Shown here: piece by piece, positions 1 through 55,469 of the stretch | Layout: each line of letters opens with the position of its first letter | How positions within the stretch are numbered: the stretch's first letter is position 1 | Virus record (IMG/VR): IMGVR_UViG_3300032271_000676 | Location: 1-55,469 of that record | DNA: 55,469 bases | Strand: one strand, 5' to 3' | From: a virus | Position numbers and translations under genes: made by a program | The notes under the pieces: generated by a model | The model's database searches: none | The model's input: only the letters and a program-made list of their open reading frames with translations | What the model was told of the DNA's origin: nothing

Positions 1-172
1 ACTCAGTCGCACCCATGCCTCCGCCCGGCGTAATATCCATCATGCCCTGCTTATTGCCAGTTAATAACTGATTCTGCGCAATCTGTGCTTTTTTTGTTGC
101 AAGCATATCCACGGTTCTCAACTGGGCCATAGTCATAGGTACGAGCTGTGAGCGCTGGGTATCTTGGTACGA
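1..172. repeat. left copy of terminal overlap (contig closure)
   Basis: These bases recur at 55299-55469. Left positions 1-88 match the right copy exactly. Beyond that there are five substitutions (97, 117, 142, 150, 151) and a run of seven T here against six there. Only this left copy keeps the spanning gene in frame, so the right copy probably holds read-end errors. This looks like assembly overlap of a circularly permuted or circular genome rather than a true packaged terminal repeat. Confidence 0.93.
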
Positions 173-565
173 GGCCATATTTTCAAGGCCCCTCGATAAA
201 CCCTCGGAAAACGTTCCTGTTCTGCCGGGGTTGAGCAATCCTGCAGCTAAATGAAATTGCGCACCAACATCGCCTTTGCTGCCTTTAAAACCAAATGGAT
301 CTTCTAATGCATCATTAATTTTTCCAGTGCGCTCTTGCAACTGCCCCAAAAGAGCTTGCTGCTGTTTGATTGCTTCTTGATCGTAATCGATCATGCTGAC
401 GCGCTGATCACCCATCTCGCTCGGCGTATGGTATCCCATAGCCAAACTTTTTTTGTCGTTTGGACTTACTGTATATTTTTCAGGATCAAACGCATCACCA
501 GATGGCAAATTAGTTTCTGGACCGGGTTCAGTTAAAGGATCATATTTTGTTGTAGGAAGCGCCAT
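1..565 (-). CDS. internal virion (ejection-type) protein, N-terminal part; gene crosses the contig junction
   Basis: Reading leftward from the ATG at 565 (Shine-Dalgarno GAGGA just upstream, 11 bases after the stop of the gene before it) gives MALPTTKYDPLTEPGPETN and runs without a stop to base 1. Position 1 equals 55299, and the frame continues exactly into the open reading frame ending at 54331, for 511 codons including the stop. The protein is hydrophilic, rich in Gln, Ala and Gly, with no signal peptide or membrane segment. It lies between an Ala/Gln-rich protein and a transglycosylase protein, the usual place of podoviral ejection proteins. That role is inferred from position and composition; no family was recognised. 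Confidence 0.85.
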   Translation of the reverse strand, partial: MALPTTKYDPLTEPGPETNLPSGDAFDPEKYTVSPNDKKSLAMGYHTPSEMGDQRVSMIDYDQEAIKQQQALLGQLQERTGKINDALEDPFGFKGSKGDVGAQFHLAAGLLNPGRTGTFSEGLSRGLENMASYQDTQRSQLVPMTMAQLRTVDMLATKKAQIAQNQLLTGNKQGMMDITPGGGMGATE

Positions 566-576
566 GATTAATCCTC

Positions 577-1770
577 TTATGTGGGAATATCTTCAATACC
601 ATATTGATAAGCATTACCCGGATCAATATTAAATTCTTGGCCAATTTGCGATCTTGAAACCAAATTAGGGTCTTTATTCCCATAACCAAAAAGATTAGTT
701 AAACCATTTCCAAGATAATCAAGGCCATTTTTTACAGCACCGCCAATTAAACTACTGCCGCCAGTGCTACTCGTGCCGCTGCCGCTTGTAGTTGGCAAAT
801 TAATTCCATATTTTTTAAGTGCGTCACTAATCGAAGTTTGTGGCAAAACTGCATTTGCTAACGTACCCAATCCAGCAACTTGCTGTAAAGGCGACGCACT
901 ATATGCACCGGGTATTGGCGCGTTTTTGGTCATACTGGTAGACGTTGGCAGTTGCGCACCTTGCAAAAGTTGCGATTCTAATCCAAGCGTCTGGAACGGA
1001 TAGAGTTGTCTTTGTTGCAACATCTGTTGCTCTTGCGTTCCTAATGCATTCTGTGCGTTTATGCCAGCTAATCCTGTTTGCTGTTCTGCCTGACCCAATT
1101 GGCCTAATTGCGCACCTCCCAGCAACTGTTGCGTTGTTCCTTGTCCCGCTAATTGTCCTGCAGTTTGCCCTACGCTTAATCCTAGCTGTTCTTGACCTTG
1201 CGCAGCTGCTAATGCGTTTTGGTATCCACCTTGCAAAGCTTGAGCTTGTAAAGCAGTAGTGTTCATTTGTTCTTGATTAATTGCTTGACCTAAAGCTTCA
1301 GCACCACGCTTTGAACCAAATTGCCCCGTTCCTACCGCACCTGCCGTTGCTTGAGGCGCAATATTTTGCAAAATATTTTGCTCGCCTAATTGCCCAATTG
1401 CTTTAACTTGATTTTGAATATATGGATTTGTTAAAGCTTGTGCATTCGCAGCTAATTGCGTTGGACTTAAAGTTGCTTGGTTTAAGTATGGCTGGGCTTG
1501 TGATAATGGACTTGCTTGATTTAGTGCATTCTGCGTTGTTGCCATAGCACCAGAAAGCCCCGGCTGCGCAGCATTTGCAGCCTTAGTAACGTTTGCATAG
1601 GAAGCCTGCTGTAAACCTGTTGGGCCTACAAATTGAGAATTTTTCTGCGCCGCCTGACCGGCAGTGGCAAGATTTTCTAAATATGTTTGATACCACTGCG
1701 GGGTTGTCGTAGCCTGCGTTTGCGTTGTTTGAATATTCGGTAATGGATCACCTTGAAATAAACCGGCCAT
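577..1770 (-). CDS. Gln/Ala-rich internal virion (ejection-type) protein
   Basis: 397 residues of very low complexity, dominated by Gln, Ala, Gly, Asn and Leu. Residues 90-270 are largely helical by composition with many LGQ, AQALQ and GQLAGQ motifs. Residues 330-350 are a Gly/Ser/Thr linker. No transmembrane or catalytic motif is seen. It sits 1 base after the 342-residue protein and directly before the junction-spanning gene and the transglycosylase. In podoviruses, helical Gln/Ala-rich proteins at this position are ejected with the DNA and form a trans-envelope channel. That role is inferred from position and composition. Confidence 0.65.
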   Translation of the reverse strand: MAGLFQGDPLPNIQTTQTQATTTPQWYQTYLENLATAGQAAQKNSQFVGPTGLQQASYANVTKAANAAQPGLSGAMATTQNALNQASPLSQAQPYLNQATLSPTQLAANAQALTNPYIQNQVKAIGQLGEQNILQNIAPQATAGAVGTGQFGSKRGAEALGQAINQEQMNTTALQAQALQGGYQNALAAAQGQEQLGLSVGQTAGQLAGQGTTQQLLGGAQLGQLGQAEQQTGLAGINAQNALGTQEQQMLQQRQLYPFQTLGLESQLLQGAQLPTSTSMTKNAPIPGAYSASPLQQVAGLGTLANAVLPQTSISDALKKYGINLPTTSGSGTSSTGGSSLIGGAVKNGLDYLGNGLTNLFGYGNKDPNLVSRSQIGQEFNIDPGNAYQYGIEDIPT

Positions 1771-1771
1771 G

Positions 1772-2800
1772 TTAAATCCCCTTTAGATACGACGTGAGCT
1801 TTTTAGCTTTCGGTGGTATTTTGTCTTCTGGCGCTGAACGTTTGTGCGCCCGTATTGCTTCTCTAAATTGATCAAGCTTTTCTGCGCCAGCTTTATTACT
1901 ACCATTGCCAAGAGCAGCAACGGTGTCTGCATCAAATACATATTCTCCATCGGCCAACATAGCCGGGATATCATCGCTCTGACCATCACCTTTTCCTGTT
2001 ACATAGTGTCCTGTTTTAAATACTTGTTCTGTTGGATCAGCCGTTGGATGCCCGCTAATATGCCCTCCGTGCGCCGCATACTTTGGGTTAGCCAGCATTG
2101 CCATTTGTAAAGCCGTTAAACCATTACCGCCGATTTGCACTTGATTTTCAGGCACAATTCCCTGTCCTAATGCACTTAACGGTTGCTGAGGTTGATAATT
2201 GCTATTTGCCAACTTTATAGGCGTTAGCATTTCTGAACTTGCCGGAGTCCCCTCTGGAATACTTGCAATTTGATCTTGTAATGGCGCATCTGGAGTTGTC
2301 GTTATATTTTCTGAATTTGGACTTCCTGAATATGATGCATATGTTGGAGCATTAGGCGTACTAGATAATGTATCTGATGTACTTGTGCTTGTACCTGAAG
2401 CTGGCATTGCCTGTTTTGCAGCACTTACAATAGTATTGGGTACATTAGGGCCTAATGTCATTGTAGAATTTTGATTTGCCATAGACGCTAGTGGACCAGC
2501 CAATTGCTGCGGAACTCCAGCTGCCACTAAACCTGCAGTTAATCCACCTGTAACCAACGCATTTGTTGGATTTTTATTATTTGCAAGCGCATTTCCTCCA
2601 CCTACAAGTGCTCCAGCTATCGGGGCTGGAACCCCAACTGAAGTTAAGGCTAATGTTTCTAGTGGAGCGGCGGCCGGGCCTAAAAATTTAGTGGTATCTT
2701 TAATTGCACTTTTTGCGGACCCAACAACGCCTTGTGCTACATCGCTGACCGCATTTGCGGCACCCTTAGCAAAATTTGTTACTGCATCAAATAATCCCAT
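1772..2800 (-). CDS. virion protein with glycine-zipper N-terminus and DGEYVFDA-type C-terminal domain
   Basis: 342 residues. The N-terminal ~130 residues are Ala/Gly-rich with small-residue helices (ALVGGGNAL, GGLTAGLVAAG), suggesting membrane-interacting segments. A Ser/Thr/Pro linker follows. The C-terminal domain (about 240-342) contains GHYVTGKGDGQSDDIPAML and then DGEYVFDADTV, a module I recognise from many phage structural proteins but which has no assigned activity. A related NGEYVVDA stretch occurs near the end of the 1704-residue protein (32910-38024). It lies in the ejection-protein cluster and probably goes into the particle. Function unproven. Confidence 0.65.
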   Translation of the reverse strand: MGLFDAVTNFAKGAANAVSDVAQGVVGSAKSAIKDTTKFLGPAAAPLETLALTSVGVPAPIAGALVGGGNALANNKNPTNALVTGGLTAGLVAAGVPQQLAGPLASMANQNSTMTLGPNVPNTIVSAAKQAMPASGTSTSTSDTLSSTPNAPTYASYSGSPNSENITTTPDAPLQDQIASIPEGTPASSEMLTPIKLANSNYQPQQPLSALGQGIVPENQVQIGGNGLTALQMAMLANPKYAAHGGHISGHPTADPTEQVFKTGHYVTGKGDGQSDDIPAMLADGEYVFDADTVAALGNGSNKAGAEKLDQFREAIRAHKRSAPEDKIPPKAKKLTSYLKGI

Positions 2801-2803
2801 AAT

Positions 2804-3169
2804 TTATCCTAACGTAGCCATCCAGTTAAATCTCGGTTTGTCCGACGCACGAATAGGCCAGCCTACAATTTGCATCAAACGAATGATTTGATCATTATCC
2901 GCTTTACCATATGCAACTTTTATTCCAACTTTTGGCAAGGCATGCAGGTAATATTCCAATGTTTTACGTAATGCCAATGGGCTTTCTTTGGTCAGCAAAT
3001 GCAAGTATGCAACACCGGGCTCCATAGGCGTGTAGATCAATATTGAATGCCCATGCTCTAACACCTGTGCATTATGATCGCGAAATAACGTTGCTATTGC
3101 TTCTTTAGCAAGTTCTTTATCTATACCGTTTTTTTCGGCTTCATGCTCAAGAATTTCTATCATGTTCAT
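2804..3169 (-). CDS. small virion-cluster protein, GNAT-like fold suspected
   Basis: 121 residues. The central pattern (HSILIYTPMEPGVAYLHLL, then a helix, then VGIKVAYGKADN and IIRLMQIVGWPI) resembles an acetyltransferase-like fold, as in the T7 gp13 type proteins needed for virion maturation. Canonical acetyl-CoA residues cannot be confirmed by eye. It overlaps the preceding gene by 4 bases (ATGA) and precedes the ejection proteins, which fits a gp13-like assembly role. The fold call is inference; a plain hypothetical is the fallback. Confidence 0.55.
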   Translation of the reverse strand: MNMIEILEHEAEKNGIDKELAKEAIATLFRDHNAQVLEHGHSILIYTPMEPGVAYLHLLTKESPLALRKTLEYYLHALPKVGIKVAYGKADNDQIIRLMQIVGWPIRASDKPRFNWMATLG

Positions 3170-3414
3170 AGAAGGTTAGTTCCCGGATAAACGTTCATAA
3201 TTCCAACTAGGTGTTGCGCCCAAACACGCCAATCACTATAAGTTCGTGGGTCTGGCACATCATTTTCTGCAAAATAACCAATACCATTCATCCCTGACGC
3301 CCATTCTTTCCAACGTTCTTCCGGTACAGTTCCTAATTGGTTTCCAGAGAATAATTCGTCCATCAGACGAACCCACTGGTCCCATGTCATTCCCCGTGGA
3401 TCATACGTAACCAT
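3166..3414 (-). CDS. conserved small tail-region protein, unknown function
   Basis: 82 residues, Trp-rich (seven Trp), with DPRGMTWDQWVRLMDELF and RWKEWASGMNGIGYF motifs. Compact and helical by composition, with no signal peptide. It shares one base with the stop of the hub gene upstream (3414) and overlaps the next gene by 4 bases, so translation is tightly coupled. I recognise the family only as a small protein commonly found after the tail hub in short-tailed phages; its biochemical role is unknown to me. Confidence 0.6.
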   Translation of the reverse strand: MVTYDPRGMTWDQWVRLMDELFSGNQLGTVPEERWKEWASGMNGIGYFAENDVPDPRTYSDWRVWAQHLVGIMNVYPGTNLL

Positions 3415-5942
3415 TACGGATTACCTGTACCACGCTCATCACCAAATTCGGCAATGAGAATTACACGGCCCATTTCGTAATCGCCGTTGTAGTCATTAGA
3501 TTCAAATATTAATCGTAATTCGCGACGCTGTTCGCGTAGATCTATTTTAAGCGTGTTCTGCTCAAAGGTATATGGGCCAGTTACAACATCTGTGTCATCT
3601 GCATAGCCTTTACCAGATACATATAAACTCATCATGCCAACTTGATTGAAGTCAGGCTCTACACGTATTAATCGCATCCAGCGATTACCACCTACCGGTT
3701 CATTAGCGCCGGGGCCGCCAGTCAACCATCCAATGTTGTTAGTTTCAATGTATGAATTTATTGCATTAACTCGTTGCAAGAAAGTTTGATTTTTATCCAG
3801 CAATTCATGCTGCCAAAAAACTTGCGATGTTGTTTGAATGGTTTCGCTGGCTACAGTTAATGATGTTGTTCCGCTTAAAATATAAGTTCCAGTCTGGCCA
3901 GTGCCAGTTCCTAAAGCGCTGATGTAAACGCCTGCAGGTATGTTGCCCAATTTATCTGTGACAGCTTGCCCAATTGCGAGCGTTCCATACTTTAACGCCG
4001 TAACGGTCATAGTAATCACACTTCCAGCGGTGGCAATCGATGCCGTTATCTGCGCAACCGCTATAGCATTCCAATCCGCCCATATTGGATAGTGAAATGT
4101 TTCTGTGTAAGTTCCTGCCGAGCGAAACGAGTTTTCACTAAAACCTGCGTCGTACCAAATGTTTTCACGCACATTATAAATAATTGCGTTTGTGCATTCT
4201 CCACCACCACCATTTACAGGATAAAACCACCAGATCTCACCCCATCTCGGAACTTTAGATGCCCAAACTTTATTGCGGTTTGCAAAATCAATATTGTCAA
4301 AAAAATAATTTAAATTTACGCTGTTAGGGACTTCTTGAACAACACCGTTGTACATTAAAAATCGATCAACCCCTACCCAGTAAAGCAGGCCGTCATATTC
4401 TATGACGCACTGGCTAGATAAAATAGAAGATTGTGAACTAATGATGTCATACCGCCAATAATAAGGTGCTGTTGCGGTAAACGTTACACGGATTACTGAA
4501 TCCTGCGACCAAAATAATCCTGCCGGAGAAGTTGTACCGCCACGCAGTGGTACACCTTTTACTATTTTTGTTGTTGATACATTATTTGCGTTCGCATCGG
4601 CGCCAACCCAATTAGAAAAATCACCAGCTGAACTATTTTGTATTAATCCGTTATTTCCATAAACAAACAAATACGGGAATAGCATGACACAACCACCCGA
4701 TACGGATATGTTGTTATCAAACACGTAATTAGTTCCGGGGACATGCGTTGTACCATTAAAGTTGCCAGCTGTGGTTGGCACCCCTAACCCACCCGGTGTA
4801 ATACTTAGTGTTAAGGTAGATGTTCCGTTTGTCTGCGTTACATAATAAGTTTGCGGTCCCGGAGCCACATAGTTACTAATAGATCCACTACCAGTTACAG
4901 TACCTGCAATCGTAATCGTATCACCCGGCTTTATTGGGCCTCCTGTTGCCGTAAATGAACATTGTCCTAACGTGCCTGTAATGGCAAATGCAGAAAGCGT
5001 CGCTGTACCTGCTGTTGTAACATTTGATAACTGAACAGATGAAACTGGCGCACCACTTACTGATATTACTGTTGTTCCAGCAGGGACTCCTGTGCCGGTT
5101 ACTGTCTGACCAGCTGCAATCCGTGAATTACCGGGAGCGATCGTTAACGTTGCAGACCCTGATGTGTTATATGCACTCGTTGTTACAGTCCCAGCTGCGT
5201 TTAGATATGGTTGCGCATAAAACGATAAACCTGTTATCGTTCCTGTGGTTGTTGTTACTGATGATCCGCCTAACGTAGCACTTAATTGGAAATTAGCAAT
5301 ACCATCCGTTGCAATGATGTAATAGGTTTGAGATGGGGCTGAATATCCAGTAATTGTTCCAGTCCCAGTTAAAGTTCCTGAAATTGTTACCGGTTGACCA
5401 ACTTGATAAAACCCAGTTGCACTTGCCGGATTAGCATTAAACCAACCGGATAATGCTGTAATGCTTACTCCAGATAATGGTTGCGGAACACCGGGAAAGG
5501 GACCACTTAAAACGCGAGAATTAACTTGGTTATCAATATCTGTAAGATTTAATCCGGGATGCGCAATTAAATTTAGCTGCCCACCCCCAGTTGAATCATA
5601 TGCAATATCAAATTGCCATAAATTACGTGAATCAATATTAAATTGACTTAACTGATAATATGTTGGACCTGTACCAACGCCTGATGTATTGCTGGTTTGC
5701 CATTGTCCCAACGCCTGACTCAATCCTGCCAATATGTAATTCAGGCCATTTTGCGAGGTCATAATCATGCCTCGCGCTATACCAGCTACATTAAGAAAGA
5801 TTGATCGGCAACCACCTATCTTTCTAGGCAAACCGCGTTGGAAACGCACCCACTGCCCATCAATATAACGAGGGGATGCAAACTGTGTACCGTCACGCTG
5901 TATGCCGGGTTGTACAACTAACGATAGGGCTTTATCAGCCAT
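3414..5942 (-). CDS. large tail hub/stopper protein (P22 gp10-type) with inserted beta cassettes
   Basis: 842 residues. The N-terminus has the pattern GIQRDGTQFASPRYIDGQWVRF followed by RKIGG, typical of the beta-propeller hub or DNA-stabilisation proteins closing the neck of short-tailed phages. Propeller-like segments resume around residue 410 (FPYLFVYGNNG, then YDGLLYWVGVDRFLMYNG, then GEIWWFYP and YNVRENIWYDAG). Between about 160 and 400 there are several Gly/Thr/Ser-rich beta cassettes (GTITGYSAPSQTYYIIATDG type), and another of the ALGTGTGQTGTYIL type lies near 660. The same cassettes occur in other virion proteins of this phage and look like insertions. It starts at 5942, overlapping the upstream stop by one base. 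The hub role is inferred from motifs and gene order. Confidence 0.7.
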   Translation of the reverse strand: MADKALSLVVQPGIQRDGTQFASPRYIDGQWVRFQRGLPRKIGGCRSIFLNVAGIARGMIMTSQNGLNYILAGLSQALGQWQTSNTSGVGTGPTYYQLSQFNIDSRNLWQFDIAYDSTGGGQLNLIAHPGLNLTDIDNQVNSRVLSGPFPGVPQPLSGVSITALSGWFNANPASATGFYQVGQPVTISGTLTGTGTITGYSAPSQTYYIIATDGIANFQLSATLGGSSVTTTTGTITGLSFYAQPYLNAAGTVTTSAYNTSGSATLTIAPGNSRIAAGQTVTGTGVPAGTTVISVSGAPVSSVQLSNVTTAGTATLSAFAITGTLGQCSFTATGGPIKPGDTITIAGTVTGSGSISNYVAPGPQTYYVTQTNGTSTLTLSITPGGLGVPTTAGNFNGTTHVPGTNYVFDNNISVSGGCVMLFPYLFVYGNNGLIQNSSAGDFSNWVGADANANNVSTTKIVKGVPLRGGTTSPAGLFWSQDSVIRVTFTATAPYYWRYDIISSQSSILSSQCVIEYDGLLYWVGVDRFLMYNGVVQEVPNSVNLNYFFDNIDFANRNKVWASKVPRWGEIWWFYPVNGGGGECTNAIIYNVRENIWYDAGFSENSFRSAGTYTETFHYPIWADWNAIAVAQITASIATAGSVITMTVTALKYGTLAIGQAVTDKLGNIPAGVYISALGTGTGQTGTYILSGTTSLTVASETIQTTSQVFWQHELLDKNQTFLQRVNAINSYIETNNIGWLTGGPGANEPVGGNRWMRLIRVEPDFNQVGMMSLYVSGKGYADDTDVVTGPYTFEQNTLKIDLREQRRELRLIFESNDYNGDYEMGRVILIAEFGDERGTGNP

Positions 5943-7405
5943 CAGAATGTACCTGCACCAAGACCGGTTGGGACGGTTAGCCCGGCACCAGTACTACTAA
6001 ATGTAGCAACGTTAGTTCCGTTTGCAGATACCCCAACCTTTCCAGTGGCAGGCAAATATAAACCTGTCGTTAAGTTGGTGCTAAAGTTAAGTGCTGGGGC
6101 GGATGCAGATCCCGCAGCCAAGGTGAGCGCTGTGAGGTTTGATGATCCTGCCGTAGAAGCGTTATATACATTTGTTCCATCGCATACAACAAGTAACGTA
6201 TTGTTTTGCGGAATCTGCACTGTCGTGCCGCTACCAGCCGTTTGAAACGTCATGGTATACGCACCAGTTGTAAGGTTTTGAATCGCGTAAATTTGAACCG
6301 TAGACGGCAAAACGATAATCTGGTTTGAGGTCAGCGTTCCTGTATAAACTTGAATTACGCTTTGTCCTTGTAGTGACGTTAACGCATACGTTCCGCCCGT
6401 GACGGGTATAGTTAAAACAGTAAACAGAAAAGTTGGATTACCTCCATCTCCCCACTGATTAAATCCAGTTCCATTACATACAATTACAAATGAATCTGAT
6501 GGTTGCATCTGCAAATAGCTGCTTCCACTAATCGTGTCACTGCCCTGCGTCTGTACCGTTACGATACCTGTTCCGTTGTTTCGGATGATCACCCACCAGT
6601 TTGCACCTACTGTGCTTGAGCTGGGCAAAGTTATTGTTCCTACTCCACCATTCCATACTACAAACGACGCTAAGTCTGTTGGTCCAAGTAAACGGTTAGA
6701 GCCTGTGCTTGAGTATGTTTGGATTACATTAAGCGTGCTGCCTTGCGCAGCTAACCCATAACCATTAAGTGCGGATGCGTTTACTGATGATGCTCCCGCG
6801 CCAAACACTACAGTAGCCCATACTCCCGCTGCATTTACATTAGAAGTAACCCAAATGTATTCCGCCACACCTGAAGTGATTGTTGCAATACTAGTTGCTG
6901 TACTGTTATCTAGTACGAAAAACGAATAAGACCCAACATTTCGGATAATAATTGCCTGACCATTCGATACCTGATTTGCTGGCGGTAAAATGATGTTTAC
7001 GCCATTTTGTGTAATTGTTTCTGGACTACCTGACGATGCAACGGTTTGCGAAATACCGACCGTATATGTACCGACTCCACCCGTACCCGTTCCTAGCGCG
7101 GTTATATAAGTTCCTGCTGCTATATTTGTACCGGATATTTGTATCCCAGCCGCAATATAACCGCTTGATACGGCAGTAACAGTCAGCGTTGTTCCAGAAA
7201 TATAACCAGTAAAAGATGATGGGCCTGCGGATGTTGAAACATCAATAATGTTAGCTGCTACATTGGCGTTTACATCGTTACCATTGATAGGCCATTGCAG
7301 GACGGTATCTTGTGAGAGATTTAGATATTCATAGCCGACTTGCGTTGGATATAACGTGTTACCCGTAAACGGGTTTGTGTATGCAGTGCTTGCAATGATT
7401 GCCAT
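5942..7405 (-). CDS. tail-associated fibre-like structural protein
   Basis: 487 residues, Thr/Ser/Gly/Asn/Val-rich and almost wholly beta by composition. Residues ~65-120 carry an [11 protein letters not shown] and [18 protein letters not shown] cassette, also found in the hub and in the 426-residue structural protein. Short repeats follow with the pattern V-I-(I/V)-R-N-x-G-(T/S). The C-terminal ~60 residues ([18 protein letters not shown], then ATFSSTGAG) match a motif commonly seen at the ends of phage fibre proteins. It lies between adaptor and hub genes, suggesting an appendage attached at the neck or hub. Exact role unknown. Confidence 0.6.
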
Positions 7406-7415
7406 GACCTAGTCC

Positions 7416-8108
7416 TTATGAGTCGATTGCGATTGCTTGACGATCCGCAACGCGGGTTTGATCTTCGGTCTTTAATGCTTGTATCGCTTCAGTATATTTT
7501 TGCTGAAAAATTACGCGCTGATCGTCTTTTAAGAACATTACCGCTTGAAGTAAGGTTCCATACAACAACGCATTAGGAGCGTTAATCGTAAGCCAATTTG
7601 TTTGCGATACCGATGATAAAGGATCAATACGCTCGTAATAGAGCACTTCCATCGGATATGCAACCGTCGGAGGGATTGGAGCAATAAACCAATAATCCCA
7701 ACTGTAATCAGCAAAAAATTGCGGGGTTCCAGTTAGAGTAGAATTTTGATTTAAGTACTGTTGAATATATTCGTACTTACGTAACAATACCGGAGTAGTT
7801 GATGATACGGTGCCACCTGATGAAGTTGGGAAGTAAGGGTTAGTTACATTCATCGATACGGTTTTACGCCAGCGCGCCGGTTTTGCAACGATGTTTGGCG
7901 TACCGCCACCTATAGTTTGTGGACCCAATGAAAACTGTGCGACCTGCAATTGACCAAGAGTTTTTATCTCTTGTGCAATTTCAAATTCAGCCAACATTAT
8001 AAAAGTCGGAATTTGATTTACAACAGCCGCGTCACTACGCTCAAGGTATTGCTCGACTGTTGTAGTCAGCGTGTCATACGTAAGCGCAAATGCAGGTGTA
8101 GTTGACAT
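7416..8108 (-). CDS. head-to-tail adaptor-like protein
   Basis: 230 residues. Pattern: an N-terminal helix (YDTLTTTVEQYLERSD), a conserved helical stretch (IPTFIMLAEFEIAQEIKTLG), a beta region with FADYSWDYWFIAPIPP, and a C-terminal helical motif (NALLYGTLLQAVMFLKDDQRV) followed by YTEAIQALKTEDQ. This matches the adaptor proteins that bind the portal ring in many short- and long-tailed phages. A second adaptor-like protein lies at 18811-19896, so this phage may use two neck rings. Placed 11 bases upstream of the fibre-like gene. Confidence 0.65.
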   Translation of the reverse strand: MSTTPAFALTYDTLTTTVEQYLERSDAAVVNQIPTFIMLAEFEIAQEIKTLGQLQVAQFSLGPQTIGGGTPNIVAKPARWRKTVSMNVTNPYFPTSSGGTVSSTTPVLLRKYEYIQQYLNQNSTLTGTPQFFADYSWDYWFIAPIPPTVAYPMEVLYYERIDPLSSVSQTNWLTINAPNALLYGTLLQAVMFLKDDQRVIFQQKYTEAIQALKTEDQTRVADRQAIAIDS

Positions 8109-8143
8109 GATGATCCCGCCCTTTTAGATGCAGTATTTTCGCA

Positions 8144-8743
8144 TTAACCCATAAGTACCGCAAACGCTTCTTCGGTCTGTTTTATGCGCTCCTGCAACCC
8201 AAATGTGCCACCATTGATGACTTTAGTTAACGCCGTCCAATTCCGTTCTTCAGCCAAAATATTGCATCGATGCGTTGCCCAAAACCATCCTGCAGTCAAT
8301 GCCGCATATTTTGGCGTTGCTACTAGATCTGGGCTTGCCCAAAAATCTACTGCCAACGCCTTCCCTGCAAAATGGTAATTATCTGATCCTGTAATTTGCA
8401 AACACCCACGACCGCGAAAACGATAGCCATCACCAGAAGCCTCGTCGCGATTCCCCATACGACTAGCATAAACCTTGTTGGCAATTTTTTGAGGCTTTCC
8501 AGCATATTCATTTGCAATGTCCTGTGTCGGAAAACGTTTTGGCCAAAGTTTTATTAATGTTGCTGCGCGGTAATTTAAATTTTCCTCAAGTGTTTTAAAG
8601 TTGCCGCACTCATGCCCACATTGACCAATAAAAGCCGCACGCTGAAAGGGATTGATGATATTGAATCGTGAAAATGTCTCGTTTATTGCATCTGTCCATT
8701 CCACACCAATTTTAAGTTTAGCCAACTGTTCACTAGTTACCAT
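8144..8743 (-). CDS. endolysin, glycoside hydrolase family 19 (chitinase-like)
   Basis: 199 residues, a single catalytic domain. Degrades the peptidoglycan glycan backbone at lysis. The GH19 signature FIGQCGHECGNF gives the likely proton donor Glu45, with Glu54 in the following EENLNY segment as the second acidic residue. GYRFRGRGCLQITG (about 106-119) is the family's substrate-cleft motif. No signal peptide or membrane anchor is present, so release should depend on a holin. Its start overlaps the end of the Rz-like gene by 11 bases. It is the last gene of the lysis cassette, after the spanin genes rather than before them, which is not the usual order. Confidence 0.92.
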   Translation of the reverse strand: MVTSEQLAKLKIGVEWTDAINETFSRFNIINPFQRAAFIGQCGHECGNFKTLEENLNYRAATLIKLWPKRFPTQDIANEYAGKPQKIANKVYASRMGNRDEASGDGYRFRGRGCLQITGSDNYHFAGKALAVDFWASPDLVATPKYAALTAGWFWATHRCNILAEERNWTALTKVINGGTFGLQERIKQTEEAFAVLMG

Positions 8744-9209
8744 TAATCGACTCCCTTACTTGATTATAGGCATCGATGCAGGCGTTGAGTTGGACGGCGT
8801 TACTGTCTCCTTGGGCTGCGATGGCGATAATATCTTTAATAGCCTGTCGCTCAGATTTGGATCCTGTTTCTTGGCTATCTCCGCTGGCAGAGGCGGTACT
8901 TGCGGAGGCTTGTAAGCAACTGCTGGCGGGCTCGGCCATAGGTAAGCGCAACTTGCCAGCGTCAACGAGAGCATTAAGATCAGACTGTTTCTTAGATAAC
9001 GCATTTTGCACCTTCTGCAGTTTGGCGGATTGGTCAACAAGAGCCTGCGCCATTTCTTGCTCCTTTGCGCGCGACTCTTCATTTTTCTTTGCAATTTCGG
9101 CCTGCATTTCTACATCGCGTTCTGCATAACCATAATGATGGCCAGTAACATAAGTGCCAGCCAACATAATGATTAAAGACAGCATTACATATGGATTAAA
9201 TATGCTCAT
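8733..9209 (-). CDS. Rz-like inner-membrane spanin subunit
   Basis: 158 residues from the ATG at 9209, chosen because it overlaps the holin-like stop as ATGA and places a membrane segment at the N-terminus (IFNPYVMLSLIIMLAGTYVTG). The rest is a periplasmic coiled coil (about 30-85, rich in Gln, Lys and Glu) and a small C-terminal region with two Cys residues. An out-of-frame lipoprotein gene (8756-9004) lies wholly inside it, the hallmark of Rz/Rz1 pairs. Together they should fuse inner and outer membranes at the last step of lysis. Confidence 0.85.
   Translation of the reverse strand: MSIFNPYVMLSLIIMLAGTYVTGHHYGYAERDVEMQAEIAKKNEESRAKEQEMAQALVDQSAKLQKVQNALSKKQSDLNALVDAGKLRLPMAEPASSCLQASASTASASGDSQETGSKSERQAIKDIIAIAAQGDSNAVQLNACIDAYNQVRESINGN
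8756..9004 (-). CDS. Rz1-like outer-membrane spanin lipoprotein, embedded in Rz
   Basis: 82 residues, read in a different frame inside the Rz-like gene. The Met at 9004 was chosen because it gives a clean lipoprotein signal: MRYLRNSLILMLSLTLASC with lipobox LASC and lipidated Cys19. The mature part is Pro-rich (WPSPPAVAYKPPQVPPLP), as in known Rz1 proteins, and short. It should sit in the outer membrane and bind the Rz coiled coil through its C-terminus. Confidence 0.85.
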   Translation of the reverse strand: MRYLRNSLILMLSLTLASCAYLWPSPPAVAYKPPQVPPLPAEIAKKQDPNLSDRLLKILSPSQPKETVTPSNSTPASMPIIK

Positions 9210-9700
9210 AATTCTGCCTTCGCTGCTTCGCGTTCGTTTGCTATTTCTTCGCGCTCTGGGTGCAAATGATCTTCCGGTATTGTTGGAGGCGGTCCGGGGC
9301 GCCATGACTCATCAAATTCTGGATTTATAAATACTGGCATCGCACCAAAAGCAGCACCGGGTATTGCGCTTGTAACCGCTGTAGCAGGCGCAGATGACGT
9401 TGCTCCTGATGGGGGCGTACTCAATGTGTTGATGGCATTTGATGCGGCCTTAATGCCTTTGTTGCCCATGATGCCGCCTATACCACCAACAATCAGCAAC
9501 ACAATGTCGTTGAGCATTTTAACAAATGCCTGATCGATCGGAGCCATTGCCTTTATAGGCTGTACTACAAAAATGATGGAGTACAGCATTGCAATAGTAA
9601 TGCCCGCAAAGATAACGATTACGGATAGGACGACAATCGCCCAGATCCGTATTTCAATTTCTTCGGTTGTCAGGTTGGGGCGCTGGTTTTGATTGCTCAA
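9206..9700 (-). CDS. holin candidate, two membrane segments
   Basis: 164 residues from a TTG codon at 9700. A Shine-Dalgarno GGAG lies 7 bases upstream and no better ATG precedes the first membrane segment. Segment 1 spans about 23-48 (IWAIVVLSVIVIFAGITIAM), segment 2 about 65-82 (LNDIVLLIVGGIGGIMGNKG). The C-terminal half is cytoplasmic-type, Ser/Pro/Ala-rich, then strongly charged (Glu/Arg/Lys). Two membrane spans, a charged tail and a position just before Rz/Rz1 and endolysin fit a class II-like holin. Function is inferred. It overlaps the upstream lipoprotein by 47 bases. Confidence 0.65.
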   Translation of the reverse strand: MSNQNQRPNLTTEEIEIRIWAIVVLSVIVIFAGITIAMLYSIIFVVQPIKAMAPIDQAFVKMLNDIVLLIVGGIGGIMGNKGIKAASNAINTLSTPPSGATSSAPATAVTSAIPGAAFGAMPVFINPEFDESWRPGPPPTIPEDHLHPEREEIANEREAAKAEL

Positions 9701-9872
9701 CTTGCTTCTCCAGTATGGGTGCTACCAAATATTCTGGGCATACCTGCGAAAACTGACATAGCGGTTTTGAGCAATCCTCATCTGCAAAATGTTTTGGATT
9801 CTGGCATTTATAACGATACTGCTCACCACATGCGGTAAGCATAAAAGCCGTAGTCACAATTAACCATTTCAC
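9654..9872 (-). CDS. small lipoprotein in the lysis cassette
   Basis: 72 residues from a GTG codon at 9872 with AAGGA upstream. The start overlaps the preceding stop (GTGA). The N-terminus MKWLIVTTAFMLTAC is a lipoprotein signal with lipobox LTAC and Cys15. The mature part holds five further Cys (YKCQNPKHF, EDCSKPLCQ, QVCPEYL) and ends in a short hydrophilic tail. Envelope location is expected. Its place directly before the holin candidate suggests a part in lysis control or envelope modification, but I recognise no family. Confidence 0.65.
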   Translation of the reverse strand: MKWLIVTTAFMLTACGEQYRYKCQNPKHFADEDCSKPLCQFSQVCPEYLVAPILEKQVEQSKPAPQPDNRRN

Positions 9873-10189
9873 TTTATTTTATCCTTCAAATGCTGCTCAA
9901 TTACGCTAATTTCTCTTTTGTTTTCAAGAATCATATGTCTGTTTTCTTGTATTTCACGTTCTAAATCTTGACGTAGTTTTTCACGCGCCAATTCAGCTGC
10001 GCTGTTGGATGCTTGCTTATTATCACTTGTTACTACTAAACTGACTTTACTGTTTAAAACAGTTACTTCTTGACTTAATGTTGACAAAGTAGTCATTAAA
10101 TAAACTACACATGCAAACAACATGGGCAAAACGGCAAAGGCTACCTTTTCAACCAATACTGATTTTGCATGCGCCTCTTCTGCACTCAT
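9869..10189 (-). CDS. small membrane-anchored coiled-coil protein
   Basis: 106 residues. One membrane segment at about 12-34 (VAFAVLPMLFACVVYLMTT), then a long, highly charged helix (about 40-106, EKLRQDLEREIQENRHM and so on) that should form a coiled coil. It overlaps the preceding 51-residue gene by 4 bases (ATGA). It is the third of three consecutive small proteins with the same plan, an N-terminal membrane anchor plus charged helix. Possible accessory lysis or pinholin-like regulator; no family recognised. Confidence 0.6.
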   Translation of the reverse strand: MSAEEAHAKSVLVEKVAFAVLPMLFACVVYLMTTLSTLSQEVTVLNSKVSLVVTSDNKQASNSAAELAREKLRQDLEREIQENRHMILENKREISVIEQHLKDKIK

Positions 10190-10341
10190 TTATCATTTCT
10201 CCGATTGAACAACTCGAATAGTGTTTTAACTTTTTCTTCTAGAACGCTAATACGTGATCGCACTTCACCAAACGTCAATACGATCATTACAAAACCCACT
10301 ACCAGTGGCCAGAGCTTGCCTATGAGCTCTATTGGCTCCAT
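10186..10341 (-). CDS. 51-residue membrane protein with short charged helix
   Basis: Starts at ATG 10341 (overlapping the previous stop as TAATG) and ends at TGA 10186 (overlapping the next start as ATGA). Translation begins MEPIELIGKLWPLVVGFVMI, giving a membrane segment at about 8-25, then a charged helix (SRISVLEEKVKTLFELF). Tight coupling on both sides and the matching plan of its neighbours make it a real gene despite its size. Function unknown; likely envelope-associated in the lysis cassette. Confidence 0.7.
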   Translation of the reverse strand: MEPIELIGKLWPLVVGFVMIVLTFGEVRSRISVLEEKVKTLFELFNRRNDK

Positions 10342-10562
10342 TATTTATCCGCTTTCCCATCTAGCTTTTCAAATATACGATTCAACATATCTTTGATCTC
10401 GCCTATTGACTCTTTAAAATCATCGCGGCGCACAAACTTATCGTTCATAACCGCAATATCTCTTTGCAGTTCTTTGAGGTTGTCCCAGACGACCTTTAAC
10501 CACCAGCCGCCAAATGTACAGATAAACCCAAAAGCAATGTGTACAAGATCGTCCGAAGACAT
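10341..10562 (-). CDS. small membrane-anchored helical protein (holin-like candidate)
   Basis: 73 residues. Hydrophobic segment at about 7-25 (IAFGFICTFGGWWLKVVW), then a charged helical domain (DNLKELQRDIAVM, then IGEIKDMLNRIFEKLDG). First of three adjacent genes of this plan at the head of the lysis cassette. Small single-span proteins with a charged tail can be holins or antiholins, but no family motif proves it. Confidence 0.6.
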   Translation of the reverse strand: MSSDDLVHIAFGFICTFGGWWLKVVWDNLKELQRDIAVMNDKFVRRDDFKESIGEIKDMLNRIFEKLDGKADK

Positions 10563-10563
10563 T

Positions 10564-11010
10564 TTATGCCTCAGCTATTGTCGTTTCTATTTGTGACTGA
10601 TTGTCAGACTCAGGAGCCTTGCCCTCAGGGCGAGGGTTTGCTTCTTTCTCTGCGGGAATTGCCTCTACAACAGCATCTGCAGTAATTGGCGCAATAGGCG
10701 CTGCACTCAGACCCATTTTAGCTGCGACTTCGGGGCGTAGTGAAAAATCATATTGCACGCCGGGTTCAAGATCAGGCATATCGCCATTTTCTTTAAGCGG
10801 GGGAGGGGCAACGACCGCACGTTGCATGCTAGGAATAATCTGGGGTCCTAAGGGCGCTGCAGGGGCTACAACAGCTTTTTTCTCGCCTTCAAATGCACCA
10901 GCAAATTTTTCTTCTAGGTGCTCTATGAATAGCAAAACATCGTCGTGAAACTCTTCTTTGAATGTTGCTAAATGCTCTTTGATTGCCTCTAAAATTGGTA
11001 CTCTATGCAT
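10564..11010 (-). CDS. acidic, Pro/Ala-rich protein of unknown function
   Basis: 148 residues. The N-terminal helix (AIKEHLATFKEEFHDDVLL) is followed by a disordered Pro/Ala/Glu-rich region. A PRPEGKA heptapeptide near residue 126 is encoded by one copy of the palindromic repeat seen in two other unrelated genes of this phage. It lies between the receptor-binding block and the lysis cassette. No enzyme motif or signal peptide. Confidence 0.55.
   Translation of the reverse strand: MHRVPILEAIKEHLATFKEEFHDDVLLFIEHLEEKFAGAFEGEKKAVVAPAAPLGPQIIPSMQRAVVAPPPLKENGDMPDLEPGVQYDFSLRPEVAAKMGLSAAPIAPITADAVVEAIPAEKEANPRPEGKAPESDNQSQIETTIAEA
10616..10635. repeat. 20-base palindromic interspersed repeat, copy 1
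   Basis: Core GCCCTCAGGGC flanked by GCCTT and GAGG. Identical to the copy at 49110-49129, one mismatch from 29369-29388 and two from 40453-40472. Read on the minus strand it codes for PRPEGKA inside the 148-residue protein. Confidence 0.8.
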
Positions 11011-11023
11011 GATCTAATCCTCA

Positions 11024-11248
11024 TTAGGTATTTGTGGTTTCAATGCTATCGGCAGGCATTACTTCACCTTCTACAGGTGCAGCTGGCGCGGCAGATGGCA
11101 TGGGGGGGATTTGGCCAGCTTGCGCTGCCATATGCATGTGCGCATTAGATTGAAGCTTATGAATCAACTGAAAGCTTTTTTCGTAAGGATCCTTACCTAG
11201 GTATCCTAAAACTTCATCGTATAACTCTATGCTAACTGGAATGTCCAT
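11024..11248 (-). CDS. small protein downstream of the fibre genes, unknown function
   Basis: 74 residues. The first 40 form a compact helical domain (YDEVLGYLGKDPYEKSFQLI), followed by a Met/Pro/Ala-rich low-complexity tail. Located directly after the receptor-binding genes, where fibre-assembly chaperones or small attachment proteins are often found; nothing in the sequence proves such a role. Confidence 0.5.
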   Translation of the reverse strand: MDIPVSIELYDEVLGYLGKDPYEKSFQLIHKLQSNAHMHMAAQAGQIPPMPSAAPAAPVEGEVMPADSIETTNT

Positions 11249-11262
11249 TTACTGCTCCCTTG

Positions 11263-11838
11263 TTAAGTTAATCCGGGATAACCGGATATAATTGCTACAG
11301 ATGCTGATAAAAACAAAATACGAACAAGTGCATAACTACCTAACGTGCGACTTCCTACTTGTGAAGTTGATTGCCCAGCCCACTGTAGGGTCAAACCAGA
11401 ACCCGGCGTAATTGTTTGCGCAGTGCCTGAGTTATTGTAAATATTAATTTCATTGCCTGCCGAAAAAACTGAACTTGGCACTACCACACCACCAGTGGTG
11501 ATTGATATTAATTTGCCTGCATCAGTCGCAACCAAAGTATATGTGCTTGTTTGTGAATTTAGAGCATAACCAACATGATTAATTGTGTTTGTTACTGAAC
11601 CGGTCCATGTTGTACCGGTTGTGTATGCCATGCCAACGCCTGCCGTTAACGCATTACTTGTTGCAGTCGTAAATAACGTGACTACATTAGAAGCATTTTT
11701 ATAGTAAATCTTTCCATCATAGTAGTTCAGCGCAATTTCTGATCCATAGGCAGTATTTGTCAGATTGGAGGCCGAGGGAATATTACCCGTTGAGCCGCTT
11801 GCGTATATGTAGAGAGGGGTATATCCCGATGCAGCCAT
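11263..11838 (-). CDS. short fibre-like structural protein
   Basis: 191 residues. GNIPSASNLTNTAYGSEIAL followed by NYYDGKIYYKNASN is a motif often found in phage fibre and head-fibre proteins. The C-terminal half is beta-rich (DAGKLISITTGGVVVPSSV, then GNEINIYNNSGTAQTITPG) and resembles a small fibre-tip sandwich. It is the last of three consecutive fibre-like genes (18471 down to 11263). Its role in receptor contact is inferred. Confidence 0.6.
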   Translation of the reverse strand: MAASGYTPLYIYASGSTGNIPSASNLTNTAYGSEIALNYYDGKIYYKNASNVVTLFTTATSNALTAGVGMAYTTGTTWTGSVTNTINHVGYALNSQTSTYTLVATDAGKLISITTGGVVVPSSVFSAGNEINIYNNSGTAQTITPGSGLTLQWAGQSTSQVGSRTLGSYALVRILFLSASVAIISGYPGLT

Positions 11839-11847
11839 AATATTTTC

Positions 11848-14800
11848 CTAGAAAAAATTAAAAAACCCAACGGAAGCTGAACTTGGAAACAAAATATTTG
11901 TATTGTTGCTTACGTTTACAGATCTTAAAAAAGTCCACGGACCACCTGATCCATTCAAGTCTCTCGCTGAAATATATTGTGCCGTATTTTGCGTAGTCGC
12001 TGAATATATTGTTGCTTGCGTTCCCGACGTACTTGATTGCAGATTAACTAAACTTCCGTTTACACCTGACAGCGTAAAACTAGTAAAAGATGTTGTTGTA
12101 CTGGCAGGTAACTGAATAGTTGTACCACCGGAAGCCGCCAAATTTCCAAATGTATTGGCACCTGTTATGACGGTTGTTCCGCTTTGAGTATTTAGTGTTG
12201 CTGGATAAGAATACCCCCCACCTGCAAATGTTGCAGTACCGCCACTATTTAATGCAATCGTTGTTCCTGAACCCGATGTTGTGAAGTTTGTTCCTGATAC
12301 GGTCCACGGAGTTGCAGTATTTAGTTGATATGTACCACCTGCAAAGGTTATATTTCTTTTAACAAGATTGTCTGACGTAAAAGTTAATCCTGTTGTTGCA
12401 CCAGTTGCAGCGCTAACAAGAACTCCGGGCTGATATCCAAAAAATCCCGGCGGTAATTCCGTTGATGTTACAAATACTATGGTTTGAAGAGGCGATTGCC
12501 CATACAACTGAAAGTTAAATAGTCCAGTTACTGCCATAAACCAAGGACCAATATAATAAGTTCCTGCTGGCAATCCCGTTGTTGCGTTTACACTATTTGT
12601 ACCTGTTACTACAAGTTGCTGTCCATAACTCCCACCAAAAAATCCCGTTGATGGACGCAGTCCTGCGGTCATTTGTGTGTAAAGAATGTTATTAGCGGCT
12701 AGTGTCGGTCCAATAGTAGGAGTTCCTGCTAATGAAGATTGACTTATAACACCATTACAGCCGCTTATTGTAAATCCACCATCACTAAACTTTGACCCTG
12801 TTACAACTAAATTACCCGAACTTACTGATGGCGCAAAAGTCAGATTGTTACCTAACGTTATTGTTCCGCCAGCACTTGATTGCATAAATTGTGTAATTAT
12901 TACCGTTCTATCAATAGACGCATTTAAACTTAAAGTTGCTGCTCCAGAATCACCTACCATCATAATAAATGCTTGTTGTTCGCTTGAAGGCGTTGCAAAC
13001 GTGCCGCCTTGAACTATAAGATCTCCATTACATACAATTCCTGCGGACGCACCAGCTGCTCCAATAGTTCCGGTAAATCCTGATGTAAATGTAATTGACG
13101 GGAAAAAAGTACCTGCTGCAGTAGACTGAACAGTTCCTGTTCCCGCAGTAAATTGTAATGCTATATTTCCTTGTTTAAATGGTTTGTTAATTAAAGGACC
13201 CAACGAACTGTTTGTAAAAGTTGACCCGTTCGCGCCATATTGAATTACTCTTGTTGTTGAAGAGCTATTAGAACAATTTATATAGGCATTTGTACCAGTA
13301 AAGCTTAGAAGTGTACCTCCTGCTGCGTTAAACACGTTTGATGTTCCCGTACTATTTAACGATCCAGATGAGCCGAACGAAATTACAGCCGGAGTATTGC
13401 AATAAGTATTTGGCGTCATGTTGTTATAAGGTACGCTTGTAACAAACTGACCCAAAGTATGAGCTAAATTATTAAGATCTAATGTTCCACAAGTAAAGCT
13501 AGTTAAATTTAAATTTGCTACTGCATCATTTAATTTCAATGTTGATCCGGGAAGCTCCATTCCCACATTCATAGTTCCCGTAAAACCATTAGTTGTTAAT
13601 GTTGCTGAACCTGCTGGCCTCCCAATAAAATTTACGGCCCCGGCTACAGTTACACCAGACTGTAATGTGGCTGAATACGTTACATAACAACCAGATCCAA
13701 TAAAATTGGTTGATCCTGCTTGTATAGTTAGAGTCCCAAAAGATAAATAAAACAACGAATTGCTCACTTGAGCACTATTACTTGCAAATATTACTGTGTC
13801 TTGTGGAAGGGGACAATTAGCAAGCCCCGTAGCGCCGGTTGCAGACCCAGTTGCAAAAGCTGTTGCAAAACCTGTTGAAGTATTTGTTGCAGTTGATGAT
13901 ATATAAACAGTTTTTGGCGCAGTAAACGTAATATTAACAGTATTACCATAATTACCAAAACTTGTTCCACTTACCGTAGAGTTCCATTGAACTCCACCAA
14001 AATCTATATAACCACTGTTATTAAACGTTGTTACAATTAATTGAATTCTAGTTGGACTAAATAATTCTGAATTCTCTAACCTTAATCTTTTTACTTGACT
14101 ATATCCTGTTAAATTTAATGTTCCTATTGTTACTGAAACTCCATTAAATGCTCCTATTCCTAGTCGTTGCATTGACGAAATGGCAGCATTTTGCTGTTGA
14201 TTAACCCAAGTTAATGTTCCAATTGTAGTTATGTTATCTAATTGTAAATTAAAATTATATAAATTGTTTGTACTAGTATCAGTTGAACCAGAATTTGAAA
14301 TTGTCCCAACGGCATTTCCACCTAAATTTATATAATAACCTGTTATATTTGTCGTTGTATTTGTTTGTCCTATCAATATTGTTGCTGTGTTAAGTCCTAC
14401 CACACTTGTATATTGTGTATTTATATAGAATGGCCCAAAAATATCACCCTGCGCATAAGTAATCGTTCCGGTAAATGTACATGTTGTTGCTTGTGTTGCT
14501 GAACCATAATAATAAAATTCTTGTAAATACAGGCTTTGTGAATTTTGATCAAAACTACTGTTATATATTGTTAATGTGCCAAAAAAAGTACTAGTTAATC
14601 TAACGGTTGCCCCACCTACTCCGGGTAACTGACAACCAACAGTCATCCTCGACTGAAGTGAGCTTAGGTTTAAACTAATAAGTTGCGTTATTCCGGTTCC
14701 GCCACAACAAACAAGATTCTGAAAAATAACTTGCTGCGTACCTGAAGTTGTTATGTTTCCAGATGCATATACAAAATTCGAAAAAACCCAGCGATATGTG

Positions 14801-15009
14801 GCAGTATTAACCACTGTCATGTTTCGACACATGACTGCATTCCATTGGTAACTAGTAACAGTTGTAAGAGCTGATATATTTTGAAAAACTACATCATCTG
14901 TTGCAGTGGGAACCCCAGCACCACCAGCGCCACCTGATGTTAATGACCAATTAAGTGTATTCGTTGGCGTCCAGTTCCCAGAGCCGCCAACCCAGTAATA
15001 TGTTGTCAT
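11848..15009 (-). CDS. large beta-helical adhesin/tail fibre-like protein
   Basis: 1053 residues. The N-terminus YYWVGGSGNWTPTNTLNWS, followed by a GGAGVPTATDDVVF segment, is a recognisable repeat of surface adhesins and phage appendages. The remainder is Thr/Ser/Asn/Gly-rich with short repeating strands, as in a right-handed beta helix. Near residues 830-900 a GLPAGTYYIGPWF segment echoes the cassettes of other structural proteins here. It likely forms a host-binding appendage. DNA in this gene is visibly more AT-rich than its neighbours (13700-14600), which may reflect exchange. No enzymatic motif was identified. Confidence 0.65.
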   Translation of the reverse strand: MTTYYWVGGSGNWTPTNTLNWSLTSGGAGGAGVPTATDDVVFQNISALTTVTSYQWNAVMCRNMTVVNTATYRWVFSNFVYASGNITTSGTQQVIFQNLVCCGGTGITQLISLNLSSLQSRMTVGCQLPGVGGATVRLTSTFFGTLTIYNSSFDQNSQSLYLQEFYYYGSATQATTCTFTGTITYAQGDIFGPFYINTQYTSVVGLNTATILIGQTNTTTNITGYYINLGGNAVGTISNSGSTDTSTNNLYNFNLQLDNITTIGTLTWVNQQQNAAISSMQRLGIGAFNGVSVTIGTLNLTGYSQVKRLRLENSELFSPTRIQLIVTTFNNSGYIDFGGVQWNSTVSGTSFGNYGNTVNITFTAPKTVYISSTATNTSTGFATAFATGSATGATGLANCPLPQDTVIFASNSAQVSNSLFYLSFGTLTIQAGSTNFIGSGCYVTYSATLQSGVTVAGAVNFIGRPAGSATLTTNGFTGTMNVGMELPGSTLKLNDAVANLNLTSFTCGTLDLNNLAHTLGQFVTSVPYNNMTPNTYCNTPAVISFGSSGSLNSTGTSNVFNAAGGTLLSFTGTNAYINCSNSSSTTRVIQYGANGSTFTNSSLGPLINKPFKQGNIALQFTAGTGTVQSTAAGTFFPSITFTSGFTGTIGAAGASAGIVCNGDLIVQGGTFATPSSEQQAFIMMVGDSGAATLSLNASIDRTVIITQFMQSSAGGTITLGNNLTFAPSVSSGNLVVTGSKFSDGGFTISGCNGVISQSSLAGTPTIGPTLAANNILYTQMTAGLRPSTGFFGGSYGQQLVVTGTNSVNATTGLPAGTYYIGPWFMAVTGLFNFQLYGQSPLQTIVFVTSTELPPGFFGYQPGVLVSAATGATTGLTFTSDNLVKRNITFAGGTYQLNTATPWTVSGTNFTTSGSGTTIALNSGGTATFAGGGYSYPATLNTQSGTTVITGANTFGNLAASGGTTIQLPASTTTSFTSFTLSGVNGSLVNLQSSTSGTQATIYSATTQNTAQYISARDLNGSGGPWTFLRSVNVSNNTNILFPSSASVGFFNFF

Positions 15010-15021
15010 TTGACCCTCGCT

Positions 15022-18000
15022 TTATGCGCTTACTGCCAATACGTCCCAGAACGTATCTTGTGCGTTATATACACAACCAATATATACAGGCTTTCCTACA
15101 ACCGTTGTAGTAGGTAGTGTAGGGCCTAACGCACGATATCCCCCTGATGATGTTGTCCACGTTAATGTTTGCGCGGTTCCATTATCTTTAATTCGGATTA
15201 ATAGTTTCTGGCTATCTACGCCAGCCGAAGGCGCTGCAATCGTTGCTGCTGATGCCAGCGCGGTTACCTCATATTGACCTATCGTAATTGAAGGCGTAAT
15301 TGTTGACGCTGTTGCTATAGAGGTTATGGTTGCAACGTTAAAACCTTGAATTGGACCCACAACATAAAGACCATTTGAGCCTGTTGGATTTGTTGTTGTG
15401 CCAATAACAAAGTTACCGTTTGTATCAAAATAGCCTTTTACGTTTCCTGCGCCATCTGACAACACAACATAATTACTACCTGTTGCACTAATAGGAGCTG
15501 CCGAACCAGTATATCTACCTAAAATTGTATTGTTACTGCCAGTTGTTATAAATGAACCAGATTGATTACCCACTGCTGTATTAAAAGACCCGCTGGTGAG
15601 TCTCAATAACGCTGCTTGCCCCAATGCGACATTAACGGTTCCAGTAGATGTTCCAGTAACACCATAAAGCGCTTTATAACCAAAAGCATCGTTATCAATA
15701 CCTGTTAGGAAATATGCAGCCTGCGAACCCACTGCGGTAGAAGTAGAAGCAACAGTATTGGTGTATAACGCCTGATAACCAATTGCTACTGCGTTGACTC
15801 CAGTAAGATTTTTGTTTAATGCCTGATAACCAACCGCTACAAGGGTGGACCCAGTAGTATTAGCATTTAACGCGCCATTGCCTAATGCAGTGTTTGTGGC
15901 AACTGACCCCGTTCCTAAGCCAATGGTTAAACCATGTATTGACGCATCATTAGAGCCAGTGAGGGTAGTAAATGTGCCTGCTGCAGCTGCAGAACCACCA
16001 ATTGCAGGTGGCGATGCCAAATATGTGCTAAATCCTGCTCCGCTAACAGTACTTGATGCGGATAACGTTGTAAAAGCTCCTGAGCTTGGAGTGGTTCCTC
16101 CGATCGGACCCGGTGACGCAGGATTGAATGATGATGTTGAGCTTATAGTAATAGCAGCTGATCCATCATATGTTGTTCCGCTGCTAAAAGTGATTCCGGA
16201 TCCAGCTGTTAATGCATTAGTAACTTTTCCTGCCTGCGCAACGTTAAGATTTGCTACTTGCGTAGTTGAAGAAATAATAAATGGCGCCGTACCCGTTGCT
16301 ACGTTTGACACATATTGATTTGCGTAAGTAACACCGGTCGCACCTGATGTACTTGTACCGTTAACTACAAAATTCCCGGAGTTGTCAAAATAACCCCTTA
16401 TATTTCCTTGTCCATCAGATAGTACGATGTAATTACTACCTGTTGCGCTTATAGGCGCTGAAGTGCCAGTGTATTGGCCAATTATAGAATTGTAGTTACC
16501 AGTCGTTATTCCTGAGCCTGCATTCTGTCCAAACGCCGAATTTGAATTCCCTAGTATTCCTGTTAATGCTTGATACCCAAACCCCGCATTTCCTGTTGCC
16601 GATGAACTTAATCCAAGCGATGAGCCACCTACAGCAGACCCTCCAAATCCATCGTTTGTTCCTGTTAACAAACCTCTTCCTGCAGCGCTACCTACAATAG
16701 TTGACGTACTTGCTGCAGTTGAGCTTGCTAGTGCTGACGCTCCGATTGCTATATTGGCGCCAGAACCGGTGTTAAGACCTAATGGACTGCCATTACCAAT
16801 CGCAATCTGTCCACTAAAACTCCCTGCGCCACGCGAGATCGCTAATGTTCCACCAATTGTTACTGACGTTGTGGCTGTTATTGTTGAGGCTGATAGGGAA
16901 GTAAATGCACCACTACTTGCCGTACCGCTACCTATAGATCCGGGTGCCGCAAATGTTGCACCATTCAAGCTTGACGCATTTAAGTTAGGCACATTTGTTG
17001 TGCTTGTGATTACAAATGGTGCAGTACCATCGGCTAACGTTGATGTTATTTGGCCCGTTGCCGATAGTGTAGTAAATGCACCAGTTCCGGGCGTCCCAGT
17101 TCCGATGTTGGATGAATTAATGGTTTTGTTGGTTAAAGTTTGACTTGCAGTCAAAAACGCCACAACCGTGTTATCCACCGTTGTCGTTACAGCCGCAGAA
17201 CCATTGTACGATGTGCCTGTTAAACCACTTCCTAATGTCAATGTACTCTGCACTGGCGGTACTATAGAAATAGTTGAACCAAGCTGGTAATTTGTTCCAT
17301 TAATAATAAAGTATGGAAATACAAGCGCAGTATTCTGTAAATTAGTAATCGTATTGTTTGCGCCGTTTATGGTTTTATTTGTAAGTGTTTGCAGTCCAGA
17401 TAAAGTTGCCGTAACAGTTGGATCTACACTTACAGTTACTGCTGTTGATCCATTAAAACTTGTATATGCCCCACCGGTAACACCACTACCAAAAGTTAGT
17501 GATTGCGACGTACCGCCTGTACCAATAGTTACTGACCCACCTAACGAAACTGTATTTCCGTTAATAGTGATTGTATTATTAGTTAAAGCAGAATTAGGAA
17601 TGCTGGTTAATGTGTTGCTTGCGCCACTAATTGATTTATTAGAAAGGGTTAAAGTATTTGATGCAGTGGCCACTATAGAGGTATCAACTGCAATCGTTCC
17701 ACTTGCAGTAATCGTTCCACCAGTTAAACCAGTTCCTGCTGTTATTGACGTAACGCTTCCGCCAGAAGCTAAAGAGGACCATGCGGAGCCGTTGTACCCT
17801 TCATAGATTGATGTGTCCGTGTTATAACGGATTGAGCCTGCAGTGCCAGATCTTTGTCCTGTAGTTCCTGATGGGATTGTTATTGATCCCGTACCCGGAA
17901 TAACTGGATTACTTGCTAAACCGACTGTTGGCGACGATCCGCCGCTTGCGTTACCGTTCGTAACTGATGTTTGACTCGCGACACCGACAATAGATACTGG

Positions 18001-18471
18001 ATACACGGTTTGCGAAGATGAATTAATACCTAACAAACCTAACCCGGTCGCATTTGCTATTGCCTGCATAAATGTGGACAAATTTATGGTTGGATTGCCT
18101 GCTTGCCCCGACCCATTTGTAACCGATAAACCACTGCCAGATACGGCTATAGATCGTGGAGTTACTGTTGCTCCAACCTTTGCTAACATGCCTATAGATG
18201 CGCTCTCTAGGGTCGATGAAACACCGTTAAGAGCAACTGTAATTTGTGATCCATCGTTTGTCAGACCTATTCCATTATTACCAGACAAATAGCGACTATT
18301 TGCCAGACCAGATCCATTACCCCATGTCAAAAATTGCTGAGTTAATGTATTTGCTTGGGCTAATAAATTGGAGGTAGTTTGTACCGTTACCCCATTTTGT
18401 ACGATGGGTACCAGTTCTGTACCTGTAAGCGTTGTAGCCTGCGGTAATTGCGAAATTGTTATATTTGCCAT
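15022..18471 (-). CDS. tail fibre with YadA-head-like repeats
   Basis: 1149 residues. The N-terminus ITISQLPQATTLTGTELVPI is a well-known phage fibre attachment motif. Repeats of the type TLTNKTINGANNTIT follow at about 270-460. Two long modules of trimeric left-handed-roll repeats (SNSAFGQNAGSGITTGN and FNTAVGNQSGSFITTGS) come next, each closing with GSNY(I/V)VLSDG and GYFD. The two modules are also duplicated at the DNA level, 960 bases apart (15421-15540 and 16381-16500). A C-terminal domain of ~100 residues follows. Probably the main receptor-binding fibre and a trimer by analogy with YadA-type stalks. Confidence 0.75.
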   Translation of the reverse strand: MANITISQLPQATTLTGTELVPIVQNGVTVQTTSNLLAQANTLTQQFLTWGNGSGLANSRYLSGNNGIGLTNDGSQITVALNGVSSTLESASIGMLAKVGATVTPRSIAVSGSGLSVTNGSGQAGNPTINLSTFMQAIANATGLGLLGINSSSQTVYPVSIVGVASQTSVTNGNASGGSSPTVGLASNPVIPGTGSITIPSGTTGQRSGTAGSIRYNTDTSIYEGYNGSAWSSLASGGSVTSITAGTGLTGGTITASGTIAVDTSIVATASNTLTLSNKSISGASNTLTSIPNSALTNNTITINGNTVSLGGSVTIGTGGTSQSLTFGSGVTGGAYTSFNGSTAVTVSVDPTVTATLSGLQTLTNKTINGANNTITNLQNTALVFPYFIINGTNYQLGSTISIVPPVQSTLTLGSGLTGTSYNGSAAVTTTVDNTVVAFLTASQTLTNKTINSSNIGTGTPGTGAFTTLSATGQITSTLADGTAPFVITSTTNVPNLNASSLNGATFAAPGSIGSGTASSGAFTSLSASTITATTSVTIGGTLAISRGAGSFSGQIAIGNGSPLGLNTGSGANIAIGASALASSTAASTSTIVGSAAGRGLLTGTNDGFGGSAVGGSSLGLSSSATGNAGFGYQALTGILGNSNSAFGQNAGSGITTGNYNSIIGQYTGTSAPISATGSNYIVLSDGQGNIRGYFDNSGNFVVNGTSTSGATGVTYANQYVSNVATGTAPFIISSTTQVANLNVAQAGKVTNALTAGSGITFSSGTTYDGSAAITISSTSSFNPASPGPIGGTTPSSGAFTTLSASSTVSGAGFSTYLASPPAIGGSAAAAGTFTTLTGSNDASIHGLTIGLGTGSVATNTALGNGALNANTTGSTLVAVGYQALNKNLTGVNAVAIGYQALYTNTVASTSTAVGSQAAYFLTGIDNDAFGYKALYGVTGTSTGTVNVALGQAALLRLTSGSFNTAVGNQSGSFITTGSNNTILGRYTGSAAPISATGSNYVVLSDGAGNVKGYFDTNGNFVIGTTTNPTGSNGLYVVGPIQGFNVATITSIATASTITPSITIGQYEVTALASAATIAAPSAGVDSQKLLIRIKDNGTAQTLTWTTSSGGYRALGPTLPTTTVVGKPVYIGCVYNAQDTFWDVLAVSA

Positions 18472-18472
18472 G

Positions 18473-18811
18473 CTAACTCCAACTCAATGTATCTAGGTTT
18501 CCGTTATCAGATGGGTTTGACGTATTTTGTTCTGGTGACAGCACAACGTTTTCATTGGCGTTGATTGATATACCTGTATCAACAACCGCAATGTCTTGAT
18601 CTGGGCGTGGGAACCTAAGGTTTATACGTTCTGTTTGGCGTGCGGGTAAACGATAAGGATCCATGTTGTCACGGCATCCTTGATCACACACTCGTAGTCC
18701 GGGAAAGTTAAAATCAGGCCCTAACGTCACAAAAGGGCGCTTCATCTTGCAGCGGTCGCATATTGCTATGGCAACACTTGCAAGTCCTCGTGTATCGAGA
18801 AATATGGGCAT
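18473..18811 (-). CDS. small structural-cluster protein with Cys pairs
   Basis: 112 residues. The N-terminal half carries CDRCKMKRPF and VCDQGC, a four-Cys set that could bind zinc; the C-terminal half is disordered and Asn/Asp/Ser-rich. It abuts the adaptor gene at 18811 (one base shared) and precedes the tail fibre by 1 base. Small zinc-ribbon proteins beside neck genes are common in such phages; the function is unknown. Confidence 0.6.
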   Translation of the reverse strand: MPIFLDTRGLASVAIAICDRCKMKRPFVTLGPDFNFPGLRVCDQGCRDNMDPYRLPARQTERINLRFPRPDQDIAVVDTGISINANENVVLSPEQNTSNPSDNGNLDTLSWS

Positions 18812-19896
18812 TATCTCGTGTACACACTTATGTTAGGCGCCCAATAAATCGGCGATTTATCACGCTCTTCTTCTTCTGCTTCATGCAGGTACTGTGCAGC
18901 CATTCTTTCAAGATACCCAATACGCTCTACTTCCACATTTGGCATTTCCATCGACATGCGATGAGCAAGCATAAACGTCAAAGCCTCCAGCCAACGCTGT
19001 GGCACCTGTATCTCGTTTTGCATGGTTCCAACATCTTGTACGTAGCCAGAATACCAAACGGTCATTTGTACGAACGAAGATGATGGCACAGGCCACAAAT
19101 ATACTGTCGGCTGCGCTGACGCATTCGACGTACCAATCGTGCGATCAAACCAAAATTGAAACGGCTGGTTCGCCGTGAAGTTCTTATTCGGTAGATTAGT
19201 ATAGTCATCTCGATTCAATCGACTCATTTGAATCTCACGCGAGTTATTGCCAAAGTACAACTCACGCAAACTTAATATCGTGCTGCCGTTTGCAAGCATT
19301 CGGTAGTACGCCACGTTTTGGCCCGGATCTATATCCTGCCAGTACCATTCACCATCTTGTACGGTAACGTTGCTTGCAGTATATAAGGTTGTCCAATTGG
19401 TGCCATCTGCTGACGCCTGCAGGGAATATCCCCATACTTGCGACCCACCGCCAGAAATGTAGGGCATAAAGCCAATAGAGCCGATGTAAACATTTTGGCC
19501 ATAATTGACTGACATTTGCCCGCCATACGTGGTTTGTTGGCAGTATGTATCTGTATTTCCATCGTATACGTTTGCAACATTTCCGCCAGAATCAGAAGAA
19601 TATGACCCGCTCGGTCGCGCCATCTGGCGATACAGCACCTGCAGCACATCATTTGTGCCTACCGGTAAGGGATAAATATATTGATTTGCAATTAGGCCCT
19701 GAACATATTTGATAATTGTCCAGTAATTAATGCCCAGATTGGTTAAATGGGATAATACGAAGTACAGCGACTCTTTAGCAGATAATAATTGCTCTGAAGT
19801 AAGTTCTTCAGCTAATTTTCCGCAACGACGAGCGCCATGATCTATCAGCTGCTGCACAGTGATAGTTGTTTGGCCTACCGTACCTGAATATGACAT
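18811..19896 (-). CDS. neck adaptor-like protein carrying an inserted F5/8-type (discoidin) domain
   Basis: 361 residues. The outer parts resemble a P22 gp4-like tail accessory factor: an N-terminal helical bundle (VQQLIDHGARRCGKLAEEL), then LIANQYIYPLPVGTNDVLQV, and a C-terminal helical arm (PQRWLEALTFMLAHRMSMEM). Between about 90 and 215 lies an inserted beta domain with NVYDGNTDTYCQQT and WGYSLQASADGTNWTTLY and then VQDGEWYWQDID, a pattern of F5/8-type C (discoidin-like) carbohydrate-binding modules. An exposed binding module on a neck ring is known for other phages and may give weak surface binding. Both assignments rest on motifs read by eye. Confidence 0.65.
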   Translation of the reverse strand: MSYSGTVGQTTITVQQLIDHGARRCGKLAEELTSEQLLSAKESLYFVLSHLTNLGINYWTIIKYVQGLIANQYIYPLPVGTNDVLQVLYRQMARPSGSYSSDSGGNVANVYDGNTDTYCQQTTYGGQMSVNYGQNVYIGSIGFMPYISGGGSQVWGYSLQASADGTNWTTLYTASNVTVQDGEWYWQDIDPGQNVAYYRMLANGSTILSLRELYFGNNSREIQMSRLNRDDYTNLPNKNFTANQPFQFWFDRTIGTSNASAQPTVYLWPVPSSSFVQMTVWYSGYVQDVGTMQNEIQVPQRWLEALTFMLAHRMSMEMPNVEVERIGYLERMAAQYLHEAEEEERDKSPIYWAPNISVYTR

Positions 19897-20418
19897 TTAC
19901 CACCCCGGACATTTCCACCGTTTCATGGAAGCGCGGGAGCGCGATCCCGGCTCGCTTTTTTCTGCTACGGAACCCATCCTTGCACAAAAGGAATCTTTGC
20001 GAGGACCGCCTTCGGGCTGCGGTGCTTTGAGGTGTGAGCCAGTCTCACGATTATACTTCTCTCTGCCCTTTTGCGTTAGCCCCGCTCCACGCTCTACAGA
20101 CATTTTTTCGCCGCGACCAACAGCTAAGGAGGGGCCTCCATCTTTATGCTTGGCTGTTTTGGCGCTCTCTATGAAGGCTTGTTTAGTTGGAGCACCTGAC
20201 GAACCAGCGCGGCGCATCTTCTCGCCGCTGCCGTGACTAATTCTTTCACGCTTTGCCCAAATATTTGCATACAATCCACCTTTTTTAAAATGTTTACTTT
20301 CGTCGGCCTCTATAAAATGTTTGCCGACTTTTTGTGATACGCCCACCTTTTCCGCAAAATCTGGGTTGTGAGCTACCGCCGCCATTAATTTGTGCTGTTT
20401 AGCAGATTTGCTTGGCAT
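19897..20418 (-). CDS. conserved basic phage protein with KGGLYANIWAKRERI motif
   Basis: 173 residues, strongly basic. The N-terminus KSAKQHKLMAAVAHNPDFAE and the core KKGGLYANIWAKRERI followed by SGAPTKQAFIESAKTAK are a widely conserved phage module of no known function. Two double-glycine motifs (FKKGG, HKDGG) match the motif repeated in other virion proteins here. Its C-terminal ~70 residues are less typical. It sits between an adaptor and a large structural protein, so a virion or DNA-binding role is likely but unproven. Confidence 0.65.
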   Translation of the reverse strand: MPSKSAKQHKLMAAVAHNPDFAEKVGVSQKVGKHFIEADESKHFKKGGLYANIWAKRERISHGSGEKMRRAGSSGAPTKQAFIESAKTAKHKDGGPSLAVGRGEKMSVERGAGLTQKGREKYNRETGSHLKAPQPEGGPRKDSFCARMGSVAEKSEPGSRSRASMKRWKCPGW

Positions 20419-20420
20419 AG

Positions 20421-23400
20421 TTAAGCCTGTGATTCTTGCCAGCTAATACGACCCGAAATACTTGCTTGACCCGTACCGGACAAATTGGTTACTACAACAT
20501 AGAGGATATCTGGTCCATCCGGGAATGTACCCTGAGTCCCACCACCCACCGTTTGTGAAATACCGCCACCCATACCTGCATTCCCGATAGCTGCGACCGC
20601 TGTCAAATCTAGTGTCGTTTGACCGCCAGCATTACTATATGACGCCGCAATTGATTCACCACCTGTAATGGTAGCTGCGCCAGCATATGATGCCGCTGGG
20701 TTTCCGCCATTACCATTTACAGCCACTTGTGAAATAGATGAGGTAAATGTGTTGTTCTGTGTTGGCGATTGAAATACTGATGCGGTTCCGCCATAACCAG
20801 TTTTAAATTCACTAACAATACCATTCAAGATCAACTGAATTAGGAATGTACCCGTGGTTTGTACCCCCAGCTCTCGCAATTGCAACTGCAGTCTATTGAT
20901 AACTTCTTTATTTCCCAATACACCAACCGTACCATTATCAACCGACGGGGCTACACGAATTGCTAAAATTGGTACTGTTGCACCATTATTTACGGTGATT
21001 CCAGATGTTCCATAATTAAAGATCAATGAAACGTCGTTTGTAAATCCACCATCCATCACAACTGACGAACCCCAGTGCGACAACACCGCTGCTGTGTCAG
21101 GAGCTGAATACTCAACTGCCGTTTGTGAAATTAATGTGTATGGAAAAGCAGTTGCAGCCGCACCACCCGTTGTTCCTCGCGTACAGCCTAGCAATGATGT
21201 TGGCGTTAAGGTTAAGTATGAAAAGTATTCAATTGTACCTAGAGCAGGAATTTGAAAGGTTAACCCGGTTGTAGTACCTGCAGTAGTTGTAATTGCTGCC
21301 CCACCAAATGTCGCAGACAAAGTCATCTGAGATGTAGTGGTTGTTGCAATTGTGTAGTAAATACCTGCAGTTATACCTGTTGCAGTACCCGTATTAGTTC
21401 CTGATACCACCACTGCTAAACCAGTCACCATTCCGGTTTGAGTTGTAAAGGTAAAATTACCTGTGGTTGATGAAGCGGTTACGGCCAACAATGTTGCCGA
21501 ATTACCAATAATCCGCCCGTTACCACCAGCTGGGTTAAATCCTGTCGTGCTTACAACAGGAATTGTAGAATCCCCCGCGCCAATTGATGCTGTTAATAAC
21601 GTTTGTGCTAACTGACCATTTTGTTCATAGTGCGACGGCAAATTACCCGAACGCATATATGCTGTGTATTGAATGTTGTTGTTTTGAAATCCATAAACAT
21701 AAAGGATTGCACCGCCTTGCATACGGAAGCCAAAACGTATTACACCTGCGCCATACCATGAATAGTCCATGTACCACATCTGAATTTTGGTTAAATCTAA
21801 GTTATAACCAGAAGGATTTGATGCAGAGAATGAGCCATCACAAACATCCCACCATTGCGACTGGGGAACTTTAGTATCAATTGTGCGCGATATAAATACT
21901 GTCGGGTTCGAAGTCCCACGGTATTCAGGACTGATGTACATTGTTGAATTATTAACAATGTTCAATACACGGTATGTTTGTCCGCGAATAACGATGTTAT
22001 CGCCAACAAAAAGCTGTGTTGACCAAATACAAGTATTACTTCCAACTACCAAACTGCTTCCCTGCGTTACTGATGCCTGTCCATCTACTTGGTTTACGCT
22101 ATTACGCCATACACAAGACAAAACCGATCCGCTATATTCAAAGAACATGCCGTTTTGCAAATCAAAGAAACCTAACCTGTTAACCGATCCATACCAAATT
22201 GTCGGGCTAACGATGATAAATGCGCCTGTTGATGTTGCTGGTGAAACAACAGGATTGCCATTATTTAAAGTTACATATGTAAATGTCGTTGGCGTAGGAA
22301 CAGTAAGAATTCTGAAATTGCCATTGTATGCGGCCTGATCACAACCACTCACCGCAATATAACTGTTTATTTGCAAATTATGCGGAACTGGCGATGTAAC
22401 AGTTACTGTATAAATATTGTTGCTAACCGTAAAGGTTAAGAATGGCTGTTGAATTCTAGGCTTTAAAATTGAACCCGTTGAAAATTGGATTCCTTTACCT
22501 GATTGATAACGGAAATAACGGCGCGTTTGACGAATTAAATCTTGATTTGGAATTGACGATCCAACGGTAAAGTTTACCGATCCATCATATGCGTGAGTTG
22601 CCACCCAGCCAGCAGGACGCATGTACAGCGAATTTGCAGTGGTAAATGTCAATCCTAACAGCGTACCCGATGTTGTGGTTATCGCAACGCCAGCAGTTGT
22701 TTGCAACGTAAATGTTGTTGCTGATGCTGCTGTTATTAGATAAGTTGTAGGATTCGAGTAGCCACTAATTGCACCGGTTGCCTGTGAATTTAACGTACCA
22801 GAAATAGTAAGAAAATTACCAACTTGTAATGCATTACCATTTGATGATGCTGTATAGCTAAACGTGCCACCGCCACTAGTAACCTGTACACCTACGGGAT
22901 TAGGCGTAATTGTGTTAGTTACTGCATTAGTCAACGTTCCTGTTGGTGCTGTTGCAACAACATACGTGAACGTATTCAGTGTTGGGACTGTAGCTACAAC
23001 GTATGCACCAGTCACACCACCACCAGATGACGAAACCACGTTTGCTACGTAAATCAAACTTCCTGCTGATAATCCATGCGGGAAATTCGTCGTGACCGTA
23101 ATAGTTGTACCGCTATACGTAAATGCAGATGCCGTATTTAAATTGTATGCGCTTTGCGAGTAAAAATAACCTTGATATACATATGTAGCACTTGGGTTAT
23201 ATATATTTGTAGTTGTTGGAGTATTAATAACAACAAATGTAAATTGCGTTGAGCTTGCTGATGCAACTAACCACCAACCATTAACGTTTGAATCAAGCGT
23301 ATCTTGAATAAAAATCGGCGTTCCAACAACGGGATTTAATGATGAGTTAACAGTAACTGTTTTACCTGAAGTTGTAATTGTTGCCGCAATCGGATTTTGT

Positions 23401-23642
23401 AAAAGTAATGGTGCTGTTTGATTTGTGTAGTAATAAGCGCCTGCGCGATTTTGCTGCAAGGCAATTTGTTCCCACTTAGTAGATTGCTGACCATATTCAA
23501 AGTCAGTATCAATCAATGATTGCGGTTGTGAAACACGCAGCTTATCAACGGCATCATATGCCCCAGAGCGCTGCGCTTGTTGAATTCTTAAATTGTTTTC
23601 GTTATTGGGTGACGAGTTTGTGTAGACGACTAGTTGTGCCAT
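20421..23642 (-). CDS. large beta-rich structural (tail/baseplate-like) protein
   Basis: 1073 residues. The N-terminus contains DKLRVSQPQSLIDTDFEYG followed by QSTKWE, a conserved segment of large aquatic-phage structural proteins. The middle holds multiple cassettes about 60-75 residues long, of the type GAISGYSNPTTYLITAASAT and TGITAGIYYTIATTTTSQMT, each ending in TT(S/A)GT.xGLTF. These also occur in the hub and in the 426-residue protein. The C-terminal ~350 residues (VVMDGGFTNDVSLIFNYG, then RVAPSVDNGTVG) look like a separate conserved domain. Probably a peripheral appendage or adsorption protein; exact place in the particle unknown. Confidence 0.6.
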   Translation of the reverse strand: MAQLVVYTNSSPNNENNLRIQQAQRSGAYDAVDKLRVSQPQSLIDTDFEYGQQSTKWEQIALQQNRAGAYYYTNQTAPLLLQNPIAATITTSGKTVTVNSSLNPVVGTPIFIQDTLDSNVNGWWLVASASSTQFTFVVINTPTTTNIYNPSATYVYQGYFYSQSAYNLNTASAFTYSGTTITVTTNFPHGLSAGSLIYVANVVSSSGGGVTGAYVVATVPTLNTFTYVVATAPTGTLTNAVTNTITPNPVGVQVTSGGGTFSYTASSNGNALQVGNFLTISGTLNSQATGAISGYSNPTTYLITAASATTFTLQTTAGVAITTTSGTLLGLTFTTANSLYMRPAGWVATHAYDGSVNFTVGSSIPNQDLIRQTRRYFRYQSGKGIQFSTGSILKPRIQQPFLTFTVSNNIYTVTVTSPVPHNLQINSYIAVSGCDQAAYNGNFRILTVPTPTTFTYVTLNNGNPVVSPATSTGAFIIVSPTIWYGSVNRLGFFDLQNGMFFEYSGSVLSCVWRNSVNQVDGQASVTQGSSLVVGSNTCIWSTQLFVGDNIVIRGQTYRVLNIVNNSTMYISPEYRGTSNPTVFISRTIDTKVPQSQWWDVCDGSFSASNPSGYNLDLTKIQMWYMDYSWYGAGVIRFGFRMQGGAILYVYGFQNNNIQYTAYMRSGNLPSHYEQNGQLAQTLLTASIGAGDSTIPVVSTTGFNPAGGNGRIIGNSATLLAVTASSTTGNFTFTTQTGMVTGLAVVVSGTNTGTATGITAGIYYTIATTTTSQMTLSATFGGAAITTTAGTTTGLTFQIPALGTIEYFSYLTLTPTSLLGCTRGTTGGAAATAFPYTLISQTAVEYSAPDTAAVLSHWGSSVVMDGGFTNDVSLIFNYGTSGITVNNGATVPILAIRVAPSVDNGTVGVLGNKEVINRLQLQLRELGVQTTGTFLIQLILNGIVSEFKTGYGGTASVFQSPTQNNTFTSSISQVAVNGNGGNPAASYAGAATITGGESIAASYSNAGGQTTLDLTAVAAIGNAGMGGGISQTVGGGTQGTFPDGPDILYVVVTNLSGTGQASISGRISWQESQA

Positions 23643-23663
23643 ATTTCCACCTGTTTAATGGTA

Positions 23664-23687
23664 AAGCAGGGGTTTTACCCCCTGCTT
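23664..23687. other. intergenic hairpin between structural genes
   Basis: A 9-bp perfect stem (AAGCAGGGG with CCCCTGCTT) and a 6-base loop lie between the stop of the His-rich gene (23691) and the start of the next gene (23642). Read leftward it is followed by TACCATT, not a T run, so it is not a classical terminator in the direction of transcription. It could slow polymerase, protect upstream mRNA ends or be a processing site. Confidence 0.6.
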
Positions 23688-23690
23688 ATT

Positions 23691-25118
23691 TTACTTCGCT
23701 TTTCCGCCAACTACGCGGTGGTGAACTTTGCCACCCTTTTTAAACGTTCCTGACAATTCATTTATTGACACAAAAGGGCTTGGCGGCTTTTTACCTTGCA
23801 ACATTTCTTCGGGGGCGCCGCTGTCGTTAACACTTCCCCCCGAAGCGTAATGCTTTTTTACAGTACGGCCTCCATGCTTAAACCCGCCTTGGCCATTCTT
23901 TACTTCTCCAGTAGTAGTCCCGGACGCACCGGGGCGCGTACCTACAACATTACCAAACTCCCATTGATGGGGTTGCGCTACGGTTTCTGACGACGTACCG
24001 GAGCGCTTACCTGCCAAAGGGTGGTCACCCATAATCGCACCGGACTCAAACTTGCGTCCGTGCGCCTCTTTGTGAACCTTTTTTCCTACACCGCGTGTTG
24101 CTACTTCGTGATGCGTAACCTCACCACCTTTTTTGTAACCAGACTGACCCATCTTTACAATCCCAGTTGGGCCTTTTGTGTGGTCAGGATGTGCAGTATT
24201 GTGTTTAGTATTTAAATACTCACCTGCATTACCTGTAATGGTGCCGACTTCGGAGCCATGCTTTTCTTTCACAGCGCCACCGTCTTTGTATCCACCCATG
24301 CACATTTGAGCTTTTTTCATATGATGTTTCATCATACGCTCGTGATGCGAGGATCCGCCTTCCGCACATTTCATCGCATGATGATGTGCTTTAGCCAAAT
24401 GCTCATGCATCTCATGCATGCCACCTTCTTTGTGATGCTCTTTGTGCTCGTGGTGTTTTTCGTGAACTTTGCCGCCTTTTTTATACCCGGCTGCATTGCC
24501 CTTATGAATTTCACCAGTACCACCCTTGGTACGGTCTGCAACTGCTGTATGCATTAAAGTATTTAAATACTGTTTTGCATCGTTTTCAATTGCGCTACGC
24601 GAACCAAAATCATCAATCATACGCGCATCATGTGCAAAGCTTGCCTCAATACCGCCCTCTTTTACAGGACCGCCTTTTGCAAACTTATGCATTCTGCCAC
24701 CATGTTTTTTGTTGGTATCAGCTGGGATTGCTTGTCCAGTTGTACCGCCTTCTTTCAAACCATGATGAGCCTTACGCGCTTTCATATGCTCATGTTTCTT
24801 GAGCTCTGCACGCAATTTTTTCATCTCGGCTTCAGATGCTGCACCACCTTTTTTCATCATGGGGGCAGCCATTTTGCCGTGGCCCATCATTGCTGCCATA
24901 CGTGGACTCATACGGCGACCGGTAACATTGGGAGCTTCTACAGGCAACCCACCGCCCATAGCTTTCTTGACCGCTTTTTTGCCGTGATGCTCATGGTGCT
25001 CATGGTGCTCATGGTGAGCATGATGCTTTTTGTGATGAGCGGAACCACCTTTTTTGAGCTTCAGCTCTACGCCGGGCTCGGTGGTTTCCATCTTAATCAT
25101 CGGTTTAAAATCACTCAT
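23691..25118 (-). CDS. His/Lys/Gly-rich virion protein with about 19 double-glycine motifs
   Basis: 475 residues of unusual composition. A His block (residues 28-46, HHKKHHAHHEHHEHHEHH) and further His clusters could bind metal. Around 19 Gly-Gly motifs of the form (Y/F/L/M)-x-(K/E/D)-G-G recur throughout. At least three degenerate ~45-residue units repeat in the second half (EYLNTKHNTAHPDHTKGPTG and then GYKKGG type). No enzymatic domain is visible. It lies between the 426-residue and 1073-residue structural genes and is probably a particle component, perhaps a linker or internal protein. Function unknown. Confidence 0.6.
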   Translation of the reverse strand: MSDFKPMIKMETTEPGVELKLKKGGSAHHKKHHAHHEHHEHHEHHGKKAVKKAMGGGLPVEAPNVTGRRMSPRMAAMMGHGKMAAPMMKKGGAASEAEMKKLRAELKKHEHMKARKAHHGLKEGGTTGQAIPADTNKKHGGRMHKFAKGGPVKEGGIEASFAHDARMIDDFGSRSAIENDAKQYLNTLMHTAVADRTKGGTGEIHKGNAAGYKKGGKVHEKHHEHKEHHKEGGMHEMHEHLAKAHHHAMKCAEGGSSHHERMMKHHMKKAQMCMGGYKDGGAVKEKHGSEVGTITGNAGEYLNTKHNTAHPDHTKGPTGIVKMGQSGYKKGGEVTHHEVATRGVGKKVHKEAHGRKFESGAIMGDHPLAGKRSGTSSETVAQPHQWEFGNVVGTRPGASGTTTGEVKNGQGGFKHGGRTVKKHYASGGSVNDSGAPEEMLQGKKPPSPFVSINELSGTFKKGGKVHHRVVGGKAK

Positions 25119-25130
25119 TATGGCCTCCTA

Positions 25131-26411
25131 TTAGGCTTGAGTATTACCAAGCAAACCGGCTACGGTTGCATTGGGACCTGCACCAAGGGCAGGAAGAGAA
25201 ATAGTCATTACCAAACGAGCAGAGCCGTTAGGCGAAGACGAAGGAGAGTATGTACCACGCACATCACCAGTAGTTGTCGATGCGGTGGCCAATACAGCAG
25301 CTACAAACGTTCCAGCATCACGGGCTAGAGTATTATTCCAACCAACTGAGGTAACGTATCCAGCATCGGTAATACGAATAGGTGAACCTAAAACGTTACC
25401 CGTTCCTACTGTAATTGACACTCCAGAAGCTTTTGAAATTGTGATACCAGAAATCTGATAAAACGCCTTCGTGCTTGCTGCAGTACCAGCTGATGAAGTA
25501 CTGGTTGTAATTGCTTGGGACATTGCCTGTCCGTAGTAATCGTAACCAGATACAGTCACAGTTACTGCTGTAATTGAATTTACAAACGTTAAACCTGTGT
25601 TGGTCCCTGAAGCGGTAGTAGTAATTGCCGCACCGGCCGTAGTAACCAAAGTAAATGTGGTTGTACCGTTAGTTGCAGAAATAATGTATGTACCAGCTGC
25701 CAAACCAGAAGTACCAGTGTTGGTACCCGTTACAGTAACGGTTTGACCAACAGCAAGACCTACTAGCGCTGTGGTAGAAACAGTAAACGCACCAGCACTT
25801 CCACCTGCGCCTGAAGCTGCAGTTGCAATGTTTGCAGTCACAAATGAAGCAGCAGTGAACGAACCATTGGTAACTACAACGTTGCGAGGTACGTCCAAGA
25901 AATACGTCGTTGTACCATCAGCGCGGGGCGTGTTGGGAGGTGATGTATTGCTTGATGTGACTGCGGTACCTGCAGCCAAGGTCAAAGAAGATGACGTTAA
26001 CGATGCAGGGGTTGTTGAGGTTACAAGGTTATTAGCAACAGAAGCTTGAGGAATAATATCCCAAACATACTGACGACCCAAAGGTCCTGCGCCAGTTGCC
26101 ATCGGTGCTGGATCTGCTAACAGCGCATTTCCACCTTGATACATAGTGGTGGCAGATGCAACCGTTTGTGATGTGCTAACCGTTGCGCTTGTTGCGCTGT
26201 TAACTGCAGTAATATAAGTACCTGCAGTAACTGCTGATGATGCGTCCTTGATGAACGCACCAACAACTAGGGGATCACCAGACAAGTTGCTGACAACCGT
26301 TAGGGTAGTACCCGAAATTGTTGCAGAAAATATACCCGTTACTGGGTAGTTACCCGTTCCTTGGTAAGCGTTAGCGGCACCTAGAAACAGGTCATCAGAA
26401 AACTGAGGCAT
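25131..26411 (-). CDS. beta-rich capsid-associated structural protein
   Basis: 426 residues, the first gene after the major capsid protein. The N-terminus MPQFSDDLFLGAANAYQ leads into an [20 protein letters not shown] cassette, and a second cassette near residues 220-290 is of the GLAAGTYIISATNGTTTFTL type. The rest is Ala/Thr/Ser-rich beta sequence. Its position and composition suggest a head decoration or head-fibre protein, but this is inference. Separated from the capsid gene by a strong hairpin. Confidence 0.55.
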   Translation of the reverse strand: MPQFSDDLFLGAANAYQGTGNYPVTGIFSATISGTTLTVVSNLSGDPLVVGAFIKDASSAVTAGTYITAVNSATSATVSTSQTVASATTMYQGGNALLADPAPMATGAGPLGRQYVWDIIPQASVANNLVTSTTPASLTSSSLTLAAGTAVTSSNTSPPNTPRADGTTTYFLDVPRNVVVTNGSFTAASFVTANIATAASGAGGSAGAFTVSTTALVGLAVGQTVTVTGTNTGTSGLAAGTYIISATNGTTTFTLVTTAGAAITTTASGTNTGLTFVNSITAVTVTVSGYDYYGQAMSQAITTSTSSAGTAASTKAFYQISGITISKASGVSITVGTGNVLGSPIRITDAGYVTSVGWNNTLARDAGTFVAAVLATASTTTGDVRGTYSPSSSPNGSARLVMTISLPALGAGPNATVAGLLGNTQA

Positions 26412-26440
26412 GATGCTCTCCTTTATTGACCAGTTTAAAC

Positions 26441-26462
26441 GGGGATCGGCGAACCGACCCCC
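26441..26462 (-). terminator. hairpin (attenuator) after the major capsid gene
   Basis: Read leftward: GGGGGTCGG, loop TTCG, CCGATCCCC, a 9-bp stem with one G-U pair and a stable TTCG loop, 7 bases past the capsid stop codon. Only a short T stretch follows (GTTTAAAC), so it is likely a partial terminator or mRNA-stabilising hairpin that raises capsid expression over downstream genes. Confidence 0.6.
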
Positions 26463-26468
26463 AATTTA

Positions 26469-27383
26469 TTAGACGCCGGGCGTACCGTACAAGGCACGAG
26501 GATCAGTGAAGCCGGGAATGTAACGCTCAGTAGCCTTATAGCGCATGCTATCAGTCTCAAAGTCACCTTCCATAGTCTTCTCTAAACGACGACGCATCAT
26601 CAGCTTCATGCCTTCTGGTGCGTCAGTCTGAACCCACCATGCAGTCGCAGAAGTCAAACGGGACAGAACTGCTGCGCCCTCGTCTAACAAGCCAATTGAC
26701 TTGATTGGGTTAACGTCGTTGTTTCCAGTACCAGCGCGGAGCACAGACTTTAGCAAGACTTCAGCAGTAAAAATATTACCGGGAGCAACCACCAGTTGGC
26801 GGGGAACCAAACGAATTTTTTTACCGTTGTTATCAACAGCGTTACGAATCTGAATCAGCATCTGTTCCAAAGAAGTTTGGGACAATACTGCAGCAGTTGA
26901 AAGCTGATTGCTAAAAGTACCTGCAGCGATTGGGTGTGCAGTATTAATTAAAGATACGCCATCACCACCAACATAAGCGCTGTTAAACGCAGTGTTCAAA
27001 ATGTTTGCGCATAACAATTCTTTGGTTTCGATCAGAGACTGCGCCAAGTGACGGGCATAGGTCTGGCCGATACGGATGTGATCACCATCTTCAACGAGCA
27101 CTTTGGTCAATGCGAATGCAAGACCGTACACGTTGTAGACATAGCGCTGCAGAAACAGCACGCCACCTTGCTGGTAGCTAACGGGCGTACCGTCAGGCAG
27201 CTGAGGTGCAGCGCCGAAGCCATACAGAACTGGCTCTTCGTGATAGTTTCGAGGAATACCATCTTCTTCGCGGAATACACGCGACCACTCGTCTACGCGC
27301 TGGTCGTATACGCCGTCGAAGCATTCGTTCAGGATGGGTTCTACAATGGACCGGAAGTCCGTACTTCTCATTGGAGCTGCCAT
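26469..27383 (-). CDS. major capsid protein (HK97-fold type)
   Basis: 304 residues, the usual size for a major head subunit. Features: N-terminal arm MRSTDFRSIVEPILNECFDG, a long spine-helix region (DHIRIGQTYARHLAQSLIETK), the characteristic SLINTAHPIAAGTFSNQL segment, and RLVPRQLVVAPGNIF before the C-terminal domain. These match the Mu-gpT-like branch of HK97-type coat proteins. No long N-terminal delta domain is present, so assembly probably uses the separate scaffold-like protein encoded at 28540-29502. Strong ribosome-binding site (AGGAGGGG) upstream. Confidence 0.85.
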   Translation of the reverse strand: MAAPMRSTDFRSIVEPILNECFDGVYDQRVDEWSRVFREEDGIPRNYHEEPVLYGFGAAPQLPDGTPVSYQQGGVLFLQRYVYNVYGLAFALTKVLVEDGDHIRIGQTYARHLAQSLIETKELLCANILNTAFNSAYVGGDGVSLINTAHPIAAGTFSNQLSTAAVLSQTSLEQMLIQIRNAVDNNGKKIRLVPRQLVVAPGNIFTAEVLLKSVLRAGTGNNDVNPIKSIGLLDEGAAVLSRLTSATAWWVQTDAPEGMKLMMRRRLEKTMEGDFETDSMRYKATERYIPGFTDPRALYGTPGV

Positions 27384-27397
27384 TTTTCAACCCCTCC

Positions 27398-27979
27398 TTA
27401 AATAGCGTTAGTAGACGCTGTAAACTGCGCCTTACTTTGAGCAACACGGACGATGGTATAAGCATCACCCCATGCATTACCGGGAACTGGAGACAGATCA
27501 ACAATACGGTATTGACCGTTGCTACCTGAACCCACCAAAGTGGAAGACAAAGTACACTGCGACAAACCGGTGGTGGTTGAACCAGCAGCCAAGTTTGCAG
27601 TAGTAAGGTTTGCTTCGTTTCCTAGCGCAGTCTGCGCAACTGAACCGTCAGCTTGAATTTCATACACGATCAAAGGATCGTTGTAGAAATAAGCAATGCA
27701 AGAACCAGTAATGTACGTGGTGTTTGCGGGCCAGTAATTAGATACACGACGACGACCAGTAGTATCAGTCCACTCACATCCTGCAAATGCTCCTGAAGTT
27801 GCTTCAGTACCAGTTGTAGGAATAATCACGCCTGCGTTTGCAGAGTAATTGACAGACTGACCTTTAAGAATATTGCTTGTATAACCAGAAGTAATGCCGC
27901 CAGCCAACGCCTGTGCGCGATCCAAACCAGAAGGGTGGAACGCAGGGCGCAGACCAAACGGAGCTGAAGTTGCAGACAT
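27398..27979 (-). CDS. capsid-cluster protein, possible head decoration or minor head subunit
   Basis: 193 residues. The N-terminus SAPFGLRPAFHPSGLDRAQA and the core GCEWTDTTGRRRVSNYWPAN are conserved in a family that regularly precedes this kind of capsid gene. The rest is beta-rich with no membrane or catalytic features. Placed 14 bases upstream of the capsid gene. A role as head decoration or a minor head protein is inferred from position. Confidence 0.6.
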   Translation of the reverse strand: MSATSAPFGLRPAFHPSGLDRAQALAGGITSGYTSNILKGQSVNYSANAGVIIPTTGTEATSGAFAGCEWTDTTGRRRVSNYWPANTTYITGSCIAYFYNDPLIVYEIQADGSVAQTALGNEANLTTANLAAGSTTTGLSQCTLSSTLVGSGSNGQYRIVDLSPVPGNAWGDAYTIVRVAQSKAQFTASTNAI

Positions 27980-28000
27980 AACAGTCTCCTAAAATTTGCC

Positions 28001-28540
28001 TTACCCGTGGAATATAGGTGCGGGTTTCGGCGAGTCAATATTACCGGCGTCACCTTCTACCGACACAATGTTACGTCCTGAACGATCTCGGTAACTTAGT
28101 TGTTCCATATCTACCTTGATTTTGTTTGCCTGATCTTGCGGCTCATCATGGTGGAAATGTGTCATTACATCTTGATACACATCCATCGGTAGTTTGTACA
28201 AAACTAATTCATTACACGTTACATGCCCAGAATGCTCTTGAGATTCAGCTTTGACTCGGTTATTTTGATATCCCGGTATTTCATCTTGCATGACCGGAAC
28301 GTAACCCAGACGCATCCGCTTCTCAATCGTATCGTAACTGTTAGTTGTCGATAACCAGCAACAATGCCAACCCTTTAAAGTAGGCACATCCGGAAGCGCA
28401 CTTTGTGACCACTCATCAGTCCACATCTTGCGACGTTCGTTTGATAGGGCCGACTGATTTTCTGGAGCATCTCGAACTTGGTCAAGACTAGCGCGGGACT
28501 CGCGCCCAGTGTTCAGTGATTTTTTTAAACGATCTTCCAT
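28001..28540 (-). CDS. conserved head-cluster protein, unknown function
   Basis: 179 residues. The core GWHCCWLSTTNSYDTIEKRM, followed by RLGYVPVMQDEIPGYQ and then SGHVTCNELVLYKLPMDVYQ, is a family I know only as a constant companion of scaffold and capsid genes in related phages. Mixed charged composition with a helical N-terminus. It shares one base with the scaffold-like gene. Probably needed for head assembly. Confidence 0.6.
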   Translation of the reverse strand: MEDRLKKSLNTGRESRASLDQVRDAPENQSALSNERRKMWTDEWSQSALPDVPTLKGWHCCWLSTTNSYDTIEKRMRLGYVPVMQDEIPGYQNNRVKAESQEHSGHVTCNELVLYKLPMDVYQDVMTHFHHDEPQDQANKIKVDMEQLSYRDRSGRNIVSVEGDAGNIDSPKPAPIFHG

Positions 28541-29502
28541 TATTGACTCCTTAGTCTATTACGGGCTTCTTCGGCGTAACGCTTAATCATACGCGCCCTC
28601 ATTTCGGGATTATCCCAGTAACCAGCTTGCTTCATCGCACTGACCTGATCGGCAGTCAACGTAAACGTATTTGCCTTTCCACCAGAGCTTGCTGCTGCTT
28701 CCCGGCCCGAACTTGTAACAGGACTACGGCGCCTTCTTGGCTCGTCGTCTATGTTGTCAGTATAACGGTGTGGCAATCGTTTTTGCAACCGATTAGTTAA
28801 TTCATCCCAGTATTCTAAAGAAGACGGGTCATAGCCTTCTTTTACTAGACGTTTATCTACAGTTTGCGCTATTTCCGAGTCTTCATCGCGACCAGATGGG
28901 TCATACCAAGAATTTTGGTCTAACCATTCTTTGGCCATGCGCTCTACTCTCGGATCTGGTTCCTGTATTGGAGTTGTCCGTATAGGTGCAGTCATCTGCC
29001 TTTTTTGCTCTTCTAACATCTCTGCTGCTCTACGCGCCTCATAATAAAGGTCTGTAGCCGATGCATGTAGGGCGCCATCACCAGAAGATATTGCTTCGGC
29101 CATTTTTGCTTGGGCAAATTTAGCTCTTTGCACCTGATCATCTAATTCCGCATTCACACGCGCAATGTCGTGACTTTGCGTTTTTCGCTCAACTGCAGTT
29201 ACACGTTCTAAAAGTTTTTGATTTTCAGCACGTAAACGATCTAACTCTACGCTGCGCTCTTCGTTTACACGTTTGTGATATGCCTTACGCGCTTTACGAC
29301 GCTCACGCCGCGCTGCTCGTACAGCCTCTGAATCATCAGGATGGTCTTGATCTTCTGGGTCTTCAGAAGCCTCGCCCTCAGGGCGAGGGTCTGCAATTTC
29401 ACCAACCGGATCAATGCTGTCCGGCAATTCAACCATTGCCGAACCATCTGCTTGTTCCGTGATTGCCATTACCTCTGTGTCATCTCTTGGTGCTGTAGCC
29501 AT
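28540..29502 (-). CDS. scaffold-like head assembly protein
   Basis: 320 residues, very acidic N-terminus (residues 1-60), then a long coiled coil (about 65-150, RRERRKARKAYHKRVNEERS onwards) and a basic C-terminal region (about 230-320), the classic layout of scaffolding proteins. DGSAMVEL at residues 19-26 echoes two DGSA motifs in the portal. PRPEGEA at 39-45 is encoded by copy 2 of the palindromic repeat. It lies two genes upstream of the capsid protein. Function inferred from architecture and position. Confidence 0.65.
   Translation of the reverse strand: MATAPRDDTEVMAITEQADGSAMVELPDSIDPVGEIADPRPEGEASEDPEDQDHPDDSEAVRAARRERRKARKAYHKRVNEERSVELDRLRAENQKLLERVTAVERKTQSHDIARVNAELDDQVQRAKFAQAKMAEAISSGDGALHASATDLYYEARRAAEMLEEQKRQMTAPIRTTPIQEPDPRVERMAKEWLDQNSWYDPSGRDEDSEIAQTVDKRLVKEGYDPSSLEYWDELTNRLQKRLPHRYTDNIDDEPRRRRSPVTSSGREAAASSGGKANTFTLTADQVSAMKQAGYWDNPEMRARMIKRYAEEARNRLRSQ
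29369..29388. repeat. 20-base palindromic interspersed repeat, copy 2
   Basis: GCCTC + GCCCTCAGGGC + GAGG, one base different from copies 1 and 3. It encodes PRPEGEA in the scaffold-like protein, in the same frame as the other coding copies. Confidence 0.8.
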
Positions 29503-29513
29503 GTCAGCCCCCC

Positions 29514-29942
29514 TTAAACAAAAGCTTTCATAAGCAACGGATTACAAGTGATCTTTGCAAAGATCTCGTGATCGTTGATTAGGCAAAAGCTTATTACTTC
29601 TTTTTCTGTATCAGGGTCAGGCATGTCCCATCTGTCCCCACCCCACTTAGGCACGCGAACAAAATCGCCTACCTCACACCATGAACCTTCTGGCCAAGGC
29701 TCCATCGTGTCACGTTTTTTAAACGCCAATGGGCCAATTGATATTACTTTGCCCACCATGTTGTTGTATTTTTCTGTTTCTTTTGTTTCTTCAACTAAAA
29801 TAATTCCCGATTCCGTTGTTTTGGTCTTAGCTTTACGCAACTGTACTAAAATGCGTGCGCCAAGAGGTGCTGCACCGGGATCCAACTGCGGAAAGGCCGC
29901 AGCTATTTCGGCTGCGTCAGCAGCCACCAGTGATTCAGTCAT
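29514..29942 (-). CDS. GroES-like co-chaperonin
   Basis: 142 residues from ATG 29942 (AGGAAG upstream, overlapping the previous stop by 8 bases). An upstream Met at 30041 in the same frame is out of place with the gene before it. After a 15-residue leader the sequence follows the Cpn10 fold: LGARILVQLRKAKTKTTESG (first strand and mobile loop), IILVEETKETEKYN, VGKVISIGPLAF, and VGDFVRVPKWGG. It would cap host GroEL, as T4 gp31 does, for folding of the capsid protein. No GroEL is encoded. Its place in the head cluster supports an assembly role. Confidence 0.75.
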   Translation of the reverse strand: MTESLVAADAAEIAAAFPQLDPGAAPLGARILVQLRKAKTKTTESGIILVEETKETEKYNNMVGKVISIGPLAFKKRDTMEPWPEGSWCEVGDFVRVPKWGGDRWDMPDPDTEKEVISFCLINDHEIFAKITCNPLLMKAFV

Positions 29943-30117
29943 CTTGATCTTCCTGTAGTAAATTGTTAAGTATGTCTTTGGCAGCTTGTAAGCCCGCCAC
30001 TTCTCCCACCAAACGCTGATACTTCGCATAATCTGGTGCATTACCTTGCGCCATACTGTACGAAATCTCCGCTTGTCGCGCTTCTACAGCGCTTAGGAAG
30101 TCATTCCAATACCTCAT
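29935..30117 (-). CDS. short helical protein in the head cluster
   Basis: 60 residues, predicted as one or two long helices (FLSAVEARQAEISYSMAQGN, then LVGEVAGLQAAKDILNNLL). Start overlaps the previous stop by 4 bases, end overlaps the GroES-like start by 8. Small coiled-coil proteins of this type often lie near portal and scaffold genes; function unknown. Confidence 0.6.
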   Translation of the reverse strand: MRYWNDFLSAVEARQAEISYSMAQGNAPDYAKYQRLVGEVAGLQAAKDILNNLLQEDQDD

Positions 30118-30329
30118 GCATCGCCTTTACGGACACCGCCATCAAACTTGCCGTGTTCACGATTTGCTTGGCCTAAAGTTGCTTTGTTAAGCTCGCCATA
30201 CTTTTCACCATCAATCCATGCGCCTGCTGCCATTCGATGGTGTTGCTTGCAATGTTCGTGACAACTATCCGGCTCTTGCGACGATGCTCGACTGCTTAAT
30301 TGCGAATCATTTGGTCTGTTCTTTGCCAT
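30114..30329 (-). CDS. small hydrophilic protein downstream of portal
   Basis: 71 residues. Contains a CHEHCKQHH cluster that could bind a metal ion and the segment GAWIDGEKYGELNKATLGQANREH. No membrane or signal features. Overlaps the portal stop by 23 bases. Not recognised beyond being a regular small partner of such portals. Confidence 0.55.
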   Translation of the reverse strand: MAKNRPNDSQLSSRASSQEPDSCHEHCKQHHRMAAGAWIDGEKYGELNKATLGQANREHGKFDGGVRKGDA

Positions 30330-32907
30330 GATGTTCTCCAGTTAAACTTCGTTGTGCCATATGCTCGGCCTCTATAGCCGAACGTTCTTGTTCTGCTTTA
30401 ACCTTTTCTTGATCCGCCATTAAAGTTTCTGTTTTCATTCTTTCATCAGTTAAATTGTTTTCCGCATTTATAGCAACATCTACGCTTCGCTCTTTTTCGC
30501 CTTCCATTGCTTTGAATTGCAATTCGTCTTGTTGTTCTTTCATTTGCGCTTGCAACGTTGCCTGTTTCATCTGCAGCTCTTGCGCATGTTCCGATTGCTG
30601 GGCCTGCAAAGTAGCTTGTTTGATTTGCGCATTCATCTGATCAGCTTGCGCTTTACGTTGCGTTTCTGCCTGTGCTGCTTGCGATTGCGCCATGACCGCA
30701 GGATCCATTGGTGGCTGCTGATGCTGCATGAGCTGCTGTAGCGTTTGAGTCATTTGCATCACGCTTGGCATGATCTGGGCAAATACTGCATGCGCATCAA
30801 GATGTACATGCTGCGATGCCGTCATAATCAAATTATCTATTGGCGCCGTTAAGCGCTTAGTATCATAGTTTTTAAGATCAATGTTTGTACCTTTTGTGGC
30901 ATAACGCTCAATCTGATTGCGATACCACAGCGACATATGTTGCTTGATATGCTCAAGCGCAGCCGGAAGAACTTGCTGCTGCATGATTGGGCTTCCGCCT
31001 AGATATGGGTCCATTGCAAACAAAATATGCGTGTTGATATGCGCAATATGATCTTGATTGGGATAAGCAAATGCATGATGCCCAAATACCATTGCTGCAT
31101 TTTCTTCTGCTGCATTTTGTTCTACGGGGCTCCTAGCGTCAGGCATAATCTCATTGATGTTTGGCACTTTTAGTTGCGCCAACACCTTGCTTAACACTAC
31201 ACGCATGTCAAAATGATCTGGATGCTGTGTAGCCAATTGCAAAATAGATTGGGCCTGCGCAATACGCTGTGTTTCTGAAAATATATGCGGATCAGATACC
31301 GGGATGATATCGCCGTTGCGCACAAAGTCCTGACGTTTGATTGTAAGATCTGCAACCAAATCGCCACGACGCATTTCATTTAAATGCCAACGATTAATAC
31401 GCCCTAATATCATTAAAACGCGCTTTTGCGCATCATGCAGACGCGCATGGATTGCAGAAAATACTGCAGCGCCTTGCTCAATCAGCGCTTGCGTCGTTCC
31501 GACTGGAGAATTAGACGTAACATCAGCTATCTTTTCTTCTGACGTTGTGACCACGCCCTTAGCCGCATCAGTAAGCCATCCAAGCAACTCGTAGAGGACT
31601 GTTGAAGGTGGATTAAACGGCATTGCCATAGCAATCTTTCTAACATCATCCACGCCTGCAGCGCCTTCAATCTCAGTAATCTGCGTAACTTCAATTTGGG
31701 GCGACTGTCCAGAAATCTTACCGCCTTTAATTTTAAGCATTGTAGGCGCGTTGTTAATATGAGCACTATCAAGCAAAGCCCGAAGAGTCCCAGTGAGAGC
31801 AGCTGAAAGGCCCCCAATGAGATGAGGTAATCCAATTGCATATGCGCCTCGCCACGGTATGAATTTAAACTCTACAATCCAATCGAGCTTGGTCATTGTC
31901 TCGTCACCGTCTTCCCAGTTACGGTACAAACCAAGCACTTCATTAGAATGGCTATCGAGCATCAGGATGTATGGCGCCATTTCACCATTAGAATAGCTGT
32001 CTTCCTCAAGCTCTAAGTACGTATAGATGTGATATACGCGCCGTAACCCATCGCGGTTTTCATCCCATTGCTTACCTTCAATTTTTTCATTAGCTTTTGA
32101 TGCCTTTGTCTGCTCTGGTTCCATCGCATAACGCGAAACAGAAATATCACGGTATAAACCACGCGATACACGGCGATCAAATTCCCATGAAGTAATATCC
32201 ATCTGCTCGGTAGCGCGTTGTGCCGTATAAAAATTGGCCGCTGCGAATGGCAACAGAATATTGTCAATCGGCACAAACTCTACACAAGGCCGTTTCTTTT
32301 GCTCGTCAAACCACATTTTGAAGAATTGCGAACCACCTAGAGGCAGCTGGGTAAGCAATTGCTCTTGCTCGTCCCGAAACTCCTCGATCTGCTCAGTAAG
32401 TTGCCAATTTGTAAAATCACGCTTGTTATTAGCTTTTTCTTGTTTCTCTTCGGTTGCCTCACCAAGAATTTTGGTACGAACCGGTCCGTCAGGCGGAAAC
32501 AATTCTTTGATGGCACGCGCTGCAAAATCAACGCACGCTTCAGCCATAACAGGGTGAACCACTTTAGACGCACCCATAAAGTTTGCTCCGCCGGGCGCAT
32601 CATTGCCTAGCCCCGTCCGTTTCAAACCTTCCTCGTATTGCTTGTCGCGTTGCTCTCGCGCCTGACGATCACGGTCAATATCATTCATTAACCGCATAGC
32701 TATTTGCGTCAGGTCGTAACTTTCCATCTCCTCTGCCATGTTGGCATAAAAGTCTTGCGACTCTTCAGGGCCTTTAAATTCCATATGTACAATTGCAGAA
32801 CCATCCGGCTGTTCTTCTACATCTGAAATTTCTTCGTCCAGCATAACCGTAGCCGAGCCGTCTTCATTCTCTTGAACGTCCGGCTGGTTGTCTTCTTGAT
32901 CTGCCAT
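30307..32907 (-). CDS. portal protein (P22-like, long)
   Basis: 866 residues. Forms the dodecameric ring at the packaging vertex. The acidic N-terminus carries two DGSA motifs (residues 16-21 and 35-40). The body follows the P22-like portal pattern, with GANFMGASKVVHPVMAEACV, IDNILLPFAAANFY, then LPHLIGGLSAALTGTLRALL and VTSNSPVGTTQALIEQG. The last ~150 residues are a long Gln/Ala/Glu coiled coil (QQLMQHQQPP onwards), comparable with the barrel of P22 gp1. Gene order terminase, polyvalent protein, portal, scaffold, capsid supports the call. Confidence 0.85.
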   Translation of the reverse strand: MADQEDNQPDVQENEDGSATVMLDEEISDVEEQPDGSAIVHMEFKGPEESQDFYANMAEEMESYDLTQIAMRLMNDIDRDRQAREQRDKQYEEGLKRTGLGNDAPGGANFMGASKVVHPVMAEACVDFAARAIKELFPPDGPVRTKILGEATEEKQEKANNKRDFTNWQLTEQIEEFRDEQEQLLTQLPLGGSQFFKMWFDEQKKRPCVEFVPIDNILLPFAAANFYTAQRATEQMDITSWEFDRRVSRGLYRDISVSRYAMEPEQTKASKANEKIEGKQWDENRDGLRRVYHIYTYLELEEDSYSNGEMAPYILMLDSHSNEVLGLYRNWEDGDETMTKLDWIVEFKFIPWRGAYAIGLPHLIGGLSAALTGTLRALLDSAHINNAPTMLKIKGGKISGQSPQIEVTQITEIEGAAGVDDVRKIAMAMPFNPPSTVLYELLGWLTDAAKGVVTTSEEKIADVTSNSPVGTTQALIEQGAAVFSAIHARLHDAQKRVLMILGRINRWHLNEMRRGDLVADLTIKRQDFVRNGDIIPVSDPHIFSETQRIAQAQSILQLATQHPDHFDMRVVLSKVLAQLKVPNINEIMPDARSPVEQNAAEENAAMVFGHHAFAYPNQDHIAHINTHILFAMDPYLGGSPIMQQQVLPAALEHIKQHMSLWYRNQIERYATKGTNIDLKNYDTKRLTAPIDNLIMTASQHVHLDAHAVFAQIMPSVMQMTQTLQQLMQHQQPPMDPAVMAQSQAAQAETQRKAQADQMNAQIKQATLQAQQSEHAQELQMKQATLQAQMKEQQDELQFKAMEGEKERSVDVAINAENNLTDERMKTETLMADQEKVKAEQERSAIEAEHMAQRSLTGEHHGKEQTK

Positions 32908-32909
32908 GA

Positions 32910-35900
32910 TTATCTAGCCTTTTTGTGTACTTTGTGATGATGTTGACTGCGCGTCATTAGATGTACCATCGCTTCACTATATTGCGACGGGAACGCTATA
33001 TGATCTTCAGGTAAATCTTCTTCTTCATGGTATGGGCTTGATGGGGCCGACACAGATCCACCTTCCGCCTTACGCATGATTTTTACTTCTTGCGGTTGCG
33101 CATATTGCTTGCCCATTGCTGCAATTTGTTTTTCAGGAGCGTCAACAACATACTCTCCATTGTTTTGCATTGCATGGGCAATGTCTTCTTCTCCGACATG
33201 ATGCGTAAACGTTGTATGGTGACCAACATGGCTTGTGGAAGTTGTTGGTGTTGTCAATAATATGCCACCAGCAATTTTTCCGTTCTTGGATCTGTAGCGT
33301 TCTTGCGCAGGAGGGAAATAATTGTTATCCAAAAACCGCGAGTCCGACGCAATATGATGCGTCACTTCTTGCATCAATGGTTTGCCATTTGAATCAGACT
33401 TGTACACCGTTTTCTTTCCAACTTTCTTAGGATTACCATCTTTATCCAACACAGGGACTTTGACTCTCTCTTTAATTTCTATCTGTCTTGGCGGAATGAT
33501 ATGTTGTCTTTGGTAATCAAACCGCAAGTTTCCTATCGTCTTATGGCCGTAATGCGCCTTATCTTCAGTTGTGGGTTTGCCTTCACCATCAAAATGCCCT
33601 TCTGGGCCTTCTTGAAGTTCTGCAGGAGTAAGATCGCTACCCATGCCTTCTCCATGCGATACAGCTCGTGGTGCGCTCCAGTATTTAGCATGAGTAAATG
33701 CTCTTTGCATTGCCTCATCCATCGGCGAGTAGCGTTTCACGTTCGTAACCATGTAACTGTTCTTTGGTGGCGTCAGGTGACCCTGCTCATTCATAAAATC
33801 CTTTCCTTGGCCACGGCTAAATCCCGTTTGAGCGCGAATTGTTTCACCTACACGCGCTTGATCCCGGTTAATGTTTTCCCGGATTGCCATCCCGTTTTTA
33901 ACTTTAGGACCAATGTTAGAGAACGTAGAAAAGATTCCATTCTCTGGATCGTGCAACTCCCCAGCCTTACCATAAGAATTCATTATGACGTTAGAAAGTT
34001 CATCTAACGGCTTTTGTCTTTTTTTTGCGCGTTTTTCGTTGACAGCGCTTAATTCGTTTTTATTAAACTGTTGACGCTGCTGGTTGAGTTTAGCAATCGC
34101 TATACGTGATGTGCGATCAGACTCATCTACTACGTTTGGGCGGAAAAGAAAGTTTTTATTTGCTCGATCTGCCGCCTCTACAGCTTTACGTAACGATCCT
34201 GTATGCGCCAATATCCAATCATTTGTCATTGCCGGATCGTGCTTGGCTTGCGCGTGTGATGCGCGACGTACTGACGCATTTACATATTGTGATTCAGCAT
34301 TAGGCGCAAAACATGTACCTTTGCTTGTGTCTACAGTTCCATTCTCATCTACCCCGCCGCCACATCCTTCTGTCTGACCGGGGCATGCATTCAGTATATA
34401 AAACTGTTGATTGTCCCCATGACCCGACGTATACAATGCATACCCAGCCACACCCTTTGATGCTTTTGCACTGAACGTTTTACCGTTTTCTCCGTGCTCA
34501 TTATTCACCGTATCAAGTTTCTCACTTGAATCCAGTGTGTCGGAGTCATGCCCAATATGTTTTGCCGCCTTTAACCGCTGTAGCGCCTGCTGCTCGGCAG
34601 CACGCTGTTCTTCTAATGGTTTGGCAAAGTGTTCATCCAGTGCTGCTTTATGAATTTTAGTTATCTGGCCTAAATTTAATGGTGGTCGCGGTTCCGATCC
34701 ATATATCTCAGCTCTGGCTTTATTAACCTCACGCATACCATCTACATTTTCGCCAGCTTTGGGACCCTCCCCAGCATACCTCTTGCCCTCCCACATATGT
34801 CGTGGCACGACTATGCTTCGCACTCCACCAGATCCTATCCCATGAAATTTTACGCGCGTTGGATTCTCTGTCTCTTCATATTCTTTAGGTTGTTTGCTTT
34901 CTACCTGCCCGCCATCTTTTAGCTTGACCACTCCAGTGGAAGGGATTCTCTGCTTCCAGCTCTCATAGGTCGGCAAGTCTTTCGTATCGGTTTGCTGATG
35001 CTCTTTGATGTACTGGTTGTATAACGCAGTCTCTTGCTGCATCTTGGCTTTCAAACGATCTAGCTCTTCCTGTATCCCCGCTGGTTTAGCGCTACCACCG
35101 CTTGCCATATGCTCCATCAGCTCTTCAAGGTACCGTAGATGCTTCATCTGCTCCCGATACTCAGGTGAGCCTATGTGGTGTAGTAATAAGTCGTGGGCTG
35201 TTTGCACAGATCCTCCTGTTGCGTACATAGGCAAACCGTGAGTCGTTACATCCTTGCGCATCTCTTCCGTGATGGGGAAGTGGTGAACAGTTTTATACAC
35301 AGATGGCTCTCTCAGTTCAGCTTCGGCTTTTGCACTGGCTTCATCCATTCCTGATTGAGTTTGGAATATGTTTTGCCATCCTTTTTGCGCGGTTTGATTG
35401 AACACTGGTATCTGCGTGACACCAGCCTGCACTCCATATCTTTTACCAAGCTTGTTGAGAGTGTTGGGTACTTTCTTGTCGTAAAACTCATGCATACCCT
35501 CACCACCAACTTGAAGATCAAGGCCGCTTAGTTCACGCCAACCATTTTCGTTTAGTTTTTGATTCAATAATTTTTGGGCTGCTTCTTTACCAATATAATT
35601 TGGTAATTCAGAGTTTGGTAAGTCGGTTTTTTCTAATATTAAGCGTTCGTCGTGATCAAACGCATGCAAGTTGCCTTTGTCGGGATTTCCAAAATCCATG
35701 TGTGTGATACGACCAATTTTTTTGCTAAGGTCATACCGTTTAGCCTGCTCCTGCCCCGGCGTAACGACGATACCTTGGTAGCCATTCTTGGCTGCATGGT
35801 GAATTAGGTGCTTCAGCGCCATTTCATGCCAGTTGTTCTTGAATGGGCCGTTGAGTATGCCTATGTTTTCTAACTTAGGCGGTTCTTGGGCATCCATTCT

Positions 35901-38024
35901 GCCAAGCTGAAAATGAATATTACGTTCCTTGTCTCTCAACTGTTGAGCCATAGGATCATAATAGGATTCAGCAGGCATCGATCTCAATTGTTCTTTGATT
36001 TGTTTTAACTCGTTAAAAAGCCCTTGCGCTTTTAATTCTTGCGCCTTTTGATGTTCTTGATTTATTCGTTCTTGTTCTGCTGCTATTTCTGCGTCTGTTT
36101 TTCTATATCCTCTATTTTTACCAGCCTGATGCCAATCCGATTGCAACTCTTCAAGATGCAACAGCTTCTCATTGTTTGGCCCTGTGCGATCTTTTAACCG
36201 CATGTGGGCTATAATGTTAGGTACGCCAAAATGAGAAGAATTAAAGTTGTTTAAAGAATTCATGCGATCGCGTGGAAGATGCAGCAACATCTCGCGGTAG
36301 TTCTCTCCACCGGGTAGCGTGTACTCTGAGTACTGCGGCTGGTCAGCCATGTCACGGTCCATGATGTTTTCACGGGCTACATCTTCCGCATGGTCCCATC
36401 TCATCGCCCCGCCATTTCCATGATCTCTATTGAAGATTTCATTGGCAAGTTCCCTAACCTCATCTTCATCTGGCTCACTATGCTTCAAGATCCGCTCTTG
36501 TATCTGTGGCGCTTGGCGCACCTGCAGCTCACGTAGCATCTGCTCCTTAGTCAACTTGGGGTGCGCTGCTAGTGCCGTCAGCCCTCGATCCTCTAACTCA
36601 TCCTTTTTGACGTTAGGCTGCTTCATAAGCTCATTGACGAACGCCTGTCCGGGACCTTCTTTACGCTTGATGTTCTGTGCGCCCTGATCAACTGCGGAAA
36701 ACAATCCACCCTTTGCCATCTTATGAATGCCTCCACCGGCAGCATAGCTCTCTGCTTTGCCATACTTAGGTCTATATGCCAACACCAACGGGCCAACTTG
36801 CAATACATGTTCTGCATGCGTCACAGGCTTCATGGTCTTACGGTCATAAAAGTATCCATGCCGACGAGGGTCGTAACCAATCTGAGCAAAGTCAGGGTGG
36901 TTAAGATACTTTCTCATATGCTCCACGGCTTCCTCTTCACCCATGTGGTGCAGCTCGCCTTTAATACGCGCAAATGGCGCTTTGCTTTGATCCCCGGTCG
37001 CAACTCTAATTGCTTTCTCAGGGTGCGGATCAAAGTGTGCATTCATAACTGCGGATACCGGGCCATATGCTGTAGGAAACTTACCCTCGCTTCCATGTTC
37101 ATCGTGAATTGAATTGACCCACACTCCGTGGTGCTCATACGCTGGGATATCTAACCGCAAACCAACCTTGCGACCCGCAGGCCACTTCTCAGCTGCTCTC
37201 CACCCAGCCTGCTTATTGGCCATCAGCGCACGTTTAGCATCCTCATCTGTCGCAGGCTTGGGAATAAACTCATAGGGATGTACAGGCTTTTCTTGATGCG
37301 CTATAGCGTCATACTCTTCTTTGGTTATTTTGCCTTCTACATATGCCTTAGCGGCCTTTTGGATCTCAGGATGGATACGCTGTAGGTTGGGGTCGTAATG
37401 TGTCGGCTTGACTTCAGGCTGGCCGCCGTCTTTATACACCTCTGGCAATCGAGCTGGGGATCGCGTCTTACCCGCCAGCGTATTCTGTGGGGTGACATGA
37501 GGCGATAAGCTTCCTACCCTGTTCCGAATCGCTTCCAAGTATTCTTCCTGACTATTTACTTTAGGCATGTCTTGCCATTCCGCATTCAATCTTACTAGTG
37601 CAGAATCAACGCCACTTTTGGCCAGCGCTCGGCTGCGATGGCGCCCCTCATGGCCTGATATGTGTGGCAAACTGTATTTATGCCCAGCATACATGTCTAA
37701 TTCAGGCACGCTATCAAACCCGCCCTCTATGCCTTGTAGATGCTTTATGTATTGATTGAATGGCATCATATTGTGCTCGCGGTCATAACGCGACCCACCC
37801 CGGATGTTTGGCATCGGCGTAGAATACTGCTCAAAGTTCTTAGGATCCATTGTCATCACCACACGGTGCTGACCTTCTGGAGCAAATGCACGCTTCAATG
37901 CGTCCAATGTATACATGTCTTCTAACTTGGGGATCTCATCGGCTGCGCGTTGCACACGCTTGCCACCATAATCACCCTGCAGTTGACGTATAAACTCTTC
38001 TAACTCTTTTAGTTTACTGGGCAT
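32910..38024 (-). CDS. giant polyvalent virion protein between terminase and portal
   Basis: 1704 residues, multidomain. N-terminal ~170: ParB-like/binding module with GHEGRHRSRAL. About 230-440: a domain with VGLRLDIPAY and RRHGYFYDRKTMKPVTHAEH, a pattern of large polyvalent protein-associated domains. About 600-960: LHLEELQSDWHQAGKNRGY then GPFKNNWHEMALKHLIHHAA and YDLSKKIGRI, again polyvalent. About 1220-1330: a Cys cluster CPGQTEGCGGG and GTCFAPNAESQYVNASVRRA resembling gp88-like phage proteins. The C-terminus has an NGEYVVDA module and a HHHK tail. Short GG linkers (YAAGG, MAKGG, YATGG, KDGG) separate domains. Its size and place suggest it is packaged and delivered with the DNA. Activity unknown. 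Confidence 0.65.
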   Translation of the reverse strand: MPSKLKELEEFIRQLQGDYGGKRVQRAADEIPKLEDMYTLDALKRAFAPEGQHRVVMTMDPKNFEQYSTPMPNIRGGSRYDREHNMMPFNQYIKHLQGIEGGFDSVPELDMYAGHKYSLPHISGHEGRHRSRALAKSGVDSALVRLNAEWQDMPKVNSQEEYLEAIRNRVGSLSPHVTPQNTLAGKTRSPARLPEVYKDGGQPEVKPTHYDPNLQRIHPEIQKAAKAYVEGKITKEEYDAIAHQEKPVHPYEFIPKPATDEDAKRALMANKQAGWRAAEKWPAGRKVGLRLDIPAYEHHGVWVNSIHDEHGSEGKFPTAYGPVSAVMNAHFDPHPEKAIRVATGDQSKAPFARIKGELHHMGEEEAVEHMRKYLNHPDFAQIGYDPRRHGYFYDRKTMKPVTHAEHVLQVGPLVLAYRPKYGKAESYAAGGGIHKMAKGGLFSAVDQGAQNIKRKEGPGQAFVNELMKQPNVKKDELEDRGLTALAAHPKLTKEQMLRELQVRQAPQIQERILKHSEPDEDEVRELANEIFNRDHGNGGAMRWDHAEDVARENIMDRDMADQPQYSEYTLPGGENYREMLLHLPRDRMNSLNNFNSSHFGVPNIIAHMRLKDRTGPNNEKLLHLEELQSDWHQAGKNRGYRKTDAEIAAEQERINQEHQKAQELKAQGLFNELKQIKEQLRSMPAESYYDPMAQQLRDKERNIHFQLGRMDAQEPPKLENIGILNGPFKNNWHEMALKHLIHHAAKNGYQGIVVTPGQEQAKRYDLSKKIGRITHMDFGNPDKGNLHAFDHDERLILEKTDLPNSELPNYIGKEAAQKLLNQKLNENGWRELSGLDLQVGGEGMHEFYDKKVPNTLNKLGKRYGVQAGVTQIPVFNQTAQKGWQNIFQTQSGMDEASAKAEAELREPSVYKTVHHFPITEEMRKDVTTHGLPMYATGGSVQTAHDLLLHHIGSPEYREQMKHLRYLEELMEHMASGGSAKPAGIQEELDRLKAKMQQETALYNQYIKEHQQTDTKDLPTYESWKQRIPSTGVVKLKDGGQVESKQPKEYEETENPTRVKFHGIGSGGVRSIVVPRHMWEGKRYAGEGPKAGENVDGMREVNKARAEIYGSEPRPPLNLGQITKIHKAALDEHFAKPLEEQRAAEQQALQRLKAAKHIGHDSDTLDSSEKLDTVNNEHGENGKTFSAKASKGVAGYALYTSGHGDNQQFYILNACPGQTEGCGGGVDENGTVDTSKGTCFAPNAESQYVNASVRRASHAQAKHDPAMTNDWILAHTGSLRKAVEAADRANKNFLFRPNVVDESDRTSRIAIAKLNQQRQQFNKNELSAVNEKRAKKRQKPLDELSNVIMNSYGKAGELHDPENGIFSTFSNIGPKVKNGMAIRENINRDQARVGETIRAQTGFSRGQGKDFMNEQGHLTPPKNSYMVTNVKRYSPMDEAMQRAFTHAKYWSAPRAVSHGEGMGSDLTPAELQEGPEGHFDGEGKPTTEDKAHYGHKTIGNLRFDYQRQHIIPPRQIEIKERVKVPVLDKDGNPKKVGKKTVYKSDSNGKPLMQEVTHHIASDSRFLDNNYFPPAQERYRSKNGKIAGGILLTTPTTSTSHVGHHTTFTHHVGEEDIAHAMQNNGEYVVDAPEKQIAAMGKQYAQPQEVKIMRKAEGGSVSAPSSPYHEEEDLPEDHIAFPSQYSEAMVHLMTRSQHHHKVHKKAR

Positions 38025-39408
38025 ATGGGTTACCTCGCGTCTTCATAAGGTCGTAAGTATCGTCCCAGTCATCTTCCTTGGGCGCACGGTTGATCTCTAG
38101 CCAGCCAGTGTCTTTCAAGTACCGTAGCGCCTGTACCGCAGCGTCCATCAAATCGTCGTGGCTGCATTGCGGAAAGGAACACATTTGGCTTACTAAGGGC
38201 TCCGCCCAGTCTCGCACAAAACCCTTACGATTACCAGATTCTGGCATCCATACGCGGCCTGCAGCGATTACAGTTGCGGCAATGTGTAGGCGCTGGAGCT
38301 TGTCAGCTCTGCCCGGATTCCAACCGACCACCGGCAGATGCATGCGTCGCAGCTCCTGCAGCAGCGAGATACCCGCCGCCTTTTCCTCGATAACAATCAG
38401 ATCACACCGCTTCTGCTTCTTACCTGAACCGTAGCTAGTCTCCCATTCATCAAGTACTCGCGGCTTCAGATCTGGGAAGCTTAATCGTTCCTGCCAGCAA
38501 TCCAGCAGCAATACTGCTAATGGACCATCGAGCGGCTGAAAGATCCCCCATGTGGTGCAGGCAGTATAGTCATTGGTTTGCTTTTCGCCATAAGCGCAGT
38601 CATAGCTTGTAATAACAAACTGCAGCTCCTCTGGAAATGGTTTGTGGTTAGGCCACAGCTTGATCCACTCACGCTTTACAACGCCACCTTCCTCGGCGTC
38701 CAATATCTCGGCATGGATCTCTTGACGGCCTAGCTTAGTTTGCTCGTACTGTAAAATCTGCTCCCGGAATGTTGGAGACAGGTTATCAATGTTGGCATAC
38801 GTAGATGCACGATCCACGACAGTGGTCGGCGTTTCAATGATCTTGATCAGCAGGTCGCGAGGCTTAGGTGTAGTCGTTACAATTATGCGCGGGCTCTTGC
38901 CGAGGCGGAGGCCAAACATCATCATGTTCCAACAGTCTTCATCGCGCTGTATTGCAGCCAGCTCGTCTACCCATACCCAGCTGGTGTTCAAGCCCCGCAA
39001 ACGTTCTGGGTTCTCCGCGCTGACCGCACGTATCTGACTACCGTTCTTCAGATATATGATCATATCTGTCTTGTTGTAGTCCTCAATTAAAAATTCAGGA
39101 CATACCGCGAGCACCCCGCTCTCGCCTTCTATGCAAGTCAGCCTGCAGTCATTCGCAGTAGGAGCAATTATCAAACACCGGCTCTTCGGGTAAGTCCATG
39201 CCCACCACCACAATTGCTCCGCTCCAGAACGACTTTTGCCAGCCCCCCGACCCGCTATCAGCGCCCAGACCAAGTAGTCCTGCTCCATCGGTGGCGGTAC
39301 TTGATGCTTCTTCGCTCGGCTTAACCATTGGTACCTCGCTGCGTATGCGATGCGATCCAAATCTGCTAGTTCATCCTGCGTGTCCTGCAGTATCTCTAGC
39401 GCGCTCAT
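38014..39408 (-). CDS. terL: terminase large subunit
   Basis: 464 residues. ATPase and nuclease that packages DNA into the prohead. Walker A AGRGAGKS at 52-59; Walker B WVWVDEL with Asp148 and Glu149; coupling motif TTTPKPRD near 178-185. RNase H-like nuclease: Asp270 in SYDCAYGE, acidic Glu341/342 in IEEKAAG, and HDD at 417-419. Start overlaps the small subunit stop (ATGA) and its end overlaps the polyvalent gene by 11 bases. Sequence divergence does not allow a packaging mechanism to be read, but the circular permutation of the contig fits headful packaging. Confidence 0.95.
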   Translation of the reverse strand: MSALEILQDTQDELADLDRIAYAARYQWLSRAKKHQVPPPMEQDYLVWALIAGRGAGKSRSGAEQLWWWAWTYPKSRCLIIAPTANDCRLTCIEGESGVLAVCPEFLIEDYNKTDMIIYLKNGSQIRAVSAENPERLRGLNTSWVWVDELAAIQRDEDCWNMMMFGLRLGKSPRIIVTTTPKPRDLLIKIIETPTTVVDRASTYANIDNLSPTFREQILQYEQTKLGRQEIHAEILDAEEGGVVKREWIKLWPNHKPFPEELQFVITSYDCAYGEKQTNDYTACTTWGIFQPLDGPLAVLLLDCWQERLSFPDLKPRVLDEWETSYGSGKKQKRCDLIVIEEKAAGISLLQELRRMHLPVVGWNPGRADKLQRLHIAATVIAAGRVWMPESGNRKGFVRDWAEPLVSQMCSFPQCSHDDLMDAAVQALRYLKDTGWLEINRAPKEDDWDDTYDLMKTRGNPYAQ

Positions 39409-39839
39409 ATCTCACCAGAGCGTATGCGCATCTCCAGATTAGTAAGTGCGGTTTGTATGGCCACCTTGATTGGCTGACCATCAGGCCCGCTGTATTCCGT
39501 CTTGTTTTCTACCTTGGTGACATGCAACCCTGCTGCTTTAGCACGACCCATCTCAGCCGTTATGGCTGCGTTGATGTTACCCATCTGCACGGCTTGATCT
39601 CTGAGCCACTCCATTACGTCTAAATGGGCTCTGAGCGTCAGCTGAACGTCCTCTACAGCAGGCGCTCTAAGCTCTTCGATCCTTGCCGTGATCTTGACGT
39701 TATCCATGACTTCTTTTGCCTTACGATGAACGCTCTCTGGTTTCATCTTTTCAGCATTGTAAGCCTGACGATAAGCTTCACTAGCATTGCCACATTCGAC
39801 GTATGCAAGGCAAAACTTCTCCTGTTTTTCCGTCAGCAT
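39405..39839 (-). CDS. terS: terminase small subunit
   Basis: 144 residues. N-terminal DNA-binding domain of the Terminase_2 type: LTEKQEKFCLAYVECGNASE, then AYRQAYNAEKMKPESVHRKA and VKITARIEEL. A helical oligomerisation region follows. It recognises the packaging site and loads the large subunit. Located directly upstream of terL with a 4-base overlap. Confidence 0.88.
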   Translation of the reverse strand: MLTEKQEKFCLAYVECGNASEAYRQAYNAEKMKPESVHRKAKEVMDNVKITARIEELRAPAVEDVQLTLRAHLDVMEWLRDQAVQMGNINAAITAEMGRAKAAGLHVTKVENKTEYSGPDGQPIKVAIQTALTNLEMRIRSGEI

Positions 39840-39916
39840 GTTGTGTTCCTGTTAAGGGTTGTACATGCGACGCAATATATCAGGATTATTGTGTGTTGTG
39901 GGGAACCATCAAATCG

Positions 39917-40207
39917 TTACTCACCATGCATTCTTTCATTAGAGTATGTAAACGTTGCCGTGTTGCCATCAACTTCTATTAATACATCCCAAGTTTTCTT
40001 GCACCAAGCACATACCACGTAGTCAATCATATTGTGCAAATGTGATACATCATCATGGCCGCCTCTTACAGCAAGCGTTGTATCAGTATGGCCTGCAATA
40101 AAGTCACATTTATCTGGGATTTCGCAATCCGCGCAAGGATGTAAGTCCTCTGCATAAACTTTACAAACCGGTTCTCCATCGTGAGGTAATGCTGCTTGAC
40201 GTAACAT
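39917..40207 (-). CDS. small Zn-ribbon-like protein, first gene of the late operon
   Basis: 96 residues. Cys/His groups CADCEIPDKC, HTD, and CAWCKKTW suggest zinc binding. Ribosome-binding site AGGAGA is 6 bases upstream of ATG 40207. It is the first gene reading leftward from the structured divergent region, 77 bases before terS. Its early position could indicate a regulatory or packaging-accessory role; no family recognised. Confidence 0.55.
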   Translation of the reverse strand: MLRQAALPHDGEPVCKVYAEDLHPCADCEIPDKCDFIAGHTDTTLAVRGGHDDVSHLHNMIDYVVCAWCKKTWDVLIEVDGNTATFTYSNERMHGE

Positions 40208-40452
40208 TAAATTCTCCTAATCGTTATATTCCACCCCAAGGCCCCCCTACCCCCACAGCAGTGAGAGGGACTTGGGTTCCACCCGTCTATTGACGAACTC
40301 ACCAGTTATGTTGCCATAACCCCGCGCCGTGAGTACAAGGCCAGCGCCCGGACTTTAGGAATTGCACCTTAGCTTTCGCATACCGGTAGACTTTTCTTCC
40401 ACGCAGCCATCTCTAGCCCTTACTATCGAGTGGAGTCCGGTCTAACCAACAA

Positions 40453-40472
40453 GCCTTGCCCCAAGGGCGAGG
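40453..40472. repeat. 20-base palindromic interspersed repeat, copy 4 (intergenic, degenerate)
   Basis: GCCTT + GCCCCAAGGGC + GAGG, 18 of 20 bases identical to copies 1 and 3. The only non-coding copy; it sits 7 bases to the left of the A/T run at 40480-40487. Confidence 0.7.
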
Positions 40473-40485
40473 CTCCCACAAAAAA

Positions 40486-40632
40486 AACCCCGTAAGCTTT
40501 AGGTGGGGCGGTTCCTTGGCGGGGAACAGACCGGGGCGCATTGAGTAGAAGATTTTTCTGCCTTTTGAGCAGGGAAACGCTTCCAGCCTACACACCCCAC
40601 CTAAAATTTACGGGGTTATTTACTTCTACTCA
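40486..40632 (-). promoter_or_regulatory. interleaved inverted repeats A-B-A'-B' with T run: candidate pseudoknot or conditional terminator
   Basis: Arm A (40486-40508) and arm A' (40595-40617) are 23 bases each and complementary at 21 positions. Arm B TGAGTAGAAG (40542-40551) and arm B' CTTCTACTCA (40623-40632) are perfectly complementary over 10 bases. The order is interleaved, so both stems together form a pseudoknot, or they compete. Read leftward, arm A is followed at once by a T run (40487-40480), as in an intrinsic terminator, and late genes start 270 bases further on. The RNA role is inference; the repeats are directly visible. Confidence 0.65.
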
Positions 40633-40686
40633 GCACACTGACCGGCCAAGGTCAGACACATTTATTTTCACACTTACACAAAATGT

Positions 40687-40715
40687 TTGCAAGATGGCAA
40701 AATGTCCTGTATCGT
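40687..40715 (+). promoter_or_regulatory. early promoter P1, sigma-70-like
   Basis: TTGCAA at 40687-40692, 17-base spacer, TATCGT at 40710-40715. The same -35, spacer (15 of 17 bases) and -10 recur at 41395-41423. It drives the 221-frame region starting at ATG 40758. Confidence 0.75.
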
Positions 40716-40757
40716 TCTTCCCATGCAGTACCAATCAATAGCGAAAAGGAGCGAATC

Positions 40758-41348
40758 ATGGACCACATTTACAGCGAATTAGCATACGAAGCCGGCACCA
40801 AGCGCCACATCTTAGAAAACGCCAGAAAGACATTTGAGCGTACATTTGAAGACGCCCCCGCAATTATCTCTTTTCTGGATTCCGGTCGTATCTACGATGA
40901 CCGTGGCAACATCTGCTACAAAGAATCTTTTATGGGCAAGATGGCCAAGGCTTTTGATACGTATGGCAAATTGACAGTCAAGCAGGTAGAAGCCGTTCGC
41001 CGCATCTTAGAAAAGACGATGGCACGTAAAGCCGAGTGGACCGACAAACAAGCCAACCTCGATGCAAACCGTAAACACATTGGCGTAGTGGGTAAGCGCA
41101 TGACCTTAACCGTTACCGTTAAAAAAATCATTGAGATCGACTGCATCCCCTTCAGCCGCTGGGATCCCGCCTACACCCTGATCAACATCCTCGAAGACGC
41201 CGACCAGAACGTCCTGATCTACAAGGGTCGTAGCCTGCAAGGATTGATCGGCGAGGGAGAGACAATAGAATTGACCTTCACCCCCAAGGATCATGGCGTT
41301 CGCAACGGCGTCAAGCAAACCATCATCAGCCGCCCAAAAATCAAGTAA
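40758..41348 (+). CDS. early protein with OB-fold-like C-terminal domain
   Basis: 196 residues from ATG 40758, chosen for its AAAAGGAGCGA leader; longer in-frame starts lie across the promoter. Residues 1-95 are helical and mixed in charge. From about 110 the sequence KHIGVVGKRMTLTVTVKKII, then TLINILEDADQNVLIYKGRS and VRNGVKQTIISRPKI forms a beta pattern I associate with small OB-fold-like phage proteins, which often bind nucleic acid. First gene of the early operon and followed by a strong terminator, so it is probably made early and in quantity. Function not proven. Confidence 0.65.
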   Translation: MDHIYSELAYEAGTKRHILENARKTFERTFEDAPAIISFLDSGRIYDDRGNICYKESFMGKMAKAFDTYGKLTVKQVEAVRRILEKTMARKAEWTDKQANLDANRKHIGVVGKRMTLTVTVKKIIEIDCIPFSRWDPAYTLINILEDADQNVLIYKGRSLQGLIGEGETIELTFTPKDHGVRNGVKQTIISRPKIK

Positions 41349-41357
41349 CACAAAAAT

Positions 41358-41384
41358 GGGGGCATAAAAACCCCCTTCTTTTTT
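41358..41384 (+). terminator. intrinsic terminator after the first early gene
   Basis: GGGGG (41358-41362), 8-base loop, CCCCC (41371-41375), then TTCTTTTTT. Lies 10 bases past the stop codon and only 11 bases before the second early promoter, so each early gene group has its own promoter and terminator. Confidence 0.8.
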
Positions 41385-41394
41385 GCTAAAACAC

Positions 41395-41423
41395 TTGCAA
41401 GATGACAAAACGTCCTGTATCGT
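41395..41423 (+). promoter_or_regulatory. early promoter P2, near-copy of P1
   Basis: TTGCAA at 41395-41400, 17-base spacer, TATCGT at 41418-41423. Almost the same 30 bases as P1, 708 bases apart, suggesting duplication of the promoter. Drives the gene starting at 41474. Confidence 0.75.
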
Positions 41424-41473
41424 TCTCTACATGCACTAACGTTAAGTGCCTAACAGCGAAAAGGATAGCGAAA

Positions 41474-41845
41474 ATGAAGAACTCCATGACAATCAATGTT
41501 GAAACCTTTGTCCCTTACGCCATTGTCGATGGCAAATACACCGAAGGCTACCGTGCTGGCTGCGAAGCGCGTGATGGTTCGCCTATTGGCACTGTTGAAG
41601 TTACTCTGATGGGTAAAACTAAACGTGTTGTTGCCCTCAAATCTAATACCGATATGTATGCATATGGCATAGCCGGTCGCTATCAAACTGGCACTAAGGT
41701 TTGGTCAGGCACACTGATTTTAAACTTTAAAACCAACGGCTATCATTTCTATGGCGGTATGGATCACCGTGTCCGCTTTTCCACATTTCACCCAACTGGT
41801 TATTTTTATGATGATGTAGCGGATCATTATAAATCTAAAAAGTAA
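41474..41845 (+). CDS. early protein, unknown function
   Basis: 123 residues from ATG 41474, chosen for its AAAAGGATAGCGAA leader shared with other early genes. Beta-rich, with many Tyr, Gly and Thr (VDGKYTEGYRAGCEARDGS, then YGIAGRYQTGTKVWSGTLIL, then GYHFYGGMDHRVRF). No domain recognised. Followed by a GGGGGC-TACG-GCCCCC hairpin. Confidence 0.6.
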   Translation: MKNSMTINVETFVPYAIVDGKYTEGYRAGCEARDGSPIGTVEVTLMGKTKRVVALKSNTDMYAYGIAGRYQTGTKVWSGTLILNFKTNGYHFYGGMDHRVRFSTFHPTGYFYDDVADHYKSKK

Positions 41846-41852
41846 TTAAACC

Positions 41853-41868
41853 GGGGGCTACGGCCCCC
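41853..41868 (+). other. stable intergenic hairpin
   Basis: GGGGGC-TACG-GCCCCC with a C(UACG)G-type extra-stable loop, 7 bases after a stop codon and just before the next ribosome-binding leader. No T run follows, so it is more likely an mRNA end protector or pause than a terminator. Confidence 0.6.
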
Positions 41869-41890
41869 AATAGCGAAAAGGAGCGACAAA

Positions 41891-42118
41891 ATGTTTAAAT
41901 CAGCCCAAGAAGTGTACGACGAGCACATGCAAGATAATGCCTTAGCCGAGTTGTTCGTGGCTACACGAAGCAAAAACATGATCACTGATTTTGATCAAAA
42001 GTCTGATGATTTTCAGACATATATCAAGCTGTTAGTTAGCACCGGCACACTAGCCTATCTTTGCCAATTCCCCGGCGTTAGAGAGTACCTTAAAGAACAA
42101 ACAAAGGAGATACTGTAA
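41891..42118 (+). CDS. small helical early protein, paralog of the next gene
   Basis: 75 residues. Preceded by the TAGCGAAAAGGAGCGA leader. The C-terminus GTLAYLCQFPGVREYLKEQT matches the next protein's GALFCMAYDVPGVAEYLKKY, so the two look like diverged tandem duplicates. Stop and next start share one base (TAATG). No function recognised. Confidence 0.6.
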   Translation: MFKSAQEVYDEHMQDNALAELFVATRSKNMITDFDQKSDDFQTYIKLLVSTGTLAYLCQFPGVREYLKEQTKEIL

Positions 42119-42330
42119 TGTCTATTCAATTAGATTTGATTGAAAACTTTATTGCTTTGTACGAAAAGAAATTAAATAACGGTAATGCTTTGCCAAACAA
42201 CACTTATGACGAGCGCGCGCGTAAAAATGCCGCAAATCTAGGTATGCTGAAAGGCGCCTTGTTCTGTATGGCATATGACGTACCCGGTGTTGCCGAGTAT
42301 TTGAAAAAATATTGTGAGGAGGCCGTATGA
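42118..42330 (+). CDS. small helical early protein, paralog of the previous gene
   Basis: 70 residues. Helical throughout; the PGVAEYLKKYCEEA end parallels the preceding protein. Translation appears coupled on both sides (1-base overlap upstream, 4-base overlap downstream). Function unknown. Confidence 0.6.
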   Translation: MSIQLDLIENFIALYEKKLNNGNALPNNTYDERARKNAANLGMLKGALFCMAYDVPGVAEYLKKYCEEAV

Positions 42331-42518
42331 AACGCATAACCCCGGCAAGTGTTGCCAGTGGATACATGAGTGACATGCTTACTGCCTGCCCTAAATGCGG
42401 TTGTGAGGATTATGTGGTTTACCGGCCCATGCCGGGTCATGGTGATCCCTCTGATACAACTTGCATTTGCCCATATTGCGAAACTGAATTTAAAGGAGTT
42501 ACACCAGATGAATCTTAA
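42327..42518 (+). CDS. zinc-ribbon protein
   Basis: 63 residues. CPKCGCED near 21-28 and CPYCETEF near 48-55 form a four-Cys zinc ribbon (CPxCG...CPYC). AGGAGG lies upstream and the start overlaps the previous stop by 4 bases. Such small ribbons can bind nucleic acid or host polymerase, but no partner can be named. Confidence 0.65.
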   Translation: MKRITPASVASGYMSDMLTACPKCGCEDYVVYRPMPGHGDPSDTTCICPYCETEFKGVTPDES

Positions 42519-42672
42519 AAAAATAACAGGTAAGAAGCTTGCGCAAGGTTACATAGGTTACCGCGCTCTTGATGCAGTTATGAACCCGGTAGTAGAGGTA
42601 ATCCGTTTGGCTGTTTGGTTAGTTATTATCATCTGCACTGCGCTCGCATTGAGCGTATTGGAGCGTTTATGA
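42508..42672 (+). CDS. small single-span membrane protein
   Basis: 54 residues from ATG 42508 (AAAGGAG upstream). Basic N-terminus, membrane segment at about 34-50 (LAVWLVIIICTALALSV). It overlaps the zinc-ribbon gene by 11 bases and the XRE regulator by 4 (ATGA). Function unknown; candidate early envelope modifier. Confidence 0.6.
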   Translation: MNLKKITGKKLAQGYIGYRALDAVMNPVVEVIRLAVWLVIIICTALALSVLERL

Positions 42673-42899
42673 GTCCCCATGAAAACTTGCGCGGTTACCG
42701 CTTAGACCATCATCTTACCCAATCACAGGCTGCTGCCATCTGTCACGTTTGCCTGCGTCAATGGATACGTTACGAGAGCGGTAAACAACCAATTCCACAC
42801 TACATTTGGAAATTGTTTGTTTCGTCGTTCTACCTGACGGAAAAAGCTCACAAATACATTGATGAAATTATTTTAGATTTATCGAAAAAAAGTGCTTGA
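42669..42899 (+). CDS. XRE-family helix-turn-helix regulator
   Basis: 76 residues from ATG 42669, overlapping the previous stop as ATGA. LRGYRLDHHLTQSQAAAICH then VCLRQWIRYESGKQPIP is a typical XRE helix-turn-helix (helix 2 LTQSQAAAICHV, recognition helix around CLRQWIRYE). The rest is a short helical tail. Its stop codon overlaps the -35 of a promoter that carries a 16-base palindrome, so the simplest guess is that this protein regulates the genes right after it or itself. Confidence 0.75.
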   Translation: MSPHENLRGYRLDHHLTQSQAAAICHVCLRQWIRYESGKQPIPHYIWKLFVSSFYLTEKAHKYIDEIILDLSKKSA

Positions 42900-42924
42900 C
42901 ACGACATTTGGTCATCTATAAAGT
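42896..42924 (+). promoter_or_regulatory. sigma-70-like promoter P3
   Basis: TTGACA at 42896-42901 is a consensus -35; -10 is TATAAA (15-base spacer) or TAAAGT (17-base spacer). Overlaps the end of the XRE gene and drives the gene starting at 42977. Confidence 0.75.
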
Positions 42925-42931
42925 ACTACTT

Positions 42932-42947
42932 AACGTCAGTTGACGTT
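42932..42947. promoter_or_regulatory. palindromic operator candidate at P3
   Basis: AACGTCA-GT-TGACGTT: perfect 7-base arms around a 2-base centre, placed at the expected transcription start of P3. This is where a repressor would block initiation; the adjacent XRE protein is the natural candidate. Confidence 0.65.
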
Positions 42948-42976
42948 CATTCAAACCTAGCGAAAAGGAAGCGAAA

Positions 42977-43309
42977 ATGACTACAGCAACTCTCTCCACC
43001 GCAGTATCCCTAGAACACAAAGTTGACTACTTAGGCGCATTGCTTGAGCAGATCAAAACCTTGACGGAGCAAGCTGATTTCATCAAAGACCAGCTCAAAG
43101 ACGCTGCCACATTAGAGGGCAACGAGATGCGCGTTACCGGCATGGTGTACAACTCACTCGTGTACGCAGCCACCAAAAAGACCACTGACAAGAAAGCCTT
43201 TGAGGCAGGTCTACGCGCTGCAGGCATTGATCCTACCGTCGTTGCAGCGTGCGAGGCTTCCGCCAAGAAAGAGTCCACCTACTTCGCTGTTAAAACCGAC
43301 CGTAACTAA
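42977..43309 (+). CDS. early protein, unknown function
   Basis: 110 residues with the shared AAAAGGAAGCGAAA leader. Mostly helical (DYLGALLEQIKTLTEQADFI, then LKDAATLEGNEM), with a basic C-terminal half (KKTTDKKAFEAGLRAAGIDP). Driven by P3 and followed by a GCAA-loop hairpin. The length and helical character would fit a small host-takeover or nucleic acid-binding protein; no family recognised. Confidence 0.6.
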   Translation: MTTATLSTAVSLEHKVDYLGALLEQIKTLTEQADFIKDQLKDAATLEGNEMRVTGMVYNSLVYAATKKTTDKKAFEAGLRAAGIDPTVVAACEASAKKESTYFAVKTDRN

Positions 43310-43314
43310 TTACA

Positions 43315-43332
43315 GGGGGGCGCAAGCCCCTC
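43315..43332 (+). other. intergenic hairpin with GNRA loop
   Basis: GGGGC-GCAA-GCCCC core, extended by a G-T and a G-C pair, 5 bases after a stop codon; the following TTCACTGG is not T-rich. Likely partial terminator or mRNA stabiliser. Confidence 0.6.
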
Positions 43333-43348
43333 TTCACTGGAGATAATC

Positions 43349-43564
43349 ATGGAATTAGGCGTAGATTTTGATTTAGATACTGGAATGTATACATGTGTGC
43401 TTTTAGATGACGATGGATGCCAACTTGGTTTTATAGCATCTAGTGAAAATTTGGCTAAAGCCGCATTTGCTTTAGGACGTGCCTTTGGCGCGCACCCAGA
43501 GCTGTTTGCGCGGGAACTAAGAGATTATTTTGACGGCATGAAGGAGAAACCTATCGCCGCATAA
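43349..43564 (+). CDS. small acidic early protein, paralog A
   Basis: 71 residues. MELGVDFDLDTGMYTCVLLD and ALGRAFGAHPELFARELRDY align with the protein at 43777-43980 (M-(E/D)-L-x-V, then DDG/GDG, then LG-x-x-(F/Y)-G-x-HPE-x-F and DYFD/DDF), marking a tandem duplication. Ribosome-binding GGAG upstream. Function unknown. Confidence 0.6.
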   Translation: MELGVDFDLDTGMYTCVLLDDDGCQLGFIASSENLAKAAFALGRAFGAHPELFARELRDYFDGMKEKPIAA

Positions 43565-43776
43565 AGAACGTGTGGGGTGTCACCCCACTAGTGCTGACTC
43601 GCATGATATGAATCCCGGTGACAGGGAAGAGTGGTGGCAGACAACCTTAATTGCCCGTTGGCTACACGTTAGCAAACCTTCTTAGAGAGATGCAAGTCTC
43701 GTTGGTATTTGGAGGTAAGAGCACCCGTTACGAGGATCTTGCAGTCCTCGTGGCACCTAACTTAAAGGAGACAATC
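43565..43776 (+). other. 212-base gene-free stretch with strong hairpins between two paralogs
   Basis: Contains a 17-base perfect palindrome (43572-43588), and a 7-bp hairpin ACGAGGA/TCCTCGT with 8-base loop (43730-43751). A second partly similar hairpin-like segment lies just upstream (AGAGAGATGCAAGTCTC region, ~43684-43700). The reading frame that extends the next gene leftward through it starts without a ribosome-binding site. Could be a small RNA or a regulatory leader; no tRNA could be built from it. Confidence 0.5.
43572..43588 (+). other. palindromic hairpin after paralog A
   Basis: GTGGGGTG-T-CACCCCAC: perfect 17-base palindrome, realistically a 6-bp stem with 5-base loop, 7 bases after the stop codon. 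No T run follows. Confidence 0.6.
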
Positions 43777-43980
43777 ATGGATTTAAAAGTTACTTACGAC
43801 CCTGAACTAACCCTCTTCTACGCGGCTTTTGTTGATGGTGATGGTTTGATGTTAGGACCGCAAGGGATCGCGGCTACGTTAGCAGGTGCTTGTCTACGTC
43901 TTGGCTACAAATATGGCAAACACCCTGAATGGTTTTCGCAGCCATTTACAGATGATTTTAATGACAAAGGAGTTCATTAA
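43777..43980 (+). CDS. small acidic early protein, paralog B
   Basis: 67 residues from ATG 43777 (AAAGGAG upstream); a longer in-frame reading from 43651 crosses the hairpins and lacks a binding site. MDLKVTYDPELTLFYAAFVD, then LGYKYGKHPEWFSQPFTDDF matches paralog A. The next gene begins directly after the stop. Function unknown. Confidence 0.6.
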   Translation: MDLKVTYDPELTLFYAAFVDGDGLMLGPQGIAATLAGACLRLGYKYGKHPEWFSQPFTDDFNDKGVH

Positions 43981-44058
43981 GTGGATAACGGCGATATAGC
44001 GTGGATCATCTATACAGGGATTTTAACCATCTGTTGGCTAGTCATGGAGCAAATGTGA
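43981..44058 (+). CDS. 25-residue membrane micro-protein (GTG start)
   Basis: GTG at 43981 with AAAGGAG 8 bases upstream. Encodes VDNGDIAWIIYTGILTICWL and ends MEQM; nearly all of it is one membrane segment. Its ATG-TGA end overlaps the GTG of the next membrane protein. Very short, so confidence is limited, but the ribosome-binding site and coupling are good. Confidence 0.5.
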   Translation: MDNGDIAWIIYTGILTICWLVMEQM

Positions 44059-44243
44059 GAGATAACATCGGCTGGCTCATTATAGGAATTCTTAGCGGCC
44101 TTCTATGGTGGTCAGCCGGTTATAACTGGTATCAATCTGCACGATACGATCAAATGTTAAAAGAGATTGAATCACTAACGTTTGAGCACGATGTTTGCAT
44201 AGAACGAATTCAACAATTAACTGCAAGGGAACGCAAAAAATGA
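44055..44243 (+). CDS. small membrane protein with charged tail
   Basis: 62 residues from GTG 44055, overlapping the micro-protein stop. Membrane segment at about 5-25 (IGWLIIGILSGLLWWSAGY), then a charged helix (YDQMLKEIESLTFEHDV). Plan similar to the small proteins of the lysis cassette. Overlaps the next gene by 4 bases. Confidence 0.6.
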   Translation: MRDNIGWLIIGILSGLLWWSAGYNWYQSARYDQMLKEIESLTFEHDVCIERIQQLTARERKK

Positions 44244-44710
44244 ATTTATTACATACACAGCAAGAAAAAATTTTAAAAATGGCGCTTAAAATTCTTGACG
44301 CTAATAATGTTAAATACGCCATATTGTTTGACGATGGCACAAAAGTTGGGAATCTTGAGATAGCAAAACCAAAGATACGCACTGTCAAAGATCCGTATGG
44401 CCGTGGTACTGTGCGTGCATATCTTTTGCCTCTTATTCAGCCGCTTGAGGACGGTGAAACAATAAAGGTTTCATCACCTAATTATTCATTACCTTGGCTA
44501 TCAAGCCATGCCAGCAAAATATGCTGCGATTTGTTTGGAAAAGGAAACTACCAAGTTAAAACAAAAAAAGATCATGTCTTAATTTTGCGTGCAGACAATC
44601 TTAAACTAATATCAAAAATTGATTTTGATGCGGCAATGATGCCGGGATTTGATGTTAGAAAAGCGCTTGCAAATCTAACTCTAAATTTAGATGACCCCAC
44701 AACCTTTTAA
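44240..44710 (+). CDS. early protein, unknown function
   Basis: 156 residues from ATG 44240 (AAGGGA upstream, 4-base overlap). Mixed alpha/beta, basic. IRTVKDPYGRGTVRAYLLPL, then VKTKKDHVLILRADNLKLIS. No family recognised. Local DNA is AT-rich compared with the structural genes. Confidence 0.55.
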   Translation: MNLLHTQQEKILKMALKILDANNVKYAILFDDGTKVGNLEIAKPKIRTVKDPYGRGTVRAYLLPLIQPLEDGETIKVSSPNYSLPWLSSHASKICCDLFGKGNYQVKTKKDHVLILRADNLKLISKIDFDAAMMPGFDVRKALANLTLNLDDPTTF

Positions 44711-44721
44711 GGAATTTAACA

Positions 44722-44937
44722 ATGATTATGATCGACCATCCGACCTGTGGGTTGTGTAATAAGGTGATCGCGGATTTTGAAATTAATACCGATGAATCCA
44801 ATGGAGATCGCGTGTACACGATGCGTTGCCACGGTGAGGAGCTCAAAGTAACTTACACCATCATGGATACAGTTCGATTAGAAATTTCCGAGCTCGGACG
44901 CCCTTTCAGCCCTAGTGCTACCGGAGAACTGATATGA
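44722..44937 (+). CDS. small Cys-containing early protein
   Basis: 71 residues. HPTCGLCNKVIADFEINTDE and MRCHGEELKVTY give a CxxC plus CH set that may bind zinc. AAGGAA upstream. The stop overlaps the next start by 4 bases. Function unknown. Confidence 0.55.
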   Translation: MIMIDHPTCGLCNKVIADFEINTDESNGDRVYTMRCHGEELKVTYTIMDTVRLEISELGRPFSPSATGELI

Positions 44938-45302
44938 CACCAGAATACGAGCGTGGCTTTGTTGATGGTATGCAAAAGCAAATGCAATCAAGCGTAGATA
45001 AAGCAGTCAACGCAATGGCCCAGCGCAAATGGGTTGGGTTGACTGATGAGCCTGTCGGCAGATTTGCCAAATTTACTGATGGTATCTGGCGAGAAGTCAC
45101 CGCTGGTTCTGCGGGAGTGCCTTTGTACGAGATGAGCAAAGAAGACGCTGATTATGAATACAAAATATATGACATTGCAAAATTTCACATACCCGAAGGC
45201 TCATATTCCATAGAAGAGGTTGAAAAAATGCTCATTCACATGAAACAAACAAAACAAAAAACAGAAGCATATCTTGCAAAAACACTAGAGCCAATTAAAT
45301 AG
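44934..45302 (+). CDS. last gene of the early operon, unknown function
   Basis: 122 residues. The N-terminal helix YERGFVDGMQKQMQSSVDKA is a widespread motif of small phage proteins; the C-terminus is a charged helix. Only 8 bases separate its stop from the stop of the convergent HNH gene, with no terminator hairpin between them. Confidence 0.6.
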   Translation: MTPEYERGFVDGMQKQMQSSVDKAVNAMAQRKWVGLTDEPVGRFAKFTDGIWREVTAGSAGVPLYEMSKEDADYEYKIYDIAKFHIPEGSYSIEEVEKMLIHMKQTKQKTEAYLAKTLEPIK

Positions 45303-45310
45303 AAGAACAC

Positions 45311-45589
45311 CTAGCCTTTTCGCTGCATAATTAGATCCATGACCCTCTCTACCGTAACATTGAGGGCGTGGATCTCTTCCATTTTCTTCAAAGCCCACAT
45401 CCGCTTTTCTCCATGCCATCCTAATTTCGGGTTCTGATGGCAATCCTTACACAACGCCACGACACAATACTGCAGATCCTGCTCAATGTGATGGGCATCC
45501 GATGGTCCCCGTGCATCACAGACTGAGCAGGGTAATTCTTTAACTAATCCAATATATGCCTTTTGTTTTGCAGTCAGCTTGTTATTCAT
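45311..45589 (-). CDS. HNH-like nuclease domain protein
   Basis: 92 residues. Zinc-coordinating CSVC (21-24) and CKDCH (47-51) frame a DAHH motif (31-34) and a WHG at 58-60, the core of a small HNH/treble-clef nuclease of the kind found in phage recombination genes. It lies at the end of the replication/recombination block next to RusA, suggesting a role in processing recombination intermediates. Specific family (Ref- or NinG-like) cannot be settled by eye. Confidence 0.65.
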   Translation of the reverse strand: MNNKLTAKQKAYIGLVKELPCSVCDARGPSDAHHIEQDLQYCVVALCKDCHQNPKLGWHGEKRMWALKKMEEIHALNVTVERVMDLIMQRKG

Positions 45590-45927
45590 AAAGTTGCTTT
45601 TTCTACTTGCCTATCATTTGCACATTGCGTGCGATATACATCGATGCGTGCCTGTGCAGCCGTGAGCTTCCACTTAATTGTTTCCTCGACCTGCACAGCG
45701 TCCCTAAGACCCTCTAACAGCTCTTGGTACTCTGGGTGAGCATAAGCCTCACGCTCTTGCGTTACAGCGCTAGAAAACCCGTCAGCGGCCGCTTGCTGCA
45801 TCAATATCGCTTTCTTGCTCTTACGAAATTCTTCAAGAAAGACTCTCGCTGCTTTAGCGGCTGCAAACTCTCGTGAATGTTTGATCATGTACTCTATTGC
45901 CCGTTCAGGGCTTATTTTCTCGTCCAT
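45586..45927 (-). CDS. helical protein common in phage recombination blocks, unknown function
   Basis: 113 residues, almost fully helical. EFAAAKAARVFLEEFRKSKK, then REAYAHPEYQELLEGLRDAV and EETIKWKLTAAQARIDVYRT is a family I know from many phages without an assigned role. Overlaps RusA by 23 bases and the HNH gene by 4. Confidence 0.65.
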   Translation of the reverse strand: MDEKISPERAIEYMIKHSREFAAAKAARVFLEEFRKSKKAILMQQAAADGFSSAVTQEREAYAHPEYQELLEGLRDAVQVEETIKWKLTAAQARIDVYRTQCANDRQVEKATL

Positions 45928-46279
45928 CGCCTATTTCCTCTATGGTTACTGTCATTGTTTCGCCGGGTCCCCGCCATCTGATGCGCAGGTCTGCTATTTG
46001 TGAATCGTCATCCCATACTTTTGCATGCGTAATTGCGTCTAAAACAACTTTTAGTAAATTATCTAAATCCCTAATTCTTTTATCTGGTTTAGAAACTTGT
46101 AAGTCCACTCTTAACAGCCCATTTGCTTTGCTGATCTTTTTGGTCATTAGTAATGTTGTCAGCATCCATTTGACTTGAGATCGGTAGTACAACCCGTTCT
46201 TGCTGATATATACCCGGCCCGTCGCATACCTCCAATACGTGTTGATTGTCGGCGGGTAAGGTAACTCGAACTGGATCAT
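45905..46279 (-). CDS. rusA: Holliday junction resolvase, RusA family
   Basis: 124 residues, full length for RusA. N-terminus FELPYPPTINTYWRYATG is the family start. Catalytic acids: Asp71 and Asp73 in RIRDLDNLLK, Asp81, and Asp90-92 in VWDDDSQI, followed by a basic IRWRGPG. Cleaves four-way junctions, probably to clear branches before packaging. The ATG at 46279 lies one base after the primase stop. Confidence 0.9.
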   Translation of the reverse strand: MIQFELPYPPTINTYWRYATGRVYISKNGLYYRSQVKWMLTTLLMTKKISKANGLLRVDLQVSKPDKRIRDLDNLLKVVLDAITHAKVWDDDSQIADLRIRWRGPGETMTVTIEEIGDGRENKP

Positions 46280-46505
46280 TTAAAAGTTGGCGCTCCAATG
46301 GGCTAATCCAGTGCGTCCTTTGCTCATAGTGTTGGCAGATTCTGATGCTAGGGAGTTTGGCAAATCGCTCTCGCTTCCAACAATGTTCCCACCATCCTTT
46401 TTTACCTGTCCAATGGACGCAATTGTTGCAGTTCGGTTTAACATCGGGGATATCCAGTTTTCCCGGCCCAAAGCGCGAACGCTTTGTATAAATTTCATAA
46501 GACAT
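46089..46505 (-). CDS. Cys/Trp-rich protein overprinted on primase and RusA genes
   Basis: 138 residues from ATG 46505 with AGGA upstream. Residues 24-58 (NCNNCVHWTGKKGWWEHCWK, then SIRICQHYE) have a four-Cys/His pattern typical of small phage zinc-binding proteins. The gene overlaps the primase end by 226 bases and RusA by 191, in a different frame, and spans their exact junction. The N-terminal half looks like a real protein, while the second half is less distinctive. It may be a genuine overprinted gene, or the primase tail may be the derived frame. Confidence 0.55.
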   Translation of the reverse strand: MSYEIYTKRSRFGPGKLDIPDVKPNCNNCVHWTGKKGWWEHCWKRERFAKLPSIRICQHYEQRTHWISPLERQLLNDPVRVTLPADNQHVLEVCDGPGIYQQERVVLPISSQMDADNITNDQKDQQSKWAVKSGLTSF

Positions 46506-47296
46506 ACAATTCCTGCCTTTTGATGAACATCATTAGCATCCCAGCCAATTTCCTCTGACATAGTCCAAGGCAAACCGGTGGCTCTTGCAGCATCCTCGCC
46601 AACGAACGACATATCATTATCCGCAAATACAAATCCAGACTTATCTTTTGCGACATAAACCAAATTTGCAGCTGAGAATGTAACCACCACGCTGTGATCA
46701 ATACGTAAGGTTTTAAGCGCTTCTGACAACGATAGGCCGGTTGCCCAACCCTCACAAAACCATTGCTCAGAACCACGACCAATTCGCGTTACAGCGCCCT
46801 TAGCACGCATGCCGGGTAAAAACTTTTTGTCGTAGGACCGCGTATCAGGATTCCACCAAATCTTTTGTAAACCTACCAATTTATTTGTTAAATGATTGCG
46901 CATGGGAATCATCGTAACCTCGTCGTTTACATGCGCTTTTATGTGTCCTAAACCCTTAAATTTAAGGTAGGGGCTTTCTCCCAATTCGCATATGCTCAAC
47001 ATTGCTGCAGCATTCTTTTCGGCCAGCGCGTACCCTTTCATGCGCTCCATACGCGCTGCCGTGCGCTTCGCTTCCCAATCAAGCTTTTCACGCTCAGTCC
47101 AAGGTGTATCAGACTCAAACCATTCGAGCTGATTACCATCATCCCAGCTCATGCACCAACCCTTACGCCCGTCCCAATAATATGCACCATTAGTTGACCT
47201 AGGCTTTTTTTCTGTAGGGCAGCGCTGGATCTTGTCAGACGCATGCAGATTGCGTATTAACAAACCTTTAACTCGTGCAAAATCCTCAAATGTCAT
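46280..47296 (-). CDS. Toprim-domain DNA primase-like protein
   Basis: 338 residues. N-terminal ~60 residues: substrate-binding region without a Cys4 zinc finger (DGRKGWCMSWDDGN). Toprim domain: WFCEGWATGLSLSEALKTL with Glu182, then GFVFADNDMSFVGEDAAR with Asp226 and Asp228, then GWDANDVHQKAG. Synthesises primers or acts on plasmid-like initiation, as in other phage Toprim primases. The last ~65 residues overlap the Cys-rich gene and look unlike the family, so they may be readthrough. Follows the helicase with 1-base overlap. Confidence 0.75.
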   Translation of the reverse strand: MTFEDFARVKGLLIRNLHASDKIQRCPTEKKPRSTNGAYYWDGRKGWCMSWDDGNQLEWFESDTPWTEREKLDWEAKRTAARMERMKGYALAEKNAAAMLSICELGESPYLKFKGLGHIKAHVNDEVTMIPMRNHLTNKLVGLQKIWWNPDTRSYDKKFLPGMRAKGAVTRIGRGSEQWFCEGWATGLSLSEALKTLRIDHSVVVTFSAANLVYVAKDKSGFVFADNDMSFVGEDAARATGLPWTMSEEIGWDANDVHQKAGIVCLMKFIQSVRALGRENWISPMLNRTATIASIGQVKKDGGNIVGSESDLPNSLASESANTMSKGRTGLAHWSANF

Positions 47297-48810
47297 TACG
47301 TTCTCCTTTTAGACCAGCGGATCGTTGCTCGTCGCGCTGTGTTTTCTACTCTACGACCTACCTCTACAAGCCGATCATTCTCATTGAAAATAAAATTGCT
47401 TGGCGGTGTGGCCTTCATCACATCTTGATATAAGTACCACGCACGTTGGCGTCGCGTATCTGGCTTACCCCATTGACGTACATAACTACAGCATTCATTC
47501 CATATGCCTCTGTCATGCGTAATCTTGGTGCTGGTAAGCTCAAGCTCTACCATCTTGCCCTCTAACTCTTCTATAAGAGCAGTACGCTTTTTTTCGTGGC
47601 CGCAGGACATGCATCGATTTGTATAAGGGCTAAACCCGCATTCAGGGCAAGCTCGTACAATATCTTCTTCCTCTTCTTTGTCGCGCGCTTCCTTGTCGAG
47701 CTTTTCGCCATGATCAAGCCCATCAAGGCCACTAAAAAATATGGTTTCAAAATCTTGCCTGAATCGCAAAATATTGCCACTATGGTCCAACAATACGCAG
47801 TTCTCTTTGCCCGGATAAGACCTTAAACCACGGCCCCACATTTGAATTGCTGTTGACAAGCTTTTGCGCAAGGGCCTGCAATCCGCAACACAGCCTACGT
47901 CTGGTACATCGAAACCTTTGGCCAACGCCTCTACGCTGACCAGTACTCTAATAGCACTGTTAGGCTTTCTAAACTCTTTTAAAAGCTCCTGCCGCTCTGC
48001 ATCCGGTGTATATGTACTGAATACAGCAGCCATGATGCCTTGCTCATTAAACCGGCGTGCAATTTCATTGCAGTGGTCTACTGTCGCACCGAAAATAATT
48101 GTTTTGCGGTCGCTTGCATACAAGATCCACGATTCGACCACATCACCTACTATTTCCTTACCTCTTGCTGCGGCCTCATTATCCGCCCATTCTCCACCAA
48201 CTTTTTTAGCGCCAGCCATATTTGGCTTAGTGCCAGAAAAGATTCGCATTGGGACCAGCACGCCCTGTTTAGTCAACTCAGACATTGTCGTTGCGTTGAT
48301 TAAGTTGCTAAACAAGTTACCTAGCCCAGCTGAAAACGGCGTAGCGGATAAACCTATTACTGCTGCCTTGCAGGTCGGAATATACTCAGTCCATGCTTTC
48401 ATCTGCGTATGGCATTCGTCAATCACTACTACGTCAACCAACGAAGGCCAACCACGACGGGCAATTGTTTGCGCACTAGCAATTTGGAACATGGCATGCG
48501 GCCTATGGCGCCAATGATTGGCCTGTATCACACCATGATCAATCAAACCATAACTGTCAGCCACTGCAGACGTTTGATTGATTAAGGTTTCGCGGTCGCA
48601 CAAAAAGATGCACCGCCTACCTTTGTCTAGCGCTTCTTTGATAATGCGCAAACCTAAGTAAGTTTTACCGGCGCCCGTAGGCGCCATAACCACTTGGTTT
48701 TTATGTCCACGGCGAGCGCCGTCACGTAATTGCTCATGCGCTCGCTTTTGAAACTCCCTTGGTTCAGGGAATTTAGTCTGAGGTGCTTCCACTTCGCTTA
48801 GGTTTTGCAT
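47296..48810 (-). CDS. SF2 DEAD/DEAH-type helicase with C-terminal zinc finger
   Basis: 504 residues from ATG 48810, chosen to limit overlap with the preceding gene (38 bases). Motif I MAPTGAGKT (42-50), motif II DECH (131-134), motif III SATP (155-158), motif V region SVEALAKGFDVPDVGC, motif VI QMWGRGLRS. C-terminal CPECGFSPYTNRCMSCGHEK is a four-Cys zinc finger, common in phage SF2 helicases. Probably the replicative or recombination helicase, working with the primase next to it. Confidence 0.85.
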   Translation of the reverse strand: MQNLSEVEAPQTKFPEPREFQKRAHEQLRDGARRGHKNQVVMAPTGAGKTYLGLRIIKEALDKGRRCIFLCDRETLINQTSAVADSYGLIDHGVIQANHWRHRPHAMFQIASAQTIARRGWPSLVDVVVIDECHTQMKAWTEYIPTCKAAVIGLSATPFSAGLGNLFSNLINATTMSELTKQGVLVPMRIFSGTKPNMAGAKKVGGEWADNEAAARGKEIVGDVVESWILYASDRKTIIFGATVDHCNEIARRFNEQGIMAAVFSTYTPDAERQELLKEFRKPNSAIRVLVSVEALAKGFDVPDVGCVADCRPLRKSLSTAIQMWGRGLRSYPGKENCVLLDHSGNILRFRQDFETIFFSGLDGLDHGEKLDKEARDKEEEEDIVRACPECGFSPYTNRCMSCGHEKKRTALIEELEGKMVELELTSTKITHDRGIWNECCSYVRQWGKPDTRRQRAWYLYQDVMKATPPSNFIFNENDRLVEVGRRVENTARRATIRWSKRRT

Positions 48811-49618
48811 TGTTCGCTCGTTGTAAATTTTTAACTTGTTTAATCGCCTCGTTCGCCATAGCCTCAAGACTGGCAATCCGACCTTCTTTTACGCGGTTCA
48901 GTTCTTGCGCCTGCTTGAGTTCTTTTAATAATACAGCATTGTGTTCGTCAGTTTCAATTACTTTACGCATCGAATCGTTTTCTTCTAATAACGATTCTGC
49001 ATGATGTTGTAATTCATTGATTCGATCTGATAATGCCACCACTTCATTTTTTAAATCATCTCGTTCTTTTTCCAATTTTTTAACATAATCACTCACACGC
49101 GGATCGGCAGCCTTGCCCTCAGGGCGAGGCTTAGGCGGATTCTTTGGCTTGCTCCCGCTTTCTAACTTTTTGACGCCTTCAAGTATTGCTTCACCATCTC
49201 CTGCTAACACTGCTGCTTTTGCGCGATTAATTGTGCGTTCGCTTACATCTGCCAGCTCTGCCATTTGCTTATTTGTAGCTACATCAGGATTGTCATGCAC
49301 ACCATTTGCCGCCCATTTATAAACTGATACGACTGCTACGGCACGCTGCGCATCCGTCATATCGCGACGATGATAATTTAACGACATAACAAATGCGCGT
49401 GGGTCTACATCCTCAGGCAAGTCTGTTACAGGTAATTGTTTAGGATCTAAACCAGCCATCATACTGGCCGTATAACGATGCCATCCGTCTATGATTTCGC
49501 CTTCATATAACGTTATCGGGTTAAGCACGCCATTTTGTTTTATATCCTCTGATAATGCATGTAACCGCTCTGCGTTATAGGATGGAAAAGCTTTGCTAAG
49601 TGGGTGTCTTGAATACAT
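48773..49618 (-). CDS. ParB/sulfiredoxin-fold protein with coiled coil
   Basis: 281 residues. ParB-like N-terminal domain with ALSEDIKQNGVLNPITLYEG and GEIIDGWHRYTASMMAG (about 40-56), then a helix-turn-helix (NKQMAELADVSERTINRAKA, 116-135), a PRPEGKA linker (164-170, palindromic repeat copy 3) and a coiled coil to the end (about 178-270). No ParA gene was found, so classical partition is unlikely. Such proteins in phages act as regulators or nucleases. Directly follows the Cro-like gene. Confidence 0.75.
   Translation of the reverse strand: MYSRHPLSKAFPSYNAERLHALSEDIKQNGVLNPITLYEGEIIDGWHRYTASMMAGLDPKQLPVTDLPEDVDPRAFVMSLNYHRRDMTDAQRAVAVVSVYKWAANGVHDNPDVATNKQMAELADVSERTINRAKAAVLAGDGEAILEGVKKLESGSKPKNPPKPRPEGKAADPRVSDYVKKLEKERDDLKNEVVALSDRINELQHHAESLLEENDSMRKVIETDEHNAVLLKELKQAQELNRVKEGRIASLEAMANEAIKQVKNLQRANNAKPKRSGSTSD
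49110..49129. repeat. 20-base palindromic interspersed repeat, copy 3
   Basis: Identical to copy 1 at 10616-10635. Encodes PRPEGKA in the linker between the DNA-binding and coiled-coil parts of the ParB-like protein. Confidence 0.8.
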
Positions 49619-49619
49619 A

Positions 49620-49823
49620 TTAATCTCCGTAAATCTCAGGTAATAGCTCTTTTCGCGTGACCTTGCCGCCGGTCGCTTCCTCGATTTTTTTCGCTAAAAA
49701 TGGACTGGGTTTATTCAATCCGTGGGACAAACGAGACATCCATGTCGTGGATATCCCAAGTTGTTTGGCCATCTTGATACGCGACCCGATGGGCAGCTCA
49801 AGAAAAAATTCGTACAGTGTCAT
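49620..49823 (-). CDS. Cro/XRE-like regulator
   Basis: 67 residues from ATG 49823 with a GGAGGA binding site. IGSRIKMAKQLGISTTWMSR then LSHGLNKPSPFLAKKIEEAT is a helix-turn-helix of the Cro/XRE type with recognition helix near TTWMSRLSHG. First gene of the leftward replication block. The divergent intergenic region just upstream contains an inverted repeat (49855-49865 with 49877-49887), so it probably controls its own and the opposite promoter. Confidence 0.75.
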   Translation of the reverse strand: MTLYEFFLELPIGSRIKMAKQLGISTTWMSRLSHGLNKPSPFLAKKIEEATGGKVTRKELLPEIYGD

Positions 49824-49854
49824 AGTGTTCCTCCGAATGGGCGAGTGTATAACT

Positions 49855-49887
49855 AACACGAAGTGCTTGCAACATTGACTTCATGTT
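49855..49887. promoter_or_regulatory. inverted-repeat operator between divergent genes
   Basis: AACACGAAGTG (49855-49865) and GACTTCATGTT (49877-49887) are complementary at 9 of 11 positions with an 11-base gap. The pair overlaps the -35 and spacer of the rightward promoter. Candidate binding site for the Cro-like protein. Confidence 0.65.
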
Positions 49888-49895
49888 GCTATATT
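49867..49895 (+). promoter_or_regulatory. rightward promoter P4, sigma-70-like
   Basis: TTGCAA (49867-49872), 17-base spacer, TATATT (49890-49895). The -35 TTGCAA is self-complementary and could also serve the leftward Cro-like gene (TATACA on the minus strand at a 15-base spacing). Drives 49927-52203. Confidence 0.7.
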
Positions 49896-49926
49896 CGGCA
49901 CTCCTACCAACCCCAAGGCGAAAATT

Positions 49927-50094
49927 ATGGATGATGAATACCATCAGGCCATGCTCGAACGTGAACGTGAGCTGCAATTGGCTCTTGAACGTTTAGAACA
50001 AGGCATATTTACTCACGACGATATTGATTTAATCCGCTTTGAATGCGGTCAACCAAAAAAGGAATATCATGGCTCTTATAGCGAAAGAAAATAG
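49927..50094 (+). CDS. 55-residue charged protein
   Basis: ATG 49927, a short helix-rich protein (ERERELQLALERLEQG, then DDIDLIRFECGQPKKEY). Weak AAGG upstream. Its end overlaps the start of the SSB-like gene by 26 bases. First gene of the P4 transcript; function unknown. Confidence 0.55.
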   Translation: MDDEYHQAMLERERELQLALERLEQGIFTHDDIDLIRFECGQPKKEYHGSYSERK

Positions 50095-50713
50095 CGGCGG
50101 CGGAGACTTTCAACTTATCCCACCGGGATCATATTTATCGCGTTGTTACAGAATATTAGATTTGGGAACGCAAAAAAGTGTCTACAAAGGCACTGAAAGC
50201 TATTTACATAAAATCATGCTGACCTTTGAGGTGCATGGCGATGATGCTGATTCTCGCCCATTAGTTACCAGCAAAGGTGAACCGCTTTCTATCAGCAAAA
50301 CTTACACCTTGAGCTTGGGCGAGAAAGCAAACCTCCGCAAAGATCTTGAGTCGTGGCGCTCGCGCAAGTTTACGCCGGAAGAAGTGAAAGGTTTTAATTT
50401 AAATAATGTATTGGGCGTCTGGGCAATGATTTCTATTGTGCATGACGAACGCGACCAGAAAACTTATGCAAACATTTCTGGCGTAATGAAAGTACCCGAT
50501 GCAATGAAGAAAAGCCTGCCTAATGGATACAATTCAACGTCAATATTTGATCTTGAAGATCCTGACATGACTGTATTTGCGACTTTGAGCGAAAAGTTGC
50601 AAGACAAGATTAAAGGCACACCAGAATGGACTGCAATCGGCAATCCTGAATCAGATGGTGGATTTTCCACACCCGATGAACCAATTGCCGAAGACGACGA
50701 CATTCCATTTTAA
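50069..50713 (+). CDS. single-strand DNA-binding-like protein with DDDIPF tip
   Basis: 214 residues from ATG 50069 (AAAAAGGA upstream). The N-terminal and middle parts form a beta-rich OB-like region (LIPPGSYLSRCYRILDLGTQ, then LGVWAMISIVHDERDQKTYA). The extreme C-terminus EDDDIPF is the same tip bacterial SSB uses to bind partner proteins. The gene lies next to an exonuclease. Such a tip implies recruitment of host SSB-interacting proteins; the DNA-binding call is inferred. Confidence 0.7.
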   Translation: MALIAKENSGGGDFQLIPPGSYLSRCYRILDLGTQKSVYKGTESYLHKIMLTFEVHGDDADSRPLVTSKGEPLSISKTYTLSLGEKANLRKDLESWRSRKFTPEEVKGFNLNNVLGVWAMISIVHDERDQKTYANISGVMKVPDAMKKSLPNGYNSTSIFDLEDPDMTVFATLSEKLQDKIKGTPEWTAIGNPESDGGFSTPDEPIAEDDDIPF

Positions 50714-50723
50714 GGGGGCCATT

Positions 50724-51518
50724 ATGATAGTTTCAGAACGCAGCAAACAAGATTCAGGCCACTGGTATACGAAAAAAGGTGAGCCTGCCTATACAATCAA
50801 AGGTAGTAATGGCGCTGAACGCAATACAAACCTCAAGGATGCTCGTAAGCTTGGCCTGCTGCCATCAGTAACCGGAATTTTAAATTTGGCGGCAAAACCG
50901 GCATTGGTAAATTGGATGATCGATATGGCCATCCTTGCCGCGTTGACGCTGCCTAAGCGTGAAGACGAGTCGGATGAATCTTATCTCAAGCGCATCAAAG
51001 AAGATTCAAAGCAGCAAGGTTTACAAGCCGCTGAAAGAGGAACGCAAATTCATAACGCCGTTGAAGACTGGTTTATGGGTCGAACTGTTGCCGCTGAATT
51101 TATTCCATTTGTCGATGGCGTTGTAAAAAAATTATTTGATCTTTACGGCGAACAAGTATGGGTTCCAGAAGAAGCGTTTGGTCATCCTCGTGGATTTGGT
51201 GGCAGGGTAGACTTGCACGTTAAACCTTGTAAAGATTTTCCAAATGGATTGGTTGTTGATATTAAAACCAAAGATTTTGATGATGTTACTAAGGTTCAGG
51301 GATATGACGAGCATCTTTGGCAGCTCGCAGCTTACCGGGTTGGTTTAGACATTCCTGATGCCGAAGCATCTAATATTTTTGTATCACGTTCAAAACCGGG
51401 ACTAGTCCATGTTTGTGTTTGGGAACTTCAGGAGCTCGACAAAGGTTGGGATTGCTTTACCTCTTTGCTTGAATTTTGGCAGACCAAAAACAACTACATA
51501 CCGGGATTAATTCCATGA
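50724..51518 (+). CDS. PD-(D/E)XK nuclease (Cas4/RecB-like)
   Basis: 264 residues from ATG 50724 (AAGGGGG upstream). Motifs: RGTQIHNAVEDWF with His110, RGFGGRVDLHV with Asp163, VVDIKTKDF with Asp179 and Lys181, and the QhxxY-like HLWQLAAYR (197-205). Typical of phage exonucleases that resect DNA ends for recombination. Together with the SSB-like protein it looks like a recombination pair; no annealase was identified. Stop overlaps the next start by 4 bases. Confidence 0.85.
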   Translation: MIVSERSKQDSGHWYTKKGEPAYTIKGSNGAERNTNLKDARKLGLLPSVTGILNLAAKPALVNWMIDMAILAALTLPKREDESDESYLKRIKEDSKQQGLQAAERGTQIHNAVEDWFMGRTVAAEFIPFVDGVVKKLFDLYGEQVWVPEEAFGHPRGFGGRVDLHVKPCKDFPNGLVVDIKTKDFDDVTKVQGYDEHLWQLAAYRVGLDIPDAEASNIFVSRSKPGLVHVCVWELQELDKGWDCFTSLLEFWQTKNNYIPGLIP

Positions 51519-51703
51519 CCGAAGATGAAATTGTTAGATTGTTTATGCAATGCAACAACAAGAATCCTGATGGTATTTACCCAACAGAAATTGATATTGT
51601 CGAATTTGCCAACAAGATCGAACAATATTTAGTAAAAGCAAAACGTGCTAATCAATCTGAAAAGCGAATTCTTGTATCTCAAGTGATAGATTTTAAAAGG
51701 TGA
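51515..51703 (+). CDS. small helical protein, unknown function
   Basis: 62 residues from ATG 51515, overlapping the nuclease stop as ATGA. DEIVRLFMQCNNKNPDGIYP and then IVEFANKIEQYLVKAKRANQ; mostly helical. No family recognised. Confidence 0.6.
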   Translation: MTEDEIVRLFMQCNNKNPDGIYPTEIDIVEFANKIEQYLVKAKRANQSEKRILVSQVIDFKR

Positions 51704-51707
51704 AAAC

Positions 51708-51977
51708 ATGCGAAAACTATTGTTACTGGCATGCCTCTTAGAAGGCTGCTCTGCAGCGACTCAACCACAACCCGTAAAGATTAGCCCTGCGCCTGAGCCT
51801 GTTTATAAATTGAAAGGTTATGATGGGCCTGTGGCGATGGACAACAACGAACTTGTACAGGCATCTAAACAATGTTTGTATGCGCGACTAAAACCTAACG
51901 TGCAATATGTATCAGTTAAGATTGATACAGGCGGCAAAACCCTCGTACCTGTTTCTGTGTTATGCGAGGCGTATTGA
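51708..51977 (+). CDS. small lipoprotein
   Basis: 89 residues. Lipoprotein signal MRKLLLLACLLEGC with Cys14. Mature part Pro-rich then beta-like (YVSVKIDTGGKTLVPVSVLC). AAAAGG upstream. Probably expressed with the P4 early genes, so it could alter the host envelope (for example superinfection exclusion); that is a guess. Confidence 0.6.
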   Translation: MRKLLLLACLLEGCSAATQPQPVKISPAPEPVYKLKGYDGPVAMDNNELVQASKQCLYARLKPNVQYVSVKIDTGGKTLVPVSVLCEAY

Positions 51978-51978
51978 T

Positions 51979-52203
51979 ATGAAGATCCTGTACATTCTTT
52001 TTGGCATGGTAATTATGTGGTTTATGTGCGGCCATCAACTGGTCTTGCATGATTATTCATCAACCCCCACATATATTGAATCGCAAATTCCTACGCATCC
52101 AATTCTTCCTGCGCCAGCTGTTGACCCGCGCCGTGAAGAATTTATGCGTGATTGTTTGCAATATGTGCAAAACAGAGATCAATGTACACAGATCTGGCCA
52201 TAA
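51979..52203 (+). CDS. small membrane-anchored protein
   Basis: 74 residues from ATG 51979. One hydrophobic segment at 2-18 (KILYILFGMVIMWFMCG), then a Pro-rich stretch and a C-terminal CLQYVQNRDQC with two Cys. Likely exported or membrane-anchored. Last gene before the convergent terminator. Confidence 0.6.
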   Translation: MKILYILFGMVIMWFMCGHQLVLHDYSSTPTYIESQIPTHPILPAPAVDPRREEFMRDCLQYVQNRDQCTQIWP

Positions 52204-52335
52204 TTAAAAAGACCCCCGGATATACCGGGGGTAAACACCGTATCAGAGGAGCGACACGGCGCAAGGGACCTAACGGTTAGTACGTATTGTATCTAACCCA
52301 GATTTAATCGTATCTTGAATTGGTTTGGTGACATT
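52204..52335. other. 132-base convergent gap between early P4 genes and the late operon end
   Basis: Holds the terminator at 52206-52232 and otherwise no gene, repeat or promoter that can be seen. The flanking genes point toward each other. Confidence 0.6.
52206..52232 (-). terminator. intrinsic terminator of the late operon
   Basis: 8-bp stem ACCCCCGG/CCGGGGGT around a 5-base ATATA/TATAT loop (52212-52232). Read leftward it is followed by CTTTTTAATTA, a good T tract. It lies downstream of the transglycosylase gene, the last late gene. Read rightward no T run follows, so it acts mainly on late transcription. Confidence 0.85.
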
Positions 52336-54321
52336 TTAATGGAACATTCTGCTCAAATGATCACGCGCTCCACGCACTAATTGCGGTCCATATTCGTATG
52401 CAAGACCTCCTAAGCCTGCAAGACCACCAACCGTTGCTGCTGTAGCCTCCACCGGTGCAGCTGCTGCTGATAACCCTGCTGCTCCTATCCCCATAGCAGC
52501 AAGCTCTGCTGCGTTTGCAGCTGCCCCGCCATAACCCAGAGCCATTTGCGTATAGTCTCTATTTTTCCTGCCTTCTTCCCCCAGCGCATAATTTTCACCA
52601 ATCATAAACGGTGAAAGTTTTCCTGCTGCTTTTAAAACACCTTTTGCACCCGGTATCATGCCAACTGTGTCATGCACATATTGGTTTGCTTTGCCTAATG
52701 CATTAGCTGCAGTTCCCACAAAAGATGGAGCCGCTTGTTTTACTTGCGGTGTAACACCTGCTTTTAAACGTTCTGCTGATGCTTTTGCCCGCTCTTTAGC
52801 AGCATCTATAGCTGACTGTCCGCGCAATCGTTCCTGCGCATGCTGCGTTTCTAAATTAGTTTGATCTACCGTGTTGGCCAATTTAGTTCTATTCACTACG
52901 CTGTCATCGCCTGTAACTCGACCTAGTAATTTTTCCTGATCCGCTTTTGCTTTTGCTTTAGCGCCAAGGTAATCATTAACTACTTTTGCTTTTTGTACTT
53001 TATCTTCATTTGCTAAATCGGTAGGTTTGTATAAGGTTGGGCGATCTACTGATGAACTACTTGGTTCTAGTCCTGCGGCAAGCGACGGAAACGCTTCTTT
53101 GCGTGCAGCGGCTGCTTCAGTCCCTGCACCCATACCAACTTCTTTTGCTGCAGCCATACGTGCCGTATTCTCGTTATGTGAGATCTGACGTAATGACCCT
53201 TCATTTGCAAAACCTTGTGTCAACCCTTCGTCTGGGACAGCAACTTGCAACGGTGCAGTTATACGTTTACTAGGCTCAAGATAACCAGCATTAATTGCTT
53301 CTTCTTCATATGGTCTGAGATATTCATCATGTGCTAATTTTGCAGCTTTCTGTGCGTCTGCAGAAACCGTTTGAGCGTTATTTAAACGTTGTGCATTATT
53401 GACTTTAAGATCATTCATTTCTTGCAGTCGCTGCGCTTCTTGTTGATTGTGCATTTCTTGCGCATAGTTTAAATCGTATTGATTTTGTGTATGCGTTTTT
53501 TGCATTGCATCAAGTTCGTTTTGAAACTTAGCTTGTGCGGCTTTTTCCATCTGGGTTTTTATGCCCATTCCTGCGCCCATAGCCGTACCGGCTGCGGCTG
53601 CACCACCTAATAAATTTGCACCTAAATCAGACACACTTTGTTCTTGCCTTTCCGGTCGCGGTGCCGCAGGTGTTGTGCTCGGCAATTCTGGATCGCCGCT
53701 CTCTTCATACTTGGTTGAATACGGGTTAGACATATAATCTTCCCCGCCTTCATAAGCTGGCATGCGATATGTTTGTTTGCGCTCATTCCATACTGGACTT
53801 TCTTTTTGCTGAATGCGATCCAGTGGCATAGGATAAACACGGTTTACATCTTGAAAATAATCCTGAACATCTGCCGGAGCTTTTGTAACATCCAGCATGC
53901 CATTTTGATTTAAAAATGGACGCGACTCTGCGTTATCACCGTGCTTGTATTCAGTAACAATTTTCCACGGATCACCATTATGTTTTTTATCCAGATCGTG
54001 TAAATGCAAAACAAATGCAGTGAGATTATGATCAGTATCGTTAAGACGCGCTTGCATAGGATCTGGGAACGCTTCTGGATGCTGATTTACTACCGATGCA
54101 AATGTGGCAGGCTGCATCTGCGCAGGGCCGCTTGCCCGACTTCCTTCCATAGGTGTAGCACCAGTACCAAATTTATTTTCGGTCCACAACAACCCATGAC
54201 CTAAATGTTTCATTTCATCAGACAAACCATATTCATCAGCTTTGTCTAAATAATCGCTCGCAATCTTATATTGATTGTCATCTAAGTCATACGCTTCATT
54301 ACCATTGGCATCGATGTGCAT
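52336..54321 (-). CDS. internal virion transglycosylase-like ejection protein
   Basis: 661 residues. N-terminal lytic transglycosylase domain: helix, catalytic-type Glu48 in LLWTENKFG, then SRASGPAQMQPATF (61-74), the family's GxxQxxP segment. It opens peptidoglycan locally during DNA entry. The middle (about 200-530) is Ala/Gln/Glu coiled coil. The C-terminus has Ala/Gly-rich zipper helices (YGGAAANAAELAAMGIGAAG, then AATVGGLAGLGGLAYEYG) that may enter membrane. This plan matches podoviral channel proteins. Last gene of the late operon, preceded by AAAGG. Confidence 0.75.
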   Translation of the reverse strand: MHIDANGNEAYDLDDNQYKIASDYLDKADEYGLSDEMKHLGHGLLWTENKFGTGATPMEGSRASGPAQMQPATFASVVNQHPEAFPDPMQARLNDTDHNLTAFVLHLHDLDKKHNGDPWKIVTEYKHGDNAESRPFLNQNGMLDVTKAPADVQDYFQDVNRVYPMPLDRIQQKESPVWNERKQTYRMPAYEGGEDYMSNPYSTKYEESGDPELPSTTPAAPRPERQEQSVSDLGANLLGGAAAAGTAMGAGMGIKTQMEKAAQAKFQNELDAMQKTHTQNQYDLNYAQEMHNQQEAQRLQEMNDLKVNNAQRLNNAQTVSADAQKAAKLAHDEYLRPYEEEAINAGYLEPSKRITAPLQVAVPDEGLTQGFANEGSLRQISHNENTARMAAAKEVGMGAGTEAAAARKEAFPSLAAGLEPSSSSVDRPTLYKPTDLANEDKVQKAKVVNDYLGAKAKAKADQEKLLGRVTGDDSVVNRTKLANTVDQTNLETQHAQERLRGQSAIDAAKERAKASAERLKAGVTPQVKQAAPSFVGTAANALGKANQYVHDTVGMIPGAKGVLKAAGKLSPFMIGENYALGEEGRKNRDYTQMALGYGGAAANAAELAAMGIGAAGLSAAAAPVEATAATVGGLAGLGGLAYEYGPQLVRGARDHLSRMFH

Positions 54322-54330
54322 ATTTGACCT

Positions 54331-55469
54331 TTATTGTGGAGATGCGCCAAATACCTGACTTGCACGCAAACGTGTTTTCGGTGGCTTGGCTCCTAATGGA
54401 GGCACTACAGTAGGTTCTACGGATGCGGCCGGAACATTACCTAACACAGAATCTGCTGTTGCAACCCCTCTGGGTCGCTTATGAGGAACATTTGTTCCGC
54501 CTGCGGTAACTCTAGAGCCAACGTTACCTGTACCCATTTGAGTGTCTACTGCAGCAGATTTATTAGTTAACAATTCATTCAAACGTTTGCTTTCATTTTG
54601 AATGTCTTCTGAATATTTATCTGCACGCGGTTTTACGGAAGCAAAAAAATCGTTCATAGACATAGCAGGATTTTGTCTACGCGCATCAGATATATGTTTG
54701 TTAAGATCAGTCACATAATTTATATGATGCAACATCTGCTGCGATTTTGATGCAGCAACATCACCCATATCCGAAGGCATAGGCATAGCTCCGGCCGATA
54801 TCATTTGACGCTCTACCGATGTGTTTGGCCCTTCTTTTCCATAAGCCCCTTCAGCATTCTGCCGGGCTCTGTAAATTTCACCCAACTCAGAATAATAATT
54901 CATCAACTTTTTCTTATCTTCAGTATTGATGCCATACTTTGTCTTATCATCACCACTAGCCATACCAGCTAATTTTGCCATAGCATTGGCCCAGTCTGAC
55001 GAACTCAAATTGCCACGCCCGTCAATTGCTTTAGCAAATAAATCAGTAATTCCCGCCCCTTTGCCAAAGTCCAAAATGTGTTGGTTGTTTGGATCTTCCG
55101 CAAAAGCTTTTACGTTTCTAATGTGCGGTTCCATTTGATATGCTGCTTGTACGCCTTTACCATATGAATTTGCTAATCCGCTCATAGAGGATACATTAGC
55201 GTCGTATTGTGCTTTTAATGCATTTTGTTGCGCCATACCCATACGACCCAAAGGCGTATCACCCATCGCTGCATAGCGTGCAGCCAAATTGGGATCATAC
55301 TCAGTCGCACCCATGCCTCCGCCCGGCGTAATATCCATCATGCCCTGCTTATTGCCAGTTAATAACTGATTCTGCGCAATCTGTGCTTTTTTGCTGCAAG
55401 CATATCCACGGTTTTCAACTGGGCCATAGTCATAGGTATGAGCTGTTGGCGCTGGGTATCTTGGTACGA
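54331..55469 (-). CDS. internal virion (ejection-type) protein, C-terminal part; gene crosses the contig junction
   Basis: Continuation of the gene that starts at base 565. In this copy the frame is unbroken from about 55385 downward. Upstream of that a missing T shifts it, so an automatic caller would wrongly start at an internal Met (55341). Taken from the left copy, the protein is 510 residues. The C-terminal half is rich in charged helices and ends in a Pro/Lys/Ala-rich tail. The next gene (start 54321) follows the stop by 9 bases with AAAGG as its ribosome-binding site. Ejection-protein role inferred from neighbours. Confidence 0.85.
   Translation of the reverse strand, partial: VPRYPAPTAHTYDYGPVENRGYACSKKAQIAQNQLLTGNKQGMMDITPGGGMGATEYDPNLAARYAAMGDTPLGRMGMAQQNALKAQYDANVSSMSGLANSYGKGVQAAYQMEPHIRNVKAFAEDPNNQHILDFGKGAGITDLFAKAIDGRGNLSSSDWANAMAKLAGMASGDDKTKYGINTEDKKKLMNYYSELGEIYRARQNAEGAYGKEGPNTSVERQMISAGAMPMPSDMGDVAASKSQQMLHHINYVTDLNKHISDARRQNPAMSMNDFFASVKPRADKYSEDIQNESKRLNELLTNKSAAVDTQMGTGNVGSRVTAGGTNVPHKRPRGVATADSVLGNVPAASVEPTVVPPLGAKPPKTRLRASQVFGASPQ
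55299..55469. repeat. right copy of terminal overlap, with probable end errors
   Basis: Right-hand counterpart of bases 1-172. All differences lie in the last ~83 bases, including a one-base loss in a T run near 55387-55392 that would frameshift the gene crossing the junction. The trimmed genome would be about 55,298 bp. Confidence 0.93.

Follow-up and report, generated by a model that had tools for sequence, protein, structure and literature searches.

Crossed inverted repeats as a predicted attenuator ahead of an apparently undescribed structured phage RNA

We propose that the interleaved inverted repeats upstream of the late operon of a phage contig (the window, that is, the whole stretch of 55,469 nucleotides analysed here) act as a transcription attenuator ahead of a new structured phage RNA, a reading built on sequence comparison that we hold to be probable rather than secure. 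The attenuator reading is well supported by conservation. Attenuators are a known device, of which the repeats taken by themselves are a variant, and the RNA behind them seems, within the reach of the tools used, to form an undescribed class. On the minus strand, the elements of the putative switch follow each other in the order B'-A'-B-A-TTTTTTTT, behind a candidate promoter:

40664-40692, minus strand: candidate sigma70 promoter (-35 TTGCAA at 40687-40692, 17-nt spacer, -10 GAAAAT at 40664-40669)
40623-40647, minus strand: arm B', 5' strand of the predicted antiterminator helix, containing the 10-mer 40623-40632
40590-40617, minus strand: arm A', 5' strand of the predicted terminator hairpin (40595-40621 in the repeat search)
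40529-40551, minus strand: arm B, 3' strand of the predicted antiterminator helix (10-mer part 40542-40551)
40486-40512, minus strand: arm A, 3' strand of the predicted terminator hairpin (40482-40508 in the repeat search)
40480-40487, minus strand: T8 tract of the predicted intrinsic terminator (A8 on the plus strand)

The original prediction had described 23-nt arms A and A' (21 of 23 complementary, 86 nt apart), perfect 10-base arms B and B' crossing them in the order A-B-A'-B', and eight T at the last arm, and all of these were recovered. The 23-nt arms are the core of 27-nt arms that are 89% complementary with 86 nt between them in the repeat search, the B core pairs at 10 of 10 positions (40542-40551 with 40623-40632), and the A8 of the plus strand at 40480-40487 is T8 on the minus strand. 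Beyond what had been predicted, helix B extends past its 10-mer into arms of 25 and 23 nt with interruptions, giving ~21 pairs in the nascent-RNA fold and a duplex of -34 kcal/mol (shuffle p = 0.006), and a conserved structured RNA (40443-40228) lies directly 3' of the T-run. The minus strand from 40665 to 40472 folds at -72.3 kcal/mol, compared with -55.9 +/- 4.3 for shuffled sequences (z = -3.8; 0 of 200 shuffles folding as well), and the ~24 pairs of A'/A followed by U8 provide the intrinsic terminator that an attenuator calls for.

An attenuator also calls for alternative helices, and here the geometry is telling. Since only 5 nt join B' to A' in the window, A'/A should be unable to form while B'/B is closed, and since a strand of 0 to 6 nt is too short to bridge a helix longer than 20 pairs, the two full helices would be alternatives. 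An H-type pseudoknot of the full stems A and B was considered and is unlikely, with a 5-nt linker set against a ~24-pair stem. Thus, of the two outcomes that had been foreseen for the interleaved stems, the mutually exclusive switch, placed on the minus strand as an attenuator, is favored, and the stable full-stem pseudoknot is disfavored by the shortness of the B'-A' linker; a partial A/B pseudoknot may form.

The RNA downstream of the T-run came to light through a blastn comparison of the whole gap with terminase/portal relatives, in which 40230-40443 was 72% identical to the start of one of them, L168. There too the RNA comes before the gene that opens the corresponding operon, with different genes behind it and the terminase 4.5 kb further. 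The terminase/portal relatives differ in gene order and mostly have no such RNA (present in 1 of 75 loci, L168), so homologues were sought by DNA patterns made from the conserved blocks. A two-block pattern retrieved 74 viral contigs and a few cellular contigs; 11 pattern matches devoid of the other conserved blocks (chance or coding) were dropped and duplicates were removed, leaving 58 distinct phage or prophage sequences, window included. The cellular contigs belong to Comamonas, Herminiimonas, and Zeimonas; the known cellular carriers are, by record titles, betaproteobacterial. With strict filters, a survey of 399 genomes from one host order found the RNA in 1, which argues for a phage trait and not a host RNA.

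The Rfam search that had been suggested for the flagged region returned no family there at gathering or relaxed thresholds. At the gathering threshold, the 4227 Rfam models gave no match in the whole window or in 20 other members, and relaxed E-values gave chance matches only. Queries with the window and five other members against ~50,000 records of named phages and against plasmids yielded one chance match at most. We found no description of the RNA in the literature, subscription journals and preprints lying outside the search.

With this set at hand, the switch could be followed in other phages. With a terminator score of 40 or more as the definition, a strong intrinsic terminator stands immediately before the conserved RNA in 21 members, with arms of 22 to 32 nt and a T-run at A. 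Helix B was searched by pairing the 45 to 50 nt before A' with the A'-A stretch and comparing the duplex energy with shuffles of both; the crossed helix was individually significant (at 0.05) in 11 of these 21 members (Fisher p = 4e-12) and without individual significance in the other 10. In 15 of the 21, 0 to 6 nt separate B' from A'. Most of these members differ from one another almost wholly in the sequences of A and B, which argues for recurrence of the design and not retention of sequence, although the 21 are not all independent, a few being close kin (e.g., L266/L296 and L247/L311). L233, the member closest to the window, keeps both stems through compensating base changes. Relatives of the same gene order lacking both repeats or showing no compensatory change had been named as evidence that would count against the element; instead, the design recurs in other phages with compensatory and even wholesale sequence change. 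Many prophage-like members have no attenuator and carry the RNA directly after a coding gene, often a primase, so the switch is not essential to the RNA.

Folding with ViennaRNA, which ignores pseudoknots and kinetics, gave the same succession in all 15 members folded: B'/B pairs are present in the minimum free energy (MFE) fold of the transcript extending as far as arm A, and with A added the MFE structure becomes A'/A, with no B pair left. In full, the terminator state is lower by 13 to 29 kcal/mol, which is the cost when A is blocked. Because B'/B forms in these folds before A is made and A'/A after, we propose read-through first, with termination if B'/B is prevented. RNA polymerase would start near 40657 on the minus strand and copy the arms in the order B', A', B, A. 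As the RNA emerges, B' would pair with B first, enclosing A' in the loop. As long as B'/B is closed, the ~24-pair A'/A helix would be blocked and transcription would read through into 40443-40228 and the genes behind; if a putative factor prevented or opened B'/B, A'/A would form at U8 and transcription would stop near 40480. The direction of the default, the promoter, and the signal of the switch are, like the mutual exclusion itself, conjectural parts of this scheme; the repeats, the short linker, the recurrence in other phages, and the covariation of the downstream RNA are read directly from sequence.

A generic scanner found no minus-strand promoter in the window, and the same scanner missed the terminator, owing to its long loop. 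By itself, the promoter match of the window is weak (shuffle p 0.26); many of the 21 terminator-bearing members nevertheless have promoter-like sites before A' (combined p 5e-11). The predicted transcript start of the window lies near 40657. On the plus strand, a 44-bp near-repeat (86%) occupies 40687-40730 and 41395-41438, ahead of the two first rightward genes, and a further 19-bp copy of sequence near this repeat lies at 41868-41886. The first copy of the near-repeat holds the inverted repeat TTTGC-N6-GCAAA, whose overlap with the -35 of the putative leftward promoter makes a shared operator possible.

The same promoter-like site near 40660, together with the strong terminator at 40480 and the lack of any gene coded by the flagged region, would also suit a stand-alone trans-acting small RNA of ~170 nt ending at T8, with the downstream RNA started on its own. 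We consider this unlikely: little space is left between the T-run and the conserved RNA, where no promoter was seen, and the members do not share the primary sequence of the flagged region, whereas those of a typical trans-acting RNA family would.

Behind the predicted attenuator, the conserved RNA shows an elaborate predicted fold:

40228-40443, minus strand: conserved structured RNA domain of ~220 nt (covariance-model match 40397-40228, 111.9 bits)
40396-40435, minus strand: 5' domain P0, a CUCCAC ... GUGGAAG helix with an inner hairpin, seen by eye and outside the model scoring
40345-40386, minus strand: three-way junction P1/P2/P3, with the T-loop-like hairpin GGUGCAAUUCC at 40358-40368
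40294-40347, minus strand: pseudoknot P4 x P5, enclosing hairpin P6
40277-40284, minus strand: direct repeat, 5' copy GGGUGGAA
40242-40256, minus strand: G-rich strand GUGGGGGUAGGGGGG in the P8/P9 hairpin, for which the search pattern selected in part
40229-40236, minus strand: direct repeat, 3' copy GGGUGGAA

After P4, P5, and P6 come hairpin P7 and then the pyrimidine/G-rich hairpin P8/P9, an order read by eye and then from the model. A first MAFFT alignment of 15 rows, built without structure, had 82.5% of cells paired, compared with 68.5% when shuffled, and 69 double-change cells against 26, with P4 pairing in 85% and P5 in 92%. The covariance model recovers 47 of the 58 members at E 1e-8 or better, these E-values being rough and 15 of the members being its training rows. 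The model-fitted alignment (57 sequences, 28 pairs) has 86.8% of cells paired, compared with 59.8% in shuffles and at most 43% when slid, and counts 350 double-change cells against 107 in shuffles, pseudoknot included. In that alignment, P1, P2, and P3 pair in 96%, 94%, and 98% of cells, respectively, and P1 and P2 covary; P5 pairs in 90% with double changes in seven of seven pairs, and P4, although outside the model, pairs in 76% with double changes in four of five. These downstream helices covary as RNA, GU pairs included, which argues against a reading of the repeats as DNA, to which we return below.

The P3 loop, UGCAAYU, resembles a T-loop. The cobalamin riboswitch, which has a similar T-loop hairpin, was considered and rejected, RF00174 being unmatched at gathering or relaxed thresholds. 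A pattern lacking the G-run retrieved ten loci, of which nine have the G-run, and the tenth, L323, apparently keeps the P8/P9 hairpin with other bases, GUUAGGGG opposite CCUAAC. This divergent member (position 1052, minus strand) apparently lies, by eye, directly behind an HNH-like coding region.

At its 3' end, the RNA carries a pair of identical short segments, one on either side of P8/P9 and mostly 47 to 67 nt apart, in L233, L234, L245-L316, and other loci. Their sequence varies by member (GGGUGRA, GGUUGAU, GCGAUCCCC, GGCAGGAAC, CGAGGAACCA, UUGGAACCU, and more), and the two copies agree within a member, with a mean longest match of 6.8 nt compared with at most 5.5 in 2000 permutations; the repeats evidently co-evolve. 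Iterons, such as the P4-like example GGTGAACAG, were considered and set aside: nearly every locus has exactly two copies, not helically phased and with no complementary copy nearby, and a search of the loci for extra copies and complements found 15 against 18 expected, hence no excess. Tandem self-pairing of the repeats was rejected by eye. We know of no standard explanation for co-evolving identical direct repeats in RNA; as guesses, we can offer a trans partner common to both copies, alternative pairing, or an initiator protein.

The gene neighborhood suggests what the RNA may do. In the window, the genes concerned are as follows:

47296-48876, minus strand: SF2 helicase, upstream of the RNA
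46280-47296, minus strand: TOPRIM primase, upstream of the RNA
39917-40207, minus strand: first gene after the RNA, 96 amino acids, product unassigned
39405-39839, minus strand: TerS, after the 96-aa gene
38014-39408, minus strand: TerL, after TerS

A replication helicase or primase adjoins the RNA on the same strand (nearer gene at ~1.3 kb or less) in 32 of the 58 members, the remainder beyond those 32 being cut off or of unidentified neighborhood. An SF2 helicase and/or a TOPRIM primase stands directly upstream in 13 members, a primase-helicase downstream in 14, a DnaB-like protein (named from sequence) downstream in three, and an SF2 helicase downstream in two, all on the strand of the RNA. 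In the window and in L233, 6 to 7 kb separate the RNA from the helicase/primase, which is upstream of it and on the same strand, and the RNA is followed by the late operon. Being found behind or before replication genes, the RNA cannot be merely the cis leader of one fixed gene. A replication-linked role is probable and, as our best guess, fits the neighborhood best: the RNA would serve phage replication as a transcribed origin or primer RNA or as an RNA partner of replication proteins. Hence the earlier proposal that the element gates late transcription suits the layout of the window, where the RNA opens the late operon, and does not suit the class, which, where neighbors could be identified, sits mostly beside helicase/primase genes.

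Tentatively, then, this new class of phage RNA and the replicative helicase/primase would start DNA replication together, timed by an attenuator of mutually exclusive crossed helices. A more specific version, overlapping in confidence with the replication role, is a transcribed origin in which the attenuator would control a pre-primer RNA that, through its fold and G-rich 3' part, would give rise to an RNA-DNA hybrid priming phage DNA synthesis, and the switch would set timing or copy number. We regard it as possible, with reserve. The adjoining helicase or primase in at least 32 loci, behind or before and always on the same strand, the G-clusters on the RNA strand, and the two co-evolving direct repeats point to it; however, the GC skew of the window follows the gene strand and is uninformative about an origin, the repeats are only twofold and not helically phased, the replication genes are 6 to 7 kb away in the window and L233, and an origin would not require strict co-direction with them. 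The analogy is with the ColE1 RNA II pre-primer, whose RNA-DNA hybrid primes plasmid DNA synthesis; like it, the conserved RNA would be a structured, G-rich transcript with a possible tie to replication, a likeness of setting only.

The same map bears on the packaging site (cos/pac) that had also been suggested. With the small terminase gene ~0.6 kb away in the window, the repeats could act as DNA, for packaging by the terminase or as a protein-binding cruciform; nevertheless, most relatives with readable neighbors have replication genes and not terminase beside the unit, and arm A always has the T-run 3' of it in the RNA sense. With the covariation described above, this makes a DNA element very improbable and leaves the packaging claim unsupported.

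As an attenuator, the unit resembles trp-type leaders and pT181-type antisense-controlled attenuators, which switch between alternative antiterminator and terminator helices, in its mutually exclusive helices before an intrinsic terminator within a promoter-proximal leader. Unlike in these systems, the antiterminator strands in the window do not overlap the terminator strands, B'/B would exclude A'/A by enclosing A' with too short a linker, and the controlled product would include a conserved structured RNA. The lambda late leader (6S RNA, pR'-tR'), a short leader ending in a terminator, likewise lies upstream of a late operon; in contrast, a second helix is interleaved with the terminator of the window, most members lie elsewhere than at late operons, and no Q-like protein was identified in the window.

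Another phage RNA that heads an operon is HK022 put, ~70 nt with two stem-loops, which acts in cis near the promoter and antiterminates as RNA alone (PMC9378689). The conserved RNA could similarly be a processive antiterminator, with the attenuator gating entry to the long structural operon that it opens in the window and in L233/L168, and the terminator resistance that put confers with RNA alone lends this some appeal (PMC9378689). We find it doubtful: the ~220-nt RNA, with its T-loop-like junction, pseudoknot, and direct repeats, departs from the size and the two stem-loops by which put is described (PMC9378689), and in several members it precedes one or a few genes (primase/helicase) followed by genes on the opposite strand. 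GOLLD is a large structured noncoding phage RNA also found in metagenomes (PMC12286853). The conserved RNA shares this occurrence in phages and metagenomes but has no Rfam match to GOLLD and differs from it in size and setting.

The RNA that the predicted attenuator precedes is thus a widespread, strongly covarying phage RNA, with no Rfam or named-phage match, carried by dozens of diverse uncultured phages and linked in its setting to replication genes. Newly discovered RNAs with folds as complex as this one have often been recognized later as ribozymes, RNA-protein machines, or elaborate regulators. The 21 diverged copies of the switch offer a natural test set for attenuation by topological exclusion, and the Comamonas, Herminiimonas, and Zeimonas contigs offer entry points in culturable bacteria. 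If the replication role is true, the co-evolution of the direct repeats would speak for a mechanism of which we know no example in any RNA.

Elsewhere in the window, 52336-55341 (minus strand) encodes two large proteins, of 661 and 336 amino acids, with no Pfam or PHROGs match. In L002 (1-704), whose large terminase is 65% identical, a coding gene stands upstream of TerS in place of the RNA unit, and by eye its product looks like a member of the PAPS-reductase family.
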